Part shown: one piece after another, positions 1 through 64,000 of the stretch | Numbering within the stretch: position 1 is the stretch's first letter | How the letters are laid out: the number at the start of each line of letters is the position of its first letter | NCBI GenBank assembly: GCA_038873195.1 | Contig: JAVZEV010000001.1 | Location: 1,330,490 to 1,394,489, forward strand | Reading direction: 5' to 3' | Length of the DNA: 64,000 nt | From: Candidatus Bathyarchaeia archaeon | Lineage (GTDB): Archaea > Thermoproteota > Bathyarchaeia > Bathyarchaeales > Bathycorpusculaceae | Made by a program: the position numbers and the translations under genes | The notes under the pieces: model-generated | The model's input: only the letters and a program-made list of their open reading frames with translations | Databases searched by the model: none | Told to the model about the DNA's origin: nothing

Positions 1-566
1 TCTTCTAGCACCATGTCTTCACGGTATTCTTCCTTCAATACTGATAGCACGGTTTCTCTTCCAGCGCCTAAAGCTGTTGCTTTGTAGCCCCTGTATGTTC
101 CGCTTGGATGCGTTCCCAATAGTCGGTTTCCCGCTTTGTCGACTCCGCCGAAAATCATTGAAACTCCGAAGGGTCTGACGCCTGCATGTTGCGTGTATAG
201 TTGTTTTATGTCGCATATTCTTTTAGTTACAACTTCTACGTCTATTGGTTCATCATAAGTTAGTCTGTTACTTTGAGCGTACACTCTTGCTTGGTCTATA
301 AGAATGCGCGCGTCAGAGCTTAAACCAACTATTGCTGCGCCAATATGCTCGTCAACTTTGAAAATTTTCCAGGAGTATTCTGCGTCCTCAAGGGGTTCAA
401 CGGTTTCTTCCGCTCCCAAAACTATTCCTTCGGAGCAACGTATTCCCAAAATTGTTGCTCCACGGTTAACTAATTCCATTGCATATTCAACTTGGAACAG
501 TCTACCGTCTGGTGAGAAAACGGTTATGGCACGGTCATATGCTCCTGGCGCTGCAAATACGGACAT
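1..566 (-). CDS. psmA: Proteasome subunit alpha, C-terminus cut by window edge
   Basis: The 188 visible residues form the N-terminal three quarters of an archaeal 20S proteasome alpha subunit (family length about 240). The N-terminal gate segment with YDRAITVFSPDGRLFQVEYA at residues 10-29 is diagnostic, and KLYTQHAGVRPFG-type sequence follows near residue 120. Alpha subunits form the outer rings that gate entry of unfolded substrates to the catalytic beta rings. The ATG at 566 is preceded by AGAGGT at a suitable distance. The reading frame stays open to base 1, so the stop lies outside the window. Confidence 0.95.
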   Translation of the reverse strand, partial: MSVFAAPGAYDRAITVFSPDGRLFQVEYAMELVNRGATILGIRCSEGIVLGAEETVEPLEDAEYSWKIFKVDEHIGAAIVGLSSDARILIDQARVYAQSNRLTYDEPIDVEVVTKRICDIKQLYTQHAGVRPFGVSMIFGGVDKAGNRLLGTHPSGTYRGYKATALGAGRETVLSVLKEEYREDMVLE

Positions 567-788
567 AACATATCTACCTCTCACTATTACCTAGTGCATT
601 TGCAGACTTTCATATGACAACTTGACTAAAAACCTTTTCCTAAGTTATTTGGGACTTTAGTATAGTCGTTTATTTTGGTTTTTGGAAAAGTTGGCAGATT
701 CGCTTTATTGAAGCAATCCCATCTGCGAGATAGTATAAGAAGTATGGTGATTGATGTATCTTGCTACGATCAGCATATCAATCTTTTT

Positions 789-1343
789 TTACCTCAGAAT
801 TTCTTTTGCTGACTTCTTGTAAACTTCAAAGTCATGCGTAGAAAACAAGACAAATACAATCTTAGCAACATTGTCTTCTTTTTCTAAAAATTCTTTAACA
901 GTTTCTAAAGCTATTCGGCATGCCTTTTCTATTGGGTAACTGTATGCGCCCGTGCTTATGGATGGAAAAGCTATAGTCTTAAGCCCTTTATTTACTGCCA
1001 GTTTTAACGAGTTACGGTAAGCGTTCGCCAAAAGCTCTGATTCGCCGCTGTTCCCGCCACGCCAGATTGGTCCAACCGTGTGAATGACATATTTAGCTTT
1101 TAAATTGCCTCCAGAAGTTATTACTGCTTTGCCGGTTGGTAAGCCTTCTGGCCATTCTGTGGCTCTTATGCATTTGCATTCTTCTAGGATTTTTGGTCCG
1201 CCTTTGCGGTGGATTGCGCCGTCTACGCCTCCTCCGCCCATAAGTGTTGAGTTTGCAGCGTTAACTATGGCATCAGTGTCCATTTCAGTTATGTCCCCTT
1301 GAACAAGACAGACCTTTGCCTTGCCGATTTGAAATTCGATCAT
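789..1343 (-). CDS. Macro-domain protein (ADP-ribose hydrolase type)
   Basis: This 184-residue protein is a single macro domain of usual length. It shows the ADP-ribose-binding signature VNAANSTLMGGGGVDGAIH at about residues 27-45, GDIT just before it, and the second phosphate loop PSISTGAYSYP near residue 130. Members of the MacroD/YmdB group remove ADP-ribose from proteins or deacetylate O-acetyl-ADP-ribose, and all visible motifs are intact. AGGA lies about 11 bases before the ATG. It stands alone between the proteasome gene and a LysE-like exporter on the same strand, so the substrate cannot be guessed from context. Confidence 0.9.
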   Translation of the reverse strand: MIEFQIGKAKVCLVQGDITEMDTDAIVNAANSTLMGGGGVDGAIHRKGGPKILEECKCIRATEWPEGLPTGKAVITSGGNLKAKYVIHTVGPIWRGGNSGESELLANAYRNSLKLAVNKGLKTIAFPSISTGAYSYPIEKACRIALETVKEFLEKEDNVAKIVFVLFSTHDFEVYKKSAKEILR

Positions 1344-1421
1344 AGTTGGTTCCTTTTCTGACCCTACATATTTTCTATTCTACATTTATTCTCTTAAAAT
1401 TTTCAGCAAAAGGGCGCATTT

Positions 1422-2042
1422 CTAAAATATTGCTGAGAGGATAAACCATAATCCAAACCCAGTCAACACTACAAAGCAAAAGCCGAAAACTATCTTACGA
1501 GTCTTTTCTGTCCAGAAATGTCTCGATTTAAAGACGACCATGGATACAAACGTGTCCCATGCAAGGTCGCATGACCAGTGAGTTATAGCCAACGCCAAAA
1601 AGCCAGCAAACCCAAAAGCCACAGCGGTTAATATTAAATTTGCGCCAATTGTTGCCCACCAAAGGAAAAAGTAAGGATTGGCGATGGTTGCGAGAAAACC
1701 GGCAACAAAAGAACCGTGATGAAATGTCCTATAGTTCTCATTTTTCTCCTTTCGTGCTTGATATATTTGAAAGCCCATAAAAATGAGAATTAAACCTCCA
1801 ACTAGCCCAATAATCTTCTGAACGGTAGTGGAAGCAAAAAACCATGTAAAGCCAAAATAAATCAGAAACATTAATGGAAATTCCACTGCGCCGTGCCCCA
1901 AAGCGATTAAGGCTCCGGCAATTTTATTCTTGTATCCTTTTGCAATTGTTATGGCAAAAACTGGTCCAGGCATCATGACTCCAGACAAAGATAATAAAAT
2001 TATTGAAAGTAAGAAATAGAGAAAACTGAAGACAGCCTCCAT
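1422..2042 (-). CDS. LysE/RhtB-family amino acid exporter
   Basis: This is a polytopic membrane protein with about six hydrophobic segments. The family signature near the N-terminus is LSLSGVMMPGPVFAITIAKG, followed by a glycine-rich second helix and an IANPYFFLWW segment in the middle. LysE-type carriers export amino acids or small metabolites by proton antiport; the substrate here is unknown. An upstream in-frame ATG at 2093 would add 17 residues. A TATA-like AAATTTAAACA around 2077 predicts transcription starting near 2050, so the ATG at 2042 (206 residues, normal for the family) is preferred. Confidence 0.8.
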   Translation of the reverse strand: MEAVFSFLYFLLSIILLSLSGVMMPGPVFAITIAKGYKNKIAGALIALGHGAVEFPLMFLIYFGFTWFFASTTVQKIIGLVGGLILIFMGFQIYQARKEKNENYRTFHHGSFVAGFLATIANPYFFLWWATIGANLILTAVAFGFAGFLALAITHWSCDLAWDTFVSMVVFKSRHFWTEKTRKIVFGFCFVVLTGFGLWFILSAIF

Positions 2043-2142
2043 TTGTTTCACTGAAACTAACGTTGTGTGTTTTATGTTTAAATTTTTCACCATAGTTGCT
2101 TGGTTTTCAAATTAGCAAAATGTGAGTCTAAACTGTTAATTA

Positions 2143-2661
2143 TCAAATAGCTAAGAACGTTAAAAATATGGTTAAAACAAGAAAAACGAAAGCAACTATA
2201 AGAGACAAGATGGCAGAACGACGCAGAACCTTCTGTGTTTGTTTCAGAAGATTCAAGTCGCCTTCGCCGATTTTTAATGGTTTATATCTTATGAAGTTTT
2301 TAGCGAAATCTAATAATTCATAATCGCTTACTCGTGTTATGACGTACAGTCCAGTTATTATTATTAAAATTGGAAATGCAGAAACAATAGACCATACGAT
2401 TACAAAAACCCAAGTTAAGAAAAGAGGCGGAGCGAACGCTATTCCCGCCAAGAATATCAAATTGGTAAATATTTTTCTCGGTTTTCCATAAGGATTCCAA
2501 ATAAAATATGTTCTCGTGGATTCAATGCTGAAAGAGGTTGTATTGTAGAGTAAGTAGAGTTTCTTCCATCGCAGGAAAAACGCGAGACAATTTGCGGTTG
2601 CTGTAATGAACACTACTAGACTGGCAATGTTTTCGTACACTGTGCGCCGCAACCTTTGCAC
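2143..2661 (-). CDS. Hypothetical membrane protein
   Basis: This 172-residue protein is not recognised. It has four hydrophobic segments: near residues 13-30, 65-88, 92-110 and 150-172, the last ending at the C-terminus. A positively charged cytoplasmic-looking stretch (YKPLKIGEGDLNLLKQTQK) lies before the last helix. The start is a GTG at 2661; an in-frame GTG at 2640 is an alternative. TATA-like TTTTAAAATATCC lies about 25 bases upstream of 2661, which would make the message almost leaderless. No catalytic motif is visible. Confidence 0.6.
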   Translation of the reverse strand: MQRLRRTVYENIASLVVFITATANCLAFFLRWKKLYLLYNTTSFSIESTRTYFIWNPYGKPRKIFTNLIFLAGIAFAPPLFLTWVFVIVWSIVSAFPILIIITGLYVITRVSDYELLDFAKNFIRYKPLKIGEGDLNLLKQTQKVLRRSAILSLIVAFVFLVLTIFLTFLAI

Positions 2662-2718
2662 ATAAAACTATAAGGGGGATATTTTAAAATCTATCGCAAC
2701 AACTTAAATATTAGCAAT

Positions 2719-3237
2719 CTAAATTTCCATGAAATTCTTTTGTAATTGTACCACGTCTTTGCTGTCTTTTGCGTTCGCGTAGCCTTCTAATAGGTCATGG
2801 TTTATTTCGAGAAAGGTGTGTCCCCACTTGAAAACTGAAAGCAACTGTTCAGCTTCATTCTTGAACCCAGCGATGTGTAAGGCTGCGGCTAATGCCTCTA
2901 CGGTGCTAAGTTTTGTGGGTCTTCCAAAATTAACTGGGTTTCCAGCAATCAAGTAAGGTAAGCATCTGGATGTTCCTCTAACATTTTTCAGCAAAGCTTT
3001 CTCGGCGTGTTCCCAACTGAAATCCAAAGCAACCAACCCAAATTTTTCGATTCTTTCCTTGTCAGCTGGAGAAAACGCGATTTTAGATAAGGGATTAAGC
3101 ACGACTGCTCTTCTTGGCAAGAATTTTATTTGGTGAACTACGCGAACGAGCCCGTGGCGTTTAAGCTTTAAGGCTGTGCATTTTTTTGGGTCACATTGTC
3201 GAGCGTGATATACGATGATTTTAAGTTGTTTTTGCAC
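2719..3237 (-). CDS. tsr3: Tsr3-type 16S rRNA aminocarboxypropyltransferase
   Basis: The 172 residues match the Tsr3 (DUF367) family over the whole length. The N-terminal part contains HARQCDPKKCTALKL, the middle holds the conserved LNPLSKIAFSPADK and VALDFSWEHAE segments, and RCLPYLIAGNPVNFGRP is the SAM-binding signature. Tsr3 transfers the 3-amino-3-carboxypropyl group of S-adenosylmethionine to a hypermodified pseudouridine in the small-subunit rRNA near the decoding site. The GTG start at 3237 lies inside the end of the upstream NAD(P)HX repair gene (17-base overlap), which indicates one transcript. Confidence 0.93.
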   Translation of the reverse strand: MQKQLKIIVYHARQCDPKKCTALKLKRHGLVRVVHQIKFLPRRAVVLNPLSKIAFSPADKERIEKFGLVALDFSWEHAEKALLKNVRGTSRCLPYLIAGNPVNFGRPTKLSTVEALAAALHIAGFKNEAEQLLSVFKWGHTFLEINHDLLEGYANAKDSKDVVQLQKNFMEI

Positions 3238-4753
3238 TTGTTTTGCGCACCTTCAAATGGCTCATCGGGTCGTTTAGAACCTGCGGAATCCATTCTAGTA
3301 GGTCTGTGGAGACCATGTGGTGGCCTTTTTCTTCGGAAACGAAGTCTCCGGCGGCTCCGTTGACAAAGGCTCCAGCGGTAGCGGCTTCAAATGGATTAGC
3401 CTTCTGAGCGAGAAGGGCGCCAACAATTCCGGAGAGCACATCTCCTGTTCCGCCAACTGTCATACCTGGGTTTCCCGTAAAGTTGAGTTTGAAGCGTTTC
3501 TCGTCTGCGATTATATCGACTGGTCCTTTAAGCAATACTACTGCGCCTAGCTCTGCCGCGGTTTTCTGCACGTCAAGAATTTTTTCTTTGAAAACTTCGG
3601 GTAACTTTTTGCCAGTTAATATGGCATATTCTCCAGCATGAGGCGTCAACACCAGAGGCGTTTTCAGTTTTCTCTTAAACTCTGCAAAAGCCTTCAAACC
3701 ATCCGCGTCCAAAAGCAAAGGCTTGCCAGCACTTTCGGCAATTTCAATTATGGCTTTAACAGCCTCTTTGGTTTCTACGTGTAATCCCAGACCAGGTCCC
3801 AGTACGACGGCGTTAACTGTTTCTATGTATGTTTTTAACGTTGGCATGTTTGTTATGTTCAAGTGTTTTCCTTCAAGCTTTATCGTTATCAAGTCCGGCG
3901 CCATGGAAGAAATTGCATGCGCGGTTTTTTCTGGGGTCGCAACATAAGCAAGGTCTACGCCTGTTCGTAAAGCAGCTAAAGCCACAAGTGCGGGCGCGCC
4001 GGAATAGGTTTCGCTTCCGCCAATGATGAGTAAGCGTCCGAAGTCTCCTTTATGGGATTCTTTTGGTCGCGGTTTAGAAACAAGCATAACATCGCCAGGA
4101 CCAGCAAAATTTTCGAGTTCTTTTGGTAATCCTATGTTTTTTACGAGTAGTTCTCCAACGTAGTCTCTGGCTTTTTCAAGTCCCTGTTTCGTTCTGTGAA
4201 ATGTGATTGTTAGGTTTGCTTTCACTGCTTCGCCTAATACTTCGCCTGTGTCTGAGTCTATTCCTGTTGGCACATCTACCGCTATTTTAAAGGCGTTTAT
4301 AGCGTTGATTTTTTGAACCAATTGCAGAATAGGCGGCTTTAGTTTTCCTTTTGTGCCAGTTCCTAATAATGCATCAACGACCACATCAGCGGTTATGTCT
4401 GGTATGAGTGCGCTGTCGTATACTTCATGAATGGTGATATTTTCTTTCAAAAACTGTAAGGAATTCCAATTTTCTAAAGCCGCTTTATGGGAAATTTCTT
4501 TAGCTTTGTCAGCGAGAATGACTGTAACTTTATAATCTAATGCGGAGAGATGCCGCGCGGCGACGAAACCGTCTCCGCCGTTGCCGCCTAAACCACAGAA
4601 AATGGCAATTGTCTTGTTTTTTGGAAATCTTGATGCGATTTCTAGGGCTACGTGGTTTCCTGCGTTTTCCATGAGTTGAAGTTGTGAAACTCCGAAATAT
4701 TCAGCGTTAAGCTCTAAAGCACGCATTTCGCGGCTTGTAATAGTGGTCGACAT
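3221..4753 (-). CDS. nnr: Bifunctional NAD(P)HX epimerase / ADP-dependent dehydratase
   Basis: The 510-residue protein is a fusion. Residues 1 to about 215 are a YjeF_N epimerase with the IFCGLGGNGGDGFVAARHL nucleotide loop near 50-70. Residues about 225 to 500 are a ribokinase-like ADP-dependent dehydratase with LTPHAGEYAILTG and GMTVGGTGDVLSGI. Together they repair hydrated NADH and NADPH: the epimerase interconverts the R and S forms and the dehydratase restores NAD(P)H at the expense of ADP. The fusion is usual in archaea and bacteria. The ATG at 4753 is close behind a TATA-like AATAAATATTAGG, so the message may be leaderless. Confidence 0.95.
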   Translation of the reverse strand: MSTTITSREMRALELNAEYFGVSQLQLMENAGNHVALEIASRFPKNKTIAIFCGLGGNGGDGFVAARHLSALDYKVTVILADKAKEISHKAALENWNSLQFLKENITIHEVYDSALIPDITADVVVDALLGTGTKGKLKPPILQLVQKINAINAFKIAVDVPTGIDSDTGEVLGEAVKANLTITFHRTKQGLEKARDYVGELLVKNIGLPKELENFAGPGDVMLVSKPRPKESHKGDFGRLLIIGGSETYSGAPALVALAALRTGVDLAYVATPEKTAHAISSMAPDLITIKLEGKHLNITNMPTLKTYIETVNAVVLGPGLGLHVETKEAVKAIIEIAESAGKPLLLDADGLKAFAEFKRKLKTPLVLTPHAGEYAILTGKKLPEVFKEKILDVQKTAAELGAVVLLKGPVDIIADEKRFKLNFTGNPGMTVGGTGDVLSGIVGALLAQKANPFEAATAGAFVNGAAGDFVSEEKGHHMVSTDLLEWIPQVLNDPMSHLKVRKTSAKTT

Positions 4754-4886
4754 GCTTAAACCTAATATTTATTATCTTAAACAGAAGATAAGAGTATCTT
4801 TTCAAATTGAGCATGCTTGTTCATTTCTGTTTTTATAGCAAAATATTTTAATGTACAACGTTAAACATTAAGTGAGGAGATTCAAA

Positions 4887-5126
4887 ATGCCTACAGCGTT
4901 TGTGCTGATAAATACGGAAATAGGGTCAGAAGCTGATGTTCTGAAGGATTTAAAGAAAGTTGAGGGTGTAGATGAAGCCTATGCAGTCTATGGAGTCTAT
5001 GACATAATTGCGCGGGTTAAGGCAGACACGATGGATAAACTGAAGGAAATTGTGACATGGCGTGTCAGAAGGCTTGACAAGGTTCGCTCAACATTAACAA
5101 TGATAGTTGTCGAAGAGACAAAATAG
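4887..5126 (+). CDS. Stand-alone Lrp/AsnC ligand-binding (RAM) domain protein
   Basis: The 79 residues make a single RAM domain of the Lrp/AsnC family without the usual N-terminal helix-turn-helix. The hallmarks are TAFVLINTEIGSEADVLKDL at the start, VDEAYAVYGVYDIIARVKAD in the middle and RSTLTMIVVEE at the end. Such single-domain proteins form dimers and octamers that bind amino acids and may partner with full-length Lrp regulators. An upstream GTG at 4872 is in frame, but GAGGAGA sits 7-8 bases before the ATG at 4887 and overlaps that GTG, so the ATG is the start. A T-rich tract follows the stop. Confidence 0.85.
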   Translation: MPTAFVLINTEIGSEADVLKDLKKVEGVDEAYAVYGVYDIIARVKADTMDKLKEIVTWRVRRLDKVRSTLTMIVVEETK

Positions 5127-5134
5127 CACACGCT

Positions 5135-5147
5135 TCCTCTTTTTTCA
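5135..5147 (+). terminator. T-rich putative terminator after the RAM-domain gene
   Basis: The tract TCCTCTTTTTTCATT begins about 10 bases after the stop codon of the RAM-domain gene. Archaeal RNA polymerase terminates at such oligo-T runs without needing a hairpin. No strong stem precedes it. A separate gene (tiaS) starts about 70 bases later, consistent with a new transcription unit. Confidence 0.4.
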
Positions 5148-5217
5148 TTCACGCCAAAACAACATTTTTAGTATACGCTCCGCTATTCTCTAACTCGTAA
5201 AAGCCAGGCTGCCATAG

Positions 5218-6558
5218 ATGACCACAAAAACAATGCACATAGGATTCGACGATACCGATTCGACAAGGAAAGGATGCACAACCTATGTTGCCGCTCTTCT
5301 CGTGGAGAAACTGCAAAAACTAGGCGCAACTTTCATTGATTATCCTAATTTGGTTAGGCTGAATCCTAACGTGCCGTGGAAGACCAGAGGAAACGGAGCT
5401 TTATGCCTAAGAATACGATACAATGAGCGTGTGGAAAACGAAATTAAAGAAGCGGTGATAAACACTGTTGAAGAGCATGCGGACCTAGCGTTTAAAGGAA
5501 CAGACCCGGGCATAGTTTTCTTTAAAAGAGCCAAAATTCCAAGACTGGTTAGGAATTTTGCCAAAAATGCGATAACTGGGATTGTAAGTTTGAAAGAAGC
5601 GTTGAAAATTCTGCGAATGTTCAGAGAAGAAGCGGTGGGTTTCAAGAACGGCAGAGGAATAATCGGCGGTTTAGCTGCTGTTGGCGAACCGCTTCAAAGA
5701 GACCACACATACGAGATTATTGCGTATCGTGCTCCAGAAAATTACGGTTTAAAGAGACGCGTGGATGAGGCTTCAATTTTTGAAATGGACAAGGCTACGG
5801 CGCCATACACTTTTAATAATGTTGACCTTGAGAAAAAGCGAGTTATTATAACGCCGCGGGGACCCGACCCGATATTGTTTGGCATCAGAGGAGAGACCCC
5901 AGAAATTGTGAAAAAGGCTTTCTTCATGGTTAAGCCTCTTGAGTCAGTTGAGCGGTGGGTTATTTTCCGCACGAATCATGGAACGGATGCGCATCTCAAA
6001 CGGGTTAAAAGCCTTAGTGAAATAAAACCTTACCACCCAGTTATTGCAAGAGGAACAGTAGCGTCAAATCCTACTTTGATTCCGAGAAGACACGTTATTT
6101 TCGCGATAAAGGATGAAAGCGCGCAGGTCGATTGCGCAGCATATGAGCCTACTGGAGTTCTTAGGAAGGTTGCGGGAAAACTGTTAGTTGGAGATTGTGT
6201 AGAAGTTTACGGCGGCGTAAGAGCAGCGTCGAAAGATAAGCCATTAACCGTGAATCTTGAAAAAATTAGATTGCTGAAGCTTGCGCCGAAAATTATCAGT
6301 CATAATCCGCTTTGTCCAAAATGTGGTAAACGCTTAGAGTCCATGGGAAAGAATAAGGGCTTCAGATGTGAAAAATGCGGCTCAAGACACGCAGACCTTA
6401 AAAAAATTCAGACTCTAGTGAAGCGTGAAGTTAAAAGAGGTCTTTACATTACATCAACGAGGTCTCAGAGGCACTTGACGAAGCCTTTTAGACGTTATGG
6501 AATGGAGAAGCGCAGCAAAAGGCTTGATGGAATGATTGAGGGGTGGCATTTTCCTTAG
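5218..6558 (+). CDS. tiaS: tRNA(Ile2) 2-agmatinylcytidine synthetase TiaS
   Basis: TiaS uses ATP and agmatine to convert cytidine 34 of the CAU-anticodon tRNA-Ile2 to agmatidine, so that it reads AUA instead of AUG. The 446 residues show the N-terminal GFDDTDSTRKGCTTY kinase-domain signature (residues 9-23), a ferredoxin-like middle, an OB-fold region near 275-350 (HPVIARGTVAS) and a C-terminal zinc ribbon CPKCG...CEKCG near 368-392. All are typical, and length is normal. The agmatine it needs can be made by the pyruvoyl arginine decarboxylase encoded at 29.4-30.0 kb. The stop codon overlaps the end of a convergent small gene by four bases. Confidence 0.95.
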   Translation: MTTKTMHIGFDDTDSTRKGCTTYVAALLVEKLQKLGATFIDYPNLVRLNPNVPWKTRGNGALCLRIRYNERVENEIKEAVINTVEEHADLAFKGTDPGIVFFKRAKIPRLVRNFAKNAITGIVSLKEALKILRMFREEAVGFKNGRGIIGGLAAVGEPLQRDHTYEIIAYRAPENYGLKRRVDEASIFEMDKATAPYTFNNVDLEKKRVIITPRGPDPILFGIRGETPEIVKKAFFMVKPLESVERWVIFRTNHGTDAHLKRVKSLSEIKPYHPVIARGTVASNPTLIPRRHVIFAIKDESAQVDCAAYEPTGVLRKVAGKLLVGDCVEVYGGVRAASKDKPLTVNLEKIRLLKLAPKIISHNPLCPKCGKRLESMGKNKGFRCEKCGSRHADLKKIQTLVKREVKRGLYITSTRSQRHLTKPFRRYGMEKRSKRLDGMIEGWHFP

Positions 6559-6818
6559 GTTTTCTTGTTTTCGTCGACTTTGAAGATTTCGCATAGCATT
6601 TGGTAGAGTTCGTCGCCGCCTTCCATTTTTGAGAATAGGTCTTTTTCTGCTTTCAGTATTTGTCCCATGGTTTGGTATGTTCTTCGCCACTCCATTTCCT
6701 GCCACATCATATGGTAATGTTTTTGTTCAACCCATGCTCTGAAAATTAAAACGACAAACATGCCTATGGTGACCACAAGGTTCAGTATGTATATGTCTAG
6801 CAACTCCGTGTTTTTCAC
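6555..6818 (-). CDS. Small membrane-anchored hypothetical protein
   Basis: This 87-residue protein has one N-terminal transmembrane helix (residues about 8-28) followed by a charged, helical cytoplasmic tail rich in Glu, Lys, Trp and Met. It is not recognised. A strong purine-rich ribosome site (GGTGAGGAG) directly precedes the GTG start at 6818, which is the main evidence that it is translated. It ends four bases inside the convergent tiaS gene. Confidence 0.6.
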   Translation of the reverse strand: MKNTELLDIYILNLVVTIGMFVVLIFRAWVEQKHYHMMWQEMEWRRTYQTMGQILKAEKDLFSKMEGGDELYQMLCEIFKVDENKKT

Positions 6819-6911
6819 CTCCTCACCGCAAACATTTTTTTTTTATTCTTAATAACAAAACGCATTTAAATCAAACTTGTCATAACAAACGCCAATAAAG
6901 AGGAATATTGA

Positions 6912-7220
6912 ATGAGCGAGTTAGTTACTCCACTCGTTTATCAACTGGGCATAGGCGCCGTAGGCGGCTTCATCTGCGGATACGCTATTAAGAAAATTAG
7001 CAAGCTCATAGTCATCTTGATAGGCGTCTTCCTAATCGCCCTCATATACCTAAGCACTCAAGGAATAATCAACATAAACTACAGTGCGCTTTGGGACGCT
7101 GTAGCTGGATGGCTTGGTGGCGCCCAGCAAGCCGCGTCATGGCTTGTCGGCATACTATCGGTTTTGCCGTTCATTGGAAGCTTCGCCGTGGGCTTTCTGT
7201 TAGGCTTCAAACTTGGTTAG
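6912..7220 (+). CDS. FUN14-family small membrane protein
   Basis: The 102 residues match the prokaryotic FUN14 family: a glycine-rich first helix (LGIGAVGGFICGYAIKKISK), a second helix (LIVILIGVFLIALIYL), a middle amphipathic stretch and a C-terminal glycine-rich helix (SFAVGFLLGFKLG). Eukaryotic FUNDC1 is a mitophagy receptor; the role of the archaeal members is unknown. GAGGAAT precedes the ATG at good spacing. The gene stands alone between a divergent small gene and alaS. Confidence 0.8.
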   Translation: MSELVTPLVYQLGIGAVGGFICGYAIKKISKLIVILIGVFLIALIYLSTQGIININYSALWDAVAGWLGGAQQAASWLVGILSVLPFIGSFAVGFLLGFKLG

Positions 7221-7295
7221 CGAAATAGTTTAAATGTTTGCTGTCCGTTAACATTTTGAAAACTTAGATCACACATTAATTGGAGTGCTTAAGAG

Positions 7296-10091
7296 TTGGA
7301 TAGGTTTCCTGCAGAGGAATACAACGTTCCATTCTTTAAAGAAGCAGGTTATGTTAGGAAATTGTGTCCTCGATGTGGCAAATACTTTTGGACGCAAAAT
7401 CAAAGCCAAGAAACTTGTGGTGAAGCGTCTTCAGACGAGTGTGCATGTTACACATTTATAGATAATCCGCCTACCCGGAAAAGTTATGGTTTGCGTGAGA
7501 TGCGTGAAGCCTTTCTTTCGTTTTTTGAAAAGAATGGGCACACACGCATAAAGCCTTATCCTGTAGTGGCGAGATGGCGAGACGACATTTACCTAACGCA
7601 TGCAAGCATTATTGATTTTCAACCTTACGTAACGAATGGAATTGCTCCACCCCCGGCGAATCCGCTTGTGGTTTCTCAGCCTTGCATACGGTTAGTGGAC
7701 ATTGCAAATACTGGTCCAACTTTTGGCAGGCACTTGACAATTTTTGAGATGGGTGGAGCGCATGCGTTCAATTATCCGGACAAGGAGGTTTACTGGAAAG
7801 ACGAGACTGTGCGTTTTCATCATCGATGGGTTACGGAAGTTTTGGGTGTAAAATCTGACGAGGTTACTTACAAGGAGGAAGTGTGGTGTGGGGGTGGAAA
7901 CGCTGGACCATGTTTGGAGTCTGTTATTCGAGGTTTAGAGGTTGCGACGCTTGTTTTCATGCAATACAAGGTTGTTGATGACGAGTTTGTTAAGTTGCCC
8001 ATTCGGACAGTTGACCCTGGTTATGGCATGGACCGTTATGCTTGGCTTTCGCAAGGCGCTCCTAGCGGTTTTCATGCGGTTTATGGTGACTTGCTTGATA
8101 GATTGTTTAGGATGGCGGGTTTGGTTAAAATTGACGTTGATTTGTTAAAGAAAGTGGCTAAGTTTTCCAGTTTGGTTAATTTGGATAAGACTGCGAGTAG
8201 GTTGGAGACTCGTAAGAGGGAAGCGGCGCTTGTTGGTTTAAGCGTGGATGAGCTTGATGAGTTTTTGGTTCCTATTGAGAATGTCTTCGCGGTTGCGGAC
8301 CACACTAAATGCCTTAGCTGTTTGCTTGCTGAAGGCGTTGTTCCATCGAACATTCAAGAGGGTTATTTGGCGAGGCTCGTGTTCCGAAGAGTCTATAGGC
8401 TTTTGAGGATGCTTGGCATTGCGGACAAGCTTTATGATATTGTTGATATGCAGATTCGCCTTTGGGGTGAAGATTATCCACATCTTAAGGAAATGCGGAA
8501 CGAGATTATGGATATGCTCCAGGTGGAAGAGGAAAAGTTTGGAGACACGCTTAAACGCGGCGAAGGAATGATTAAGCGGATTTCAGCCGAGTTAAAAACG
8601 AAAAGGAAAAAGGAAATTCCAATAGAAACTTTAACTGAACTTTATGATTCGCATGGGCTTCCGCCTGAGATTGTTAAAGAAGTTGCGGAGAAAGAAGATT
8701 TGCGGGTGGCGATTCCAGATAATTTTTACACTTTGATTGCGCAGAGGCACATGCAAGCTGAGAAGCCTGTTGAGGAGGAGGTTAAACCAGAAGAACGGTT
8801 GGAAACGGCGGTTTCAGGTTTGCCGGAAACTGAGCAGTTATATTATAAAGACGCGTACATGCAACGCTTCGATGCTAAGGTTCTTAAGGTATTGTTTAAC
8901 GAATACGTGGTTTTGGATAAAACGTGCTTTTATCCTGAAGGCGGTGGACAACCGGCTGATGTTGGCTTTTTCATGTTTGACGGGAAGAAAGCGGAGGTTC
9001 TTGATGTAAGGAAGGTTGGCAGAGTAATCGTTCACAAAGTCAAAAGCGAGGTTCTTCCAAAAGAAGGCAGCAAAATAACTGGCGTTATTGATTGGGATAG
9101 GCGCTACGGTCTTATGAAGGCTCATACGGCTACGCACTTGATTAATGGTGCTGCGCGGCGCGTGCTGGGACAGCATGTTTGGCAGTTTGGAACGCAAAAG
9201 GGCATTGACAGTTCCCGATTGGACATTTCACATTATCGAAGACTTATGCCGGAAGAGGTTCACGAGATAGAGACTTTGGCGAATCAGGCGATTCTGCAGA
9301 ACATGGCGGTTACGACTGAGTGGATGCTGAGAAGCGAAGCGGAAAGCCGTCACGGTTTTAGGCTTTATCAGGGTGGAGCGGTTCCAGGCAAGGAAATTCG
9401 TGTTGTGGCTACTGGTGATTGGGATGTTGAAGCGTGTGCGGGAACGCATTTGAGAAGCACTGGCGAAATTGGTTTCATAAAGATAATTCACACAGAACGC
9501 GTGCAAGACGGCGTTGAGAGGCTTGTTTATTCTGTTGGGATTCCCGCTTTGAAGGCGGTGCAGGAGAATGAGCGTTTGTTGTGGCGTGTCTCAGAAATTT
9601 TGAACGCGCCTTTGGAGAAGCTGGACAAAACAGCGGAGAGGCTTGTTAAAGAATTGAAGGAAGCGAATGCGGAAAGAAGAAAACTCATTAAAGAATTGGC
9701 GGAACGCGAAAGCGCTGGTTTAGGTGCGGGAAAAGCTGAGGAAGTTAAGGAAGTAGGCGGTTTGAAGCTTGTTTTTCGCGATTTTAAGGAAGACATTGAT
9801 GTTGACCGCATGGTTCAAACGGCAAGCGAGATAATCAAAAGAGATGATGCGTCAGTCGCAGTGTTTTATGGTTCGGATGGAAAGAATGCGCGGATAATGG
9901 TTATGGCTGGAAAAACCGCACTAGAAAAAGGTGTAAACGCAGGCGAAGTAGTGCGTGAAGCATCAGCAATCATTGGCGGTGGAGGCGGAGGAAAACCCAA
10001 CTTCGCACAAGGCGGCGGAACAAAACCACAAAAACTACCAGAAGCAACCAAAAAAGCAGAAGAAATCCTAAAGAAACAGCTAAAGTCTTAA
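7296..10091 (+). CDS. alaS: Alanyl-tRNA synthetase, archaeal type
   Basis: The 931-residue enzyme charges tRNA-Ala and edits mischarged Ser/Gly-tRNA-Ala. The archaeal N-terminal zinc knuckle (CPRCGKYFW) comes before the class II catalytic core. The editing domain shows HTATH near residue 609 and CAGTH near residue 713, the zinc-coordinating HxxxH/CxxxH set. A coiled coil and a C-Ala domain ending in a glycine-rich GGGGGGKPNFAQGGG motif close the protein. The start is TTG at 7296 with GGAGTG eight bases upstream. Third codon positions are mostly G/T until about 9850 and then change to mostly A/C in the C-Ala segment. Confidence 0.97.
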   Translation: MDRFPAEEYNVPFFKEAGYVRKLCPRCGKYFWTQNQSQETCGEASSDECACYTFIDNPPTRKSYGLREMREAFLSFFEKNGHTRIKPYPVVARWRDDIYLTHASIIDFQPYVTNGIAPPPANPLVVSQPCIRLVDIANTGPTFGRHLTIFEMGGAHAFNYPDKEVYWKDETVRFHHRWVTEVLGVKSDEVTYKEEVWCGGGNAGPCLESVIRGLEVATLVFMQYKVVDDEFVKLPIRTVDPGYGMDRYAWLSQGAPSGFHAVYGDLLDRLFRMAGLVKIDVDLLKKVAKFSSLVNLDKTASRLETRKREAALVGLSVDELDEFLVPIENVFAVADHTKCLSCLLAEGVVPSNIQEGYLARLVFRRVYRLLRMLGIADKLYDIVDMQIRLWGEDYPHLKEMRNEIMDMLQVEEEKFGDTLKRGEGMIKRISAELKTKRKKEIPIETLTELYDSHGLPPEIVKEVAEKEDLRVAIPDNFYTLIAQRHMQAEKPVEEEVKPEERLETAVSGLPETEQLYYKDAYMQRFDAKVLKVLFNEYVVLDKTCFYPEGGGQPADVGFFMFDGKKAEVLDVRKVGRVIVHKVKSEVLPKEGSKITGVIDWDRRYGLMKAHTATHLINGAARRVLGQHVWQFGTQKGIDSSRLDISHYRRLMPEEVHEIETLANQAILQNMAVTTEWMLRSEAESRHGFRLYQGGAVPGKEIRVVATGDWDVEACAGTHLRSTGEIGFIKIIHTERVQDGVERLVYSVGIPALKAVQENERLLWRVSEILNAPLEKLDKTAERLVKELKEANAERRKLIKELAERESAGLGAGKAEEVKEVGGLKLVFRDFKEDIDVDRMVQTASEIIKRDDASVAVFYGSDGKNARIMVMAGKTALEKGVNAGEVVREASAIIGGGGGGKPNFAQGGGTKPQKLPEATKKAEEILKKQLKS

Positions 10092-10596
10092 TGTTTCAAA
10101 TTCTTGACAAAAGGGATTGTTTTAAAACTCCATTGTGTTGGTAGTCGCTCGCCCGTATCTTTGTATCCCATCTTTATCCAGAAACTGTAAGACTTCCAAG
10201 GGATGCCTTGCGCATTCTCCGTAGTATCAGTCTTAATACAAGAGAACCCAGAGCCACCGCAATATCTTCAACATAGGTAACAAGTGCTTTGCCTACTCCT
10301 TTTCTTTGCTCAGCCTTAGTGACGTAAACGTCATCAATGTAGACATAACCGACTTCTTCTTTGAAAACGATGAACCCCACAATTTTGTTTTCTTTTTCAG
10401 CCACAAGAACTTCTGAACCGTCTTTCAATTTATTTTCTTCAGCCCATAGTTTCCTCCATTCTGCAACCGACCACTCGGTTGCCCATTCAGGTGCGCCAAA
10501 ACCCTCTGTTTCCCTTTCTGAAATTGAGGTTAATCTCGTTTGGACAATGGCAGGAATATCATTAACGTTTGCTTTACGAATAGTCGCCTTAACCAT
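10088..10596 (-). pseudogene. GNAT acetyltransferase with a -1 frameshift
   Basis: The open frame 10174-10596 encodes 140 residues of a GNAT acetyltransferase, including the acetyl-CoA loop QRKGVGKAL near residue 95. Its last 24 residues (after ALGS) are basic nonsense. Shifting frame near 10235 gives a natural GNAT ending instead: CIKTDTTENAQGIPW, then SYSFWIKMGYKDTGE, running to a stop at 10088-10090. The genomic sequence therefore appears to lack one base around 10232-10240. The intact protein would have about 169 residues and end four bases inside alaS in convergent orientation. This could be a true recent mutation or an assembly error; no slippery sequence suggests programmed shifting. 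Confidence 0.8.
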
Positions 10597-10618
10597 AATT
10601 TAAAACCATGCAGCCCTA

Positions 10619-11089
10619 CTATATTTTTGCTAGTACTTTTTCATAGTTGGCTACTACGTATTTTTTGCCCTTCTGTAATACTGCGTGCCCTTCTTTTTCT
10701 AGAAGCTTCTTTTGAGTTTCTGCTCCGCCAGGGTATTTCTCGTTTAAAACTCCGCCCACTTTCAACGTTCGCCAGTAAGGCGTAATTTTCTTCTCACCCT
10801 TCTCACGTTGTTCTTCTGCTGCGTGAGCCGCAACCCAAGCAAAAATTCCAGTGGTTATTGGACAGCCAATTGTTGCGCCGTGCCTTTTAGCGAGCGCCGC
10901 CCGAATCTCATTTATTGTTGTCACCTTTCCTTCAGGCACTTTCCGCATTATTTCGTCAACCTCCAATGGCGCAGGAATAACCACGGTGCCAGCGCCCCAC
11001 CTCTTGCTCATTTTTCCAGTAATCTTCTCCACTTTCGGCAAACCTCTAGCATCATGCAATTTTTCGCTCCAGCTTTTCTTTTTCGCCAT
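10619..11089 (-). CDS. MGMT-like (alkyltransferase-fold) DNA-binding protein
   Basis: The protein contains an O6-alkylguanine transferase-like DNA-binding fold: EGKVTTINEIRAALAKRHG (helix-turn-helix entry) followed by IGCPITTGIFAWVAAHAAEE at the position of the active-site segment. The canonical PCHRV pentapeptide is not present; the aligned stretch reads GCPITT. It may be an alkyltransferase-like protein that flags damage rather than repairing it, but a cysteine is there, so activity cannot be excluded. An earlier in-frame start at 11164 would overlap the upstream GIY-YIG gene. The ATG at 11089, preceded by AGAGGAAA, gives 156 residues and is preferred. Confidence 0.65.
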   Translation of the reverse strand: MAKKKSWSEKLHDARGLPKVEKITGKMSKRWGAGTVVIPAPLEVDEIMRKVPEGKVTTINEIRAALAKRHGATIGCPITTGIFAWVAAHAAEEQREKGEKKITPYWRTLKVGGVLNEKYPGGAETQKKLLEKEGHAVLQKGKKYVVANYEKVLAKI

Positions 11090-11135
11090 ACGCTTTCCTC
11101 TAACAATAGTTTCTAAGCATTCTGCTAATAAGTCT

Positions 11136-11387
11136 TCAACAAGTCTTGGATTTTGTAAGCTCAAGTTTCTGGCAGTGAGTCATCCTTTTGATTATTTTCT
11201 CTCTCCTCATTGCTTCAGACCGAGAATTGAACTCCTCAACATAGACAAGTTTCTTAGGCTTGTGCATCCGCGTGTATTTGGCACCTTTCCCATTAACATG
11301 AAGCCTCATCCGCAAATCCAAATCCTTCGTGTAACCAGTGTAGAAACAGCCACCATTACACTGAATAATATAAACGTAGTAAGGCAT
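11136..11387 (-). CDS. GIY-YIG domain endonuclease-like protein
   Basis: The 83 residues form one GIY-YIG domain of the small YhbQ/UPF0213 type. The family motif appears as YYVYIIQ near the start and CFYTGYT at residues 14-20. The catalytic-type Arg occurs in LRMRLHVNG, then YTRMHKPKKLVYVEEF and a conserved SRSEAMRREKIIKRM helix follow. Proteins of this size cleave or bind damaged or branched DNA, but physiological roles are poorly known. It lies just upstream of the alkyltransferase-like gene on the same strand, suggesting a small DNA-repair unit. A copy of the 33-bp TATA-containing repeat sits about 100 bases upstream. Confidence 0.88.
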   Translation of the reverse strand: MPYYVYIIQCNGGCFYTGYTKDLDLRMRLHVNGKGAKYTRMHKPKKLVYVEEFNSRSEAMRREKIIKRMTHCQKLELTKSKTC

Positions 11388-11484
11388 ACGCCAAACTCCA
11401 CACCAAATTTACACTTGCTCTCTCTCTCTCCATTCAGCACACAACCCCATATAACAATTACCTCAACACCCATTCAACCACAAT

Positions 11485-11517
11485 TTCAACCTATTTATAA
11501 GGGAGGGGCTATAGCTT
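11485..11517 (-). repeat. 33-bp TATA-containing repeat, copy 1
   Basis: This 33-base sequence is identical, in inverted orientation, to 43163-43195 next to the 16S rRNA gene. Read on the minus strand it contains a CCCCTCCC block, a TATA-like CTTATAAATAGG and a GGTTGAA element that recurs 12 bases later (11474-11479 and 11486-11491). On this strand it lies about 100 bases upstream of the GIY-YIG gene and could be its promoter. The leuS gene on the other strand has its own TATA-like CTTTAATACC near 11615. Confidence 0.75.
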
Positions 11518-11644
11518 TCCACGCACAGCAAAAGATTAATCCAACCACATACACACTATACAACGGTGCACAAAATGAGGGATAAAGTTCTCTGCTCGTG
11601 AAAACAAAACCTTTAATACCCCTCAAACCAAATCAGAAAGTTTT

Positions 11645-14554
11645 ATGGAATTTTTGAAAAAAACAGAAAAAAAATGGCAAAAACGCTGGCAACAAGCCAA
11701 AATCTTCGAAGCAAACCCAGACCCGAAAAAACCAAAATACTACATAACAGTGGCTTATCCATACCCAAACTCGCCACAACACATCGGACACGGAAGAACA
11801 TACACACTCGCAGACGTACACGCACGCTACATGCGCATGCGCGGCTACAACGTACTATTGCCAATGGCTTTCCACTACACGGGCACACCAGTCCTAGCCA
11901 TGGCCAAACGACTCGCAGAAAACGACAAAGACCTCATCAAAGACTTCACAACAGTCTACAAAATCCCAAAAGAAAAACTCAAAGAATTAACCGAACCAAT
12001 CACAATGGCACGCTACTTCCACCAAGAAATCAAAGCCGGCATGAAAGAAATAGGCTACTCAATCGACTGGCGACGCGAATTCACAACTGTAGACCCACAC
12101 TACAACCGCTTCATAGAATGGCAATTCCAAAAACTACGCAAAGGCGGATACATAAAACGTGGAAGCCACCCAGTAGGCTTTTGCCCAAAATGCGGAAACC
12201 CAGTCGGAATGCACGACACAAAAGGCGACGTAGAACCAGAAATCGGCGAATTCACAGTCATAAAATTCAGACAAAACAGCCTAGTCTTCCCAACCGCCAC
12301 ACTGCGTCCAGAAACAGTCTTCGGCGTAACAAACATTTGGCTAAACCCAAACGTAAAATACGTAAAAGCAAAAGTTAACGGCGAACAATGGGTAATCAGC
12401 AAAGAAAGCGCAGAGAAACTAACCTACCAAAAAAGAAAAGTCAAAATTTTAGAAACCTTCGAAGGAAAACAACTCATAGGCAAAACAGTTGAAAACCCAG
12501 CAACAAAAACTAAAATCCTAATCCTCCCAGCAGACTTCGTCGACCCAAAAAACGCAACAGGCGTGGTAATGTCTGTTCCAGGACACGCGCCATATGATTA
12601 TGTCGCTCTAGAAAACATCAAAAAAACACCGTCAAAACTGAAAGAATACGGAATAGCAACCGACGCCGTAAATGCAATCAAACCAATTTCCCTAATCCAA
12701 GTTCCAAACTACTCAGAAACTCCAGCAGCAGACGTAGTCAAAAAAATGCAAGTTCAAAACCAGACAGACCCGAAACTGGAAGACGCCACAAAAGAGGTCT
12801 ACCGTCACGAATTCCACAATGGCAAGATGAAACAAAACACAGGCAAATACCACGGCATGACGGTGGCAGAAGCAAAAGACAAAGTCAAACAAGACCTAAT
12901 CGCCGAAGACAAAGCCACAACAATGTACGAGTTACTAAACAGACCTGTTTTGTGCCGCTGCGGAACAGAATGCGTCGTAAAAATCTTGGAAGACCAATGG
13001 TTCATCGACTACGGAAAGCCAGAATGGAAAGCGTTAGCTCACAAAAACCTCGACATGATGGAAATATTGCCTGACGAAATGCGTTCAGAATACAACTACG
13101 TCATCGATTGGCTACACGAAAAAGCATGCGCAAGAAAATCCGGAATGGGCACAAGACTCCCATGGGACAAAGAATGGATAATCGAATCCCTATCAGACTC
13201 AACAATATACATGGCATACTACACAATCGTTAGACACATAAAAGAACACAAAATCAAAGCAGAACAACTAACGGAAAACGTCTTCGACTACATTTTCCTC
13301 GGAAAAGGCAACCCAACAACCATAGCTAAAAAAGCCAAAATAGACACAAAAACACTGAAAGCCATGCACAACGAATTCTCATACTTCTACCCACTCGACA
13401 GCAGACACTCAGCCCACGAACTAATCCCAAACCACCTAACCTTCATGATATTCAACCACACCGCCATATTCCCAGAAAAACACTGGCCACGCCAAATCGT
13501 AACCAACGGACACGTCCTAATGGAAGGCGCAAAAATGAGCAAATCCTTCGGAAACATAATCCCACTACGAGAAGGCTTAACCAAATTCGGCGCAGACCCA
13601 ATAAGACTCAGCGTTTTAGCAACCGCCGAACTACTGCAAGACGCTGACTTCAGCCCGTCAGTAGCCAAATCCATGCGCGAAAGACTAGAACGCCTATACA
13701 AATTCGTCGCCGAATTCACAAAGAAAAAACACACAAGAACTCCGCCCAAAGAGCTATCAGTCATAGACAAATGGATGCTCAGCCGACTACAAGAACACAT
13801 AAAAAAAGCAACTGAAGCCATGGACAAACTAGCAGTACGCAAAGCCATACACACAGCAATATACGAATTAGACCAAGACTTCCAATGGTACCAAAAACGA
13901 ACAACAAAACAAAAAGAAAACAACGCTAAAACGCATGTAATAAGCGAAGTCTTAGAAGCCCAAATCCGAATGCTAGCCCCAGTAGCACCTCACGTATGCG
14001 AAGAACTATGGGAAATGATAGGCAAAAGAAACTTCGTCTCAACAAGCTCTTGGCCCAAACCAGACAAAACAAAAATAGACATCATAGCCGAAGAAAACGA
14101 AACCCTAATCATGAACATACTCGAAGACACATCAAACATAATAAAAGCCACAAAAATAAAGCCCAAAAAAATATGCTACTACACAGCTGCACCATGGAAA
14201 TGGAAAGTCTACACAAAAGCTCTCGAAAAAGCCGTCTCAGGCAGAGTCCAGCAGAAAGACTTAATGAAAGAACTAATGGCAGATTCTACTCTAAGAGCGA
14301 TGGCAGAAAAAGTAGCAAAATTCACCAATCAAATCATCGAAGAAATCAACCACATGCCAGAAGAAAGAAAGAAAAAACTAACCCAAATCGGAACCCTAAA
14401 CGAATACAACATACTAAAAGAAGCAGAAAACTTCCTTACAAAAGAACTCCACTCCAAAATACACATCTACAACGAAGAAAACACAAACCGCTACGACCCA
14501 AAAAACAAAGCACAACAAGCAAAACCACACCGCCCAGCAATATACATAGAATAA
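11645..14554 (+). CDS. leuS: Leucyl-tRNA synthetase, archaeal type
   Basis: The 969-residue enzyme attaches leucine to tRNA-Leu and hydrolyses mischarged products in its CP1 domain. The class I HIGH motif is at residues 46-49 (PQHIGHGRTYT) and the KMSKS motif near residue 632 (GAKMSKSFGN). Length and the archaeal/eukaryotic-type C-terminal extension are normal. A TATA-like CTTTAATACC about 30 bases before the ATG points to a leaderless message. Codon use is unusual: third positions are overwhelmingly A or C, opposite to the G/T-ending codons of alaS upstream, and the coding strand is strongly A+C rich. Confidence 0.97.
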   Translation: MEFLKKTEKKWQKRWQQAKIFEANPDPKKPKYYITVAYPYPNSPQHIGHGRTYTLADVHARYMRMRGYNVLLPMAFHYTGTPVLAMAKRLAENDKDLIKDFTTVYKIPKEKLKELTEPITMARYFHQEIKAGMKEIGYSIDWRREFTTVDPHYNRFIEWQFQKLRKGGYIKRGSHPVGFCPKCGNPVGMHDTKGDVEPEIGEFTVIKFRQNSLVFPTATLRPETVFGVTNIWLNPNVKYVKAKVNGEQWVISKESAEKLTYQKRKVKILETFEGKQLIGKTVENPATKTKILILPADFVDPKNATGVVMSVPGHAPYDYVALENIKKTPSKLKEYGIATDAVNAIKPISLIQVPNYSETPAADVVKKMQVQNQTDPKLEDATKEVYRHEFHNGKMKQNTGKYHGMTVAEAKDKVKQDLIAEDKATTMYELLNRPVLCRCGTECVVKILEDQWFIDYGKPEWKALAHKNLDMMEILPDEMRSEYNYVIDWLHEKACARKSGMGTRLPWDKEWIIESLSDSTIYMAYYTIVRHIKEHKIKAEQLTENVFDYIFLGKGNPTTIAKKAKIDTKTLKAMHNEFSYFYPLDSRHSAHELIPNHLTFMIFNHTAIFPEKHWPRQIVTNGHVLMEGAKMSKSFGNIIPLREGLTKFGADPIRLSVLATAELLQDADFSPSVAKSMRERLERLYKFVAEFTKKKHTRTPPKELSVIDKWMLSRLQEHIKKATEAMDKLAVRKAIHTAIYELDQDFQWYQKRTTKQKENNAKTHVISEVLEAQIRMLAPVAPHVCEELWEMIGKRNFVSTSSWPKPDKTKIDIIAEENETLIMNILEDTSNIIKATKIKPKKICYYTAAPWKWKVYTKALEKAVSGRVQQKDLMKELMADSTLRAMAEKVAKFTNQIIEEINHMPEERKKKLTQIGTLNEYNILKEAENFLTKELHSKIHIYNEENTNRYDPKNKAQQAKPHRPAIYIE

Positions 14555-14562
14555 AATATATC
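14554..14562 (+). promoter_or_regulatory. TATA-like box for the tRNA-Arg gene
   Basis: AAATATATC begins right at the leuS stop codon. Its centre predicts a transcript start near 14583, about 20 bases before the mature tRNA 5' end. A second candidate, TTATAC at 14581-14586, is too close to the tRNA. No experimental start is available. Confidence 0.35.
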
Positions 14563-14624
14563 ACAGCAGCACCAATTTTCTTATACATCCAAAATCCAAA
14601 AGGGCCCGTGGCGCAGCATGGACA

Positions 14625-14640
14625 CCAAACAAGCCAAAAA
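14625..14640 (+). other. Non-canonical D-loop intron of tRNA-Arg
   Basis: These 16 bases interrupt the D loop after position 20a/21. Because an A flanks both ends, the boundary could equally be 14624-14639. Removal restores a ten-base D loop with G15, G18, G19 and A21 in the standard places. D-loop introns are known from crenarchaeal and a few other archaeal tRNAs and are uncommon elsewhere. Confidence 0.75.
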
Positions 14641-14656
14641 GCGCGTCAGCCTTCTA

Positions 14657-14674
14657 AAACTAAACATTGAAGAA
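14657..14674 (+). other. Canonical 37/38 intron of tRNA-Arg
   Basis: An 18-base insertion follows A37 of the anticodon loop. The boundary could shift by one base because A occurs at both junctions. The intron contains GAAGAA, which can pair with the CTTC of the anticodon loop, as expected for a bulge-helix-bulge substrate of the splicing endonuclease. Confidence 0.8.
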
Positions 14675-14814
14675 AGCTGAACGTCCTGGGTTCAAATCCC
14701 AGCGGGCCCGCCACCAATCGTTCGCTGTGCGAACGGAAATTTTAAATTGGTAATGCAATAATAAATGGTAAACACTCTGGTATTTGAGTTATCCTTGTAT
14801 AAGGGGGAAAAGTT

Positions 14815-15573
14815 ATGAGCACGCATGCAGACGAGTTAAAACTTCGCTTAATGACCATTGAACTGCTTAGAACTGCAAAGTACAAAAGAAACATCACATA
14901 TCGCGAATTAGCTTCTAAAACTGGTTTGCCCGTGACAGTTCTGAGTAGATATGCGAAGGGACATGTTTTGCCAAACACTGCAAGAGCGAAGCAGCTTTGG
15001 AAAGTGTTGTCAAAACTTGTTGGGTTAGAAGTGGAGCTTCGCAGTAGAATAAAGTTTGATGAAGATGGATATTTTGATAATACTGACATTATAGGCGATT
15101 TCAACATCATCCAACAAGCAGCCAACCACGCGCTTGCCATTTTCGCGGGAAAACGTGTAACAAAAGTTTTGACGGCTGCAGTTGATGGAATACCGTTGGC
15201 GACCATGGTTGCAAACGCGTTAGGCGTAAATTTGATACTTGCAAAGAGAAACAAGGAAGTTGGGGTTAAGGCTTTTTTGGAAGAAACATACGTGTTGGGC
15301 AAAGACTCGGGTGTAACGATGACACTTTACATTCCAAAGGAAGCCATCAAAAAACGAGACAGCGTCTTAATCGTTGATGACATGATTAAAACTGGAGAAA
15401 CACAAGCGGCCTTGGTAAATCTTGTTCGAAAAGCGAAGGCTGAAATTTCCGGAGTTTTCTCGCTAATAGCTGTAGGAGAAGAATGGAAAAAGAAACTGAA
15501 GCTAACCGGCGAATGCCCAATAGAAGTAATAACCTATGTTAAAGCGCCTTATGAGTCAAGCACTCGCCCCTAA
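14815..15573 (+). CDS. HTH-phosphoribosyltransferase fusion regulator (GfcR-like)
   Basis: Residues 1-75 form a helix-turn-helix (NITYRELASKTGLPVTVLSRY), and residues about 95-240 a type I phosphoribosyltransferase fold with the PRPP loop VLIVDDMIKTGET. This architecture is that of the archaeal regulator GfcR, in which the PRTase domain probably senses a phosphorylated metabolite rather than making a nucleotide. In haloarchaea GfcR controls sugar catabolism; the target here is unknown. AAGGGGGAAAAG precedes the ATG at 14815. The 3' end overlaps a convergent DNA glycosylase-like gene by 35 bases. Confidence 0.8.
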   Translation: MSTHADELKLRLMTIELLRTAKYKRNITYRELASKTGLPVTVLSRYAKGHVLPNTARAKQLWKVLSKLVGLEVELRSRIKFDEDGYFDNTDIIGDFNIIQQAANHALAIFAGKRVTKVLTAAVDGIPLATMVANALGVNLILAKRNKEVGVKAFLEETYVLGKDSGVTMTLYIPKEAIKKRDSVLIVDDMIKTGETQAALVNLVRKAKAEISGVFSLIAVGEEWKKKLKLTGECPIEVITYVKAPYESSTRP

Positions 15574-16249
15574 CTAAGCACGTGTCACATTTTCCTTTTC
15601 TACAATAATCTTTACCTAGCCTAAGCAATGCAGTTTCAAAGGTAATGAAAGATTTTCCTGCAATCTTGTTTTGAAGCCAAAAAGTTTTCAGCTGCTTTAA
15701 CGCGTCTTTGGCGGTTACCTCCTTCTTTACCATCCCAAGGTTTTCTGCTGCAAGGATTACTAGGCTTGTTGGGTTTGGGTCAGCTTTTTCCCAAACATCG
15801 CGCAGTTCTCTTAGGAAGATGTTTACTGTTACGTCACCAATGCCTTTTCCTAAATTCTTTAATCGCTTTTCTAAATCACGCGAGTCAGAAGCGTTGTTGT
15901 GGATGGTTATCAAGTTTCCATCATATTTTTCAATGAGATTTTGCATGACCTCCAAAAGTTTATCCGCAGTTTTGAAATCGTAGCGTGTGTAGCTACCTTC
16001 GTCAAGGATTTTAACTAAGCCATCCCAACCAGTTTCGAGAATCCGGTTTGGTGTCAAAACGCCATACTTTCGGAAGCATTTGAAGGTTTTGATAGCTGAA
16101 TTTTCTGTTATAGGTGCTCCGAAGAGTATAGCCGCCAAAAACCATTTGAAAATTTCCTCTCTTTTCCCATTTGAGAGGTTTATATCCAATATTTCAGAGT
16201 ATTTATTTCCGAGGTTTTCAACGAGCGTTTTCAGTTTTTCACGTTTCAT
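15539..16249 (-). CDS. HhH-GPD DNA glycosylase-like protein with Fe-S cluster motif
   Basis: The 236-residue protein ends with C-x4-C-x2-C-x5-C (DYCRKGKCDTCLVRGECLT), close to the [4Fe-4S] loop of endonuclease III relatives. A LGKGIGDVTVNIFLREL stretch near residue 140 fits the helix-hairpin-helix glycine/proline loop region. The spacing of the first cysteine pair (4 rather than 6) is shorter than in endonuclease III, so this is a divergent member. I cannot identify the base specificity. An earlier TTG at 16255 is in frame; the ATG at 16249 preceded by AGTGAAT is preferred. Confidence 0.65.
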   Translation of the reverse strand: MKREKLKTLVENLGNKYSEILDINLSNGKREEIFKWFLAAILFGAPITENSAIKTFKCFRKYGVLTPNRILETGWDGLVKILDEGSYTRYDFKTADKLLEVMQNLIEKYDGNLITIHNNASDSRDLEKRLKNLGKGIGDVTVNIFLRELRDVWEKADPNPTSLVILAAENLGMVKKEVTAKDALKQLKTFWLQNKIAGKSFITFETALLRLGKDYCRKGKCDTCLVRGECLTHKAL

Positions 16250-16323
16250 AAGCAATATTCACTTGTCTAACAAAATTTTATACAGTCCGCTGCATAAACG
16301 GTTTACTGAGGTTTGCTGCGACA

Positions 16324-17352
16324 ATGAAGCGAACAATAGAATGGCACAACGGAACAGTCGCCACAATAGACCAGACAAAGCTTCCGCATGAAACAGTGAT
16401 TCTTGAGATGAAAAGCTGCGATGAAGTGGCTGACGCAATAAAAACCATGAAAATAAGAGGGGCACCATTACTGGGAGCAGCTGCAGCTTTTGCTTTAGCT
16501 TTAACTGCTTACAATTCCCAAGCAAAATCCAAACAAGAGTTAATCAGAGAGTTGGAGAAATCAGCAGAAACTCTTAAGAGAACACGACCAACTGCTGTTA
16601 ACCTTTTTTGGGCGATAGACAGAATTTTAGCCAAATCAAAAAGTTTCGCTGGGAATGCTGAAGAGTTGATTGCTTTTGTTGTTGATGAAGCAAGGAAAAT
16701 AGCTGATGAAGATGCTGCGGCAAATCGTTTGATTGGCAAGTATGGAGCTGAACTTATAAGTGATGGAGATGTGGTTCTTACGCATTGCAATGCTGGCGCT
16801 TTAGCCACAGTTGAATATGGCACAGCTTTGGGCGTTATAAGAGCTGCTTGGGAACAGGGAAAAAAGATTGAGGTTATTGCTACTGAAACTCGTCCGAAAC
16901 TGCAGGGCGCAAGGTTAACAACTTATGAGCTTAAAAAGGAAGGCATCCCAGTCACTTTGATTACTGATGGCATGGTTGGTTATGTTATGTATAAACAATT
17001 GGTTAATGTGGTTGTTGTAGGAGCTGATAGGATAGTTTCTGATGCGATTATTAACAAGATTGGAACATTCGCAATTGCTGTTTTAGCTAAAGAACACCAA
17101 ATACCCTTCTATGTTGCCGCTCCAAGATCCACCTTTGACTTATCACGTAAATCGACTGAGGTTGTCATTGAAGAGAGAAAACCAGAAGAAGTCACAAATG
17201 TAGGCTCATATAGAATTGCTCCTGAAGGAATAAGCGTTCTTAACCCAGCATTCGATATAACTCCGCTGGATTATGTCACAGCAATAATTTGCGAAGACGG
17301 CGTGTTGCACAAGAAAGATTTTGGCAAATTTAAAGCCAACGTCTATAAGTGA
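16324..17352 (+). CDS. mtnA: S-methyl-5-thioribose-1-phosphate isomerase
   Basis: The 342 residues match the MtnA / aIF2B-like isomerase family: IKTMKIRGAPLLGAAAAFAL near residue 40, THCNAGALATVEYGTALGV at the catalytic cysteine (residues about 155-172), VVVGADRIVSDAIINKIGT containing the catalytic aspartate, and a C-terminal TPLDYVTAIICEDG. It converts methylthioribose-1-phosphate to methylthioribulose-1-phosphate in methionine salvage; some archaeal homologues act on ribose-1,5-bisphosphate instead. The NAGALAT and GADRI motifs favour MtnA-type chemistry. The endA gene follows 31 bases later, then hisS, probably as one operon. Confidence 0.9.
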   Translation: MKRTIEWHNGTVATIDQTKLPHETVILEMKSCDEVADAIKTMKIRGAPLLGAAAAFALALTAYNSQAKSKQELIRELEKSAETLKRTRPTAVNLFWAIDRILAKSKSFAGNAEELIAFVVDEARKIADEDAAANRLIGKYGAELISDGDVVLTHCNAGALATVEYGTALGVIRAAWEQGKKIEVIATETRPKLQGARLTTYELKKEGIPVTLITDGMVGYVMYKQLVNVVVVGADRIVSDAIINKIGTFAIAVLAKEHQIPFYVAAPRSTFDLSRKSTEVVIEERKPEEVTNVGSYRIAPEGISVLNPAFDITPLDYVTAIICEDGVLHKKDFGKFKANVYK

Positions 17353-17383
17353 AAAATATAGCTTATGCTGGTTGAGGATTTGC

Positions 17384-17941
17384 ATGAGCAAAAGAGAAGA
17401 GAAAGAATCTACTCGTTCTGAATTCAAAGTTAAAGGCGCATTAGTAGAGAAAGGAGTTAAAATTTCTGAAAAACAGAGTGTGAATGAACTTTCTTCTCGA
17501 GGGTATGGTGTTAAAGAAAACGATGAGCTTTTGCTGACTTTTTATGAAGCACTTTACCTTTTGGATAAGGGATGGTTAGATGTTGAGACAAAAAAGGGCA
17601 AGAAGATGGATTTCCAACAGCTTCTGCGATGTTATGAGGATTTGGAGGAGAATGCATGGGTTAAGTATTTGACTTACCGAGATTTGCGAAGCCGCGGATA
17701 CACCGTTAGAGAAGGCTTCGGTTTAGGCGTTGACTTTCGTGTTTACGAAAAAGGCGAGTATGGCAAAGACACGGCTAAATACTTAATCTTAAGCATTCAG
17801 GAAGGAAAACCGATTCCGATTGAAGATTTAACGCGTATAATGCTGCAGTGCCAAAGTCTAAAGAAAGAACTAGTTTTAGCCGTGATGAACCGCAGAGGAG
17901 AAATAGTTTACTATTCGGTTTCGCAATTAACCTTAAAATAA
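17384..17941 (+). CDS. endA: tRNA-splicing endonuclease subunit lacking the catalytic His
   Basis: The 185 residues have the EndA fold: an N-terminal domain with ELLLTFYEALYLLDKGWLDV and a catalytic-type C-terminal domain starting YLTYRDLRSRGYTVREGFG. The catalytic tyrosine is present (VDFRVYEKG) and the lysine is present (SLKKELVLAVM), but the histidine normally found in an EHSxYLV-like segment is replaced: the sequence reads KDTAKYLIL. This suggests the structural partner of a heterotetrameric enzyme, with an active subunit elsewhere in the genome. The ATG at 17384 is preceded by GAGG. The gene lies between mtnA and hisS in one probable operon. Confidence 0.85.
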   Translation: MSKREEKESTRSEFKVKGALVEKGVKISEKQSVNELSSRGYGVKENDELLLTFYEALYLLDKGWLDVETKKGKKMDFQQLLRCYEDLEENAWVKYLTYRDLRSRGYTVREGFGLGVDFRVYEKGEYGKDTAKYLILSIQEGKPIPIEDLTRIMLQCQSLKKELVLAVMNRRGEIVYYSVSQLTLK

Positions 17942-17955
17942 CGGAGAAATCGTTG

Positions 17956-19251
17956 ATGCCTGCTTTCAAGACTGTTCGTGGAATGCGAGATTTTCTGCCA
18001 GAAGAAGCGAGCATGCTGAAGTTTATTGAAAACAAAGCTAGAAGAGTGGCGGAACTTTACGGATACAAAGAAGTTGTAACGCCTGTGGTGGAATCCTACG
18101 AGCTTCTTGCTGCGAAGGCTGGTGAAGAAGTTCGTTCGCGAATGTTTGTTTTCAAGGATTTAGGTGGGCGAGATGTGGCTTTGCGTCCAGAGTTTACGGC
18201 TTCTGTTGCTAGGTTGGTGGCGACAACTTTGAGAGCTGAGCCTAAACCGCTTAGGCTTTTTAGTTTTGGTACTGTTTATCGTTATGATGAACCTCAAAAG
18301 GGACGTTATAGAGAGTTTTGGCAATCGAACTACGAACTGATGGGTTCGAATAAGCCAGAGGGCGATGCAGAAATACTGATGTTGACCAATAGTCTCATGG
18401 CAACTTCTGGGTTGAAGAAGTATGTTTTCAAGGTTGGGCATGTGGGGGTTTTGAGGGGAATTTTTGTTCAAGAAGGGTTGGAGGAAGCCGTGCAAAATGC
18501 GGTTATGCAGCGGATGGATAAAAAAGAGTATGAAGTCGCGCTTAAAATGGTTAGAGATGCTGGAGCGTCTGAAAAATGCGTTAATGTTCTTCAGAAGCTC
18601 GTGAAAATTAAAGGTAGCGAAATTTTTGAGACTGTGGAAAAAATGAAGGCGGTTGTGAAGGGGTATGAGAGGGCTGTTTCTGCGATTGAGAACCTTGCCG
18701 CAATTCTAAAATTAATAGTAGAAAGCGAATGCAAAATGGATGTTATTGTTGACGCTGGATTTGCTAGAGGTCTTGAGTATTACACTGGAATGGTTTTTGA
18801 AGTATATGTGCCAGAATTTGACATAGCCTTGGGTGGAGGTGGAAGATATGACCAGCTTATCGAATTGTTTGGGGGGGAACCTACACCGGCCGTTGGTGTT
18901 GCTCATGGAATAGATAGGATAATGTTGGCGTTGCAGATGCAGAAGGCTGAAGTGGGAGCTAGGGAGAAATCTGTCATGGTTATTCCAGTTAAAGAAGAGT
19001 TGAAAGGTGAAGCTTTGAAAGTTTCAAGGTTGCTTAGAGAAGCGGATGTGCCCGTGGAAGTTGAGGTTATGGGAAGAAAAGTAACTGCAGCATTGGAAGA
19101 TGCAGATAGGAGAGGAATGAGTTACGCAATAATTGTTGGAGAAAAAGAATTAAAAGAAAACGCGGTTGCTATTCGAAATCTGGCTAAAAGAGAGCAAAAA
19201 ATTGTGAAAATTGAGAAGATAGTGGAAACAATAAAAGGTCAACATGTTTAG
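17956..19251 (+). CDS. hisS: Histidyl-tRNA synthetase
   Basis: The 431-residue class II synthetase shows motif 1 in the FKTVRGMRDFLPEEA region, motif 2 FRYDEPQKGRYREFWQ-like sequence near residue 110 (FGTVYRYDEPQKGRYREFWQ), the histidine-specific ARGLEYYTGMVFEVY motif near residue 270, and motif 3 GGGGRYDQLIELFGG followed by VGVAHGIDRIMLAL. A C-terminal anticodon-binding domain closes it. Longer upstream starts would overlap endA; the ATG at 17956 follows CGGAGAAAT. It is the third gene of the mtnA-endA-hisS run and overlaps a convergent gene by four bases. Confidence 0.96.
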   Translation: MPAFKTVRGMRDFLPEEASMLKFIENKARRVAELYGYKEVVTPVVESYELLAAKAGEEVRSRMFVFKDLGGRDVALRPEFTASVARLVATTLRAEPKPLRLFSFGTVYRYDEPQKGRYREFWQSNYELMGSNKPEGDAEILMLTNSLMATSGLKKYVFKVGHVGVLRGIFVQEGLEEAVQNAVMQRMDKKEYEVALKMVRDAGASEKCVNVLQKLVKIKGSEIFETVEKMKAVVKGYERAVSAIENLAAILKLIVESECKMDVIVDAGFARGLEYYTGMVFEVYVPEFDIALGGGGRYDQLIELFGGEPTPAVGVAHGIDRIMLALQMQKAEVGAREKSVMVIPVKEELKGEALKVSRLLREADVPVEVEVMGRKVTAALEDADRRGMSYAIIVGEKELKENAVAIRNLAKREQKIVKIEKIVETIKGQHV

Positions 19252-19718
19252 ATTTGACGTGTTTCTCTTCTCAGAAAATCTCCTATGTCCAGAACGTTCT
19301 CTACAGCAACTTTGCATTTTTTCTCGTCTAAATTGCTGAGTATTTTGCCGAAACCTAAACATTCGCCGCGTTGATTAAGTATTAAAGCATAAACGCCTCT
19401 TCTTTTTGCGCCAGAAACTTGAATTATCCCCCTTTTAAATACGTCTCTTCCGCAAATGAAAAGCCACTCTGTCTTCTTGTCAACAATTATCTTGTTTGCT
19501 TTTCCTTTGGCAATCATTTTCAGTAAGATAAGGCTCGGAAAGAATTTGTCGCCCTTAATTTTTCCTAGATAAGCTCCAGCGTAAAAGAAGTCTTTGGCAA
19601 CTACCTTTTTCAGATTCTCGTCGATGAGGAAGTAGCGGTTCTCTTTCTTTACTATTAAATTTTCATCTAATTTGACGCTTGCACCGAAACGACTTACAAA
19701 ATCCCATATGGGCTTCAC
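19248..19718 (-). CDS. Nip7-like PUA-domain protein
   Basis: The 156 residues consist of a pre-PUA domain and a C-terminal PUA domain as in Nip7/UPF0113. The central ICGRDVFKRGIIQ and the end RGVYALILNQRGECLGFGKI are the hallmarks of archaeal Nip7-like proteins. Nip7 binds RNA during ribosome biogenesis. It lies three bases after an RsmB-type m5C methyltransferase gene on the same strand, a pairing that suggests the PUA protein delivers or positions an rRNA or tRNA substrate for that enzyme. Confidence 0.8.
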   Translation of the reverse strand: MKPIWDFVSRFGASVKLDENLIVKKENRYFLIDENLKKVVAKDFFYAGAYLGKIKGDKFFPSLILLKMIAKGKANKIIVDKKTEWLFICGRDVFKRGIIQVSGAKRRGVYALILNQRGECLGFGKILSNLDEKKCKVAVENVLDIGDFLRRETRQI

Positions 19719-19721
19719 AGT

Positions 19722-20606
19722 TTATTCACGCCTTTTCAATTTACAAACAAAGAATCCTTGCGTTTGCTCAGGCCATATTCTCTTACAATTTTTTATGGAA
19801 TCATCTAGTTGTTTATTGAAAATGTTGGTTGGCGCTTCTTCTCCGTAGCAGTTGATTTTTTCGGTTTGAAGGTTTAGCGTTTCTATTGCCCAGTTGATGT
19901 TTAATTCGTTTTCTTCTGGTTCCAGTGAGCATGTCGCGTAAACCAGTTCGCCATCATTCTTGAGAACTTTGACTGTTTCAGCTAATATTTCTCTCTGAAG
20001 TTTAGCGTTTCTCTCCACATCCTTGATTGTTCTTCGCTTGAACCATTCCTTGTCGGCGGCGAAGTTGCCCGAGCATGGAACATCCAAGAGTACTCTGTCA
20101 AATTTCATGTTAAGCTTTGAAGCTTGTCTTGCATCCATCCTATAAACAGCAGTGTTGCACACATTGCATCTTTCCAGATGGTTAGATAATGCTGTCAATC
20201 TACGCTTGTCCACGTCCAACGCGACTATTACGCCAGTGTTACGCATTAAATCAGCTAGTTGAACAGTTTTTCCGCCCGGAGCCGCGCAAGCATCCAAAAC
20301 AATCTTGTTTTTTAAATCTGTAAATAATGTAGCTGGGATTTGAGCTGCCGCTTCTTGTATTGAGTACAAGCCTAAAAGGTATTCCGGAGTCGCTCCAACT
20401 GAAAATTTTGATTTACAAACCCAATAGCCACATTCAAGAAAAGGAATCTTTTCAAGCTCTATTCCCGAAGCTTGCAGCCTTTTAACAAGCTCCTCCTCAG
20501 CGATATTCATCTTGTTTACTCTAATCGCTTGTTTAGGCTCAACATCTCGAAATTTCCAACCAAGCATTTCATAACGGTTAACAAAAAATTCCTTGCCAGA
20601 CATCAC
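19722..20606 (-). CDS. RsmB/NOP2-family RNA m5C methyltransferase
   Basis: The 294-residue enzyme has the SAM-binding motif LDACAAPGGKTVQLADLM (near residue 105) and both family cysteines: DVPCSGNF with the cysteine that releases product, and YATCSLEPEENE with the catalytic nucleophile. It methylates C5 of a cytidine in rRNA or tRNA. The N-terminal PUA found in many relatives is not fused; it may be supplied by the adjacent Nip7-like gene. The start at 20606 is taken from the open frame; the second ATG codon directly behind it is equally possible. Confidence 0.92.
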   Translation of the reverse strand: MMSGKEFFVNRYEMLGWKFRDVEPKQAIRVNKMNIAEEELVKRLQASGIELEKIPFLECGYWVCKSKFSVGATPEYLLGLYSIQEAAAQIPATLFTDLKNKIVLDACAAPGGKTVQLADLMRNTGVIVALDVDKRRLTALSNHLERCNVCNTAVYRMDARQASKLNMKFDRVLLDVPCSGNFAADKEWFKRRTIKDVERNAKLQREILAETVKVLKNDGELVYATCSLEPEENELNINWAIETLNLQTEKINCYGEEAPTNIFNKQLDDSIKNCKRIWPEQTQGFFVCKLKRRE

Positions 20607-20714
20607 TCCATAATAGAGAGGGTTCTCATAAAAACTTGATGTTTCAAATCAGTGCAACTTTAGTTTGACAAATTTTAAATGGGCAAGCCTTTCTCACTAA
20701 TTAAGTGTGATTTC

Positions 20715-21164
20715 ATGGACTGTAAATACGCCTTTGTCATGATGATTAAGGATAAATGGTGGCGCGAATTCCTCCGCCTCCGACATGAGGGAAAACAGGT
20801 ACAATCCTACGTGCAGAATGGTTGGGCGCCTCCTAAAAATACTTCCTTACTGTTCTTTTATGTTTCCAAGCCCGTCGGTGAAGTTGCAGGACATGCGGAG
20901 TTTGTTGAACGCAAAACTGGAGATGCTGAAAGTTTATGGAAGGAATATGGCAGCGAGTCGGTTCTGCAAACTAAGGAGAAATATGAGGAGTTTACTCGTG
21001 ATATGCAGAGGGTTTCTTTCATCAGATTTAAAAACCTACAAGCAGCTGCCAAACCAATATCACTCAACAACTTTCTAATGCTTCTCGGCGTGAAGAGACT
21101 TGCAAGAGGAGGCTTTTATGTAGACAAGGAAACTGCGGAAAAGATAATTACATTAATGGAATGA
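20715..21164 (+). CDS. Uncharacterised archaeal protein, PUA/ASCH-like fold suspected
   Basis: I do not recognise this protein with certainty. It starts with a strand-rich stretch (CKYAFVMMIKDKWWREFL), continues with charged segments, has VAGHAEFVERKTGD in the middle and ends in GVKRLARGGFYVDKETAEKI. The pattern resembles small archaeal PUA/ASCH-like proteins (DUF365 type), which would imply RNA binding, but this is a guess. A longer frame starts at 20679; a TATA-like TTTTAAAT at about 20675 and GTGAT just before 20715 argue for the ATG at 20715 (149 residues). Confidence 0.6.
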   Translation: MDCKYAFVMMIKDKWWREFLRLRHEGKQVQSYVQNGWAPPKNTSLLFFYVSKPVGEVAGHAEFVERKTGDAESLWKEYGSESVLQTKEKYEEFTRDMQRVSFIRFKNLQAAAKPISLNNFLMLLGVKRLARGGFYVDKETAEKIITLME

Positions 21165-21342
21165 AAAACAAGACAGATTTTGATAAGTTAATTGTTGCAA
21201 CAAAAAGTTAATAGGTTGCCGTTTTATCTTCCATGTAGCCTATTCAAAATTTCCAAAAGTGAAAAGTAGTAATGTTTCAAAAGGCAATTATCGAAAATGC
21301 TTGCATTCAAGAACAATCAACCAGTGTAAAGAAGGTTTAGTT

Positions 21343-23559
21343 ATGGGACGTTATAGACAAATTGAAGAAATTGTTAAACTTATGAATAACCGCGAAATGG
21401 TGAGAAACACTAGCATAATCGCTCACGTAGACCACGGAAAAACCACGCTTTCAGACAGCCTATTAGCTGCTGCAGGCATAATAAGCGAACAAACCGCGGG
21501 TCAAAAACTGTTTCTCGACTCGTGGGAACTTGAACAGAAGAGACAAATGACAGTCTTCGCTTCAAACATTAGCTTAGCCCACACCTACAAAGGAAAAGAA
21601 TACCTCATAAACCTCATAGACACGCCGGGACACATTGACTTCAGCGGAGCAGTAACCAGAAGCCTCCGCGCAGTAGACGGTGCATTAGTGGTTGTTGACG
21701 CTGTAGAAGGCCCCATGACTCAGACAGAAACCGTTTTGATGCAAGCATTACGTGAAAGAGTCAAACCAATCCTTTTCATTAACAAAGTTGACAGACTCAT
21801 AAAAGAAATAAAGCTAACCCCAGAAGAAATCCAGCGCAAATTTGCAAAAATAATCGCCAGAATAAACAACCTAATAGAAAAGTACGCGCCGCCAGAGCAT
21901 AAGAAAGATTGGCAAGTCAACGTTGAAGACGGACGCGTAGCGTTCGGTTCAGCCCTTCACAAATGGGGATTAAACTTACCGCACATGAAAGCGAAGAGCG
22001 TCTCGTTCAAAGACATAATTGACGCTTACTCTGGAGAACCAGAAGACATTGCAAGAAAAGTTGACGCATTAAGCAAAAAAGCACCGTTATATGAGCCCAT
22101 ATTAGACATGTTCTGCGAACACTTGCCAAATCCATTACAGGCACAACCATACAGACAAAGCCAAATTTGGCCAGGCGACCCAAACAGTCCAGTAGGCAAA
22201 GGCATGGCGAATGTTGACCCAAATGGACCGCTTCTTATGTGCATAACAACCATTGAAGTTGACCCACACAGCGGAGTCGTCGCCATTGGACGTGTTTTCA
22301 GCGGAACAGTTGAAAAGGGGAAAGTTGTTAATCTCGTAACCAGCCGACAGAAAGGAACAATTCAGCAGGTTTACATGAGCATGGCTGCTGACAGAGTCAT
22401 AGTAGACAAAGTTCCAGCAGGAAACATCGCTGCACTTTCTGGACTACCATCCGTTCATGTGGGCGAAACAGTCGCGGAAGAAGGTGTGGAAACGCATCCG
22501 TTTGAAGGATTAAAATATGTTTCTGACCCTGTGGTAACGGTTGCTGTTGAGCCTGAAGATGTTAAGGACTTGCCGCTTTTTGACAAAGTAATCCACAAGT
22601 TGACGCTGGAAGACCCAAACCTTCACTTCACAATAAACAAGGAAAGTGGAGAATACTTACTGAGCGGCATGGGCGAATTACACCTTGAAGTTACAGCTTA
22701 TCGAATGCAAGAAGCAGGCTTGAAGGTAAAGATTAGTAAGCCCATAGTGATTTATCGTGAAACAATAAGTCATGACTACAAAGGACCGCCAATTATGGGT
22801 AAAAGCCCCAACAAACACAGCAAGTTGTGGGTGACATTGGAGAAATTGCCGGAAGAAGTAATCGAAGCCATCAGAGCCGGCAAGATTTCAGAGATGCAAA
22901 CACGTGATGAAAGACAGAAAATTCTGAAACAGTTTGGCTGGTCAACAGACGATGCGCGCAACGTTATCGCGATTGAAGGAACAAACATTCTTGTGAACAG
23001 AATAAAGGGAAGACAATACGTTGAAGAGGTCATAGACCATGTGAAATCGGGTTTCAGGGAAGCAGTGCACACTTCTGTTTTAGCAAAAGAACCCGCCTAT
23101 GGATTAAAAGTAAACTTGGAAGACATTATGGTTCACGAGGACCCAGTGCACAGAGGTCCCGCACAAATACTTCCGATGACTTGGCGTCCGATCTGGTGCT
23201 GCTTTCTACTGAGCGACCCGAAACTTCTGGAGCCTTTAATGAGTTTTGAGTGCAAAGTACCAAATGACTTCGTAAGCTCGGTCATCGCGATAGTGCAGAA
23301 ACGCCGCGGAAAAATATTGGACATGATAAACGAAGAGGACATGGTTGTTGTTAAGGCTGAAATGCCTGTGGCTGAATCCTTCGGCATTGCAGACGAGTTG
23401 CGTTCGTCAACGCAGGGAAGAGCCTTTTGGGCGACGCAGTTTAGCCGTTGGGCTCCTGTTCCAGAGTCGATGCAAGCTGAAATAATAGCGCAAATACGCA
23501 AACGCAGAGGTTTGAGTCCAACACCGCCAGACGCGAAAGAGTTCTACGAAGAAGCATAA
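21343..23559 (+). CDS. fusA: Translation elongation factor 2
   Basis: The 738-residue GTPase moves the ribosome along mRNA. The G domain has AHVDHGKTT (G1), DTPGH (G3) and NKVD (G4). The domain IV tip carries the diphthamide histidine in HEDPVHRGPAQILP, so the modification site is intact. Length and domain order are typical of archaeal EF-2. The open frame extends 84 bases further upstream, but the conserved start GRYRQIEEIVKLMNN and GAAGG nearby favour the ATG at 21343. A leader of up to 180 bases separates it from the preceding gene. Confidence 0.97.
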   Translation: MGRYRQIEEIVKLMNNREMVRNTSIIAHVDHGKTTLSDSLLAAAGIISEQTAGQKLFLDSWELEQKRQMTVFASNISLAHTYKGKEYLINLIDTPGHIDFSGAVTRSLRAVDGALVVVDAVEGPMTQTETVLMQALRERVKPILFINKVDRLIKEIKLTPEEIQRKFAKIIARINNLIEKYAPPEHKKDWQVNVEDGRVAFGSALHKWGLNLPHMKAKSVSFKDIIDAYSGEPEDIARKVDALSKKAPLYEPILDMFCEHLPNPLQAQPYRQSQIWPGDPNSPVGKGMANVDPNGPLLMCITTIEVDPHSGVVAIGRVFSGTVEKGKVVNLVTSRQKGTIQQVYMSMAADRVIVDKVPAGNIAALSGLPSVHVGETVAEEGVETHPFEGLKYVSDPVVTVAVEPEDVKDLPLFDKVIHKLTLEDPNLHFTINKESGEYLLSGMGELHLEVTAYRMQEAGLKVKISKPIVIYRETISHDYKGPPIMGKSPNKHSKLWVTLEKLPEEVIEAIRAGKISEMQTRDERQKILKQFGWSTDDARNVIAIEGTNILVNRIKGRQYVEEVIDHVKSGFREAVHTSVLAKEPAYGLKVNLEDIMVHEDPVHRGPAQILPMTWRPIWCCFLLSDPKLLEPLMSFECKVPNDFVSSVIAIVQKRRGKILDMINEEDMVVVKAEMPVAESFGIADELRSSTQGRAFWATQFSRWAPVPESMQAEIIAQIRKRRGLSPTPPDAKEFYEEA

Positions 23560-23653
23560 CAAATGATTCTTATTCTCTTTCTTTCGCTTTTTGAGAAAGA
23601 TTAAATCCTTTAGTGGAGCTTATAGTTTTCATTTAGTTAGGTTGGTATTGAGC

Positions 23654-23935
23654 ATGTTTAATGTTGTGTATTTGGTTGGGCTTGTGGCTGCGTTGGTTGC
23701 TGGATTATTGCTAGGTTTTCTTTTAAGGAACAGAAAACGCGTCAACTTGGACAAGGTTACTTTAGGAATTATCATAGCCTTAATATTTTCGTTAGGATTC
23801 AGCATAGGCTCAAATAATGAATTGCTAAGCTCTTTTCCAAAGATTGGAGTTAACGCGATTGTAATTTTGGTTTTGTCCGTGTTTTTCAGTGTAGTTTTTG
23901 TTAAAGCAGCAAAAAAACTGGTGAAAATAGAATGA
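23654..23935 (+). CDS. LysO-type exporter, N-terminal subunit
   Basis: The 93 residues hold three hydrophobic helices that correspond to the N-terminal part of the LysO (YbjE, DUF340) lysine exporter. In Escherichia coli LysO is one chain of about 300 residues; here the two parts are separate genes overlapping by ATGA (23932-23935), which couples their translation. The ATG at 23654 is preferred to an upstream in-frame start at 23591 because it lies directly before the first hydrophobic helix. Confidence 0.7.
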   Translation: MFNVVYLVGLVAALVAGLLLGFLLRNRKRVNLDKVTLGIIIALIFSLGFSIGSNNELLSSFPKIGVNAIVILVLSVFFSVVFVKAAKKLVKIE

Positions 23936-24540
23936 TGAAGTACATTGTTGCTGCTCTATTTTTTGGTGGAATAGTTGGTTACGTTAATAACAATTGGGGA
24001 AACATTGCAGCGGGAAACTTTGTTTCTGACTACTTGTTTAATGCTTTTCTTCTTTTGTTGCTTTTTGTCATGGGCATATCGTTTGGAATGGACAAGGAAT
24101 CAATAGTGAAAATTAAAAAGTCGGGCTTCAAAATTTTGGCTTTTCCATCAGCTGTTGCTTTAGGTAGCGTTTTAGGCGGATTCGTAGGCGGATTGATTTT
24201 TGGTAATGTAGTGGCGTCTATGGCTGTAAGCGCAGGTTACGGCTGGTACACGTTAGCTGGACCTTTAACTAATCAACTTTTTGGGGTTGAATGGGGCGCA
24301 TTGGGTTTTACTGTAAACTTTCTGAGGGAGCTGTTAACGATAACGACGATTTCTTTGACCGTTAAAGTTGACAAGTACGCGCCCATAGCATTTGGCGGAG
24401 CAACAAGCATGGACACGACATTGCCAATAATCATGCGTTACTGCGGGGCGGACACGCTGATAACTGCGTTTTCAAGCGGCTTTATATTAAGCGTACTAGC
24501 GCCGTTCACAATAACAGCAATTGCAGCATTGCCTCACTGA
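23932..24540 (+). CDS. lysO: LysO-type exporter, core membrane subunit
   Basis: The 202-residue protein has about six membrane segments and the family sequence features VMGISFGMDKE, AVSAGYGWYTLAGPL and FGGATSMDTTLPIIMRYCG. LysO exports lysine and toxic analogues such as thialysine. It starts in the stop codon of the small N-terminal partner gene and ends just before the GalT-like gene. The glycine/serine-rich central segment with a tyrosine-tryptophan pair is well conserved in DUF340, so the assignment to the family is firm even though the substrate is not proven. Confidence 0.82.
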   Translation: MMKYIVAALFFGGIVGYVNNNWGNIAAGNFVSDYLFNAFLLLLLFVMGISFGMDKESIVKIKKSGFKILAFPSAVALGSVLGGFVGGLIFGNVVASMAVSAGYGWYTLAGPLTNQLFGVEWGALGFTVNFLRELLTITTISLTVKVDKYAPIAFGGATSMDTTLPIIMRYCGADTLITAFSSGFILSVLAPFTITAIAALPH

Positions 24541-24607
24541 AAATCCAGTTTTGGAAAATGCTAAATGCAGTGAGGCGAATAATCTAATCCTTGCCGAAGG
24601 TCTGCTC

Positions 24608-25645
24608 ATGCCACACAATGAAATCCGCAAGGATTATTTGCTAGACCGTTGGGTTGTCATAGCCACAGAACGAAGTCGCAGACCCACAGACTTCGCCAAG
24701 AAAGAAAGAGAGCAAGCTAAAACCACAGTTTGCCCAATGTGTCCAGGCAACGAGCACATGACGCCGCCAGCAGTGCTTGTCTACATTAAAAAGGGCGAGG
24801 GCATCGGAAAAGACAAGGACAAGAACGGTTTTAGGCATAAGAACTGGCTTGTTCGTTGCGTTCCAAACCTTTACCCTGCATTTTCTCCTCCAGAAAAGAA
24901 AACCAGCAAAAAAAGCATTCTTAAAAGAAACGATTTGGCTGCAGCCATCGGACATCACGAAGTCCTTATTGAATCGTCAAACCATGATGAACACCCAGCC
25001 GATGCAAGAATCCCCCAGTTAATCCACGTGATTAATGCTTACATTGACCGACTTCGCTGGCTTTCCGCAAAAAAATACGTGAAATACGTCTCAATCTTCC
25101 GCAATCACGGATTAGAAGCAGGAGCCTCGCTTTCACATGCGCATAGTCAAATAATTGCTACGCCGTTTGTTCCAAAGACTGTTGAAGAAGAGCTTATGGC
25201 TGGTAAGAAATTTTGGAAACAAAACGGAAAATGCGTTTTCTGCAGCATAATAGAAAAGGAGATTGATGGACCGAGGCTTATTCTCGAAAACTCGCGCTTT
25301 GTTGTTTTTGCTCCTTACGCAAGCGTTAACCCCATGGAATTCTGGATAATTCCTAAAAAACATGAAAGCACTTTACTAGGCATGTCACAGACTGAAGTTA
25401 AAACTTTCGCTGAAACATTAAAAACATGCCTTAAAGGATTAAAAGAGCTAGTGAACGACCCACCTTATAATTACGGTTTTCACTTAGCCGCCAGCAAAGA
25501 CGCTCGCAACTATTACCATTGGCATCTGGAAGTTTATCCGAAACTGGCAATTTGGGCTGGATTCGAAAAAAGCACAGGCACGTACATAAACACGGTAACG
25601 CCAGAAACAGCAGCTGAAAGCCTCAGAAAAACAATTTCAGCTTAA
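24608..25645 (+). CDS. galT: Galactose-1-phosphate uridylyltransferase-like protein
   Basis: The 345-residue protein is of the GalT branch of the HIT superfamily. The N-terminal part has the DRWVVIATERSRRPTDF signature and a CPMCPG zinc knuckle. SHAHSQIIATPF and YYHWHLEVYPK supply the histidine motifs; the nucleophile normally lies in an HPH- or HxHxx-type motif, here HWH. It exchanges UDP and glucose/galactose-1-phosphate, or the equivalent with ADP. An open frame extends 87 bases upstream into lysO; the ATG at 24608, preceded by GAAGG, gives a normal start. It ends nine bases inside a convergent debranching-enzyme gene. Confidence 0.88.
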   Translation: MPHNEIRKDYLLDRWVVIATERSRRPTDFAKKEREQAKTTVCPMCPGNEHMTPPAVLVYIKKGEGIGKDKDKNGFRHKNWLVRCVPNLYPAFSPPEKKTSKKSILKRNDLAAAIGHHEVLIESSNHDEHPADARIPQLIHVINAYIDRLRWLSAKKYVKYVSIFRNHGLEAGASLSHAHSQIIATPFVPKTVEEELMAGKKFWKQNGKCVFCSIIEKEIDGPRLILENSRFVVFAPYASVNPMEFWIIPKKHESTLLGMSQTEVKTFAETLKTCLKGLKELVNDPPYNYGFHLAASKDARNYYHWHLEVYPKLAIWAGFEKSTGTYINTVTPETAAESLRKTISA

Positions 25646-27721
25646 TCTTTGTAAAACTTGCTTTTCATATTTCGGTCTTTTTTGCATGACATCTTCAACG
25701 TAAGCTCTTAATGGCTCGGCCACACTCCATGCTTGAGCAATGCATCCTTTGGGAGTATGTGGTGGTTCTCCATCAAAAATTTCGCTTATCATGCCTAATC
25801 CAGCCTTAACAATTTGTTCAGTAAATAAGGGTAAAATGAAATTTTTCAAGGCATATTCGCGTCTATATTCAACGTAGCCTTTAGTTTTCAAAAACGCCGT
25901 CACGAAAGGCCCAAGCAGCCAAGGCCAAACTGTGCCATTATGATAGGCTTTGTCTCTGCTATTTCTGTTTCCAGCATAAACGCCGACATATCTTGGGTCG
26001 CTTCTTGCGAGAGTTCTCAATCCGTAAGGCGTCAAAAGCTCGTGGTGGACGGCATCAACTATTTTTTCATTTTTCGTTTTATCTAGCATGGTGAAATCCA
26101 GAGAAACGGCAATTATTTGATTAGGTCTTAAGGAATCGTCACGAGCGTTTTCGCTCACCACATCAAATAGACAGTTTTTATCCGGGTTCCAGAATTTTTC
26201 GGCAAAACTCTTCTTTGATTTCTCAGCCATCTGTAAATATTTTTCCGCTTCGTTTCCTTCTTTAAACTTGCTTGCTAACAATTCCATAGTTTTAAGAGTA
26301 TTGTACCATAATGCTTGAATCTCAACGGCTTTTCCAGCTCTCGGGGTTAATGGCTGACCGTTTATTGCCACGTCCATCCATGTTAATTGCGGGCCGTGAG
26401 AAAGCAAACCATCATGGTCTGCATGTATGTCAAAAACTGTTCCTTTGCAATGGTTTTCCATAATATTTTTTAGCGTTTCCCAAAGTTGGTCCTGAACAAA
26501 CCTAAAATCCTCTGTATATTTTAAGTATTGTAATATCGCGTTTACAAACCACAATGTTGCATCAACAGCATTATAGACTGGCGGTTCTGTTTGCTCTGGA
26601 AGACAATTTGGAATCAAGCCTTGCTTACAGTAATTTTTGAATGTTAAGAAAACTTTTCTTGCATCCCCAAATCTTCCAGTCACAAGCAATAAACCAGGCA
26701 GAGAAACAAAGGTGTCTCTTCCCCAAATTCCAAACCATGGATAACCCGCAATTATAGACTGTTGCGTGTCATCTGTTCCCTTAACTAAGAACGTATCGGT
26801 TGCTGATAAAATCCAATTTAACCAGTCACTTCTAGGAAAGCCTTCATAGTTTTCGTAAAATTTCGCCAAATTCGCCTCGCGGCGTGCTGTTTCCTGTTCA
26901 TACAGCACTTCTGCGTCATAGGTGGTCAAAGGCATTTCAGCCAGAATTTTCTGCGCATAATCCTCACTTTTGTCAGCGACGGCAATTATAGCAAAATCTG
27001 CTCTTTTGTTTGCTTTCGTGTCTACTTCAAAATAGCCGGGTTGATAACCGTCGTCTACGCAGCTTTCTCCACGCGCCGCTTCTTCACGGTAATATAGCTT
27101 TTCAATCCATTTGCCCGCGTCATGGTAATGTCCGTTTGTAGCTTTCATCATAAGTACAGATTTCGGAGTGCCAAAGTACATGTTTACTTCCTTGTTTTCA
27201 TGTTTTAGAGCAAATTCCCATGATATTTTCCATCTGTCAGTAACCGAGTGGATGTGTCTCCAGTTTATTAAGGGAAAAACGCGGATTTTAATGTCAGAAT
27301 CGTTCTTGTTCAAAATTTTGTAGATTGCTATCGCGGCGTTTTTTGCGTGAGGCATGAAAATAGTTTTTTGAATCTCCACGTTTTGTATCAAATAAGAGTA
27401 TTTTGGGAAGGGCGAGATTGAAAATTCTTTTAGGAGTGCATATCCTTGCGGAAAAATGCCATTTTGGAACTCATTAGCGTAAAGAGAATATGTGTTGTTT
27501 CCTATGCTTACTTCCTCGTCCAACTTTGCTAGGCATACTCTGCGGTCTCCGGGTGGATTAAAAGCAGCTACAAGCAACCCGTGATATTTTCGCGTGTTCA
27601 AGCCAAAAACAGTAGAAGAAGCGTAACCGCCTAGACCATTCGTTATAATCCATTCTTTCGAGATTGCATCATCGAAGCGAGAAAGCACTTCACTGTTAAG
27701 GCTTATGACTGGCAACCTCAT
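25637..27721 (-). CDS. Archaeal-type glycogen debranching enzyme
   Basis: The 694-residue protein combines an N-terminal GDE_N-like beta domain (EWIITNGLGGYASSTVFG at residues 23-40, the typical start) with a C-terminal (alpha/alpha)6 amylo-1,6-glucosidase domain. The latter includes AGYPWFGIWGRDTFVSLPGL with its catalytic-type aspartate near residue 335, and YHNGTVWPWLLGPF near 610. It hydrolyses alpha-1,6 branches of glycogen or related polymers. The ATG follows directly on the TAA stop of the DUF89 gene, indicating translational coupling. Confidence 0.92.
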   Translation of the reverse strand: MRLPVISLNSEVLSRFDDAISKEWIITNGLGGYASSTVFGLNTRKYHGLLVAAFNPPGDRRVCLAKLDEEVSIGNNTYSLYANEFQNGIFPQGYALLKEFSISPFPKYSYLIQNVEIQKTIFMPHAKNAAIAIYKILNKNDSDIKIRVFPLINWRHIHSVTDRWKISWEFALKHENKEVNMYFGTPKSVLMMKATNGHYHDAGKWIEKLYYREEAARGESCVDDGYQPGYFEVDTKANKRADFAIIAVADKSEDYAQKILAEMPLTTYDAEVLYEQETARREANLAKFYENYEGFPRSDWLNWILSATDTFLVKGTDDTQQSIIAGYPWFGIWGRDTFVSLPGLLLVTGRFGDARKVFLTFKNYCKQGLIPNCLPEQTEPPVYNAVDATLWFVNAILQYLKYTEDFRFVQDQLWETLKNIMENHCKGTVFDIHADHDGLLSHGPQLTWMDVAINGQPLTPRAGKAVEIQALWYNTLKTMELLASKFKEGNEAEKYLQMAEKSKKSFAEKFWNPDKNCLFDVVSENARDDSLRPNQIIAVSLDFTMLDKTKNEKIVDAVHHELLTPYGLRTLARSDPRYVGVYAGNRNSRDKAYHNGTVWPWLLGPFVTAFLKTKGYVEYRREYALKNFILPLFTEQIVKAGLGMISEIFDGEPPHTPKGCIAQAWSVAEPLRAYVEDVMQKRPKYEKQVLQRLS

Positions 27722-28603
27722 TTACGGCATCAACTTTGCAACATTCTTCTCTCTTACTACACCAAAAAAGTTTGCTACTGGATTACACTTTGCCCTAAAA
27801 AGTAACGCGTGTGGCTTTCTCAGTTTATATTCCGTAAGAGTTTCTGCGTAGCCCATGCCCTTCGCAAAAACCACATCTACGCTATTGTAAATCTCAAGAA
27901 ATTCTGTTGAAACTTCCTTAACCGCTAGTCCAACAGCGTCTGTACCCGTCGTTATTATCTTATCCGCAATTTTGTTCATTCCAGAAACCTCAGCATCCAC
28001 TAAAGTGGCGTCGTTTATTACTGGACCGCCTTTCACTGCAACAATAACGGTTAAGCCCATGTTTTTCAACTGCTCCACAAGCAATGTGTCAAAAACGATT
28101 TCTCCAGCATTATCCGCCAAATACAGAACCTTGCGTGCTCCTTTTGCTATCTCGTAAATTTTGCCGGTGTCGTCTATTGCTAAATCTTTTGCTGCTTCTC
28201 GAAAACTCTTCCTCAAAATGCTAAAGGTAAACTTGTGTCCGGGAATGTCAAATTCCATTATGTTGCCAACCATTGCGCACAAGCATGCTTTTTTGAATCT
28301 GTCTTGCTGCGCGTAGCCATCTTCCACCATTTTTCTTGCGTATGGCAGAAGCTTCAATGCTTTTTCGTTGCTTATTCGCTTGCTTCTCATGTATGGGTCA
28401 TTGTTGCCCGTTACTCTCTTTATTATTCGGTCTCTCTTCGTTCCCAAATCTGCAGGCACAGCGGTCGGTCTAAACTCTTTGTGGAGTAATCGTATAACTT
28501 CATTCATTGCTCTGAAACGCAATGCAGGGTTTGTCGTGGCTTCGATGGCTTCTGCTGATGCTCTGTTGAGAATACAAGCTGCACATTCTGCTTCGACTTT
28601 CAA
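27722..28603 (-). CDS. DUF89/ARMT1-like damage-control phosphatase
   Basis: The 293 residues match archaeal DUF89: N-terminal CAACILNRA cysteine pair, NDPYMRSKR, and the metal/phosphate site YLADNAGEIVFDTLLVEQL near residue 160, then KGGPVINDAT. Family members are metal-dependent phosphatases that remove abnormal or excess phosphometabolites, including sugar phosphates. The context fits: it lies between tpiA and the debranching enzyme in one operon. The start is a TTG at 28603, only 13 bases after the tpiA stop. Confidence 0.88.
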   Translation of the reverse strand: MKVEAECAACILNRASAEAIEATTNPALRFRAMNEVIRLLHKEFRPTAVPADLGTKRDRIIKRVTGNNDPYMRSKRISNEKALKLLPYARKMVEDGYAQQDRFKKACLCAMVGNIMEFDIPGHKFTFSILRKSFREAAKDLAIDDTGKIYEIAKGARKVLYLADNAGEIVFDTLLVEQLKNMGLTVIVAVKGGPVINDATLVDAEVSGMNKIADKIITTGTDAVGLAVKEVSTEFLEIYNSVDVVFAKGMGYAETLTEYKLRKPHALLFRAKCNPVANFFGVVREKNVAKLMP

Positions 28604-28616
28604 ACGTTCAACACGC

Positions 28617-29324
<708 letters not shown>

Positions 29325-29395
29325 TTAACTTTAACAGTTAATATTATTTTGGAACAAAAAAATTGGTTGTGGATGTGCCGCGACTAATCTCGCAC

Positions 29396-29959
29396 CTAAC
29401 GGTTAAAAGCGGTTCGTTTAGGCACGAAAACAGCAGCAGCAATGGTTGTGGTCCATAAGCCACCCTTGTCTCCGGTTGCAGATTGCGTTATATTCGTTGT
29501 TTTGATGATCATTCCAGTGGTTTTGAAAAGCTGTTTCCTTTCGTCCCAAGCAGTTTCTGGGTCGAACTGAATTCCCATGGTTGTAGCAAGCATTGTTGCC
29601 GCTAAATCTTCTGCGTAGTCTCCTGCTTTGTCGTCTGGCTGTCCGTAAGAGTGGTGTTCGGACAAGTAGCCATAATTGTTTTTACCTGAAGGAATCGCAA
29701 CTCCTATTGATGACGCTATAAGCCTGTGCGGCTCATTAGTTTGGTTTCTGGCTAAAACAACAAAAGTTATTTCGCCTGGTCTTATCATTTTTAAGCCACG
29801 TTCTCTTGAGATTAGCTTGCAGCCTGGCGGTATTATGCTTGAGACGTTCACTATGTTGCAGTGTTGTATACCAGCGTTTCTCAGCGCCAACTCGAAAGAT
29901 TGCAGTTGCTCTTTGTGTTTTCCAACACCTTTCGTTAGAAAGAAATATTTTGGAATCAT
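29396..29959 (-). CDS. pdaD: Pyruvoyl-dependent arginine decarboxylase
   Basis: The 187-residue proenzyme cleaves itself at the serine in [10 protein letters not shown] (near residue 42), producing a pyruvoyl cofactor on the large subunit. [20 protein letters not shown] and [10 protein letters not shown] are family landmarks. It makes agmatine from arginine, feeding polyamine synthesis and, in archaea with TiaS, agmatidine formation on tRNA-Ile2; tiaS is at 5.2 kb. An ATG 12 bases upstream is in frame, but a TATA-like CTAATAAG near 29988 predicts a start close to 29960, so a leaderless start at 29959 is preferred. Confidence 0.94.
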
Positions 29960-30088
29960 TTTGCAATACATTTAGCAAATGCACTTATTAGTTTTTTGTT
30001 TTTGTAATACACAAATTTTGATTAGCGCTTCTCACAGCAGGAGAAAAGAATACATGTAAACGCGCATAGTTTATTTGAGGTCAGTTTA

Positions 30089-31273
30089 GTGTCGCATTAC
30101 CGAAGCGTATTCACGGACGAAACAAAGCTTGATTTAAACTATGTGCCCTTTAGGCTTCCACACAGAGACGCTGAACTGCGTTTGCTTATGAAGTTTTTCG
30201 GTTTTATGCTGCAGTTTCCCGGGAAAATGACTCAGCGGGTGATGATAACTGGTGATGTGGGCTCTGGCAAAACTGTTCTTTCTCAACGTTTTGGGGCTGA
30301 CATTTCGCGTGAAGCAGGCAAGCGTGGAATAAATCTTCGGTATGTGCATGTTAACTGTCGCGAATACCGCGGAAGCTTGTTCTTATTATTGCATCATGTA
30401 GTTTCCACTTTTCATCCGAACTTTCCAAAACGCGGTTACTCAGCAGAAGAGCTTCTAGGCATGCTCATGCAAATTTTGGATGAAGAAGACGCCTATGTTA
30501 TTTTGACTTTAGACGAATTTGAAAGCCTCATCGAAAGAGAAGGCTCTGACGCTGTTTACAAGCTCACGCGATTGCATGAAACGAGGCAAAATAAGCCTCA
30601 AAGGCTTTCGCTTGTTTGTATTTTGCGAAACTTAAGAGCGATTGAGCGGTTGGATGAGAGTACACGTAGCACTTTGCAGTCTAACGTAATCAGTCTTGAA
30701 AGATACTCAAAGCAGCAACTGGTAGACATCCTTAACGACCGTGTTTCGCTTGCATTCAAACCATTAGCTGTGCTGGAAGACTCTGTGAGCTTAATAGCTG
30801 AGCTTGCCTCTTCCGAAGGCGGAAACGCGCGTTTCGGCATTGATTTGCTTTGGAGAGCGGGAAAATACGCAGACGCGGACGGATTGGATTCCGTTACGCC
30901 TGATTGTGTTCGAAAGGCGGTTTCAAGTGTGGTTCCAGCCATGCGAAAAAGCGAATTAACAGCTTTAGGTTTTCATGAAAAGCTCCTTTTGTTGGGGATT
31001 GCTAGATGTTTTAAGGAGAGTCGTAAAGCTTACATTTCGCTTTCTGAAGCAGAACAATTCTATGCTGTTGTTTGTGAGGAATTTAATGAGAGAACGCATA
31101 GCCACACGCAGTTATGGAAACACTTGCAAAGCCTTTCTTCTTTGGGCGTAGTAAAGACGGAGGTTTCGACTGTTGGCTCTCGAGGAAGGTCAACGCTTAT
31201 TTGCTTGCCTAAGATTTCCGCGGAGGATTTGGAGAAAGAATTAAGTGTTATTATTGAAAAGGAGAAAGCGTGA
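30089..31273 (+). CDS. cdc6: Orc1/Cdc6-family replication initiator ATPase
   Basis: The 394-residue protein has Walker A GDVGSGKT at residues 55-62, Walker B LTLDEFESL near 147-155, a sensor 1 region (SLVCILRNL) and a C-terminal winged-helix domain (from about 300) with HTQLWKHLQSLSSLGVVKTEV. These proteins bind replication origins and load the MCM helicase. It starts with GTG at 30089, preceded by GAGGT. No convincing origin recognition boxes are visible in the 120 bases upstream. A winged-helix gene and a coiled-coil gene follow within a few bases, so it is transcribed with them. Confidence 0.9.
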   Translation: MSHYRSVFTDETKLDLNYVPFRLPHRDAELRLLMKFFGFMLQFPGKMTQRVMITGDVGSGKTVLSQRFGADISREAGKRGINLRYVHVNCREYRGSLFLLLHHVVSTFHPNFPKRGYSAEELLGMLMQILDEEDAYVILTLDEFESLIEREGSDAVYKLTRLHETRQNKPQRLSLVCILRNLRAIERLDESTRSTLQSNVISLERYSKQQLVDILNDRVSLAFKPLAVLEDSVSLIAELASSEGGNARFGIDLLWRAGKYADADGLDSVTPDCVRKAVSSVVPAMRKSELTALGFHEKLLLLGIARCFKESRKAYISLSEAEQFYAVVCEEFNERTHSHTQLWKHLQSLSSLGVVKTEVSTVGSRGRSTLICLPKISAEDLEKELSVIIEKEKA

Positions 31274-31280
31274 ACACTTT

Positions 31281-31550
31281 ATGGATGTAGAGGATGTTTT
31301 TTCTTCTAAGCTTAGGATGAAGATTTTGAAGATTCTGGCGCAAGTGGGCGAGCTTAACGTTTCTGAGATTGCACGTAGGCTTGGCGTCAACTATAATATG
31401 ACAAGTAGGCATCTGAAGGTTTTGGAAGACGAAGGTGTTGTTAAGCATAAAGTGTTTGGAAGGATACGCTTGTACAGGTTTGACGAGAATTCGCCTAAGG
31501 CTAAAGTGGTGCAGAGTCTTATTGAAGTTTGGGAGCGCGCAAATGAGTAG
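31281..31550 (+). CDS. ArsR-like winged-helix DNA-binding protein
   Basis: The 89 residues make one winged helix: FSSKLRMKILKILAQVGEL, the recognition region VSEIARRLGVNYNMTSRHLKVLEDEGVV, and a wing KHKVFGRIRLYRF. No metal-binding cysteines are visible, so it is not a metal sensor of the classical type. It starts seven bases after the cdc6 stop and is followed 12 bases later by a coiled-coil gene. Location makes it a candidate regulator of the cdc6 operon. Confidence 0.82.
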   Translation: MDVEDVFSSKLRMKILKILAQVGELNVSEIARRLGVNYNMTSRHLKVLEDEGVVKHKVFGRIRLYRFDENSPKAKVVQSLIEVWERANE

Positions 31551-31562
31551 TGGTGGGGAATT

Positions 31563-32255
31563 TTGTTTAAAGAGGATTTTGAAGAAAAAATAAGAGAGTT
31601 TGAAGAAGTGTTGCAGAAGGTTGCTAGCGAAATCGCTAGTGGTGTCGTGTCCGAGAAACTTTCTCCTTCTGAACTGCTCGCAAAGACTGAACATGACGTT
31701 AACAGTATGAAAGATTTGGCAACACACGGCGAAGAACTCATGCTTGTTCTGAAACCGGAAAAGGCGTCGACAATCAAGTTAAAGTGTAAGAATCTAATTC
31801 AAACGCTGATAAACTTCAAAGAAATTCTCCTTCAAACCACTCAAGAGCCGCTTGCAAATTCGCGTTTGGCTTATGAACAATTGAGGAAGGCTTTGTGTGA
31901 TGGTTCAGATTTCCTCTTTCTAATGCGCGAGGTTAGGGATAATCCATCTCCGCTCATAGATGCTATAATAACTTTTAAGAAGGCTTCTGAGACGAAAGGT
32001 TCCGTCATAAGCATACAAGCAAAAGAGGATATTCAGCCCCTTATCAAATATGTTTTAGGTCGTATTGACGATTTTAGAGTTGCATTAATCGCTTTGGAGA
32101 AGAAGGTTGATGAAATGAAACAAATTATGCGGGAACTTCAAGAGGAAAGCCTAAAAATCCTTTCAAGCAAACATTCTTCGCAGCCTAGTTTGGCTGAAAA
32201 CAAGACAGAACAGAAACAGCTTTCTCTTTCAAACTTTAAAACTGAACAAGCATAA
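31563..32255 (+). CDS. Hypothetical coiled-coil protein in the cdc6 operon
   Basis: This 230-residue protein is not recognised. It is almost entirely helical and rich in Glu, Lys and Leu. Heptad-like stretches occur near residues 5-30 (EDFEEKIREFEEVLQKVASE) and 165-195, and the tail is Ser/Gln-rich. No enzyme motif or membrane segment is visible. The start is TTG at 31563 with GGTGGGGA just before it. It follows cdc6 and the winged-helix gene with no promoter-sized gap and precedes moaC by 13 bases. Confidence 0.65.
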   Translation: MFKEDFEEKIREFEEVLQKVASEIASGVVSEKLSPSELLAKTEHDVNSMKDLATHGEELMLVLKPEKASTIKLKCKNLIQTLINFKEILLQTTQEPLANSRLAYEQLRKALCDGSDFLFLMREVRDNPSPLIDAIITFKKASETKGSVISIQAKEDIQPLIKYVLGRIDDFRVALIALEKKVDEMKQIMRELQEESLKILSSKHSSQPSLAENKTEQKQLSLSNFKTEQA

Positions 32256-32268
32256 AGAGGAAAAAAGC

Positions 32269-32736
32269 ATGTCAATGGTTGATGTGTCGGATAAACCTGA
32301 AATCTTTCGCGAAGCCACCGCAACTGGAACTATTAGACTTAAAGCAGAAACTGTACGCTTGATTAAGGAAGGAAAAATTGCAAAAGGAGACCCGCTCTAC
32401 ACAGCGAAAATAGCTGGAATTTTGGCTGCCAAAAACACGAGCACTTTGATTCCGCTTTGTCATCCGCTGCCTTTAACAAACGTAGAAATTGAAACAAAAA
32501 TTTTAGACAAAACCACTGTACAAGTTACTTCTGCTGTTAAAACGAAAGCTCAGACTGGCGTTGAAATGGAGGCTCTCGTCGCCGTTGCTACCAGCCTTCT
32601 AACCATCTGGGACATGGTTAAACAATATGAAAAGGACGCTGAAGGACAGTATCCGCATACGCGTATTGAGAATATTTGTGTAGTAAAGAAAATCAAGGAA
32701 GGAGTTTTAGGTGAGCGAAAGCGTAAGAAGGCATAA
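32269..32736 (+). CDS. moaC: Cyclic pyranopterin monophosphate synthase MoaC
   Basis: The 155-residue enzyme converts the MoaA product to cyclic pyranopterin monophosphate in molybdenum (or tungsten) cofactor synthesis. MVDVSDKP at the start, IPLCHPLPLTNVEI near residue 65 with the active-site histidine, and GVEMEALVAVATSLLTIWDM near residue 100 are diagnostic. AGAGGAAA precedes the ATG. The 3' end overlaps moaB by 26 bases, so the two are co-translated. Confidence 0.96.
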   Translation: MSMVDVSDKPEIFREATATGTIRLKAETVRLIKEGKIAKGDPLYTAKIAGILAAKNTSTLIPLCHPLPLTNVEIETKILDKTTVQVTSAVKTKAQTGVEMEALVAVATSLLTIWDMVKQYEKDAEGQYPHTRIENICVVKKIKEGVLGERKRKKA

Positions 32737-33247
32737 GGCTGAAGCGCCTAAGAAGCTGAAATTTGGCATTTTCATATGCAGCACGTCGCGTTATCAAAAA
32801 TTGGAAAAAGGTGAGAAGTTTGAGGATGTTTCTGGTGACTTGGTTGAGTCTATGCTTAAAAACGCTGGGCACACGGTGGTTTTTAGAGAGTTGATTCCAG
32901 ACGATAAAGCTTTTATTGAAAAAGGCGTAAAGCAAGTTTTGTCTTCTGCAGATTTAGATGCTGTCATATTTTGCGGCGGCACAGGCATAGCTCCTTCAGA
33001 CATGACAATTGAAACGGTCTCATCATATTTAGAGAAAATTCTGCACGGGTTTGGCGAAATTTTTAGGCTTTTAAGCTTCAAGAAAATAGGTTCCGCTGCA
33101 ATTTTGTCGCGAGCAATCGCTGGGGTCGCAAAAGGCAAGGTGTTTTTCTGCATTCCCGGCTCACCTGACGCAGTGCAGCTTTGCGTCAAAGAGCTTATTT
33201 TGCCTGAAGCGCCTCACGTACTAAAGCATGCGCGCGAACGAACTTGA
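32711..33247 (+). CDS. moaB: Molybdopterin adenylyltransferase MoaB/MogA
   Basis: The 178-residue protein has the family fold with LKFGIFICSTSRY at residues 15-27, CGGTGIAPSDMTIE near residue 90 (substrate-binding loop) and FFCIPGSPDAVQLCVKELI near 145. It adenylates molybdopterin before metal insertion. The start is GTG at 32711, inside the moaC frame. Together with moaC upstream and moaA 510 bases downstream, it forms a cofactor cluster interrupted by one small gene on the opposite strand. Confidence 0.94.
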   Translation: MSESVRRHKAEAPKKLKFGIFICSTSRYQKLEKGEKFEDVSGDLVESMLKNAGHTVVFRELIPDDKAFIEKGVKQVLSSADLDAVIFCGGTGIAPSDMTIETVSSYLEKILHGFGEIFRLLSFKKIGSAAILSRAIAGVAKGKVFFCIPGSPDAVQLCVKELILPEAPHVLKHARERT

Positions 33248-33273
33248 GATTAGCCTCTTACAAGTCTGGTTTG

Positions 33274-33627
33274 CTAGGTAATTGTTTGCAATCCTTCTAG
33301 GATTTCTTCTATTCTTTCGTATTTTTTTCCATTTATTATGACCACTGGTGTTTTTCGAATCCCACGCTTTAGCGCTTTAAGTTTGTCAGTCATTCGTGAA
33401 ATGTCGTATACTATTATTTTTTCTTTGGTTTTATTAGCCACTAATAATGCTTGTTCTAAAGCGGTGCTGTCTTCTTGGGAAACTATGCGCCCTTTGAACT
33501 TGGAAGAAAATAATTCGCTTGCTCGCGCGGCTGTTTCTGGGAGACAAATTATATGCGTAGACATTTCCCTGGCGAAGCTTATATCGCCGGAGTAAGGGGA
33601 ATGGGAACGTACAAAAATTTCTATCAA
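33274..33627 (-). CDS. Glutaredoxin-fold-like protein without redox cysteines
   Basis: The 117-residue protein begins IEIFVRSHSPYSGD and ends KTPVVIINGKKYERIEEILEGL. The first resembles the beta1-active site loop of glutaredoxins and the second the cis-proline strand-turn-helix (TPVVIINGK). At the position where CPYC would be, it reads SPYS, so both redox cysteines are missing. The middle is longer than in a minimal glutaredoxin. The start is TTG at 33627 with GGTGA six bases upstream. Family assignment is by pattern only; it sits between moaB and moaA on the opposite strand. Confidence 0.55.
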   Translation of the reverse strand: MIEIFVRSHSPYSGDISFAREMSTHIICLPETAARASELFSSKFKGRIVSQEDSTALEQALLVANKTKEKIIVYDISRMTDKLKALKRGIRKTPVVIINGKKYERIEEILEGLQTIT

Positions 33628-33756
33628 TTATGTTCACCAATAATTTAATTATTTTTTTAATATTTAGCGTTGTCGAAGTATGTAAAGTCACGTCTCTTAA
33701 GCAAATTTTATATTGCCGGAAGTTGCTGACATCGTTAAGCATGCTCGGGAATAACG

Positions 33757-34683
33757 ATGATACTAAAGGACAATTATGGACGACCACTCCTCAACTTACG
33801 CTTAGCAGTTACTAGACGCTGCAATCTGCGTTGCCAATTCTGCCACATGGAAGGCGAAGAAAAAAATGCTAATTCTGCCGAGGAAATGGCTGTTGATGAG
33901 ATTGTCCGCATTGTGCGAATTGCTGTGGAGCTTGGTGTTTCAAAAGTGAAGCTTACAGGCGGAGAACCGTTAATGCGGAGGGACATCACAGAAATCGTCA
34001 AGGGCATCGCATCCTTACAAGGCTTAACGGACCTTTCCATGACTACTAACGGGACATTGCTTACTTCTTTAGCTGAAGAACTCCATGCTAATGGCTTGAA
34101 ACGCTTAAACATTAGTCTTCCAACACTAAATGAAGAAGTTTATGGCAAGTTAACTGGCGGCAGATTAGGCGATGTTGTGGAAGGCGTTAAAACCGCTGTG
34201 AAAGTTGGATTTTATCCTGTTAAGCTTAACATGCTTGTTTTGAAAGGCGTGAATGATTATGCAGTTCCGGAAATGATTGAGTTTGCCAGTGAAACTGGAG
34301 CAATTTTGCAGCTTATTGAGCTTGAACCGGTAAACATTGACGACGCGTATTACTCTGCAAGTCATAAATCTTTAGATGAGTACGAAATGATGCTGAAAGA
34401 AAAGGCGGTAAACGTTGAGGTTAGGCAGTACATGCAAAACCGCCGTGTCTACCACTTGCCAAGCGCAAAGGTAGAAGTGGTGCATCCACTAGAAAACACA
34501 AGTTTCTGTATGCACTGCACACGGTTGCGCGTAACAAGCGATGGAAAACTGAAACCATGCTTGATGAGGAATGGTAATCTTGTGGATATCCTAACGCCTT
34601 TGAGAAACGGGGCAAATGACAAAGAATTAACTGAGTTGTTTAAACTGGCAAACCAGAGAAGAGAGCCATACAACAAGAGTTAA
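33757..34683 (+). CDS. moaA: GTP 3',8-cyclase MoaA
   Basis: The 308-residue radical SAM enzyme carries out the first step of molybdenum cofactor synthesis. The N-terminal radical SAM cluster motif is CNLRCQFC (residues 22-29), the SAM-binding GGEPLMR follows near 70, and the C-terminal substrate cluster cysteines are CMHCTRLRVTSDGKLKPC near 250-267. Length is typical of archaeal MoaA. It belongs functionally with moaC and moaB just upstream. Confidence 0.96.
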   Translation: MILKDNYGRPLLNLRLAVTRRCNLRCQFCHMEGEEKNANSAEEMAVDEIVRIVRIAVELGVSKVKLTGGEPLMRRDITEIVKGIASLQGLTDLSMTTNGTLLTSLAEELHANGLKRLNISLPTLNEEVYGKLTGGRLGDVVEGVKTAVKVGFYPVKLNMLVLKGVNDYAVPEMIEFASETGAILQLIELEPVNIDDAYYSASHKSLDEYEMMLKEKAVNVEVRQYMQNRRVYHLPSAKVEVVHPLENTSFCMHCTRLRVTSDGKLKPCLMRNGNLVDILTPLRNGANDKELTELFKLANQRREPYNKS

Positions 34684-34747
34684 CTTTAAACTTAAACATT
34701 TTTATTACACATTAGCGCCAAATTCTCAGCAAAAAGGAGAACACATA

Positions 34748-35665
34748 GTGAAGATAGTAACCTACAGAGACTTAACATCAAAAGACGGGCTCTTGCCCCT
34801 GATGGACCAAGCCTTTCGCTGGCCATTCAACCATAGAACATTTGAAGATTTCATCAAAAGCGACCCAAGGTCGAGAGACGGTCCCGTCGGTTTCTGCGCA
34901 GTGGAAAATGATTTGCCGATTGGTTTCGTTGGAGTCATGCACTTGTCTACTCGAACGATAGATGGAAGCGTAGAGCGTGTTGGCGGAATCTATGGAGTCG
35001 CCACATTGCCAAGTCATGTGCGGAAAGGAGTTTCCACGGCGTTAATGAAAAGAGCCCATGAGTATTTTGCCGAGAAAGGTTTCCGCTTTTCTTTTTTAAC
35101 AACAAGCCGAACTCTCATAGCACACGCGTTTTACGAAAAACTCGGCTACTTTGACGTTACCCAATATCTAAGCGCCTACAAGGTAGTTACACATAAAAAA
35201 GCTGAACTCTCTACAAAGAAAGAAACTGTAAAGTTTGATTTCGACAAAATCTTAAAAATATACAATGAATTTTCACGGGACAAAACTGGCTTTGTAATTC
35301 GCGACAAAGAACATTTGAAAATGCTCAAGAAAGGAGAAAGAATAACCGCTAAACAATGCATGTTCAGCGAAAAAGGATACGCCATATTCAGAAAAGACCG
35401 AGAAGGGGTTTGGATTAGAGAGCTTATTGCATTGACCGCGAAGGATATGGAAAGGTTAGTTAGCAGAATTGAACAGCAAGCCAGAGACATAGTCTACGAT
35501 AGAATTGTTCTAAACAACGCTTTACTTCAGTTTTACGAATCTCGCGGCTACATGATCCGCAGAGAAAGCCACTCTGTTCTCATGGCGAAACCTCTAACAG
35601 CGAATGCTTCAATAAAACAAGCATACGGCGACAAATTCTTTATGACATCTCTGGACTGGTTCTAA
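34748..35665 (+). CDS. Eis-like GNAT acetyltransferase
   Basis: The 305-residue protein has an N-terminal GNAT domain with GGIYGVATLPSHVRKGVSTALMKRA (acetyl-CoA loop at residues about 83-98) and AHAFYEKLGYFDV. A second, degenerate GNAT-like half follows (residues 155-290), the layout of Eis-type N-acetyltransferases. The substrate is unknown. The start is GTG at 34748, preceded by AAGGAGA. A degenerate copy of the 33-bp repeat lies 28 bases after its stop. Confidence 0.8.
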   Translation: MKIVTYRDLTSKDGLLPLMDQAFRWPFNHRTFEDFIKSDPRSRDGPVGFCAVENDLPIGFVGVMHLSTRTIDGSVERVGGIYGVATLPSHVRKGVSTALMKRAHEYFAEKGFRFSFLTTSRTLIAHAFYEKLGYFDVTQYLSAYKVVTHKKAELSTKKETVKFDFDKILKIYNEFSRDKTGFVIRDKEHLKMLKKGERITAKQCMFSEKGYAIFRKDREGVWIRELIALTAKDMERLVSRIEQQARDIVYDRIVLNNALLQFYESRGYMIRRESHSVLMAKPLTANASIKQAYGDKFFMTSLDWF

Positions 35666-35692
35666 AAAGTATACAATGAATTCTCAACCTGA

Positions 35693-35719
35693 TTCAACCT
35701 ATATATAAGTGAGGGGATA
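35693..35719 (-). repeat. Degenerate copy 3 of the TATA-containing repeat
   Basis: 24 of the first 27 positions agree with the perfect 33-bp copies at 11485 and 43163. Read on the minus strand it retains CCCCTC, CTTATATATAGG and GGTTGAA, and a second GGTTGA follows 10 bases later. It lies in the spacer between two convergent genes, where neither gene would need a promoter, so a small RNA or a dispersed element are options. Confidence 0.55.
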
Positions 35720-35758
35720 ACTCTGCAGAGAGCGAAATTTCACAGAAACATTCTCAGT

Positions 35759-36256
35759 CTACAGTTGGATTATCTTCGCTTCACGCTTCATCGTGTCAAG
35801 CAAAGCAATCGTTGATTTCCCAGTCAAATACCCACACAACTCTCCGGGATTAACAACCAACGTTTTGCCCTTCCTATAAACTCCAGCCGTATGAGAATGC
35901 CCATGAACCACAACATCAAAACTTTCACTATCAATCAAAGCCCTCAACAACTCTTCCTCAGTTCCATGCAACAACGCAATTTTTGCATCATCAACAACAA
36001 TCATGGCAAAGCTTCCACGAATTTCAAGAGCAGAGTTTTCGCTGAACCTTTTCTTCAAAAGCTCGCGGTCGCCATCATTGTTGCCAAAAACCCCTATCAT
36101 TTTTGCCTTTAACTTTTTGAATTTCGGAATCACGAACGGCGCAACATAGTCCCCAGCGTGAAGAGCAAGTTCAACTTTTTCCTCGTTAAATCTTTCTATG
36201 GCTTTCTCAACTAAAGGCAAACGGTCATGTGTGTCTGAAATTATGCCTATTAACAT
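35759..36256 (-). CDS. YfcE/MJ0936-type metallophosphoesterase
   Basis: The 165 residues show the calcineurin-like metal site: GIISDTHDRLP at residues 3-13, ALHAGDYV near 34, FGNNDGDRELL near 58, and VVHGHSHTAGVYRKG near 116 with NPGELCG near 133. Small YfcE-like enzymes hydrolyse phosphodiesters; physiological substrates are mostly unknown. The ATG at 36256 is the only reasonable start. It is convergent with the Eis-like acetyltransferase gene. Confidence 0.9.
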   Translation of the reverse strand: MLIGIISDTHDRLPLVEKAIERFNEEKVELALHAGDYVAPFVIPKFKKLKAKMIGVFGNNDGDRELLKKRFSENSALEIRGSFAMIVVDDAKIALLHGTEEELLRALIDSESFDVVVHGHSHTAGVYRKGKTLVVNPGELCGYLTGKSTIALLDTMKREAKIIQL

Positions 36257-36439
36257 CTTTTCACTTCCTTCCTAAATTTTCGTTTTGGGAAAATAAAGCC
36301 TTCTCATAGTTTAATCATATAGAAGTTTGTTCTAGAGAATATTTCGATTCTCGGAATAGTTAGACCAACGAAACACCGCTTAAAATGCTCCATAACGCTT
36401 TTTCAAATAGAAAACTGTTCTGAAAGAGGAATATAGAAA

Positions 36440-36781
36440 ATGAATCCTTGGGGTTCGAACCCGTCCCAGAAAAGGAGAGATAAACTGTACATAATCGCAG
36501 AGATTTTGGAGATAGCGAAGGATGGAACGTTAAAAACTCAAATCATGTACAGAGCGAACCTTAGCTTTACACAGCTTAACGACTATCTCAAGTTCATGTT
36601 AAAAATCAACCTGTTAGATAAAACAGAAGAAAATGACAAAGAAATATACAGGGCAACCGCGAAAGGGTTGGATTTTCTTCAACGTTATCGTGAAATAACG
36701 GAACTGATTAAGGCAGAAGGCGAAAATTACAATAAAAATGGCGTTAAGATACCGCCTCCGCATCTTCTGAAAAGAAACTAA
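36440..36781 (+). CDS. Winged-helix transcriptional regulator
   Basis: The 113 residues make a single archaeal winged helix of the ArnR1-like type: KLYIIAEILEIAKDGTLKT, RANLSFTQLNDYLKFMLKINLL (recognition helix) and the wing YRATAKGLDFLQRY, followed by a helical tail likely to dimerise. GAGG lies ten bases before the ATG. It stands alone, upstream of a divergently placed small ORF and a surface protein gene. Its target is unknown. Confidence 0.82.
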   Translation: MNPWGSNPSQKRRDKLYIIAEILEIAKDGTLKTQIMYRANLSFTQLNDYLKFMLKINLLDKTEENDKEIYRATAKGLDFLQRYREITELIKAEGENYNKNGVKIPPPHLLKRN

Positions 36782-36844
36782 AACCGCCTATAGCTGCTGA
36801 ACTTTGCAAAAGTCTTCTTTATAAAAGAACAAAACTAACTCAAA

Positions 36845-36967
36845 CTATTTTTTACGCTTCTGCTCTTTCAGATAGCTTTTGACTTTTTCTTTTAACGCTG
36901 GAAACTCATCTAACATAGCCTTTATGACTTGCCAACGAATTTCCTCATTCTTTGCGTTAGCGCTCAT
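36845..36967 (-). CDS. 40-residue helical small protein
   Basis: This short frame encodes 40 residues, starting MSANAKNEEIRWQVIKAM and ending YLKEQKRKK, with a strongly amphipathic, lysine-rich helical pattern. GAGGT precedes the ATG by 11 bases and a TAG closes it. The ribosome site and the non-random amino acid pattern support translation, but no family is recognised. It occupies most of the 290-base gap before the surface protein gene. Confidence 0.5.
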   Translation of the reverse strand: MSANAKNEEIRWQVIKAMLDEFPALKEKVKSYLKEQKRKK

Positions 36968-37068
36968 GCGAATAAACGACCTCTAATAGTATGTAGCAAT
37001 ACTCCATATAAACCTTTATTTCCACCATGAAATATTCCTCCAACAACAAAAAAAAAGAAAAAAAGGAG

Positions 37069-38421
37069 CTAGTGAATGCCTACGATGTTCACTGGTTTCT
37101 TTCTCATTCTCAAAGTCGCTACAGCAAGAACAATCACAATTGTTGCTCCGATTAGAATTGCCAGCAGCGTCGGCGATACAAGCGTTGGAATTAATGGAGC
37201 TGAGGCAAGCCCTATTGTGGGGTCATGTTCCAACGTGTAGTTGCCAAAGTATGGATAACAAATGAATAATCTTAAGTGAGCCCCAGCAGCAATGTATGAA
37301 GCAGTAACATCCACGTAATCAACAGTAGCGCCTGCATCGTCTAGAAGTCTTGCCCATGGAACAAATTCGAGAAAGCCTGAAATGTTCCCTTCAACTTTTG
37401 CATATTGTATTCTTGTGCGGTTTCTAAAGTTACTAGTTACGCGTACTTGTCTTTCGTACTCGTTTTGTGTTTGATTTTCAGTGACCGAGTAGTAATCATC
37501 GTTTACGCTTGCGGCTTGCATTTGAGATTTTGTTTCGACAGTTTCTTGATATTGATTTTGAATTTCATTTTCCGCGGCACTTATGTCCTCAATTTTTATT
37601 GAAGCCATGTTAATCCATAAAGCTAATCCCGTTCTGTTTGTGGGTATTTCAATGTCATTATTCCTAACAAACTGGTTAATTTTGTCGATGTTCCATTCCC
37701 AATTGCTTACAACAAAGTCAAACTTTAATTGTCCAACTGCGACTGTATAATTGTATTCTGGATAGTTTTCATCAGGCGTTTCCGTGGTTGTTGTGTTGTA
37801 AAATCTGCATCTTATCTCAATGTTGTTTTCTGCAAACTTGAAGCCGGGATGGCCATATACTTCTGTTAAGGTGAAGTTGAAGGACCAGTAGGAAGAATCT
37901 TCGTCAACTACAAGCGTTGGAGGTGTAAGGGTCCAGTTGCACGCGCTGAAGGGTAGAAAGGCACGATGCAAACCAAGCAATAGCCCAAGGAATTGGTTGA
38001 CAGCCCAGTTATAGCGCCAATTGCCATATCCATATCTAAGACGCAGTTTCGGCTCAATATAGTTCTTCCACAACATTGCATTTATAGTGTCGTTGTCCGC
38101 ATTGAACCTTCTTTGGTAATACTGCCTGTCAAGTAAGAGATATTCAATTACGCCTTTGAATTTCACCACATATACAGTGCTGTTATCGTTTGTATACCAC
38201 CACAAGAACATGGGCTTCCTCCCACTCGCTGGAAAAATAAGTGTTACCAACGGAGTTTCAAATTTGTACCATATGCTTCTCCATTGCGGATCAATTTCTA
38301 CATTCACGGGTGTTTCGTCATTTTCTTCAGCGTTTGCTGCTGGCATTAGGATTGCAAACGTAGACAGCGATAGAAGCAGTGTCAAACTCAAAGCCAATAT
38401 TTGATTTCTTTCAATTTTCAC
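37069..38421 (-). CDS. Secreted, C-terminally anchored surface protein
   Basis: The 450-residue protein has a clear signal peptide (residues 1-31, hydrophobic LALSLTLLLSLSTFAILMP, ending around ANAEE) and one transmembrane helix near the C-terminus (ILIGATIVIVLAVATLRMRKK). The extracellular part is rich in Tyr, Trp and Asn with several N-x-S/T sequons, suggesting glycosylation. No domain is recognised. The start is GTG at 38421, preceded by GGTGA. A membrane-bound regulator and a processive glycosyltransferase are encoded next to it. Confidence 0.72.
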   Translation of the reverse strand: MKIERNQILALSLTLLLSLSTFAILMPAANAEENDETPVNVEIDPQWRSIWYKFETPLVTLIFPASGRKPMFLWWYTNDNSTVYVVKFKGVIEYLLLDRQYYQRRFNADNDTINAMLWKNYIEPKLRLRYGYGNWRYNWAVNQFLGLLLGLHRAFLPFSACNWTLTPPTLVVDEDSSYWSFNFTLTEVYGHPGFKFAENNIEIRCRFYNTTTTETPDENYPEYNYTVAVGQLKFDFVVSNWEWNIDKINQFVRNNDIEIPTNRTGLALWINMASIKIEDISAAENEIQNQYQETVETKSQMQAASVNDDYYSVTENQTQNEYERQVRVTSNFRNRTRIQYAKVEGNISGFLEFVPWARLLDDAGATVDYVDVTASYIAAGAHLRLFICYPYFGNYTLEHDPTIGLASAPLIPTLVSPTLLAILIGATIVIVLAVATLRMRKKPVNIVGIH

Positions 38422-38520
38422 GGTTTTTCACCGAAAATAACCATGTAAAACGGCTTATTAAGAAAATCGTTTCGAAAAAACCCGAATATGACTTCACTGG
38501 GGTTCTAGAAAACTCGAACT

Positions 38521-39345
38521 TTACGAGAAACGTCCAAGCATGAATAATATTGCCATGTTAAAGTACATTGCTGTTAGGCTTATGACTACTGCTTTATCAA
38601 GTCTTATTCCTTTTCCAAAGCAGAAAGCCGCAGAAATCAGCAACAAACTCCATATTTGTAAGAATATCAAAATGAACTGCAGAACCATATGTAAGTAAGC
38701 TACGCTAAGATTTGGGAAAAATGCGAAAAGCGCCATGTAAATGTACGGGTAAACTGCTAAAGGCGTAGCCGCTAAACCAACACAAACAAAAAGCTGAAGG
38801 TCATTTCCCACACGCCGATAAAGCAAATAAGTGAGAAGTTCTGCAAAAAGAAACAATCCAATCCAGCTAAAAACAAACAATGCCATTATACTGTTGAAAT
38901 TATAAGTAGAGTATGGAAAATAGAAAAACATTAGTGGTTCAAGGTCAGCATAGGCCGCGCCCAAAGCGCCGATAAGCAGTATGACAACTGAAACTGGTAA
39001 AAGCTTTAAAGGTTTGGCTGTTTTGGCGAAAACAGGCGAGAGAAAAATCCATTTTCCAACACGGTGACTGAAAGTTTCGCTTATCTCTAAGGTTGCTGGA
39101 ACATTGCCCTCTTTTAAGATTCTGTAAAGCGTTTGTCCACGGTCATTAAGCTTGTACTTGCGTTGTTTGTCTTGCGTTATGAAGTCTGAAAGCATGTCCA
39201 AATGATAGTAAACTGTGCCAACACCCAAGCCTAAAATTTCTCTCAACTCTTTAAACCCAATCTTCTCTTGCGCGCCTAAAATCTCGATTATTTTTCTGCG
39301 TGCAGGGTCCCTAAGTAAAGTGTAATATCGCGATAAATCTTCCAT
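38521..39345 (-). CDS. Winged-helix protein with C-terminal membrane domain
   Basis: Residues 1-90 form an ArsR-like winged helix (YYTLLRDPARRKIIEILGAQ, FKELREILGLGVGTVYYHLDML). The rest has five or so transmembrane segments resembling Yip1-like membrane domains. A membrane-tethered regulator is likely. The longest frame begins at 39390, but a TATA-like TTTTTAAATA overlaps that codon; GGAGAAA before the ATG at 39345 marks the probable start (274 residues). It is divergent from the glycosyltransferase gene and may control it or the surface protein downstream. Confidence 0.75.
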   Translation of the reverse strand: MEDLSRYYTLLRDPARRKIIEILGAQEKIGFKELREILGLGVGTVYYHLDMLSDFITQDKQRKYKLNDRGQTLYRILKEGNVPATLEISETFSHRVGKWIFLSPVFAKTAKPLKLLPVSVVILLIGALGAAYADLEPLMFFYFPYSTYNFNSIMALFVFSWIGLFLFAELLTYLLYRRVGNDLQLFVCVGLAATPLAVYPYIYMALFAFFPNLSVAYLHMVLQFILIFLQIWSLLLISAAFCFGKGIRLDKAVVISLTAMYFNMAILFMLGRFS

Positions 39346-39468
39346 TTGGGCGCGTTTCTCCGTAATTCTTGACACTTGTCGCATGACCATATTTAAAAAT
39401 TTCTTATCCCTAGCTACCGTTAAAACATGTTCTTAGGGATGTGCTCTTCTTTTTAGAATATTGTTTCG

Positions 39469-40950
39469 TTGGGAATAGTTGCTTTATCTAAAGAAAACAC
39501 TGTTCAATCGTGGAAAGGAGAAGCTTCGAACCTGGTTACTAAGGGGATAGACTTGCCCATAAAACTGGAAGAACTGAAACATTCCAAAGCAGTTTATCTA
39601 CTTTTTCTTATACCCGTTATTCTGGCTTATGTTTCATGGCAGTTCTTCCCCTTATTCGCAGATTGGCTCATAACGCGGGTTTTTGGATACAACGTAGCAG
39701 CACAACCACCAAATTGGCTTTGGCACTCGATTGTCTTCTTTTTCTACAGTTGGTACACGTTTTTAGCCATAGGTATTGCAGGAGTTTGGGCAGTTGCTGC
39801 ATGGGTTGCAAAAACTCGACGGGACAGTGCAAAGCAAGTATATTATCCCATGGTTTCTCTTATTGTTCCAGCATACAATGAGGAGCGAAACATTTCACGT
39901 TGCTTGGAAAGTCTCTTCAAATGTGCCAAGAACTATCATGGACCATGCGAAATCATCGTTGTAGATGATGGAAGTACCGATTGCACCTATGAAGTTGCTT
40001 GGGCAACCGTAGAACTTAACCGCAGAAAACATCCACACATACGTGGAAAAGTTATCAGGCATTCTGCAAATCTTGGCAAATCTGAAGCTATCAAAACCGG
40101 CGTGAGTAAAGCGTTAGGCGGTTTGATAGGTATTGTTGATGCAGATTCTTGGTGGATGCCAAATACGCTGGTTAGGCTTGTCGATTTCATGCTTCTTAAT
40201 GGCAAAAAGGCTGTAACGGGTTATGTGCATCCTTCAGACGGAAATGCCGAAGTGAATCCATATGTGGTTTTGCAGCAGCTCGAGTATAGTCAAGGGTTAG
40301 GAGTAGCTCGCTGTGCCCAGTCCTTAGGCAATAATGTATTGGTTGTTTCTGGCGCCATAGGCTTGTATGATGCAGATGTTTTGCGTGGAATTCTAGATGA
40401 AAAGAGTTTGCGTTCTGTTACTGAAGATTTGGAAATAACGCTGGAAATGCATAAGAAAGGTGCGCATGTTGGCTACGTTAATGTTGCAACAAGTTTGACG
40501 GTTGTTCCATCTTCATTTAGCATGTTGTGGAATCAACGCTTAAGATGGTTTACCGGCTGGCTCCACAACACTTTAGGCATTCATAAAGATTTACTGCTGA
40601 AAAGGTCTTGGTTAAGCTTGCTTTTGTGGTACTGCTATATTTTTGAGTATGGCGGCGCTTTTGTGGATTTGGCTGCTTTATTTGCGTTTCCATTTCTCTT
40701 TTGGTTTGCTCCTGACCAAATATTCTTTGTTATCAACTTGCTAGTATTCGCGTCTTACGGCTTGCTCATAGGCGTAATAAACCAAGCCATAGCCCTAAAG
40801 TACGCATACAATAAACACAATTACAGAGCTCTGCTCTATTACACGCCTTTCTACCCGATTCTGCGGTTAATTAACATTCTTGCACGCTCAACCAGTTCTG
40901 TCAAATATTTGTTCGGAGACCACGGAAATTGGCATAGCGTTAAGAGCTAA
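39469..40950 (+). CDS. Processive family 2 membrane glycosyltransferase
   Basis: The 493-residue protein has two N-terminal membrane helices, a cytoplasmic GT-A domain (about 125-390) and three or more C-terminal helices. The full processive GT2 set is visible: IIVVDDGSTD, VDADSWW near residue 222, TEDLEITLEMH near 328 and QRLRWFTGW near 355. Cellulose- and hyaluronan-synthase relatives use these residues to extend a polysaccharide and push it through the membrane. The polymer cannot be predicted. The start is TTG at 39469. Confidence 0.88.
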   Translation: MGIVALSKENTVQSWKGEASNLVTKGIDLPIKLEELKHSKAVYLLFLIPVILAYVSWQFFPLFADWLITRVFGYNVAAQPPNWLWHSIVFFFYSWYTFLAIGIAGVWAVAAWVAKTRRDSAKQVYYPMVSLIVPAYNEERNISRCLESLFKCAKNYHGPCEIIVVDDGSTDCTYEVAWATVELNRRKHPHIRGKVIRHSANLGKSEAIKTGVSKALGGLIGIVDADSWWMPNTLVRLVDFMLLNGKKAVTGYVHPSDGNAEVNPYVVLQQLEYSQGLGVARCAQSLGNNVLVVSGAIGLYDADVLRGILDEKSLRSVTEDLEITLEMHKKGAHVGYVNVATSLTVVPSSFSMLWNQRLRWFTGWLHNTLGIHKDLLLKRSWLSLLLWYCYIFEYGGAFVDLAALFAFPFLFWFAPDQIFFVINLLVFASYGLLIGVINQAIALKYAYNKHNYRALLYYTPFYPILRLINILARSTSSVKYLFGDHGNWHSVKS

Positions 40951-41001
40951 TTTTACCCTGTTTTCAACATTTTTCATACATCTCCAAACTATAAACCTGA
41001 G

Positions 41002-41244
41002 ATAAAAACGTCAAGGCGTATCAAAATTTTCAGAATAGTACTTGAAGTCTTAAATGCGGAAACTTTCAAAGCGGTTTTGTCGGCGATACTTTAGGATTTG
41101 GATGTTGCAGGTTCTCAGAGTGTTAAAATAGTTACCATATTGACAAAGGAAGTTCCCAGGGGAGAATATGCTAATGTTAAACTAGACAAGGTTATCGCAC
41201 GCTTAAGTGAATTACTTTCCATCTTGAAGATTGTTGAGCAGTAA
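41002..41244 (+). pseudogene. Decayed small gene upstream of 16S rRNA (internal TAG, no start)
   Basis: In one frame this stretch reads like protein: KTSRRIKIFRIVLEVLNAET then FKAVLSAIL, an in-frame TAG at 41092-41094, then DLDVAGSQSVKIVTILTKEV and PRGEYANVKLDKVIARLSEL, closing at TAA 41242-41244. No ATG, GTG or TTG opens the first half; an ATA at 41002 sits where a start would fit. The product is not recognised. Two lesions (lost start, amber codon) point to a pseudogene; amber recoding is less likely because no start codon exists. The frame begins after the stop of the glycosyltransferase gene. Confidence 0.55.
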
Positions 41245-41249
41245 ATAAG

Positions 41250-41282
41250 AACATATATTAGAGCGAAAAGAAATGTTTATAT
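41250..41282 (+). promoter_or_regulatory. Putative 16S rRNA promoter region
   Basis: Two TATA-like sequences lie here: ACATATATTA at 41251-41260 and TTTATAT at 41276-41282, with purine-rich GCGAAAAG between them. The first predicts a transcript start near 41280, just upstream of the first leader hairpin; the second would start inside that hairpin. The first is therefore preferred. Confidence 0.4.
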
Positions 41283-41283
41283 C

Positions 41284-41416
41284 GGCTAAGTCGCCTTCAA
41301 ATTCATTTTGGCGACTAATTAGCCAAGCCCCGCAATTCTCGGCGGCGGCTCAACCCCAACTACAAAGGCGTTTAAACGCCCTACAGGATGAGGACGGTTG
41401 GCCTCCAATTGCGGGG
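41284..41416 (+). ncRNA. Highly structured leader RNA upstream of 16S
   Basis: Two strong stems are visible. Stem A pairs 41284-41295 with 41310-41324 with a three-base bulge (GGCTAAGTCGCC with GGCGACT-AAT-TAGCC). Stem B pairs CCCCGCAATT (41328-41337) with AATTGCGGGG (41407-41416), ten pairs. Inside stem B, CCAAC (41356-41360) pairs with GTTGG (41397-41401), and a perfect 14-base palindrome GGCGTTTAAACGCC (41367-41380) forms an apical hairpin. ACA follows stem B directly. It may be part of the pre-rRNA leader or a separate small RNA (for example a divergent H/ACA-like RNA); I recognise no family. Confidence 0.5.
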
Positions 41417-41455
41417 ACAAACATGTGGACCTGACACGCTCACACGTTAGGTCTG

Positions 41456-41473
41456 AAATGGGCTTTGACGTTC
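41456..41473 (+). other. 16S rRNA processing stem, 5' strand
   Basis: These 18 bases (AAATGGGCTTTGACGTTC) are perfectly complementary to 43116-43133 beyond the 16S 3' end. Such long stems enclosing archaeal 16S are cut by the splicing endonuclease at a bulge-helix-bulge to release pre-16S. Confidence 0.85.
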
Positions 41474-41557
41474 AGTGGCAATTTCCCCTCCAAATCCAGT
41501 CGGCTTTGCCGGCTGTACCACAATAAACGTCTGGCTTGTGGTCAGCACGGAGCAACA

Positions 41558-43052
<1,495 letters not shown>

Positions 43053-43115
43053 ATGTAATATATGGCCTTGCAAGGCTGGCTGGAGGAGAAAGGGTGAGGA
43101 GCAATGTCATGGTGG

Positions 43116-43133
43116 GAACGTCAAAGCCCATTT
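43116..43133 (+). other. 16S rRNA processing stem, 3' strand
   Basis: GAACGTCAAAGCCCATTT pairs base for base with 41456-41473. Together they enclose the 16S gene with about 84 bases of 5' and 63 bases of 3' spacer. I could not assign the exact bulge-helix-bulge cleavage sites. Confidence 0.85.
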
Positions 43134-43162
43134 ACTAGTTAGTGTGTTTTTGTGCTGTGCGG

Positions 43163-43195
43163 AAGCTATAGCCCCTCCCTTATAAATAGGTTGAA
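43163..43195 (+). repeat. 33-bp TATA-containing repeat, copy 2
   Basis: Identical over 33 bases to the minus strand of 11485-11517. It carries GCCCCTCCC, CTTATAAATAGG and GGTTGAA, with a GGTTAG 12 bases later. It begins 29 bases beyond the 16S processing stem. Read as a promoter it would fire rightwards from about 43212 into the McrC 3' end, where no plus-strand gene is evident. Confidence 0.75.
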
Positions 43196-43300
43196 GTGGT
43201 GGTTAGAACTTGCTTTTGGATGATTTGTTTGTCTTCTTGCAATGTACCCCGCTCTTGATTATCGTTTGTTTTTAAACTCTCAATCATTTATTATGAAGGT

Positions 43301-43408
43301 TTATTCTTGCATTAGGATTTTTAGTTGTTCTATTGTTCTTGCTAAAGCTAGATAGAGATTGCCAAGAATGAGGTTAATCTCTTCATCATCAAAATCAAGT
43401 ACCTTAAG
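43301..43408 (-). pseudogene. C-terminal remnant of a small gene downstream of mcrC
   Basis: One minus-strand frame reads LKVLDFDDEEINLILGNLY then LALARTIEQLKILMQE before a TAA, a pattern far from random, but it lacks any start codon and is preceded by an in-frame TAG. It begins about 15 bases after the McrC stop. It looks like the end of a small helical protein whose beginning has been lost. The rest of the 370-base gap between 16S and McrC holds the processing stem, the repeat and nothing else I can identify. Confidence 0.4.
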
Positions 43409-43424
43409 CTATTGGTTTTCGTTC

Positions 43425-44840
43425 TTATGTTTCTAGTGATAATATTTTATCCATTGCTCTCCGTAACGCTTCTTCATTTCGTTTTTCATAATCGTTTCTT
43501 GGCTCCAAAATAACTAAGATTAGCTTTCTCTTCTCTCCTGGGTCAGCAAGAAGAACTCCTCCCTTTTCATCGATTCGAGACACTGTTTGAATAGTGTCTC
43601 TTACTTCTTCCTCATTGAGCTCTTCGGGTATTTTTTCGCTTTCTATGCTTGGTTTTCTAATAATTAAGACGCCAACGGGGATATCGTATTCATTCATATA
43701 ACCAAGAATTTTGTATCTTGACATAGTAATGTATGTTGGAGCTGAACTAAATTTGTAATCTAATACAACAAATTGTTTCTTGTCCCCGTTGAATTGAATT
43801 TCTAGGATAGTGTCGGGTATGCCCTTCGTAAACCCTGTTTCTATTGGTCCATTAATTAAGCCTTCTCGTGTCGCATTTGCCACCCAACTGTTAAGGGCAT
43901 CGAATGTTTTGTTGTAGTAGATTTTGATAGAGCACACTTTGTACTTGCTCTTTATGCTGACCGTGGCTTGATTTGCGTCGAATCGTATTTCATAAGGTAC
44001 CAAAATACGACAGAATGCATTTACAATCTCAAGGAGACCGTAAATTTCATAGAGCTTAGGAACAGGTATGCGAAGAACAGCATAATGACTACGGAGCTCT
44101 TTTTGCAAGAAAGATATTTGTTGCTTAAATTTACGTCTCCATCTCAATAATAAGATATAACCTATGCTTGTTTTTGTGCGAGAATATACGCTCTTTTCGA
44201 CCGAAGCCTCAAGAAATTTAATTAACATTTCGTTGCCTTGATATTTTTTAGCATCATCAACAGCCGCTCTCAGTTGTGGAGTTTGTAAGACCCCATCTAA
44301 CAGCGCAATTGCTCTACGTGCCTCACCGAGCAATTGCTCGAGAATTCTGTGCATGAAAAAGTTCGGGGTAGCCAAGGCAACATCAAGTATTCTTTTAAGC
44401 TCATAACAATTCTGTTTAACTTCGAGGATTGTTAATGTTGTTAGGATATTTTCCGGAATTGTAAAGACCTTAAAAGGTTCTAAGCAGTGTATCTCTCGCG
44501 GTATATTCTTCCACTTTAGTAATGTCTCAGGCCATGAGATTCTGCCTTTGAGTAAACCTTCGGTAACCGGCACATAAATTTCGTTTTCTTCAAAGTTAAT
44601 TCGCCTTTTAATTAAAGGAATTATTGTAGTAACGAGTTCATGAAAAAAGACGTGTAGGCGCAAAGCGCTTATGAATTCTGCTGCGATTTCCATAGGTTTT
44701 CCATAAATATTTAGAATAAGCCTTTCTCGAAGCTCTTCTCGATGATAGTAATACAAAAGGAATTGCCAAATACGGTTAGCCATGTATTCAGCATATGATT
44801 TTTCGCTATATTGTTCAGAGATTTGTAATGTATTACTCAT
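43425..44840 (-). CDS. mcrC: McrC-like restriction endonuclease subunit
   Basis: The 471-residue protein pairs with an EVE-McrB. The C-terminal third has a PD-(D/E)xK nuclease core: DTILEIQFNGDKKQFVVLDYKF, where D...D-x-K supplies metal and catalytic residues (near residues 345-368). The N-terminal part corresponds to the DUF2357 region typical of McrC-like proteins. McrC supplies the cutting activity of type IV modification-dependent restriction. The ATG lies eight bases inside the end of the mcrB frame, so the two are co-translated. Confidence 0.8.
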   Translation of the reverse strand: MSNTLQISEQYSEKSYAEYMANRIWQFLLYYYHREELRERLILNIYGKPMEIAAEFISALRLHVFFHELVTTIIPLIKRRINFEENEIYVPVTEGLLKGRISWPETLLKWKNIPREIHCLEPFKVFTIPENILTTLTILEVKQNCYELKRILDVALATPNFFMHRILEQLLGEARRAIALLDGVLQTPQLRAAVDDAKKYQGNEMLIKFLEASVEKSVYSRTKTSIGYILLLRWRRKFKQQISFLQKELRSHYAVLRIPVPKLYEIYGLLEIVNAFCRILVPYEIRFDANQATVSIKSKYKVCSIKIYYNKTFDALNSWVANATREGLINGPIETGFTKGIPDTILEIQFNGDKKQFVVLDYKFSSAPTYITMSRYKILGYMNEYDIPVGVLIIRKPSIESEKIPEELNEEEVRDTIQTVSRIDEKGGVLLADPGEKRKLILVILEPRNDYEKRNEEALRRAMDKILSLET

Positions 44841-46320
44841 ATGTAGGATACATCTCTTGGAGTTGGCGTAATATTAAATGCATTTCACGTGCGTCGAGTA
44901 TTTCTTTCACCTTTTTGTATTGATTTTCAAGTAGTCCTTCGAGTTGAGGCGCAACATACGAAACAAGCGCAGAATCAATAATTTGACGCCTATCTACTCC
45001 TTTATATTCACTCATGTAACTAGTTACGAATTTCGCTGCATCAATTATTTGCGCAGTTCCTATGCTCCTAATGCTTCTTATCTCTTGAATTATCCCGAAA
45101 AATTCATCTATCGCAACATCTGCTTCGAGAGAAATTTGCAAAAGTTCCTTTACTTTGTCCTTTACAATTAATTTTTCAGCTTCTGAATCTTTGGGAACGT
45201 CCAAATAAACTGTTGCAAATCTTCTCATTAATCCATAAGACACCGTGTAGAGGTAACTTTTGTCAAAAGTATTGATAGTACCAATTATTCTGAAGTCGCT
45301 AGGCACAACCTTTAATCCATTTTCGATTATAACCCTTGCGGGCTCATCGCAAAGATCTTTGCCTTTATCATAATACATTTTTATTTGTTGCAAAACCGTT
45401 TCTGGAATGAACCACTTCGCTTGATCAGTCGAAGAAAATATCGTATAAAGTTCTCCAAAGGCTTTGTCCATATTAGCTCTGTTAAATTCATCGATAATCA
45501 AGAGACACCCAGTATACCCCTCTTTTTTATTTCTGTTCATAGTGTGTTTTGATAATGCAATGAGAAGGCAGCCGGACTCCCATAACACCTTGTCGCCGTA
45601 TACTACAGGGCCACCAATGACATGATGCCTTGACCATTCTGACGTTGCTGTAACCAGGTAGGGCTCTTTGTTAAGAGTTTCAGCCACGCATGTTGCCAGC
45701 TCGGTTTTTCCGGTACCTGGCGGACCTGCAATTATAACGTGCTTTCCGGAGTTAAGATGAGCAAGAATCTCATTGGCAGTTTCTTTGTTTATTAACAGCT
45801 TATGCTTTGAAAGTGTTTCATCTATTGAGACTTTGCTCTCAAATGACAACTGGACAGCCCACTCTTTTTTGAGAATTTCTAAAATATAGTTAGCAGTCCT
45901 GTTTTCAACTGGGGCCAGAGAAGATTGTATAATGTAAGGCGGACTTATTGGTACCACATCATCCCAAAAATTAGGGCTGAGTCCTTTTTGTGCTTTCGGA
46001 GAAAGCAACTCTATTTTAACTTTAAATCTCCAAGGCCAGTTATCTCCACTTGGACTTGACCTTGGCCAGTAGGGAGAATTGTCGTGCCCTAATTTTTGTG
46101 ATATTACACCTACGCCGATTACACCACGTTCTGGTTTTTTATCTGGGCCTTTGCCTCGTGTTGTAAACAAAATAACCTTATCACCTTCACTGACATCGTC
46201 GTAAAAATGTTTCCCAGTTTCGCTGAAAGCCCATAATATCTCATGTGTTTCACTATTAATATCTCTAAGACTACGCCACCAGTCTCGAGGGTCTCCTTGA
46301 AGCGCCCACCACTTAATCAT
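44833..46320 (-). CDS. mcrB: EVE-domain McrB-type AAA+ GTPase
   Basis: Residues 1-150 are an EVE (PUA-like) modified-base reader: KWWALQGDPRDWWRSLRD, VILFTTRGKGPDK and PWRFKVKIELL. Residues from about 190 form an McrB AAA+ domain: Walker A IIAGPPGTGKTEL, Walker B GCLLIIDEFNRANMDKAF, the McrB-specific TINTFDKS loop and LMRRFATVYLDVP with the arginine finger. EVE domains recognise modified cytosines in DNA, and McrB translocates DNA to feed the McrC nuclease. Together the two genes form a complete defence module. Codon use does not differ strikingly from neighbours. Confidence 0.9.
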   Translation of the reverse strand: MIKWWALQGDPRDWWRSLRDINSETHEILWAFSETGKHFYDDVSEGDKVILFTTRGKGPDKKPERGVIGVGVISQKLGHDNSPYWPRSSPSGDNWPWRFKVKIELLSPKAQKGLSPNFWDDVVPISPPYIIQSSLAPVENRTANYILEILKKEWAVQLSFESKVSIDETLSKHKLLINKETANEILAHLNSGKHVIIAGPPGTGKTELATCVAETLNKEPYLVTATSEWSRHHVIGGPVVYGDKVLWESGCLLIALSKHTMNRNKKEGYTGCLLIIDEFNRANMDKAFGELYTIFSSTDQAKWFIPETVLQQIKMYYDKGKDLCDEPARVIIENGLKVVPSDFRIIGTINTFDKSYLYTVSYGLMRRFATVYLDVPKDSEAEKLIVKDKVKELLQISLEADVAIDEFFGIIQEIRSIRSIGTAQIIDAAKFVTSYMSEYKGVDRRQIIDSALVSYVAPQLEGLLENQYKKVKEILDAREMHLILRQLQEMYPTYE

Positions 46321-46351
46321 AATGGTTCCCAGCCACTATATTTCAGTTTTC

Positions 46352-46462
46352 TTATTTCAATTTATCTTCAATTGAAAATAACTCAACAACCACGCCTCTA
46401 CGCTTAAGCTCTTCAACAAGCAAATCTCGCAGTGTCATTTCTGTAGGCTTACCCAAACTCAT
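46352..46462 (-). CDS. 36-residue small protein upstream of mcrB
   Basis: This frame encodes 36 residues beginning MSLGKPTEMTLRDLLVEELK and ending VVVELFSIEDKLK. It is helix then strand then helix in pattern and shows no low-complexity. GGTTGATG precedes the ATG, and TATA-like ATTTATGATATAAC lies about 25 bases further upstream. It sits 31 bases before mcrB in the same direction. No family is recognised; a small regulator of the restriction module is possible. Confidence 0.5.
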   Translation of the reverse strand: MSLGKPTEMTLRDLLVEELKRRGVVVELFSIEDKLK

Positions 46463-46560
46463 CCAGCATCAACCATACCCTACCGTTATATCATAAATTA
46501 AACATATATTAGAATTTACTCAAACACCAACCTAACACAAAACTGCATCACCGTTAAAAA

Positions 46561-48612
46561 TCATTCCACCAAAATTCTACCCTTACCATAAGGAATAAAC
46601 TCTCTAATCGCTTCAACAGAAGCCTCCGCAACCATCTCCCGATATTCCTTCGGCAATTTCGCAGCCAAACTCCTCAAAATCCGCCTAAACAACTCTTTAC
46701 CCGCCATGTCTCCAGGCACAACAACAACATACGCGTCACTCTTCGCCTTAACAGCATCCACTGGACCACCGCCGACGCGAATCCGTCCTTCTTCTTCATT
46801 CACAGCAACACCAACGCCTACCCTAAGCGGAACATTACGCATCCAATTTCTCTCACCACGAACAACAAAACCCCCACGAGGCACACTCTCACCAGAAGAC
46901 CCACCCTTACTCAACTGCGAAGGCTTAACCCAATAAACATCAACCACACCAAAACCCTCACGCCAACCACGCGAAAAAGCAGCAGCAAACTCCCCAGCCT
47001 CCCGCAAAGTCTGCTCACCCGGCACTTTACCCTCAGTCTTAACAACAACAAACGGCGCACCAACAACATCAGCATGAAAAACCACATCCTCCGCCTCCAC
47101 ATACTTCTTAACCAAAACCTCATTACTCACCGCGTCCTTACCCGCAACAACCAAAAAACCATCCGAAGAAACAAACCACCTAAACTTCTCAAACCACTCC
47201 CTATGCTTAACTTTACGCCTAACCATATCCTCCAAAACCTCAGCCGGCCTCGCACCCTCGAACATCTCAGCCTCCCCAATCTTAGCCTCAACCTCCACCA
47301 ACTTCTTACGCGTATCCTCCAAAGCCGCCCTAGCACCTTCCAACTTCTGCCTAGCACGCTTACTCCTCTCAAAAAACCTCGCAGCATTCCCAAACACGCT
47401 ACTACACAAATCCAAATCAAACCGCAAACCATCCACACAAACCCACAACACCATATTTTTAGCATCAAAAGACTCAAAAAACAACCAAGGACTAACCCCA
47501 GAACGCTTCTCAGCCAAAGCCTGCGCAACAATCTCATCCCACTCTTTTCCACCCTTTTTAGCAGCCAAAAACCACTCCATTAAACTCTGAAGCTCACCAC
47601 TATGCGCATAAATCAAATCGCCAACACGCCTATCCCTCTCAGCCTTACCCTCACCCTCAACAATCATCTCCTCCTGACCAGCAACAACACGCCTAAGCCT
47701 CTCAGCCTCACGACGCAAAACCTCCACATCAACACCAGCCGCAGCCTTCTCCACCGCCGCAACTCTAACATAAAACTCATCCAAAGCCTCATTAAAACTC
47801 CCATAAGACTCAAACCTAAAACTTTCATAACGCCTAAGCTTAACCGGCACAACATCCACCAACCCGCCTCCCTCATCCAAAACAACCAAAGGCTCAAGCT
47901 TACCATCCAAAACCTGAGAAAGCATCTCATGCAACAAATCAAAAATCAAGCTAACTTCAGCATCGCCAAGAACATTACATGGCTTGGTCTTGTCTATTCC
48001 CGCTCTTAACAAAACTTCTTCCGCATAAAGCCCACCAATGCTTAAAAGACGCGTGATTGCCCTAACAACCTCAACATCACCAAACTTCGCAAGCGCATCT
48101 CTAAATTCCGCTTTACTCACCCTAAACGGGTTCTTTCCACCCGAAGGCGCAAAACGAAAAACCCCACCCCGAACAACATCACGGTCCCGCATACGCTTAT
48201 AACTCAAAGCATGCAAAATCACACCCTTCTCATCAACCAAAACAACGTTACCATCACCAAAAACCTCCAAAACAAGCCGCAACCCACCAGCCTTCGACTT
48301 AAACGAAAAAACCACAACCCTCTCAAACTCATACTGCTCAACACCAATAAGCCAACTGTTCCGCAAATACTTCCTCAAAGCCATACAAAAAGCAGGCGGC
48401 ACCACAGGCTTCTCCAAAACATAAGAAGTCAAATGCAACCGCTTACCAGCCTCCAAAACCAACCGAAACGCAGGCTTATCAGGCTTATGCAATTTAAAAA
48501 TCAAAGTTTTCTCATCTAACTGGTAAACATTGTTAACACGAGAACCCAAAATAGCCTCTCTTAACTCTCGAACCACCGCCGCCACATCAAAACTCGTAAA
48601 CTCCCGCTTCAC
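46561..48612 (-). CDS. rqcH: RqcH/NEMF ribosome quality control factor
   Basis: The protein of about 683 residues has NFACT-N (TSFDVAAVVRELREAILGSR at the start), a helix-hairpin and coiled coil (residues about 330-450) and an NFACT-R domain with KHREWFEKFRWFVSSDGFLV and AHADVVGAPFVVVK-like sequence. It binds stalled 50S-peptidyl-tRNA complexes and adds or recruits C-terminal tails. A longer frame starts at 48684, but a TATA-like CTATTTATAG near 48655 lies inside it. GGAGTGAT precedes clustered GTG/TTG codons at 48612-48621, so the true start is among them. Codons end mostly in G or T. Confidence 0.9.
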   Translation of the reverse strand: MKREFTSFDVAAVVRELREAILGSRVNNVYQLDEKTLIFKLHKPDKPAFRLVLEAGKRLHLTSYVLEKPVVPPAFCMALRKYLRNSWLIGVEQYEFERVVVFSFKSKAGGLRLVLEVFGDGNVVLVDEKGVILHALSYKRMRDRDVVRGGVFRFAPSGGKNPFRVSKAEFRDALAKFGDVEVVRAITRLLSIGGLYAEEVLLRAGIDKTKPCNVLGDAEVSLIFDLLHEMLSQVLDGKLEPLVVLDEGGGLVDVVPVKLRRYESFRFESYGSFNEALDEFYVRVAAVEKAAAGVDVEVLRREAERLRRVVAGQEEMIVEGEGKAERDRRVGDLIYAHSGELQSLMEWFLAAKKGGKEWDEIVAQALAEKRSGVSPWLFFESFDAKNMVLWVCVDGLRFDLDLCSSVFGNAARFFERSKRARQKLEGARAALEDTRKKLVEVEAKIGEAEMFEGARPAEVLEDMVRRKVKHREWFEKFRWFVSSDGFLVVAGKDAVSNEVLVKKYVEAEDVVFHADVVGAPFVVVKTEGKVPGEQTLREAGEFAAAFSRGWREGFGVVDVYWVKPSQLSKGGSSGESVPRGGFVVRGERNWMRNVPLRVGVGVAVNEEEGRIRVGGGPVDAVKAKSDAYVVVVPGDMAGKELFRRILRSLAAKLPKEYREMVAEASVEAIREFIPYGKGRILVE

Positions 48613-48713
48613 CAACAACACGGCATCACTCCAGAAAACTAATACCACTAAACTATAAATAGGCAACTTTAAATCATAATCCAAAATATAAAATGCAAAG
48701 ACGCTGAGACCCT

Positions 48714-49481
48714 ATGAAGCCTTTAACAAAAATTTACTGGTCAAGATTCGCGCTGGGCATTATAGCCGCTTTAATCTGCATAGGCTACGGCTTCGCCACT
48801 GGATTCATTTACACAAACCTCGTCTTCAATCGCTCTGGGGAAGACGGAGACACAACGCCACAATACTGGTCTTCCTCAAACCAAACGCTTACAGAATGGA
48901 GCACAAATTATGCACGAACGGGAACAAGGAGTTTAAGAATAAACGTTGCTAATTCAAGCGCTGAATGGGTTGGCACAGTCAAGCAAGTCCAAGAAAAATA
49001 CACGTATCATCTATTGGGCTTTTTCAAAGGAGAAGTCCTAGCGGACCAGTTTTTCTTGGCAATAAGATGGTTCTCTGACACGGAAGGAAATAATCAACTA
49101 GCACAAGACAACATTCCAATATCAGTAGGCAATTATTCACGTTGGACACTAATTGAAAAAGAGTTTCCCGCACCGCAAGGAACAAAAAGCTGCGCAATAG
49201 TGTTCGGTGCAACAAACGCCACTGGAGACCTGTACGGAGACGATTTCGAAATAAAACAGCCAGAAACATTACCCCAAAGCCTCGGATTATCTTCAAAACT
49301 CTTGACAGGCATATCCCTGGCAATAGTTGTTTACATACTGTCCTATTACGTTATAAAAATGAAGTTTATGCATGTGGTTGAGAAACCACGAAAACTCTTC
49401 ATGACAGGAATAGGCATATACTTTCTAACGTGGCTGGTTTCCTGGATTCTATTCTACACGTTAATAAGCACTTTACTTTAG
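48714..49481 (+). CDS. Membrane protein with extracellular beta domain
   Basis: The 255 residues have one N-terminal membrane helix (residues 12-34), an extracellular-looking domain of about 150 residues rich in Ser, Thr and Asn with several sequons, and two C-terminal helices (about 195-212 and 228-252). The middle resembles carbohydrate-binding beta-sandwich modules in general pattern (SLRINVANSSAEWVGT, DDFEIKQ), without a firm match. The start is ATG at 48714. TATAAATAGG at about 48653 serves this gene or the divergent rqcH. Confidence 0.65.
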   Translation: MKPLTKIYWSRFALGIIAALICIGYGFATGFIYTNLVFNRSGEDGDTTPQYWSSSNQTLTEWSTNYARTGTRSLRINVANSSAEWVGTVKQVQEKYTYHLLGFFKGEVLADQFFLAIRWFSDTEGNNQLAQDNIPISVGNYSRWTLIEKEFPAPQGTKSCAIVFGATNATGDLYGDDFEIKQPETLPQSLGLSSKLLTGISLAIVVYILSYYVIKMKFMHVVEKPRKLFMTGIGIYFLTWLVSWILFYTLISTLL

Positions 49482-49482
49482 T

Positions 49483-49938
49483 CTAAGCTTTTTCGCCGAG
49501 AAACTTCTCCATAGTTACTTGACTCTTTTCAACGCTTAAAGCTTCGGGTTTCGCTTTTTCCGGCACTGTATTATTCGCTTTTGGGTTGTTTGCAATGTCA
49601 ATTCTGCTGAGTACGCGCATACAGTCAGCCCAAGCGGAGAAGAAGCCTCTGTCAAAATCTCCGTGAAGCCCACTCTTCACGTGACCTAGAAACTCTCGCC
49701 GATAACTCTGTAGCGCTTGCACATCGTTTAAGTCTAATTTTGAAAAGAAAGCATAAGAGTCATTGTTGTTTGCTCGTCTTGCAAGCAGCATTCCATACAA
49801 GGCTCTGAAGTAGCCGCGGTTCCATTCTGTTTTGTGTATTTTCTGTTTGAGCCTTTCCAGTTCGCGTTCTGCTTCTGAAAATTGTCTATTAACTAAAAGT
49901 TGGAAGTAACGTGTGACTAAGGCTGAGGGAATAGGCAT
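49483..49938 (-). CDS. Uncharacterised helical protein coupled to radA
   Basis: The 151 residues are helical, with PSALVTRYFQLLVNRQFSEA at the start and repeated helix pairs through residue 110 (ALYGMLLARRANNND, FFSAWADCMRVLSRIDIA), followed by a flexible tail. A TPR-like or small helical repeat fold is plausible. No enzyme motif is visible. Its ATG comes two bases after the radA stop, so it is translated together with the recombinase and may act with it. I do not recognise the family. Confidence 0.65.
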   Translation of the reverse strand: MPIPSALVTRYFQLLVNRQFSEAERELERLKQKIHKTEWNRGYFRALYGMLLARRANNNDSYAFFSKLDLNDVQALQSYRREFLGHVKSGLHGDFDRGFFSAWADCMRVLSRIDIANNPKANNTVPEKAKPEALSVEKSQVTMEKFLGEKA

Positions 49939-49940
49939 TT

Positions 49941-50963
49941 TTAGCGCCCACGAGACTTTGTTTTTTCTTCTTCGGAAACATCTTCTATGCCGTTCTCAGT
50001 TATTTTAAATATTTCCTCTCCTTCTGGCAAGTAGGGACTAGAAACTAAGCGGGCAATCCGCACAGGACCATGAGCGGCTCTTCGTAAGTAAACGCGCGTG
50101 TGGCTCGTGTGCCCTACTATGTGACCGCCGATTGGGTGGACAGCGTCTCCGAAGAACACGTCTGGTTTAGCCATAACCTGGTTTGTAACGACAGCTACTG
50201 CGTTGAAGGCTCTTGCCAGTCCAATGAGTTTGTGCATGTGTTTGTTTAGTCTCTGTTGTCTGGAAGCTAGCATTTCGCGTCCGATGTATTCGCTTCTGAA
50301 ATGCGCTGTTAAGGAGTCGACAATTATGAGTTTCACGTTGTTTTCTTTTATCACTTGGTCAGCGTTTTCAAGTAGGAATATTTGGTGGTCTGAAGTGTAT
50401 GCTTCAGCGTAAATGATGTTTTTAACCACTTGTGTTGGGTCTAGTCCCAAGTGTCTTGCCATCTGCACAATCCGTTCGGTTCTAAACGTGTTTTCAGTAT
50501 CCACGTATAAGGCTGAACCGTTAAGTCCGCCTCGCTCTGGAGGTAGCTGCACGTTGACACAGAGTTGGTGGCAGATTTGGCTTTTTCCGCTGCCATATTC
50601 GCCGTAGAACTCGGTTATTGTCTGCGTTTCCAATCCGCCGTCGAGTATTCTGTCTAAGGCTTTACTTCCCGATGTTAAACGCAAAACATTCTGGCGCATT
50701 TTGAGAAGCTCATCGGCTCGGATGAATGAGATGCCTATAGAAGACCGTGCAGCTTCAATTATGGCGAAGGCTTTTTTCTCGCTTATTCCCACTGGTTCCA
50801 ACTCGCGGGCGGTAGCCATAGCCAAAGACTCAACAGTATGATAGCCCAGCTCCTTCAATTTCTGCGCAGTAGCTGGACCAATGCCTGGTAAATCTTCTAG
50901 GAACTCAAATTTTTTCCTCGGTGTGCTTGAGCATTCGCATTCTTTCGTTTCTTCCTCAGCCAT
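49941..50963 (-). CDS. radA: DNA repair and recombination protein RadA
   Basis: The 340-residue recombinase has an N-terminal helix-hairpin-helix domain (LEDLPGIGPATAQKLKELGY), the polymerisation motif FIRADELL near residue 82, Walker A GEYGSGKSQ near 120 and Walker B KLIIVDSLTAHFR near 210. The DNA-binding L1/L2 region follows (TNQVMAKPDVFFGDAVHPIG). It forms filaments on single-stranded DNA and catalyses strand exchange. An upstream in-frame start at 50984 exists; the ATG at 50963 follows GGAGAG. Confidence 0.97.
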   Translation of the reverse strand: MAEEETKECECSSTPRKKFEFLEDLPGIGPATAQKLKELGYHTVESLAMATARELEPVGISEKKAFAIIEAARSSIGISFIRADELLKMRQNVLRLTSGSKALDRILDGGLETQTITEFYGEYGSGKSQICHQLCVNVQLPPERGGLNGSALYVDTENTFRTERIVQMARHLGLDPTQVVKNIIYAEAYTSDHQIFLLENADQVIKENNVKLIIVDSLTAHFRSEYIGREMLASRQQRLNKHMHKLIGLARAFNAVAVVTNQVMAKPDVFFGDAVHPIGGHIVGHTSHTRVYLRRAAHGPVRIARLVSSPYLPEGEEIFKITENGIEDVSEEEKTKSRGR

Positions 50964-51131
50964 TAAACAAACTCTCCTTTCCAACAGCCCAAAAGAGAGT
51001 TACGATAAGACATATTTAAAACAAGCGAAGTGCAATAACGCTGAAACCATAGAGAGATAAGTTAAAGTGAACTGTGGAAATTCTTAAATATCTTAGAACG
51101 TCACGCTTGACTGTTTAAGTTTGGTGAATCT

Positions 51132-52070
51132 TTGGTGTCTCAGCCAGTCATAACAGTTTCGGATTTGACAAAATATTATGGAGAATTTAAGGCACTAGAC
51201 AATGTTTCTTTCACGGTGGATAAAGGTTGGGTTTACGGTTATCTGGGTCCAAATGGTGCAGGAAAAACAACTACAATAAGAACCATGCTGGGTTTGTTAA
51301 AACCTGACCAAGGCGAAGTTCAAATAGCAAACGTCAACCCATCAGAAGACCCGGTTAATGCTCTCAAAATCGTGGGGTACGCTCCGGAGTTGCCAACTCT
51401 TCAAGCTTTTTTCACCGGAGAACAATTGTTAGATTTAATGGGTAAGATGTATGGTTTATCAACGCAACAAAGAAAGGAAAGAATAAGCAAACTTCTCGAA
51501 ACTGTGGGCTTGCAAGATTGGGGAAACGTAAAAATTGGAAAGTACAGTAAAGGCATGGTTCAGAGATTGTCAGTAGCTTTGGCTCTTGTTGGTGACCCGT
51601 TAGTTCTTATTATGGATGAGCCCACGATAGGAATGGACCCAGAAGCTACGGCACACTTCCGAAATTTGTTTGCAGGTCTTTCTAAAGAGGGAAAAACAGT
51701 TTTTATTTCTTCTCATCTTTTGGATGAGGTTCAACGTATATGCACTCATGTTGGAATGATTAATAGGGGAAAGATAGTATTTAGTGGTCCTATATCGCAG
51801 GTTTTGGAAGCGTTCACAGAAAAGTGGATTGTGGAAGTTGAGCTGGAAAAGGTTACTGAAGAGGTAGTTTCAGCCGTCAGAAGACTTGATTATGTTGAGA
51901 ATGTGAAGATTAACGGAAATAAGTTAATGATATTGCTGAGGGAAAAGAAGGATTTGCGTGGTGAAATATCCTCAGAAATCTTTAAACACAAAGGAGTTTT
52001 GCTGGGCTTAAACTTTCAAAAAGCTACCTTAGAAGACGCATATCTTCAGGCTTTGAAAGGAGGCGAATAG
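51132..52070 (+). CDS. ABC transporter ATP-binding protein
   Basis: The 312-residue ATPase has Walker A GPNGAGKTT at residues 38-46, the signature YSKGMVQRLS near 137, Walker B LVLIMDEPTIGMDPEA near 160, and the switch histidine in FISSHLLDEV. A C-terminal extension of about 90 residues is typical of ABC-2 type exporters. It starts TTG (51132) or the next GTG (51135), after GGTGA. The permease gene follows immediately (TAG then ATG), so the pair forms one exporter; the substrate is unknown. Confidence 0.92.
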   Translation: MVSQPVITVSDLTKYYGEFKALDNVSFTVDKGWVYGYLGPNGAGKTTTIRTMLGLLKPDQGEVQIANVNPSEDPVNALKIVGYAPELPTLQAFFTGEQLLDLMGKMYGLSTQQRKERISKLLETVGLQDWGNVKIGKYSKGMVQRLSVALALVGDPLVLIMDEPTIGMDPEATAHFRNLFAGLSKEGKTVFISSHLLDEVQRICTHVGMINRGKIVFSGPISQVLEAFTEKWIVEVELEKVTEEVVSAVRRLDYVENVKINGNKLMILLREKKDLRGEISSEIFKHKGVLLGLNFQKATLEDAYLQALKGGE

Positions 52071-52904
52071 ATGAGCGCCATGCAAAGGATAGCTGTGATA
52101 CTTTGGTATGAATGGAGAAGAGCTTTAGCAAAGAAGTGGGTAATAGTGCTGTCTATTCTAGCTATAGTTTTTGAAGCGCTACCGTTCATCGCCCTATCTC
52201 AAATTCCATTGTCCTATCTCCAAAGAGAAGCTAGGGAAAACATGTGGGTCGTTGGGGTTTTAAGTGGTCAAAGCCTTTTCATCCAACTCATAGCAATACA
52301 GATTGCTGGAAGCTCAATGTCAGAAGAATATGAACAAGGAACAGCTGATGTATTGCTTTCAAAACCCATTACGAGAGCAGAGTATCTTGCCGGAAAATTC
52401 TTTGGTGGTTTTCTCTTATTATGTTTAGTGGAGACTATCACAACAATTACTGGCGTGGTTTTATCTTTTGTTTTCTTCGGGATTCAGCGGAACATTCATT
52501 TTGTTCCGCTCATATTTGCAGCAATCATATATGCTTCACTTGTATTCTACTCTTTAACATTCATGTTCAGCGAAGTTCTCAGAAGAAGCAACCTTGCCAT
52601 GTTTGCTGGCTTCGGTGTATTTTTAGTTTCGCAAATAGTAGGCACCTATCTGCTTTTCTTACCTGGACAGTTTTACAAGGATATCAGTCAACTGCTTCCA
52701 ACATGGAGTGCAACGGCTCTTCCTCCAAGTTTGGCGATGGATCTTAATTTACTTCCCAACAGCTGGCTTGTAAGTGGCTTAACATTTACGAATGTTGGAG
52801 ACGTTAAACTTGCAACTGCCATCATAGCGGTGTACACAGCCATTTTTGTTGTGTTAACTTATCTAAGGTTCGCAAGGTCAGATGTTACAAAGAAAGCTGC
52901 CTAG
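52071..52904 (+). CDS. ABC-2 type permease
   Basis: The 277 residues contain six membrane helices and the ABC-2 landmark EEYEQGTADVLLSKPITRAEYLAGKF (around residues 85-110; helices 2-3 loop). It pairs with the ATPase encoded directly upstream with no gap. Such transporters export drugs, antibiotics, lipids or polysaccharides, and the family does not resolve which. The long extracellular loop before the last helix (residues about 205-240) contains SWLVSGLTFTNVGDV. Confidence 0.88.
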   Translation: MSAMQRIAVILWYEWRRALAKKWVIVLSILAIVFEALPFIALSQIPLSYLQREARENMWVVGVLSGQSLFIQLIAIQIAGSSMSEEYEQGTADVLLSKPITRAEYLAGKFFGGFLLLCLVETITTITGVVLSFVFFGIQRNIHFVPLIFAAIIYASLVFYSLTFMFSEVLRRSNLAMFAGFGVFLVSQIVGTYLLFLPGQFYKDISQLLPTWSATALPPSLAMDLNLLPNSWLVSGLTFTNVGDVKLATAIIAVYTAIFVVLTYLRFARSDVTKKAA

Positions 52905-53000
52905 TTTGCCTAAAATTATCTTCTATTTTGCTTGCAACTCAAGATAAGGTATAAGTACGTGAATTGTTCATAAAACCGAAAACGCAAGAGGAGAAAAAGC

Positions 53001-53885
53001 ATGGAGAAAACGAAAATTGTGGAAAATGTCGCTTTTAACATTCTAAAACAAGCCGTGATTTACTTGCCAGACGACGTTAAACAAGCGTTAAAGAAGGCTT
53101 ACGCAGAAGAAACAAGCGAAACTGGTAAGACTCAGCTGAAGGCAATTCTGGACAACATTGAACTCGCCGAAAAATATCAAGCGCCAGTTTGCCAAGACAC
53201 AGGCACAATAATATTCTATGTAAAAGCTGGTTCGAAAGCTAAAGACCTTGACAAAATCGAAGAGGCACTCGTAAACGCTGTGCGAAAAGCCACAAAAGAA
53301 ATTCCGTTGCGCCCAAACGCCGTTGACCCATTCACACAGAAAAACAGCGGAGACAACACTGGAAGATTCATACCACACGTGAACTGGGAAATTGTGCCCG
53401 GCGACAGCATAGAATTAACCGTTATGACGAAGGGCGGAGGCTCCGAAAATGTCTGCATAACAGGAATGCTTGTGCCCGGCGAAGGAATAAAGGGACTTAA
53501 AAAGTTCGTTATAGATGCTGTTATTAAGGCTGGAGCGCAACCGTGCCCGCCAACAATTTTAGGCATCGCCATGGGAGGCGGAGCCGACATATCCATGAAA
53601 CTGGCTAAGAAGGCGCTTCTGAAACCCTTGAACGAGCCAAATCCAAACCCGGAAATTGCCAAGCTTGAGAAGGAAATTTTCGAAGCTGCAAACATGACTG
53701 GAATTGGACCGATGGGGCTTGGCGGCAAAACCACAGTGCTAGGCGTGCACATCGACTACGCTTTTAGACATCCAGCATCGTTTCCCGCAGCCGTCGCGTT
53801 CAACTGTTGGGCTGCAAGACAAGCCTCTGCAAGGATTAATGCAGACGGAACCGTAGAATACTTAACTCACAAAATGAAAAAGTGA
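53001..53885 (+). CDS. fumA: Class I fumarate hydratase, alpha subunit
   Basis: The 294 residues match the N-terminal half of the iron-sulfur fumarase/tartrate dehydratase family. Cluster cysteines lie in PVCQDTGTIIFY (near 62), SENVCITGMLVPG (near 151) and in QPCPPTILGIAMGGGAD (near 184). It hydrates fumarate to malate together with the beta subunit encoded ten bases downstream. GAGGAGAAA precedes the ATG. The two-subunit form is standard in archaea and many anaerobes. Confidence 0.93.
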   Translation: MEKTKIVENVAFNILKQAVIYLPDDVKQALKKAYAEETSETGKTQLKAILDNIELAEKYQAPVCQDTGTIIFYVKAGSKAKDLDKIEEALVNAVRKATKEIPLRPNAVDPFTQKNSGDNTGRFIPHVNWEIVPGDSIELTVMTKGGGSENVCITGMLVPGEGIKGLKKFVIDAVIKAGAQPCPPTILGIAMGGGADISMKLAKKALLKPLNEPNPNPEIAKLEKEIFEAANMTGIGPMGLGGKTTVLGVHIDYAFRHPASFPAAVAFNCWAARQASARINADGTVEYLTHKMKK

Positions 53886-53895
53886 GGTGAAAAGC

Positions 53896-54495
53896 ATGGC
53901 TGTTTACCATCTTAAAACGCCAATATCAGAAGAAGAGATTCGCAAACTCAAAGTGAACGACGTAATATACATAACTGGCACAATAGTAACCGCACGTGAC
54001 CAAGCACACAGAAGAGCCCTTGAATATCACAGCCAAGGCAAGCCTTTACCGCTTAACCTTGAAGGACTAGCCGTTTTCCATTGCGGTCCAGTCGTGAGCA
54101 AAGAAGGCGAAAAATGGATTGCCGTTGCCGCAGGACCAACAACAAGCACGAGGATGGACATTTTTGAGGACGAGTTCATCAAAAACTTCAAAGTGCGAGT
54201 TGTAATAGGCAAGGGTGGAATGGGCAAAAAAACAACAGACGCAATGGCAAAGTATGGCGCTGTTTATGGCGCTTTCACCGGCGGAGCCGCAATACTTGCT
54301 GCGAAAGCCATAAAAAACGTCAAAAGCGCCGAGTGGCTTGATTTAGGCACGCCAGAAGCCCTGTGGATTTTTGAGGTTGAAGATTTTGGACCTTTGGCTG
54401 TGGCTATTGACTCGCATGGAAACAACATTTTCATGGATGTTGCAAAGAAGGTCGAAGAGAACAAGCAGAAGATTTATCAGAAACTTGGAATTTAA
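53896..54495 (+). CDS. fumB: Class I fumarate hydratase, beta subunit
   Basis: The 199 residues match the C-terminal half of class I fumarases: GTIVTARDQAHRRALE with the conserved Arg/His near residue 28, FHCGPVV, and the nucleotide-fold-like GKGGMGKKTTDAMAKYG and YGAFTGGAAILAAK. It is the partner of the alpha subunit just upstream. A GTG at 53887 is in frame, but GAGGTGA immediately before the ATG at 53896 overlaps it, so the ATG is used. Related tartrate dehydratases have the same architecture; fumarase is the likelier activity. Confidence 0.92.
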   Translation: MAVYHLKTPISEEEIRKLKVNDVIYITGTIVTARDQAHRRALEYHSQGKPLPLNLEGLAVFHCGPVVSKEGEKWIAVAAGPTTSTRMDIFEDEFIKNFKVRVVIGKGGMGKKTTDAMAKYGAVYGAFTGGAAILAAKAIKNVKSAEWLDLGTPEALWIFEVEDFGPLAVAIDSHGNNIFMDVAKKVEENKQKIYQKLGI

Positions 54496-54499
54496 CGCC

Positions 54500-54536
54500 T
54501 CTCCATTTTTCTTAATTTCTGTTTTTGATTTTTGAT
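54500..54536 (+). terminator. T-rich putative terminator after fumarase
   Basis: Repeated T runs (CCATTTTTC, CTGTTTTTGATTTTTG) follow the fumarase beta stop within 40 bases. A new TATA-like TTTAATATG lies just beyond, before the next gene, consistent with the end of the fumarase transcript. Confidence 0.45.
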
Positions 54537-54612
54537 AGTTAATTACGATTTTGTTTAGTATATCAGAAGATTTAATATGTTTTCCAACAATCACCTAAAC
54601 GGGGCCAGAGTC

Positions 54613-55128
54613 ATGCTCAAGAACTTTAAAGAAAAGATGACCCTTTCCGGAATAATCGTGCTAATGATTGGCGTAGCCCTGTTAATAGCCACTTTCATAA
54701 GCGCCTACGGATTCTTAACACAAAGCCTCGCGATTTTGACTTCAAGCGACTTGGTTGGAGTATTCGGCGAGGCATTAGCTCCTCTTATTGCGACGTGTAT
54801 AAGAATAATGTATCTTGGAGTAATGGGATGGATAGGCTCACTGCTCACAATAAGAGGCGTAACATTACTAGTCAACGCGCCAAAAACTGAAGTTGCTGCT
54901 CCTCAAAAGCCAGCCATAGCCATACCTCAACCAAAACTAACTCCTCAGAAAGGAAAAGCTGAACCGCAAAAAGAACAGAAGCCAGAAACTAAGCCTTCAG
55001 AGCCAGAGTTTGTCGTCATACCGCCTGAACAAGTAGCCCAGACACAACCGCAACCGCAATCACAGCCACAAGCCGAACAAAAGGAACAGCAGAAAAACAA
55101 TTCTTCTCCCCAACAACCCAGTCAATAA
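54613..55128 (+). CDS. Two-helix membrane protein with Pro/Gln-rich tail
   Basis: The 171 residues have two membrane helices (about 10-33 and 60-82) and a long disordered cytoplasmic tail rich in Pro, Gln, Lys and Glu (for example TQPQPQSQPQAEQKEQQ). No family is recognised. The open frame begins at 54577, but a TATA-like TTTAATATG overlaps that codon, so the ATG at 54613 is preferred. It heads a three-gene membrane operon; the next gene starts 33 bases after its stop. Confidence 0.65.
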   Translation: MLKNFKEKMTLSGIIVLMIGVALLIATFISAYGFLTQSLAILTSSDLVGVFGEALAPLIATCIRIMYLGVMGWIGSLLTIRGVTLLVNAPKTEVAAPQKPAIAIPQPKLTPQKGKAEPQKEQKPETKPSEPEFVVIPPEQVAQTQPQPQSQPQAEQKEQQKNNSSPQQPSQ

Positions 55129-55161
55129 GCACCTTTGCAAAATGCCGGAAAAGGAATAACT

Positions 55162-55941
55162 ATGCAAATACCAATTCGAATGATAGGCATAGCCACAACA
55201 ATTTTCTGGATTTTTCTAATAATATTTGCAATAACCGCAGTTTACTCAGTTAAAGATGTGAGTTTCGAATTCGGCGAACCACAAATGAACTTCGCCGAGG
55301 ATGGCGAAATGGTTTTTTCTCTTCCAGTAACCATCACAAACAAGGGCTTTTACAACATTGGCTTCTTCAACGTAACAACCAAAGTTTCAGACGAAAATGG
55401 ACACGTAATTGCTGAAGGTTCTTCATCTACACCGCTTATTAAGAGCGGTGAAAAAGTAACTGCAACCCACAACATGACAGTTAATTTTAACGATTTGATG
55501 CAGAGCAACCAAAACTACCTTTTCAACGACACTGAACTGAAAATCTTCACGGCATTAGGCATGGGTGTTGCAGAAGTGATTCCAGTTCAAGCCTCAACAA
55601 ACATGTCTATCCCGTGGGGCGCGCCATTCTATAATTTCATGTTAGGAACACCCGAGCATGTCGCGTTTAACTCAACAAACGTACGAGTTACGGTGCCGGT
55701 GAGCTTTGAGAATCACGCATTTTTCGATGTCACAGGAACAATGCAAGTTAAAATGTATAATAACGCTGAGTTGCTTGTGGGCGAAAGCCAAACCGCTATT
55801 GACGCTTTACAACATTCCTTCTATAATGGTTACGTGAAGTTTTACGTACCAGCAACAAAGCTGACCCGCAGCGGATATTTCGAAGTTTACTTTCTAACTC
55901 CCATTTTCAATTATGGACCTTTGGTGATTCCATATGGTTGA
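55162..55941 (+). CDS. Membrane-anchored protein with tandem LEA14/WHy-like domains
   Basis: The 259 residues have an N-terminal membrane anchor (ATTIFWIFLIIFAITAVYSV) and two similar beta domains of about 110 residues. The first shows FSLPVTITNKGFYNIGFFNV and the second VTVPVSFENHAFFDVTGTM. This duplicated pattern resembles LEA14/WHy beta-sandwich domains, though I cannot confirm it. Several sequons suggest it faces outward. A TTG at 55135 is in frame; the ATG at 55162 after AAAGGAAT is preferred. It overlaps the next gene by eight bases. Confidence 0.6.
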   Translation: MQIPIRMIGIATTIFWIFLIIFAITAVYSVKDVSFEFGEPQMNFAEDGEMVFSLPVTITNKGFYNIGFFNVTTKVSDENGHVIAEGSSSTPLIKSGEKVTATHNMTVNFNDLMQSNQNYLFNDTELKIFTALGMGVAEVIPVQASTNMSIPWGAPFYNFMLGTPEHVAFNSTNVRVTVPVSFENHAFFDVTGTMQVKMYNNAELLVGESQTAIDALQHSFYNGYVKFYVPATKLTRSGYFEVYFLTPIFNYGPLVIPYG

Positions 55942-56386
55942 AACAACCGATAATCTGAAGACAAAACTTAAGAAGTTCACGTTCAAAGCCTTAAAGGCAA
56001 CAGTAAAAGGCGTCATTTTTTACGTTGTATACTTTGTTTTGTGGACAATGTTTTTGGCTCAAGCAGCCGCTCTGGTTCCGGGCTTGCAACAAGTTATCGA
56101 AGCTTTTGTTATGGTGTACGTTATTTTGATGGTTATTGGCGAGCTTACTTCTGGAACAATCTACCGATTCTTTTTCGACGCAGCCAAAGCCTTGTTTGTC
56201 ATAGGCTACTTGATTTTCTCCTTAAAAGGCGGCGTAATTGACTTTTCCTTCGAAAACATGAACTTGCTTGTCGACCTCCGCATATTCCTGTCAATCGCTA
56301 TACTGCTCAGCCTTTTGGGATTGGCAAAGTCTGTGCTTGGCGCTATTAACTTCATGAGTGAAAAAGCAGAAATTGCATACGTTTAG
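55934..56386 (+). CDS. Small polytopic membrane protein, third gene of operon
   Basis: The 150 residues have a basic N-terminus (KTKLKKFTFKALKATVKG) and four membrane helices, with FYVVYFVLWTMFLAQAAALV first and LRIFLSIAILLSLLGLAKSV last. No family is recognised. Its start lies eight bases inside the preceding gene, so it is co-translated with the beta-domain protein, and the three genes probably make one membrane complex. Confidence 0.62.
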   Translation: MVETTDNLKTKLKKFTFKALKATVKGVIFYVVYFVLWTMFLAQAAALVPGLQQVIEAFVMVYVILMVIGELTSGTIYRFFFDAAKALFVIGYLIFSLKGGVIDFSFENMNLLVDLRIFLSIAILLSLLGLAKSVLGAINFMSEKAEIAYV

Positions 56387-56388
56387 CT

Positions 56389-56883
56389 TTACTCGTCCTT
56401 GCCTTGCTTAAGCTCGAGGCTCATTAGGTAAGCGTCTTCTCCGTCAGCGTAGTAACCGTGAATTGTGCGGGTTACTTGAAAACCAAGTTTCTTGTAAAGG
56501 TTTATTGCTTGAGTGTTAGTTACTCTAACTTCCAGAAAACACTGTTTTGCATTGTATAATCGCATGCCTTCAATGGCCTTGGTGACTAAAGCTTCTCCGA
56601 TGCCTTTGCGTCTGTATTGAGGCAGAACAGCCACTGAAACGATGTGTCCCTTCTTCACTAAGCCCTTAAACCCAAAATTTGACAAGCCCAACTCCATGCG
56701 GCACATTATGTAACCTACAACTTCGCCATTTTCCTCTGCAACAATGAAAGTTTCTGGGAATCTCTGGTGCAAATCGATGAAGAAGAAGTCTGTGTAGTTT
56801 TCTGGCAGACAAACCATGTTAATATGCACTACACTGCGAAGGTCGTCCATTGTGAATTTGCGTAGTTTAAAGGTTTGCTGCAA
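56389..56883 (-). CDS. Archaeal N-terminal protein acetyltransferase (Ard1/NatA type)
   Basis: The 164 residues match archaeal Ard1: substrate-binding CLPENYTDFFF near residue 26, GYIMCRMELGLSNF, the acetyl-CoA motif AVLPQYRRKGIGEALV near 91, LEVRVTNTQAINLYKKLGF and GYYADGEDAYLM. It acetylates alpha-amino groups of nascent proteins (Ser, Ala, Thr, Met-Glu types). The start is TTG at 56883 with GGGAG seven bases upstream. The stop is three bases from the stop of the convergent membrane operon. Confidence 0.93.
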   Translation of the reverse strand: MQQTFKLRKFTMDDLRSVVHINMVCLPENYTDFFFIDLHQRFPETFIVAEENGEVVGYIMCRMELGLSNFGFKGLVKKGHIVSVAVLPQYRRKGIGEALVTKAIEGMRLYNAKQCFLEVRVTNTQAINLYKKLGFQVTRTIHGYYADGEDAYLMSLELKQGKDE

Positions 56884-56945
56884 ATTTTCGTCTCCCAGTT
56901 TGTCTTATTGCATAAACCAGAGAAGGGTTAATCAATTTTCCGTTT

Positions 56946-58241
56946 TTAACTGCTTGCAGGAATGGTTTGTTCTTCGGTTATTTTGACTTCTGGTAGGGTG
57001 AAGTTTCCATAGGGCATGACCCAAACTCTCGCGTTCTTTCCAGCAATGTTGAAAGCATCATTCAAAGCGTCATTCACTGCTCTGGCGGTTTTCAGCTTGA
57101 AAATGCTCGTGGCATAATAGTCTGGCATTGCAGAAACCAAAATTATCTGAACCTTTTGCAAAGCCTTCATAAGATAATAGGCTTTATGTCCGCCTAAAAC
57201 AAAATTGCGTTTAATCTCCTTCTCAACAGCCTTTAAATCCTTAAACTTAACCATCCAATCATAAAACACTTGGTTTCCATGTCCTTCTGGGCATTCGGCA
57301 ACCAAAATTATCACGCCGCCGCGTTTAACTACTTCTAAAGCGCTGTCAACGCCCTTGTAAGCTTGGAAAAGGTTCAAGTCTGCTGGTTCGCCACCGGGAC
57401 TGACGACGACTATATCCGCTTTGCGGTCCACGGTTACGCGGTACATTTCATCAACGACCTTGACTCCTTCGTAAAAGGCTTGTTCTAAGTCGCCTGCGAA
57501 GGCTTTGACGATTTCGCCTTTGCTGTTTGCTACAACATTTAAAATGAAATCTACTTTGGCTAATCTTGCGGCTTCAATCATGTCCTCGTGGACTGGGTTT
57601 CCCTTTAGAACGCCCGTTTTTGCATCCGGGTGTAGAATCATGGCGTGGTTGTTCTTTATTGTTTCTTCACCTGAAACTCCGGGCAAGACGCTTTTTCTTC
57701 CGCCGCCATAACCAGCATAATAATGAAAACCCACGTCGCCAGTCAGTATTCTCACGTGTGCTTCGGCGAAAACACGATTCAAATACACTTTAGTTCCGTA
57801 TTTCGGTGTTGTGCCAACATAAACCAAATCTTGGGCTCTGCAATTGTGGCTTATTGTTTTCACGCGGTTAACCACTGCTTCGCCTAACAACTTGACTGCT
57901 TCTTCTTGAGTTACCGCCCTATGGGTTCCGCAAGCAAAAATTACGGTTATATTTTCATCTTTAACTCCAGCAGCGTTCAACTCATCTAAAATTGGCGGAA
58001 CCATAAGATGGCTCGGTGCGGGTCTGGTTGCGTCATCAACAACTATCGCCACCTTATGTTCTGGCTTAACAATTTCGCTTAACCTTTTGGAGCCAACGGG
58101 TTCTTTTAAGGCTCTTTCAATTTCAGCCTTAGCGTCTGGCACGCCGGGCTTCTCGTGTGGCTCTATTGTACCCAGAAAATTTCTGGTGGGGATTCTTACG
58201 CAGACTTCTGTTTTTCCGTAAGGAAGCCAAACATCAACCAT
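56946..58241 (-). CDS. larA: LarA-family (nickel pincer) racemase/epimerase
   Basis: The 431-residue protein matches LarA (DUF2088). Nickel-site and catalytic residues are visible: VVDDATRPAPSH near residue 78, CGTHRAVTQEE with a catalytic histidine near 108, GFHYYAGYGGGRKSVLPG with histidine and the cofactor-bearing lysine near 180-192, then NNHAMI. The family racemises lactate or related 2-hydroxyacids; archaeal members have several specificities. LarB, LarC or LarE are not in this window, so cofactor supply must be encoded elsewhere. The upstream in-frame start at 58280 lacks a ribosome site; the ATG at 58241 is used. Confidence 0.88.
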   Translation of the reverse strand: MVDVWLPYGKTEVCVRIPTRNFLGTIEPHEKPGVPDAKAEIERALKEPVGSKRLSEIVKPEHKVAIVVDDATRPAPSHLMVPPILDELNAAGVKDENITVIFACGTHRAVTQEEAVKLLGEAVVNRVKTISHNCRAQDLVYVGTTPKYGTKVYLNRVFAEAHVRILTGDVGFHYYAGYGGGRKSVLPGVSGEETIKNNHAMILHPDAKTGVLKGNPVHEDMIEAARLAKVDFILNVVANSKGEIVKAFAGDLEQAFYEGVKVVDEMYRVTVDRKADIVVVSPGGEPADLNLFQAYKGVDSALEVVKRGGVIILVAECPEGHGNQVFYDWMVKFKDLKAVEKEIKRNFVLGGHKAYYLMKALQKVQIILVSAMPDYYATSIFKLKTARAVNDALNDAFNIAGKNARVWVMPYGNFTLPEVKITEEQTIPASS

Positions 58242-58356
58242 CAGGACACCACTTTGAATATTGAAACACGCAAACAGCAACTATTAAGCCTTTATCAACA
58301 GCACAAGTTCTTTAAAAACATAAACACGCTAATTATATGATTGTGAGGAATCACGC

Positions 58357-59049
58357 ATGTCAATCGAAAAATCTCCCGCAAAAAACGAAATCCTATTCGT
58401 ATGGTTTAATCGCTACGCTGGAGTAACCCTAAAAACTCCATCCAAAACATTCGTAATAGACCCAGTTGACGTAAAAGCCAAAAATTTTCAGAACGTAGAC
58501 GCAATATTAATCACGCATGAACATTATGACCACTTGGACCAGCCGTTAATTTCAGAAATTCACAAACTAACACAGTGCATGGTCGTGGCAGACCCAACAT
58601 CCGCAAGAAAACTGCGAAACGCAATTCCTTCAGAAAAACTGCAAGAAGTTCAGCCCGGCTCAGAAGTCAAAATTGGCGAAGTCTCCGTAAAAGCGGAAAA
58701 ATGCAACCATCCACCAGCAGCCACACCAACAACTTTCATAATCACAAGCGAGGACGGCGTCAAAGTTTTCCACACCGCAGACAGCCTACCCTTTCCAGAA
58801 ATGGCAACTATGAGCGAAAAAGAAAAATTTGATGTGGTATTCTGCACAGTTGGAATAGCGCCCGGCGCATCACCCGAAACGGGCGTGGAAATTGCAAGAT
58901 TGACAAAGCCCAAAGTAGCCGTTCCATACCACACGGGCTCACCCGCAGACCAAAAGAAATTTGCTGACTTATTAAAGAAGGAAATGCCCAAAGTCAACTG
59001 CTTAATACCGGAGGTTGGCAAAATCTACCAAGTGGGAAAAAGGACGTGA
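58357..59049 (+). CDS. MBL-fold metal-dependent hydrolase
   Basis: The 230 residues form a UlaG-like metallo-beta-lactamase-fold protein. The metal motif is LITHEHYDHLD at residues 50-60, further histidine/aspartate sites are VFHTADSLPF near 132 and AVPYHTGSPADQ near 187. The substrate is unknown. The ATG at 58357 follows GTGAGGAATCACGC. Its stop lies five bases before the GTG start of the PyrE-like gene, so they share a transcript. Confidence 0.86.
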   Translation: MSIEKSPAKNEILFVWFNRYAGVTLKTPSKTFVIDPVDVKAKNFQNVDAILITHEHYDHLDQPLISEIHKLTQCMVVADPTSARKLRNAIPSEKLQEVQPGSEVKIGEVSVKAEKCNHPPAATPTTFIITSEDGVKVFHTADSLPFPEMATMSEKEKFDVVFCTVGIAPGASPETGVEIARLTKPKVAVPYHTGSPADQKKFADLLKKEMPKVNCLIPEVGKIYQVGKRT

Positions 59050-59053
59050 CACA

Positions 59054-59683
59054 GTGCCCGCAACAAAAGACAAAGAAACCGTCAAAATCGAAATCTGCAA
59101 AATTCTAAACAAAATAGGTGCCTTGCAGTTTGGAGCCTTCAAGCTTACAAGCGGAAAAATAAGCCCATACTACATAGACTTGCGCATAGTGCCAAGCTTT
59201 CCAGACGCTTTCAAAGAAATCTGCAACTTCTGCGTAGATTTCATCAAAACCGAAGTGAACACAAAAAACTTTGAAAGAATAGCCGGCATTCCAGTAGCAG
59301 GCATTCCATTCGCATCCATAATCTCCTACAGTTTACAAAAACCATTCATTTACGTCCGTAAAGGCGCACGCTTACACGGAAGACAAAGAAGAATCGAAGG
59401 AATCCTAGCGCCTGGAGACCGCATACTGTTGGTTGACGACTTAATCACGACCGGTTTATCTTTAAAGAAAGCGGCAAAAGCCATAACTGCTGAAGGTGGT
59501 GTTGTGACTGATGCTGTTGTGCTTCTGGATAGAGAAGAAGGCGGAAAAGAAAAACTGGCGAAAAGTGGAATAAAACTGCACTCGCTTATCACCATTCACG
59601 AAATAGCTAACAAGCTATATGAAACCGGCGCAATAGATGAGGAACAACTAAAAACCATTCTGAAGCAAATTAAAAAGAGATAA
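59054..59683 (+). CDS. pyrE: Orotate phosphoribosyltransferase-like protein
   Basis: The 209 residues match PyrE: FGAFKLTSGKISPYYIDLR near residue 30, GIPVAGIPFASIIS, the catalytic loop YVRKGARLHGRQRRIEG and the PRPP loop ILLVDDLITTGLS near residue 125. It converts orotate and PRPP to OMP in UMP synthesis. The catalytic-loop lysine is K in VRKGARLHG and the PRPP loop is intact. The longer frame beginning at 59015 overlaps the preceding gene; GGACGTGA before GTG 59054 supports the shorter start. Confidence 0.87.
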   Translation: MPATKDKETVKIEICKILNKIGALQFGAFKLTSGKISPYYIDLRIVPSFPDAFKEICNFCVDFIKTEVNTKNFERIAGIPVAGIPFASIISYSLQKPFIYVRKGARLHGRQRRIEGILAPGDRILLVDDLITTGLSLKKAAKAITAEGGVVTDAVVLLDREEGGKEKLAKSGIKLHSLITIHEIANKLYETGAIDEEQLKTILKQIKKR

Positions 59684-59715
59684 AAAAGCAGTCAAAAAAT
59701 GTAGCTTTTAATGGT

Positions 59716-60276
59716 TTACTCGTAGAATATTAATTGCTGCTCTTCCAGTATATTATGGAGTTTATGCACCGCGTCATAAACGTCCTGCTCTTTCTTCGCA
59801 CCAGTGCAAACCAGCTTTCCACTTGCAAACAACAATATAACAACCTTCGGCCCATCCATCCTATAAATGAGCCCTGGAAACTGTTCAGGCTCATACATTG
59901 TCTTGCCAAGCGTGTACGCTGACTTCTCCAAGTCAATCATTCCGCCTAAGCTTGCAGAAGCCACAATATTCTGTATTTTCAGCTCCGGCTTGCTAATGAT
60001 TATTATTCCGCCCTTCTTCAGTTCCTTAATAACTTTCATGACAGCTCTGCGCGCTTCCTTCTCTGATTTTGCTCCGGTACAAACCATCTTTCCAGAATTA
60101 AAAATCAAGGTAGCCGTCTTCGGCCGCTTAAGCCTAAACACCAACCCTGGAAACTGTTCTGGGCGATATTCCACGCCTGGATAGCCTTTCACAACAGCGT
60201 TCAAATCTACTTTCTGGTTTAAGGTTGCGGAGGCAACCACGTTTTCTATGTTTATTTGAGCTTTAACTTTCGGCAT
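59716..60276 (-). CDS. tbp: TATA-box-binding protein
   Basis: The 186-residue protein has the two imperfect repeats of archaeal TBP: IENVVASATLNQKVDLNAVV with EQFPGLVFRLKRPKTATLIF, then IQNIVASASLGGMIDLEKSA with EQFPGLIYRMDGPKVVILLF. Phenylalanine pairs for DNA intercalation are in place, and CTGAKSEKEA/CTGAKKEQDV close the repeats. It binds TATA boxes and recruits TFB and RNA polymerase. A GTG nine bases upstream is in frame; the ATG at 60276, preceded by AGTGATG, is preferred. TATA-like CTTTATAAAGG lies upstream of the gene. Confidence 0.97.
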   Translation of the reverse strand: MPKVKAQINIENVVASATLNQKVDLNAVVKGYPGVEYRPEQFPGLVFRLKRPKTATLIFNSGKMVCTGAKSEKEARRAVMKVIKELKKGGIIIISKPELKIQNIVASASLGGMIDLEKSAYTLGKTMYEPEQFPGLIYRMDGPKVVILLFASGKLVCTGAKKEQDVYDAVHKLHNILEEQQLIFYE

Positions 60277-60556
60277 GAACATCACTTCTTATAGTGAATG
60301 CTTAAATACCCTTTATAAAGCATTAGGTTCTGAAAAGTGGAAACACCTATTTCTTGTCAACAATTCTTCGAGAAAATTATGCCTTGAGATTCGGAAAATC
60401 CCAATGTTTTTAAATGCTCATACAACTGTATCAATTTGCAAAGTATCCAGCGATATGTCTAGTGATGATTAAAATGGAATCTAATGACTATGGTGTTTAC
60501 TACGCTTGGATTTTCATTAAAGTTCATAAAACAATGTTGCTTCTGAGTGAACTGCT

Positions 60557-61609
60557 ATGATGCTCAAAGTAACCCCTTTATGGTGTTTTCTACTAGTCTT
60601 GTCACTAATTCCAAATCATGCACATTCAGCGTCACTAAGTGGAAAAGAAGGGTGCATTGCTTATCTGCAGTGGTGTTTTGTATCGGAATTAAATTTTTGT
60701 TTCGATGCTCCTACTGTAGCCCCAAAATGGGTTTGGATTACAGATAACAAGATTGCCTATTTCAGCCTTTTGTCTTATGCACCAGACATTGCATACAAAA
60801 TAAGAAACCAACTTCAGAATATAACTGAAACCTATAATCTTCCAAAGGATGATTGTAAACTCCCCATAACTTACAAGCATGACCCTATTTTTGGTGTTCC
60901 GCTTCCAAGTCATAATGGATTTAATTTTTCCATTCAAATTAGTCTTTTCAATCAATCTGGTTATGAAATAAAACATGATATTGCAAACTCCACAGAAATA
61001 ATAAATGATTGGGATGAATATGCCGACCTGTGCATTTATGAAGCATTAGACCAGCACCTTAAAGGCAACGACACCAAAGCCCGACAATACGTTGACCGTG
61101 TAATCTCAATGTGGGACGGTTACGGCATCGCAGACAAAATCTACCAAATGAATCACCACTACGAAACATACAAGTTAGGTCTCCTTTACATTGCAAAAAA
61201 CATCTTAGACTATGCTATTCTGCCTTTTGAAGATAAACTTGTCACAATGGTATGGAGACAACAAAATGCGTCTACTGGAGGAATCCACACTCATTACAGG
61301 CGCTCTGGAGATAAACTTTGGTCTGAAGATCTCTATTCAGATACGAATGTTGAAACAACCGCTTTCATTTTATGGTCAAATATCCCATATAATTCCACAA
61401 TAGAAAAGCCATGGTATGAAGACTCCAGAATAGTCACTCCAATAATAATTTTGGTTATTGTATGCATTTTTGTCTTTAAAAAATATTTATGGAAGAGAAT
61501 ACGCAAGTGCTTTCTGAATAATGTTAATGTGTGGTTTCATGTTCTTTTTGAATCTGGGAATACAAAACTTAACAATTATGAAAAGAATTATCAAAACCAC
61601 TATTATTAA
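60557..61609 (+). CDS. Secreted membrane-anchored protein, possible alpha-toroid domain
   Basis: The 350 residues have a signal peptide (TPLWCFLLVLSLIPNHAHS) and a C-terminal membrane helix (VTPIIILVIVCIFVFKKYL) with a basic cytoplasmic end. The middle (residues 150-290) contains helix pairs such as YEALDQHLKGNDTKARQYVD and YKLGLLYIAKNILDYAIL, reminiscent of alpha/alpha toroid proteins, then GGIHTHYRRSGDKLWSED. No firm family. The last 41 codons overlap the opposite-strand signal peptidase gene by 123 bases, unusually long for convergent genes. Confidence 0.65.
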   Translation: MMLKVTPLWCFLLVLSLIPNHAHSASLSGKEGCIAYLQWCFVSELNFCFDAPTVAPKWVWITDNKIAYFSLLSYAPDIAYKIRNQLQNITETYNLPKDDCKLPITYKHDPIFGVPLPSHNGFNFSIQISLFNQSGYEIKHDIANSTEIINDWDEYADLCIYEALDQHLKGNDTKARQYVDRVISMWDGYGIADKIYQMNHHYETYKLGLLYIAKNILDYAILPFEDKLVTMVWRQQNASTGGIHTHYRRSGDKLWSEDLYSDTNVETTAFILWSNIPYNSTIEKPWYEDSRIVTPIIILVIVCIFVFKKYLWKRIRKCFLNNVNVWFHVLFESGNTKLNNYEKNYQNHYY

Positions 61610-62215
61610 CACACCCGAATAGTTAGATACAAAAAATACTATGTGACCAATCCAAGGAATTCGAAAAATAACTTTACCGACCAGAAGCTTTTCCGAAATC
61701 ATGCCGTTCCAAGTGCAGTTTCCAGCGTAATCAGACCAAACGTCGTATTCCCTTTCGCCCAGCGGTTCAGGCCATTTGTGTATTCCTTTTCCGTCACTTT
61801 TCGTCTGAAAATAGATTACGCCGTCCACTTCTATTTTAGCTACAACCCGTGTTATGATTATTCCGCTTTCTTGAGAAGAACCAGCTTGTGGTGTACGAAA
61901 AACTACGATGTCGCTGTTTGGATATTCAGAGTTAACGTTCTCTGCGCTTACTCCTTGAACCACTATTATGTCTCCTCTATGCAGCGTATGTTCAAACGGA
62001 TGCGTAAAACCATCACATGAGCCTTGCACAGCGCACATGTCGCCTGAAGAAACAAGAAGCAGAGGCTGCTCTGTGTTCAACGCAAATTTTAATGCGAACC
62101 AAAAACCTAAAAGTCCAACAGTCAACACTAAAAGGAATATAACAATCTTTAGAAGTCTTCTTTTGCAGACGTCTTGAAGTTTTGCAAAACCTAGTTTGCG
62201 TGGCTTTGACTGCAT
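61487..62215 (-). CDS. Signal peptidase I paralogue apparently lacking catalytic residues
   Basis: The 242 residues have the S26B layout: N-terminal membrane helix (LLKIVIFLLVLTVGLLGFWF), beta core and C-terminal helix (LIIVVLIILFIIVKF). At the site of the nucleophile, where active relatives have SxSM, this protein reads SSGDM. Where they have VHR with the general-base histidine it reads ITRVV. The Asp-bearing KSDG remains. Both Ser and His appear replaced, so it is probably an inactive partner or uses another mechanism. It lies 13 bases after a full-length active-looking paralogue on the same strand. Confidence 0.78.
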   Translation of the reverse strand: MQSKPRKLGFAKLQDVCKRRLLKIVIFLLVLTVGLLGFWFALKFALNTEQPLLLVSSGDMCAVQGSCDGFTHPFEHTLHRGDIIVVQGVSAENVNSEYPNSDIVVFRTPQAGSSQESGIIITRVVAKIEVDGVIYFQTKSDGKGIHKWPEPLGEREYDVWSDYAGNCTWNGMISEKLLVGKVIFRIPWIGHIVFFVSNYSGVLIIVVLIILFIIVKFCIPRFKKNMKPHINIIQKALAYSLP

Positions 62216-62228
62216 ATTCCTAAGTGTA

Positions 62229-63224
62229 CTATTTTGTTAATATAGGCTTTTGAGCCTCAACAACGGTTTCCACCTTTTTCCTACGTCTCAGAAATTTCAC
62301 CAGTTCCCAAACGTCCACCATTATCAAGAGAATTATTGCAGCTTGAGCCCACGAGAAGGTTGGAACACCCAATCGTATTCCCTCATGTGCACCGTCGCTT
62401 ACGTTGGCATTGATTGTGTAGGATAGGAAGTTGGAAATAAGATAAACTTCGTGAACGTTGCTGAAGTTGTCGTGAAACTCTACGTCAGGATACATTCCCT
62501 GGATTGGAACATTTTGCGCTGGGTTGGCTCCGGGCTGCCAAAAAGTGAAGGCTCCCCATAAACTAAAGGCTATAAAAGTTATGATTAGCATGTTTATGAC
62601 AAGAAGATAAACCATGTTTAGGCTGATTTTTCCAAACAGTTTCTTCTCTTTCCATATCACTGTCTTTTCACCTTGTTTCTCTTCTTTTTCACTTTCAAAG
62701 GGAAACGTCAGAAACAACACAATTATAATGATGATTACAATTGTGAACAGATACATGTTTGCCTTCGACTGCATAAGCAGCGCTAAATTGCCAACCCAAG
62801 GAATTTTTCCCACAACTTTTCCAACAAGTAGGGATGCGGGCCAAGGAGAAAATTGGTCTCTTTCTCCGGGAACGTTGTCTCCTTTTGTGTAGATGATGTA
62901 GCCGCTACTGGTGTTTTCTATTCTGACGGCTCTGTGGACAATAAGGTCTTCTGGTTTAGATTTGTTTCTGAAGACGACGATGTCTCCGTCGAGGTAGTTG
63001 GCGTGGATTTGTTCTGGTGGTACACCTTGGACTATTATTAGGTCGCCTACCTTTAGTGTTGGCAGCATGCTTGTGGAGGCTACTGCTAATGCGGGGTGTT
63101 CAGTGTTAAGCGCAAACTGTACACCATACCAGAACCCGAAAACTATGCCCAACATTAAGAGAATCGTTATTATAGTTTGGACATACTCGTTTTTCCACAG
63201 TTTCTTGAGTGTTGCCGTTGCCAA
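62229..63224 (-). CDS. Signal peptidase I, archaeal S26B type
   Basis: The 331-residue enzyme shows ASTSMLPTLKVGD with the catalytic serine near residue 53, GDIVVFRNKS, the general-base histidine in LIVHRAV near residue 96 and KGDN near 115. It cleaves signal peptides of secreted precursors outside the membrane. Beyond the core it has two extra C-terminal membrane helices (about 200-225 and 290-310) with an outer loop, longer than a minimal archaeal enzyme. The start is TTG at 63224 with AAGAAGG upstream. The next gene downstream is its degenerate paralogue. Confidence 0.9.
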   Translation of the reverse strand: MATATLKKLWKNEYVQTIITILLMLGIVFGFWYGVQFALNTEHPALAVASTSMLPTLKVGDLIIVQGVPPEQIHANYLDGDIVVFRNKSKPEDLIVHRAVRIENTSSGYIIYTKGDNVPGERDQFSPWPASLLVGKVVGKIPWVGNLALLMQSKANMYLFTIVIIIIIVLFLTFPFESEKEEKQGEKTVIWKEKKLFGKISLNMVYLLVINMLIITFIAFSLWGAFTFWQPGANPAQNVPIQGMYPDVEFHDNFSNVHEVYLISNFLSYTINANVSDGAHEGIRLGVPTFSWAQAAIILLIMVDVWELVKFLRRRKKVETVVEAQKPILTK

Positions 63225-63352
63225 TTTTGTGCCTTCTTTGTATTGGGAGTTCTTGTTGTTTTAGGCTTCTATGCTTTAAAACTTACCGCTTTTTAAGCAG
63301 TTGAAAAATAGGGGGGAGGAGGGGGTAAGTGCGAAGCGCTGATGAGTGGAGT

Positions 63353-63523
63353 TTAAACTTTCTTCTTGCTTAGGACTTCTCGGAATGGTTTCTTACATTT
63401 GGGGCAGTCGAAAAGTCCGATTTCCAACTGCATTCTTTTTCCTGATTTGTCTGGGCGTCCAGCCATTGTCCACTTCTTCTTTGGCGATGAGACGACGGTT
63501 CCGCATTTTGGACATTTAGCCAT
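63353..63523 (-). CDS. 56-residue zinc ribbon protein
   Basis: This short frame encodes 56 residues with two CPxC pairs: MAKCPKCGTVV at the start and FDCPKCKKPF near residue 39, a complete zinc ribbon. KKKWTMAGRPDKSGKRMQ between them and FREVLSKKKV at the end are basic. GGAGGAAATTAA directly precedes the ATG, a perfect ribosome site. Proteins of this look are widespread in archaea; nucleic-acid binding is likely but not shown. It precedes the signal peptidase pair on the same strand. Confidence 0.85.
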   Translation of the reverse strand: MAKCPKCGTVVSSPKKKWTMAGRPDKSGKRMQLEIGLFDCPKCKKPFREVLSKKKV

Positions 63524-63717
63524 TTAATTTCCTCCAATATTCTCAGTATCCATGGTTTCATATGATGGTAGATAAAAAACTTTCCATTGTTTTCGGATAG
63601 AAAAGTTGCGCTTGGACATTTTGTTTAAACATTTTTATTGCAAAAGCATGGTGATGATTTGGCAAAGACTTTTAAATTAAAGCCTAAAAATGGGTACGTG
63701 GCTGGTTGGAATCGCTT

Positions 63718-64000
63718 ATGGAAGAAGATTTGGCGCTGTTTGCTGTGGGTTATGCGGTTAAATTTGGCGCGGATTACGTGGATGTGAGGCTTGAAGACCA
63801 TTATAATGAGCTTATAACCGTTGCTGATGGCAAGGTTCAACGTGGAGTCATTAATCGGAAGCGTGGATTGGGCGTTAGAACGCTGGTTAATGGTGCATGG
63901 GGTTTTCAGTCAACGACAAATTTAAGTAAAAATGGAGTTAAGCAAGCGGTGGAAATTGCATTCAAAATAGCAAAAGCATCAAGCCGGCATGTCCATGCGC
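63718..64000 (+). CDS. TldD/PmbA-family metalloprotease-like protein, C-terminus outside window
   Basis: The 94 visible residues match the N-terminus of TldD/PmbA proteins: MEEDLALFAVGYAVKFGADY, VRLEDHYNELITVADGKVQR, RKRGLGVRTLVNGAWGFQST and a helix with KQAVEIAFKIAKA. TldD/PmbA proteins process small peptides and modified microcins, and archaeal members probably degrade unfolded peptides. The ATG at 63718 follows GGTTGGAAT. The frame is open to the last base. Confidence 0.88.
   Translation, partial: MEEDLALFAVGYAVKFGADYVDVRLEDHYNELITVADGKVQRGVINRKRGLGVRTLVNGAWGFQSTTNLSKNGVKQAVEIAFKIAKASSRHVHA

Follow-up and report, generated by a model that had tools for sequence, protein, structure and literature searches.

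The stretch of DNA analysed here, referred to as the window, spans 64,000 nucleotides of a Candidatus Bathyarchaeia archaeon genome and contains three copies of a short sequence element. Copy 1 (11469..11534, + strand) is flanked on its left by a GIY-YIG domain gene (11136..11387, - strand; PF01541, E 7e-19) and on its right by the leucyl-tRNA synthetase (LeuRS) gene (11645..14554, + strand; CG3 +0.60, AT3 +0.81). Copy 2 (43145..43210, - strand) is located in the 3' flank of the 16S rRNA gene (41558..43052, + strand; RF01959, 1506.8 bits), and copy 3 (35689..35739, + strand) lies between two convergent genes, encoding a GNAT acetyltransferase on its left (34748..35665, + strand; PF00583) and a calcineurin-like phosphoesterase on its right (35759..36256, - strand; PF12850; CG3 +0.35 on the + strand). 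The 16S rRNA gene is isolated, with neither a 23S nor a tRNA gene found within the 64-kb window.

The GIY-YIG, 16S rRNA and convergent-gene contexts are those given in the original prediction, and the sequence relationships it reported were reproduced as well: 11485-11517 (+) is identical to 43163-43195 (-) over 33 bases, the match extending to 42 nt at 95%, and a third, degenerate copy at 35693-35719 matches in 24 of 27 bases. That this similarity exceeds chance was confirmed with a 19-bp consensus, which matched the window at exactly three places when up to three mismatches were allowed, vs 0.03 expected in shuffles. Scores with a 67-position profile were 35-60 bits for the three copies (copy 1, match at 11472-11533, 51.6 bits; copy 3, 34.8 bits; copy 2, 59.6 bits, the best copy of the genome), and the next best match in the window reached 6.5 bits.

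The element comprises ~60 bp with a 24-bp core, TTCAACCTATWTATAAGGGRGGGG. Its parts, given for the strand carrying TTCAACC...GGGAGGGG, follow each other in the order AAC(C) at -8, TTCAACC, TATWTATAA, a purine run of 5-9 nt (all G, or G with a single A), CTATA and a T-free CGCAGAGCACAAAA. In copy 1 the upstream AACC half-site occupies 11476..11479 (+ strand; A at -8/-7 in 19/23, 37/42 and 37/44 copies), the core, consisting of the BRE-like TTCAACC, the TATA sequence TATTTATAA and GGGAGGGG, occupies 11485..11508 (+ strand; seven identical genomic copies), and a TATA-like -10 element with a T-free predicted initiation region is assigned to 11510..11529 (+ strand; profile columns 41-60); the core of copy 2 is at 43172-43195. 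Each copy had been described as carrying two iterons, which holds only in part: an AAC(C) ~12 bp upstream of the AACC in TTCAACC is common, though not strictly kept. If the CA is taken as the start and distances are counted from it, the spacing is that of an archaeal promoter, with AA (BRE) at -33/-34, the TATA centre ~26 bp and the TATA-like element ~10 bp before the T-free CA start region. Judged by its sequence, the element reads as a complete archaeal core promoter that would be aimed at the GGGAGGGG side.

We then determined how widespread the element is. Searching the 1.63-Mb genome of the window (G000) with the 24-mer yielded 23 copies with at most three mismatches, seven of them identical, and none with the reversed control. 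A profile built from 68 aligned copies identified a discrete population of 48 hits with at least 28 bits, the next hit having 15 bits, so that ~48 copies are dispersed throughout the genome; one of the two explanations originally offered, a dispersed element, was thus correct. The motif search that had been proposed for related genomes also found copies there: profile counts were ~48-51 in G000, similar in G001 of the same genus, ~40 in G005 of another genus, 30 in G025, 20 in G018 and 17 in G002, and matches occurred in 17 of 61 relatives, all inside the family. Genera further removed carry TATA-G-run-CTATA versions of their own. Elsewhere, a Bathyarchaeota MAG is the one named source of an exact match. 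G000 and G001 share many orthologous sites, and a few are also present in another genus. Position and strand are random, with neither regular spacing nor strand bias, and we discarded an architectural or origin-like regular array. A viral origin was likewise rejected, as the matching IMG/VR contigs look chromosomal (ABC-ATPase, PKD, methyltransferase and HAD genes); a second pattern scan for viral matches gave none. Our literature search found no publication on such an element.

The copies are generally not inside genes. Neither of the outcomes that had been named as speaking against the original prediction, copies within genes and their absence from relatives, was thus observed. The one exception among the copies examined, L055 4051, overlaps the start of a reading frame (L055 4035-4337, G000:C1:369350; L237 5694(-)) in both genomes, where it can be read in frame as protein (MTEPPLQPINKGGG... 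/ MTEPQVQSIYKGGL...). The sites were studied in the stretches of sequence that surround them; genes were predicted with a home-made caller, and 30 neighbours and flanking genes were checked with Pfam. By these predictions, 18 of 47 copies lie in convergent and 11 in divergent gaps, nine lie between two + genes and nine between two - genes, and several sit after tRNA-Thr, tRNA-Cys and 16S genes. The neighbours are ordinary genes that do not form a functional regulon, and a single regulon was dismissed. A tRNA or small-RNA gene was also rejected, as no tRNA lies at the copies, the sole Rfam match of the window is the 16S rRNA, and the downstream sequence is not conserved.

These contexts bear on two explanations of the element. 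The convergent copies, those behind tRNA and rRNA genes and the minus-strand T-run beside the stop codon of right-hand genes would suit a boundary or transcription terminator, which we nevertheless consider scarcely probable, as the 11 divergent gaps, e.g. that before LeuRS, hold nothing to terminate, and as neither the strand asymmetry nor the crossovers described below would be explained. Alternatively, the copies might be strong archaeal core promoters belonging to a single regulon, which drive genes in some places and antisense or intergenic RNA in others and co-evolve with an activator. BRE, TATA, -10 element and initiation region are correctly spaced towards the G-run, and the element is the only visible promoter before a few genes, among them those for the PHP protein L062 and the AN1 zinc-finger protein L051. 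However, a consistent orientation to a transcribed gene is absent, 27 of 47 copies facing the 3' end of the right-hand gene, and DNA downstream of the element is no more conserved than neutral flank and contains no conserved RNA. LeuRS keeps its own promoter, AACCTTTAATAC (11608..11619, + strand; motif score 8.3), 30 bp before the start codon, conserved in sequence in other genera, indicating that copy 1 is not the LeuRS core promoter. Moreover, whereas layout and spacing fit known archaeal core promoters (BRE-TATA-PPE-Inr), the element differs from them in two ways: its copies hardly vary over 24 bp, a stretch that includes the G-run separating TATA from -10, which basal promoters do not need, and its placement is independent of genes. 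An extra TFB paralogue was not found either, the genome having two TFB genes, as most relatives do. We therefore regard the regulon reading as unlikely, and the regulated promoter for small RNAs shared by the copies, the second explanation originally offered, was not established, given the random orientation to genes and the lack of a regulon and of a conserved downstream RNA. The promoter-like sequence as such may still be genuine, as promoters draw recombination in some eukaryotes.

The most surprising property of the sites, which the original prediction did not include, is a strand-composition asymmetry. Intergenic DNA around the copies has a C-G skew of +0.34 on the element's + strand vs 0.00 in other gaps. 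To the right, A and C prevail at third codon positions of the element's + strand, where CG3 falls from ~+0.6 in the first kb to +0.1 at 3-4 kb. On the left CG3 is +0.4 in the first 250 bp, passes zero near -0.8 kb and amounts to -0.25 at a distance of 2-5 kb. Both sides are near zero past ~8 kb, where sites are few, and one bin, 6-8 kb to the right, is negative. The sign hence changes ~0.5-1 kb left of the element and not at the element. The first right-hand gene has a CG3 above 0.3 in 33 of 42 cases in G000 and in 35 of 43 in G001, and on the right side in G005 the value exceeds 0.3 in 13 of 22 cases and is below -0.3 in none. Mean CG3 is 0.38 for right-hand genes on the + strand, 0.50 for those on the - strand and 0.04 for left-hand genes. 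The skew is set by the orientation of the element, not by that of the gene.

This pattern speaks further against the element acting as a promoter. The sign is opposite to the known transcription bias, genes running against the presumed transcript are more skewed, and the left side is affected too, making transcription from the element a poor cause. The LeuRS gene offered a comparison across 30 genomes: CG3 of its first kb is 0.48 in five genomes with an upstream element or relic vs 0.10 in 25 without (p 0.001), the relic of G012 and the variant of G003 having been recognised by eye. Third-position divergence is not raised near elements (0.159 on the right vs 0.17-0.18 elsewhere). Strongly skewed genes without an element exist (6 of 57). 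One of them, at 46561-48585 (- strand) in the window, has a CG3 of +0.85 and an AT3 of +0.75 on the + strand and no adjoining element; its G005 orthologue lies left of an element and is unskewed. A search by synteny for traces of a former element beside this gene gave only the G005 element on the other side of the orthologue.

Comparison of 43 orthologous pairs (G000/G001) revealed that the elements are constrained and exchange sequence. Fixed core positions are ~97-98% identical vs 86-91% in the adjacent flanks. At the two W positions of the core, A and T are switched in 21 of 86 cases (24%) vs 61 of 3365 flank positions (1.8%; p 1e-16), i.e. 13-fold faster, and such switches also occur in 6 of 34 cases where both flanks are intact. 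The G-runs change as a group between genomes, in length and composition jointly. As the flanks are still orthologous, these changes imply that the copies trade sequence or that all of them track a changed binding factor, the latter being what one regulon with a co-evolving activator would predict.

Exchange is accompanied by rearrangement. Synteny between G000 and G001 is broken at 24 of 38 element gaps (63%) vs 24 of 129 others (19%; p 7e-7), although G001, like G005, is a draft assembly in which breakpoints at repeats may partly be misjoins, the repeats, however, being shorter than the reads. Among convergent gaps alone, 14 of 19 with an element are broken vs 4 of 14 without. Two inversions between the genomes, one of 9.4 kb (645790 to 655156) and one of ~372 kb (C1:896264 to C1:1268469), have both their junctions inside elements with clean exchange of the flanks; in these inversions and in one further translocation the flanks are exchanged reciprocally inside the core. 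The sites thus show the excess exchange and rearrangement of a recombination hotspot of the Chi or break type, but not the higher mutation rate that would be expected in its exposed flank. A promoter regulon would leave crossovers inside the element unexplained. Other changes are one-sided, affecting the left flank at 13 sites and the right flank at three (p 0.02; classified by hand after the fact): the right flank is retained and the left one replaced or split by 0.5-2 kb. At copy 1, for instance, G001 has a 1-kb insertion immediately left of the element. Some one-sided inserts are gene-sized and of unrelated DNA, e.g. at LeuRS in G001 and at L058, and lack a second element copy. A mobile element was rejected, the inserts beside elements being unrelated ordinary genes.

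If a site-specific recombinase of the tyrosine or serine type used the element to reshuffle the chromosome and to insert gene cassettes on one side, crossovers confined to the core and one-sided inserts of this kind would result. Yet in the aligned copies the core is not a pair of inverted half-sites around a spacer, most orthologous sites are unshuffled, the inserts come without a second copy and the skew would have no explanation, so that we deem a recombinase target very improbable. Rather improbable, too, is a selfish dispersed repeat that spread long ago and now merely allows functionless homologous recombination between its copies. As in REP/BIME, BOX, ERIC and MITE families, short copies occur by the dozen in intergenic DNA, frequently between convergent genes and sometimes in tandem, with genus-specific versions, and rearrangement breakpoints coincide with them. 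Unlike these families, the element shows neither a palindrome nor terminal inverted repeats on inspection of the 68 aligned copies, and its orthologous sites are old, conserved and constrained. Three sites were examined among those of G000 that lack a counterpart in G001; they comprise one decayed copy, one replaced gap and one rearranged site, i.e. no clean empty site, and a passive repeat would not yield a kb-scale strand bias locked to its orientation. Two metagenome contigs catalogued as viral carry tandem arrays of ~80-bp units in the same location, with three units in L237 (2299-2480) and two in L236 (2711-2810); these arrays evidently grow or shrink through recombination at the core.

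Taken together, it is almost certain that the genome contains ~48 dispersed, oriented, intergenic elements of ~60 bp that swap sequence and flanks, each located at the peak of an orientation-bound strand asymmetry. As to their function, we cautiously favour a polar cis-acting site at which replication forks or DNA ends stop or are processed and are repaired on other copies. When the + strand loses G and T, the - strand loses C and A, which is the mark of an exposed or lagging-template strand; this mark is on the - strand right of the element and on the + strand far left of it. The element would be bound by a putative protein or, via its promoter-like sequence, by the basal transcription machinery. 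On the right of the element the lower strand would be the lagging template or an exposed 3' single strand, and beyond ~1.5 kb to its left the upper strand would be the lagging template or an exposed single strand, so that over time the strands would diverge into a G/T-rich and an A/C-rich one. Stalled forks or ends with the element at their tip might be repaired using other copies, giving rise to converted W positions, inversions with a crossover inside the element, and sites with a kept right and a new left flank. The 13:3 polarity would result if the right-hand end, its 3' strand ending in the element, invaded other copies and copied their left flank.

This arrangement fits resected strands at a double-strand break and, equally, forks converging on a site. 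The side-specific signs are those expected for converging forks, yet they are local and displaced by ~0.5-1 kb to the left. As divergence is not raised, a fixed fork direction or some mild process is more likely than a break that is strongly mutagenic; a fixed fork direction, in turn, should extend past ~4 kb, and the short reach speaks against it. The displaced zero point and the strongly skewed genes that have no element also count against the favoured reading.

Several known systems share parts of this behaviour. Chi is an orientation-dependent hotspot of 8 bp with ~1000 copies in E. coli that works on RecBCD, and its effect is graded over kb to one side, the exposed strand being G/T-rich; the present element, in contrast, has 24-60 bp and ~50 copies and is intergenic and archaeal. 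Human double-strand-break hotspots (PRDM9/SPO11) have strand asymmetries of opposite sign on their two sides over +/-2 kb, where the exposed strand loses C and A, and central rearrangements (PMC7615360). The sign, the affected bases (C and A) and the kb scale of this single-strand signature (PMC7615360) agree with those at the element, but here the organism is an archaeon without meiosis, the asymmetry is one-sided in strength, its zero point is displaced to the left and the mutation rate is not raised. The polar replication fork barriers Tus-Ter and RTP act at sites of 21-30 bp that are non-palindromic, oriented and bound by a protein. Such sites should determine fork direction and, with it, strand composition, and instability occurs at the arrested forks (PMC10331603). 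The 24-bp core, too, is a short, asymmetric, strongly conserved and oriented site; however, Tus-Ter/RTP is a terminus trap, whereas the element occurs in ~50 copies at random places and on random strands, is promoter-like and has a local skew (~4 kb).

With somewhat greater caution, we suggest that ~50 oriented sites in Bathyarchaeia may set the place and direction at which forks or recombination intermediates are arrested, constituting a dispersed polar system on a promoter-like basis that would be unlike any described in archaea. Among archaea we know of no sequence element by which local strand asymmetry and chromosome breakpoints are set throughout the genome. If this suggestion is true, positions of fork arrest or recombination start could be read from a DNA motif in an uncultured lineage, and the same motif would account for inversions and gene insertions. 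The 24-mer is a concrete target for finding the binding protein, and the element offers a natural comparison of promoters, fork barriers and recombination hotspots.

Finally, the sequence between copy 1 and the LeuRS gene holds a feature of its own. The LeuRS leader (window 11566-11640; GGTGCACAAAATGAGGGATAAAGTTCTC...), which may encode a short peptide, MRDKVLCS, is conserved in at least seven genera, and several of these share two TTTAAT promoters with it; it is perhaps a leader RNA or an attenuator.

Follow-up and report, generated by a model that had tools for sequence, protein, structure and literature searches.

In Thermoproteales, tRNA introns at non-canonical positions and more than one intron per tRNA are well documented; such introns have also been found in Thaumarchaeota, Aigarchaeota, Korarchaeota and other archaea (PMC3218864, PMC3293823, PMC8450103, PMC4033280). 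In the crenarchaeal splicing endonuclease, EndA, a crenarchaea-specific loop (CSL) confers broad substrate range (PMC6379350, PMC12397907). The tRNA-Arg(UCU) gene described here, with its two predicted introns, lies in a 64,000-nucleotide stretch of Bathyarchaeota DNA that was analysed as a whole (the window). Among known systems it comes close to the multi-intron tRNAs of Thermoproteales (Pyrobaculum, Thermofilum), Caldiarchaeum subterraneum and Thaumarchaeota, which likewise combine a short intron outside position 37/38 with a second intron; a two-subunit EndA and differences in intron presence between close relatives are also held in common. Placement sets the systems apart, as the introns of C. 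subterraneum tRNA-Thr(GGU) lie at 24/25 and 45/46, whereas the non-canonical intron of the window gene lies at 20a/21 of a Bathyarchaeota tRNA-Arg(UCU). No report of D-loop introns in Bathyarchaeota, or of an intron at 20a/21 in tRNA-Arg(UCU), was found in the literature searched, outside which stand the surveys of Sugahara 2008 and Marck and Grosjean 2003. Introns of this kind have precedents among archaea but have been little documented in the Bathyarchaeota lineage.

An interrupted tRNA-Arg(UCU) gene

The window belongs to a 1.63-Mb Bathyarchaeota genome in two contigs. The LeuRS encoded beside the tRNA gene has Candidatus Bathyarchaeota as its nearest named relatives, and the order leuS then tRNA-Arg is kept in nine named Bathyarchaeota loci. 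Very probably, the tRNA locus (Table 1) is a functional, likely single-copy tRNA-Arg(UCU) gene with two introns, both of which are spliced. Its 5' half consists of the acceptor strand GGGCCCG (14602-14608), T8 and G9, and the D-stem strand GCGC (14611-14614), followed by a D loop of 26 nt (14615-14640), the 3' D-stem strand GCGC (14641-14644) and G26. The anticodon arm comprises TCAGC (14646-14650), a 25-nt loop (14651-14675) and GCTGA (14676-14680), and leads via the variable region ACGTC to the T arm CTGGG-TTCAAAT-CCCAG (14686-14702), the acceptor strand CGGGCCC (14703-14709), G73 (14710) and an encoded CCA (14711-14713). Deletion of 16 and 18 bases leaves a tRNA of 78 nt, and this double-spliced sequence has a cloverleaf, a UCU anticodon and the consensus positions, as judged by both ARAGORN and a covariance model. 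The identity, loop sizes and spliced length proposed in the first-pass annotation are thereby borne out.

Table 1. Features of the tRNA-Arg(UCU) locus and the neighbouring EndA gene, in window coordinates (↓, cut between intron and exon)
Feature	Position	Strand	Basis
tRNA-Arg(UCU) gene (region of the primary transcript, with encoded CCA)	14602..14713	+	covariance match 81.9 bits, E 3.2e-18; 99% identical same-genus gene
Probable archaeal promoter region, TATA-like CTTATA starting 22 bases before tRNA position 1	14572..14601	+	motif
Exon 1, tRNA positions 1 to 20a	14602..14623	+	alignment to intronless homologues
Predicted D-loop intron, 16 nt, position 20a/21, ACCAAACAAGCCAAAA	14624..14639	+	missing from intronless homologues; helix geometry and covariation
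Exon 2, A21 to A37, anticodon UCU at 14653-14655	14640..14656	+	sequence reading, ARAGORN, covariance match
Predicted canonical 37/38 intron, 18 nt, AAACTAAACATTGAAGAA	14657..14674	+	ARAGORN -i on D-spliced form; missing from homologues
Exon 3, A38 to CCA76	14675..14713	+	sequence reading, covariance match
D-loop motif central helix, exon side, A17 U17a G18 G19	14618..14621	+	pairs with 14634-14637
D-loop motif central helix, intron side, CCAA	14634..14637	+	94.6% of cells paired in this register across 42 genes
37/38 central helix, exon side, C32 U33 U34 C35	14651..14654	+	4/4 pairs with GAAG 14669-14672; present in predicted fold
37/38 central helix, intron side, GAAG, then bulge AA↓A38	14669..14672	+	pairing and predicted fold
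Putative EndA structural (beta-like) subunit	17384..17941	+	PF01974 83.4 bits; alignment to M. jannaschii EndA 1a79

Standard finders miss the gene: ARAGORN called no tRNA in the window, and Rfam RF00005 gave the unspliced sequence only 16.8 bits against a cut-off of 29. Both failures are as expected, because the D loop is interrupted. They would also be compatible with a decayed or disrupted pseudogene, but that reading is highly improbable given that every stem is intact, CCA is encoded, a gene in a same-genus genome is 99% identical across all 112 bases, no second UCU gene was found among the tRNAs recognised even though AGA is the most frequent Arg codon in the long ORFs of the window (273/748), and a covariance model matches the gene at 81.9 bits. 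The probable promoter regions of the two same-genus genes can be compared as well, TTTTCTTATAC being found at the matching place in the relative (L034). A custom covariance model built on six intronless Bathyarchaeota tRNA-Arg(UCU) genes returned a single match in the window, which spans positions 1-78 from end to end and confines the extra bases to the D loop and anticodon loop. With filters off, the same model on a 301-base stretch gave a shorter match (14609-14702, 45.1 bits) with both inserts placed as before. ARAGORN reported tRNA-Arg(tct) for the double-spliced sequence and, when the D insert alone was deleted, recovered an 18-nt anticodon-loop intron unaided. It is permissive, however: in a brute-force deletion series it called 415/893 variants, many wrong D-side deletions among them, and its calls thus support the gene and cannot fix the intron boundary.

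The gene is the only one with anticodon UCU among the tRNAs recognised in the genome, in a census that combined a family search with sequence stretches and may miss strongly disrupted genes. It is probably single-copy, and this together with the prevalence of AGA suggests that it is probably expressed.

Other tRNAs of the same genome (G000) appear to be disrupted. A tRNA-Lys(UUU) gene (L084, G000:C1:192024-192097 and beyond) has about 30 extra T-loop bases, probably a non-canonical intron. A tRNA-Leu(UAA)-like gene on the minus strand (L085, G000:C1:840780-840950) has extra sequence around its D and anticodon arms and is probably interrupted by one or more introns, and a further locus (L086, G000:C2:78900-79060) resembles part of a disrupted tRNA that may carry an intron. 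Neither tRNA-Trp nor tRNA-His turned up among the tRNAs identified; these genes may be intron-disrupted. Brute-force deletion with ARAGORN gave no clean answer for the other disrupted tRNAs.

Distribution of the inserts within the order

A 16-base pattern running from the D stem to the anticodon was searched against 163 genomes of the order. It recovered the tRNA-Arg(UCU) gene in 87 of them, and 84 genes could be separated into exons and inserts. Counted as genes and not as independent events, 14 have neither insert, 12 the 37/38 insert only, 30 the D-loop insert only and 14 both, and a fifth class of 14 combines a 37/38 intron with a different intron near positions 8-10. The D-loop and 37/38 inserts are therefore present or absent independently of each other. 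Among the 44 genes with a D-loop insert, 42 share the 20a/21 type, in which the insert varies from 13 to 28 nt in length while the surrounding D loop stays normal; the other two have long inserts (44-49 nt) of a different build. The closest comparison comes from genus g65, in which one species (G157, gene L260) has both inserts and its sister species (G158, L261) neither: without its two inserts, L260 equals L261 exactly (78/78 nt). The intronless gene nearest to the spliced tRNA of the window (L228) differs from it at 4/78 bases.

In ARAGORN, in the sister comparison and in the covariance model, removal of the insert outside 37/38 restores a tRNA, the behaviour of a non-canonical intron. Independent presence and absence, the exact intron-minus sister and the covarying helices described below support the view that both inserts behave as introns, and a D-loop intron is, by these sequence criteria, common in this order. 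The first-pass statement that introns at two positions, one of them in the D loop, are unusual outside Crenarchaeota accordingly needs softening, as non-canonical and multiple tRNA introns have also been reported in Thaumarchaeota, Aigarchaeota and Korarchaeota (PMC3218864, PMC3293823, PMC8450103).

The same comparison bears on two alternatives. To judge from its relatives, the source is probably a metagenome-assembled genome from a group that has not been cultivated, and inserts created by assembly or binning are conceivable in such material. Yet genomes from many genera, each assembled independently, have both inserts at unchanged positions, the leuS-tRNA arrangement recurs as well, and an artefact is improbable in the extreme. 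It is also very unlikely that the 37/38 insert alone is an intron and that the D-loop insert survives processing to give a mature tRNA with a larger D loop, since the latter is exactly missing from many homologues, the sister gene with identical exons included, and changes in length beside a D loop of normal size.

The survey also recovered several variant forms. Genes L235-L247 and L097, mostly of family f5, carry an intron beside the D stem, near positions 8-10, that is roughly 30-45 nt long; a 37/38 intron is also present and the 20a/21 intron absent. The two long D-loop inserts (L102 and L103, genus g4) have ACGGAT repeated at the 3' end and may form a strong internal helix. U33 is nearly invariant in tRNA anticodon loops; genes L235-L258 and L262 (families f5, f6 and f8) have the loop CCTCTAA, with C33 replacing U33. 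In C33 genes with a 37/38 intron, the base opposite C33 is usually a G, as pairing would require.

Splice motifs at the two junctions

At the 37/38 junction, CUUC (positions 32-35) pairs with intron GAAG (14669-14672), flanked by the bulges U36 A37↓A and AA↓A38. Three-nucleotide bulges cut 2↓1 are the canonical pattern in bulge-helix-bulge (BHB) geometry. The window intron shares with canonical archaeal 37/38 introns the location between positions 37 and 38, the 4-bp CUUC/GAAG central helix and the 3-nt bulge on either side, and differs from them in its very weak outer helix (h'), which amounts to about two A-U pairs. Across 40 genes, the pair at position 33 occurs as both U33-A and C33-G; 35 genes form it, where shuffling gives 27.4 on average, and none of 10000 shuffles, which like those for the D loop take no account of relatedness, reaches the observed number. 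The 37/38 intron can thus be described as carrying a near-canonical BHB.

The motif at the D loop is of a different kind. AUGG in the exon (14618-14621) faces CCAA near the 3' end of the insert, with the two C residues (14634-14635) opposite G18-G19. In the window copy, and likewise in the same-genus relative, 3/4 pairs form, the outer pair being A-A. Over the 42 genes of the 20a/21 type, 94.6% of cells are paired and 33 genes have all four pairs, whereas sliding the register by 1-3 nt leaves at most 61.3% of cells paired and no complete helix. The outer pair is U-A in 19 genes, C-G in 8, A-U in 5, U-G in 5 and mismatched in 5; it is thus formed in 37/42 genes, compared with a mean of 24.6 in shuffles that ignore relatedness, none of which (0/10000) reaches 37. 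Among 26 distinct rows, double changes fill 10 cells versus 2.4 in shuffles, and they are limited to this one pair. G18 and G19 are invariant, and their partners are therefore a poor test of the helix.

A strict hBHBh' motif was not found at the D-loop junction, where no outer intron helix is present, a 3x3 internal loop beside the D stem takes the place of a clean 3' bulge, and the window copy has three of four pairs. The strict form is not required of every non-canonical archaeal tRNA intron, and relaxed forms are known. Covariation, mainly of the one variable pair, supports such a relaxed BHB or bulge-helix-loop, and the D-loop motif is best classed as a relaxed hairpin that is weak in the window copy. 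Of the BHB motifs that were to be modelled at both junctions, the first-pass expectation holds for 37/38 in near-canonical form and gives way at the D loop to this relaxed version. In the predicted minimum-energy fold of the unspliced RNA, UGGC (8-11) pairs with intron GCCA and the D arm is not formed.

The motif also favours a particular boundary. With an A at both 14624 and 14640, excision of 14624-14639 and of 14625-14640 would yield the same product. The helix shared by relatives fits only 14624-14639, that is, position 20a/21; 14625-14640 and 14623-14638 were considered and set aside on this ground. The presence of a D-loop intron, first noticed at 14625-14640, consequently stands, with its most plausible position one base further 5' and the spliced tRNA unchanged.

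The weakness of the motif, with just three pairs in the window copy and no outer intron helix, is what might be said for retention of the D-loop insert. Against retention, the insert's 3' end covaries with the exon in just the register that a splice motif would have. In tRNA, G18-G19 dock with the T loop to form the elbow, and a retained insert would hold these residues paired to CC and block it. If the D-loop insert is instead an intron, as its distribution and pairing argue, intron CC would mask G18-G19 in the precursor, and docking of the D loop and T loop should follow intron removal. Splicing of the D loop probably precedes elbow formation.

Splicing machinery

A candidate for the broad-specificity endonuclease called for in the first-pass annotation is present in this genome, which has two EndA genes; most genomes of the order also have two. 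The predicted alpha subunit (C1:820284) has the catalytic residues Tyr, His and Lys in place, and its loop GFYGKPLGISKPK aligns with the crenarchaea-specific loop of 2cv8 and 3p1z, including the Lys. The second subunit is encoded in the window; its catalytic His is replaced, as in three relatives that have also lost it, while Tyr and Lys are retained. One full Tyr-His-Lys subunit and one without the complete set would make up a two-subunit EndA, comparable to the (alpha-beta)2 enzymes of Aeropyrum pernix (3p1z/3ajv) and Sulfolobus tokodaii (2cv8) in its catalytic set, aligned loop and His-less partner. It differs from the crenarchaeal enzymes in its second subunit, whose nearest sequence matches are the EndA proteins of Methanopyrus kandleri (5x89) and M. 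jannaschii (1a79). The gene for this subunit lies 2.7 kb downstream of tRNA-Arg, a likely substrate, a proximity that is probably coincidence. RtcB is also encoded in the genome (594.6 bits).

Since two EndA types and RtcB are encoded, an (alpha-beta)2-type pathway is available, and we infer that it acts on the tRNA-Arg precursor. A two-subunit EndA, with the CSL-like alpha and the window-encoded structural subunit, would cut the pre-tRNA at both junctions, and RtcB would join the exons. The enzyme would recognise a nearly canonical BHB with a weak outer helix at 37/38 and, at 20a/21, a relaxed motif next to the D stem composed of AUGG/CCAA and of A20 C20a↓A versus AA↓A21. Cleavage, the order of events and single-copy status are, like the action of the pathway, what we infer.

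Implications

The D-loop intron conceals a probably essential tRNA from common gene finders, with the result that Bathyarchaeota genomes can seem to be without an AGA-reading tRNA. A broader proposal, which we put forward tentatively and consider rather unlikely, is that Bathyarchaeota EndA routinely removes a D-loop intron marked by a minimal hairpin with the invariant G18-G19 in place of a BHB, and that the intron blocks the elbow until excised. If true, the D-loop intron would be a built-in check on tRNA folding and processing order. Within the order, genes with no intron, one of the two, both or the third type form a natural series on exons that hardly vary, so that the gain and loss of introns can be tested directly; the series also offers minimal substrates for defining the requirements of a broad-specificity EndA.

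Follow-up and report, generated by a model that had tools for sequence, protein, structure and literature searches.

A histidine-free EndA of Bathyarchaeia, probably the structural partner of a separately encoded catalytic subunit

The endA locus and the intron-bearing tRNA-Arg(UCU) gene

The window analysed here, a stretch of 64,000 nucleotides (C1:1330490-1394489 of assembly G000, which comprises 1.63 Mb on two contigs and is 98% complete), contains an open reading frame of 185 codons that starts with ATG at 17384 and ends with TAA at 17939-17941 (Table 1). The encoded protein belongs to the EndA superfamily, as PF01974 (tRNA_int_endo) matched with E 2e-23 (82.5 bits versus a cut-off of 27), and the EndA N-terminal domain PF02778 was likewise detected (E 3e-16, 59 bits versus a cut-off of 21). 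By sequence, the solved enzymes most closely related to it were the M. kandleri fusion (E 4e-33) and M. jannaschii EndA (1a79, E 2e-32). Upstream lies a gene which we take to be of the aIF-2B/methylthioribose-1-phosphate isomerase type (mtnA), and the downstream neighbour is presumably of the histidyl-tRNA synthetase type (hisS). The window also holds a complete archaeal 16S rRNA gene.

Table 1 Features of the window and of the second endA gene. Positions refer to the window unless stated otherwise.
Feature	Position	Strand	Basis and remarks
tRNA-Arg(UCU) gene, two introns, likely (candidate) substrate	14602..14713	+	ARAGORN after intron removal
D-loop intron, 16 nt, relaxed bulge-helix-bulge	14624..14639	+	ARAGORN trial removal and relatives
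Canonical 37/38 anticodon-loop intron, 18 nt	14657..14674	+	ARAGORN trial removal and relatives
mtnA-type gene, upstream neighbour	16324..17352	+	ORF; homologue adjacent in 58/80 named loci
endA, probable beta (structural) subunit of tRNA-splicing endonuclease, 185 aa	17384..17941	+	ORF, Pfam and alignment
Codon TAC, Tyr121, catalytic-Tyr equivalent	17744..17746	+	Alignment
Codon ACG, Thr130, catalytic-His column	17771..17773	+	Alignment
Codon AAA, Lys161, catalytic-Lys equivalent	17864..17866	+	Alignment
hisS-type gene, downstream, 14 nt after endA	17956..19251	+	ORF; adjacent in 49/80 named loci
Complete archaeal 16S rRNA gene	41558-43052		End-to-end model match, no long insertion
endA alpha gene	L001 1474-2031, G000:C1 ~820 kb	-	185 aa, intact triad

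A search of named genomes, using an alignment of this protein with 13 relatives as query, returned 80 loci, the closest of which showed 77% identity. Their titles were mostly Candidatus Bathyarchaeota, Bathyarchaeia, Bathyarchaeum or Bathycorpusculum, the rest being Nitrososphaerota, Crenarchaeota and one Microgenomates. Counting genes on the same strand within 400 bases as neighbours, both the mtnA-type and the hisS-type gene flanked the endA homologue in 36 of the 80 loci, six of the 80 having one flank of less than 900 bases. The single bacterial title belongs to MHDC01000015.1 (Microgenomates group bacterium RBG_16_45_19), which carries an EndA of the Bathyarchaeia beta type with 67% identity and is probably a misnamed or mixed bin.

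Neither ARAGORN nor Rfam at gathering thresholds returned a tRNA in the window, where the tRNA-Arg(UCU) gene is split by two introns. ARAGORN called tRNA-Arg(TCT) after removal of both introns and made no tRNA call after removal of the 18-nt intron alone; the non-canonical D-loop intron that the sequence-only reading had placed near endA is thus real, as the tRNA becomes readable only when both are taken out. Folding the precursor RNA by itself yielded no cloverleaf. By inspection, the 18-nt intron forms a four-pair CUUC/GAAG helix with three-base bulges on its flanks. A comparison of 30 loci from 40 genomes of the family, our own included, yielded tRNA-Arg(TCT) by pattern in 26 cases, 18 of which carry a D-loop insertion. 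The four-base helix between exon (ATGG/TTGG) and intron (CCAT/CTAT/CCAA/CCAG) pairs fully in 13 of these 18 loci and in three of four positions in another four, the window's own among them, while one locus (L269) has a different D-loop insertion of 44 bases. The helix covaries among relatives through an AT to TA exchange at its first pair. Two of the 26 loci (L281, L287) have an insertion at neither place, so that relatives span the range from none to both. Among 45 tRNA hits in the own genome, no other UCU tRNA was seen.

Further insertions were observed in other tRNA genes. The tRNA-Leu(TAA) gene of the own genome (G000:C1:840735-840998, minus strand) carries a D-loop insertion of approximately 35-40 bases, is readable only after its removal and likely contains a second D-loop intron; since a tRNA resulted from 45 of 60 trial cuts, the ends of the insertion are not fixed. 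A tRNA-Lys(CTT) (L295) with an apparent 28-base insertion and an odd ARAGORN placement, and a CAU-type tRNA (L031) with approximately 30 additional bases following the anticodon arm, each present a candidate intron at an unusual place.

Two EndA genes and their residues across Bathyarchaeia and the phylum

In the alignment, the segment DFRVYEKG-EYGKDTAKYLI of the protein pairs with DFRLYERGANIDKEHSVYLV of M. jannaschii EndA (1a79). In place of the Tyr-His-Lys triad of an EndA catalytic subunit it carries Tyr121, Thr130 and Lys161, which bears out the sequence-only reading in each part: Thr130 of the DTAKYLI block aligns to the His column, and the catalytic Tyr and Lys are retained. A conserved His at another place in the chain, a caveat attached to that reading, is excluded since the whole 185-aa translation contains no histidine. 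In the 80 named loci the His column holds T in 63, S in 6, A in 4, V in 4, P in 3 and H in none, while the catalytic columns hold Tyr in 80/80 and Lys in 80/80. As the replacement is common to relatives, Thr130 is neither a chance change nor the product of a sequencing error or frameshift.

An assembly-wide profile search revealed a second PF01974 match above the cut-off at C1:820284-820541 (minus strand), and the own genome therefore holds exactly two such genes, one with and one without the catalytic His. The only other match (L003) lies below the cut-off, contains internal stops and was rejected as a third EndA. The second, active EndA that had been predicted to lie elsewhere is consequently present, and it is the only one with Tyr, His and Lys above the Pfam cut-off. 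This alpha subunit of 185 aa (FAVYKYGPGVEHAPYMV ... VRKRF) has all three residues, is not encoded next to the beta gene, and aligns best with S. tokodaii 2cv8_A (E 3e-42) and A. pernix 3p1z_B (E 5e-40). Its K39 aligns to A. pernix K44 and represents a specificity-loop Lys of the crenarchaeal type; PMC6379350 attributes broad specificity to Lys44 in this loop of the A. pernix enzyme. The suggestion that a second EndA would fit the D-loop intron gains from this residue, and tRNA-Arg(UCU) with its D-loop intron is a likely substrate of the presumed alpha-beta enzyme. As the active alpha is encoded elsewhere in the genome, the missing catalytic His of beta is expected and ordinary.

To place this pair in context, we surveyed 151 genomes of the class, assigning alpha and beta by similarity and not by the triad. 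PF01974 matches were present in 148 of them, with two in 110 genomes, one in 34, three in 4 and none in 3; many of the single-match genomes are incomplete assemblies, yet they also include G001 (98% complete), G014, G034 (95%) and G130 (92%). The beta query matched at E <= 1e-15 in 131 of the 151 genomes, in two of them (G037, G042) only at the alpha level. The 131 beta rows of the class stem from 130 distinct loci in 129 genomes, L232 being a duplicate of L122 and two rows coming from G021. The 70 alpha rows are a non-random set of the 30 best-scoring and 39 hand-chosen among the matches listed, plus the own alpha (40 had been chosen by hand, one of which, L232, proved to be the duplicate beta), so that weak alphas are under-represented. 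From the phylum, 40 stretches picked to spread over families gave 32 betas, with short or fast crenarchaeal ones under-represented, as well as 7 alphas and 1 of neither type, and the phylum search contributed 35 alpha rows in total, of which 34 belong to other classes and one to the own family. As a rule, genomes of the phylum sample carry two EndA genes.

The Tyr-His-Lys triad is complete in 70/70 alpha rows of the class and 35/35 of the phylum search (105/105 sampled), while His is present in 0/131 class and 0/32 other-class beta rows; this absence from all 163 sampled rows agrees with the assignment to a structural subunit made from the window alone. In one alignment, the His column of the 131 class betas holds A 42, T 35, P 33, S 12, V 7, M 1 and Q 1, and in a separate alignment 34 of the 131 have a gap there, where the loop is shorter. 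At the specificity-loop position, alphas carry Lys (101/105) or Arg (4/105; in the class alone K 66 and R 4, n=70), and neither residue occurs in any of 163 betas. A C-terminal Trp is found in 104/105 alpha and 0/163 beta rows. In a group of loci from families f17, f21, f23 and others (L150-L193), many betas have the loop of the His column shortened by approximately 5 residues, and Phe replaces Tyr in 19 rows of this group. The one row of neither type is a third EndA in a genome of another class (L425, G182:C95); it has a full triad and equal scores against the alpha and beta profiles and, given 7% contamination of that genome, is possibly foreign.

Not all betas have lost Tyr and Lys. Both are invariant in the 54 beta rows of the own family and order, where the His column comes 97th among 217, and both are kept in 88/131 class rows; the 32 rows from other classes divide into 16 with both, 8 with one and 8 with neither. 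Weighted over all 163 rows, retention amounts to 0.81 for Tyr and 0.76 for Lys. As this places the two columns only 28th and 37th, respectively, among 217, we did not accept the conservation as strong proof of function.

Predicted fold, solved relatives and history of the two subunits

The AlphaFold model of beta reached a mean pLDDT of 85.8 and a pTM of 0.81, with a block pLDDT of 66 for residues 121-130, at the end of which Thr130 is located. Foldseek returned 1a79_A as the top match (TM 0.85, rmsd 1.7 A), which identifies the fold of a subunit with N- and C-terminal domains; weaker matches were the structural subunits 3ajv_A (TM 0.69) and 3iey_B (TM 0.63), with 2zyz_A further down. R170, R171 and E173 of beta, which align to DADGD of M. 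jannaschii, are highly conserved; this is presumably the region of L10, the acidic loop that docks into a pocket of the partner in (alpha-beta)2 enzymes.

Comparison with solved enzymes revealed partial agreement with each of them. The A. pernix (alpha-beta)2 EndA (3p1z/3ajv) shares the two genes, the alpha triad, the loop Lys (K44 versus K39 here) and a beta without a working triad; its beta, however, is far diverged and has also lost the Lys (DNHSPI), whereas the beta of the window retains both Tyr and Lys and lies nearer to M. jannaschii EndA. M. jannaschii EndA (alpha4, 1a79) is the best solved relative by sequence and fold, but has a full triad and, according to PMC6379350, forms a homotetramer, in contrast to the Thr and the second active gene found here. 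The P. aerophilum beta (2zyz_A) likewise plays the structural part in an (alpha-beta)2 enzyme and matches part of the model, but carries Met in the column of Lys161 and, according to PMC6379350, lacks the N-terminal domain, which the beta of the window keeps. M. kandleri EndA (5x89), the second-best fold match, combines catalytic and structural units; its structural unit lacks all three residues, and it was solved as a fusion.

The history of the pair was approached with a quick tree of 87 rows, in which the crenarchaeal betas form long branches. A branch with support of 99-99.7 unites all Thermoproteota alphas, the reference euryarchaeal enzymes lying outside this clade; another branch unites all betas, but its support of only 34 is too low to bear out a single beta origin with the fast crenarchaeal members included. 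Forcing the Bathyarchaeia alphas and betas into one clade cost 194 log units (p-AU 0.0001). A duplication within the class is thereby rejected, and the alpha/beta split is ancient and predates Bathyarchaeia.

A probable structural partner and its retained Tyr-Lys pair

We conclude, with a probability of about 0.93, that the endA gene of the window encodes beta, the structural subunit of an (alpha-beta)2-type EndA whose two genes arose by ancient duplication. Alpha would since have retained the Tyr-His-Lys triad, the Lys of the specificity loop and the Trp at the C terminus, while beta would have lost the histidine but preserved the fold. Alpha and beta may accordingly assemble as a heterotetramer of two alpha and two beta chains, in which presumably non-cutting beta chains would bring the active site of each alpha to one of the two bulges of a pre-tRNA. 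What speaks against a purely structural beta is that Tyr and Lys, which are not obviously required for that role, are kept in most rows. The largely complete genomes with a single PF01974 match and the low support of the beta branch also weigh against the overall reading.

The same two residues, Tyr121 and Lys161 in 54/54 rows of the own family and order, together with the intact predicted fold, would also suit a beta that still acts as a nuclease, with Thr130 or another residue in place of His, as a second active subunit with altered chemistry. We regard this as very improbable, given that the class betas show no single fixed replacement at the His column, with a gap there in part of the rows in one alignment, and that the protein offers no histidine at all. 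A recent, lineage-specific duplication followed by decay of an active EndA toward a pseudogene could explain why only His is lost while Tyr and Lys remain, but the reading frame is open, the sequence is conserved over the class and the order with mtnA and hisS is kept, which rules out a pseudogene; the rejection of a single alpha-beta clade for the class leaves this course of events hardly any weight.

The homotetrameric nature of the nearest solved structure and the separate location of the alpha gene would be in line with a beta homo-oligomer that binds RNA or serves as a scaffold, without catalysis and apart from alpha. The rule of two EndA genes per genome in the phylum sample and the fold matches to the structural subunits 3ajv_A, 3iey_B and 2zyz_A argue against such an independent role, which we consider most unlikely, and are consistent with beta as the partner of alpha.

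The (alpha-beta)2 type is already known, and the known picture of the enzyme is unchanged by our results. According to PMC4090602, Nanoarchaeota, Thaumarchaeota and Crenarchaeota possess alpha2beta2 enzymes together with numerous unusual tRNA introns; PMC4033280 proposes a korarchaeal alpha2 type with the specific loop, and PMC12918454 reports four known forms in a classification of EndA that covers Bathyarchaeia among other genomes. The one mildly unusual feature is the conservation of Tyr and Lys in beta after the loss of His, of which the searched parts of the literature made no mention. The sequence-only reading had seen nothing out of the ordinary for a structural subunit in the kept Tyr and Lys; this holds for the present lineage but not for the textbook beta, as Lys is gone from the beta chains in the A. 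pernix and P. aerophilum structures and its retention is therefore typical of this lineage. Since every sampled beta is without His but only some of them lack Tyr or Lys, His appears to have been lost before Tyr and Lys, an order that lies beyond proof by the tree.

Rather unlikely, though worth stating, is that the kept Tyr-Lys pair constitutes a selected pseudo-active site, maintained after the loss of His or the shortening of its loop, so that the loss of His alone would have made beta a dedicated partner. This proposal would cover most sampled Thermoproteota lineages outside the fast crenarchaeal ones, and, if true, the pair would grip or position the RNA or hold the alpha-beta interface. 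Overall, gene content and residues over the 151 sampled genomes fix the enzyme type for Bathyarchaeia, the beta described here changes more slowly than the solved crenarchaeal ones and is thus useful for studying the order of active-site decay, and the two-intron tRNA-Arg(UCU) gene near endA provides a ready test substrate.
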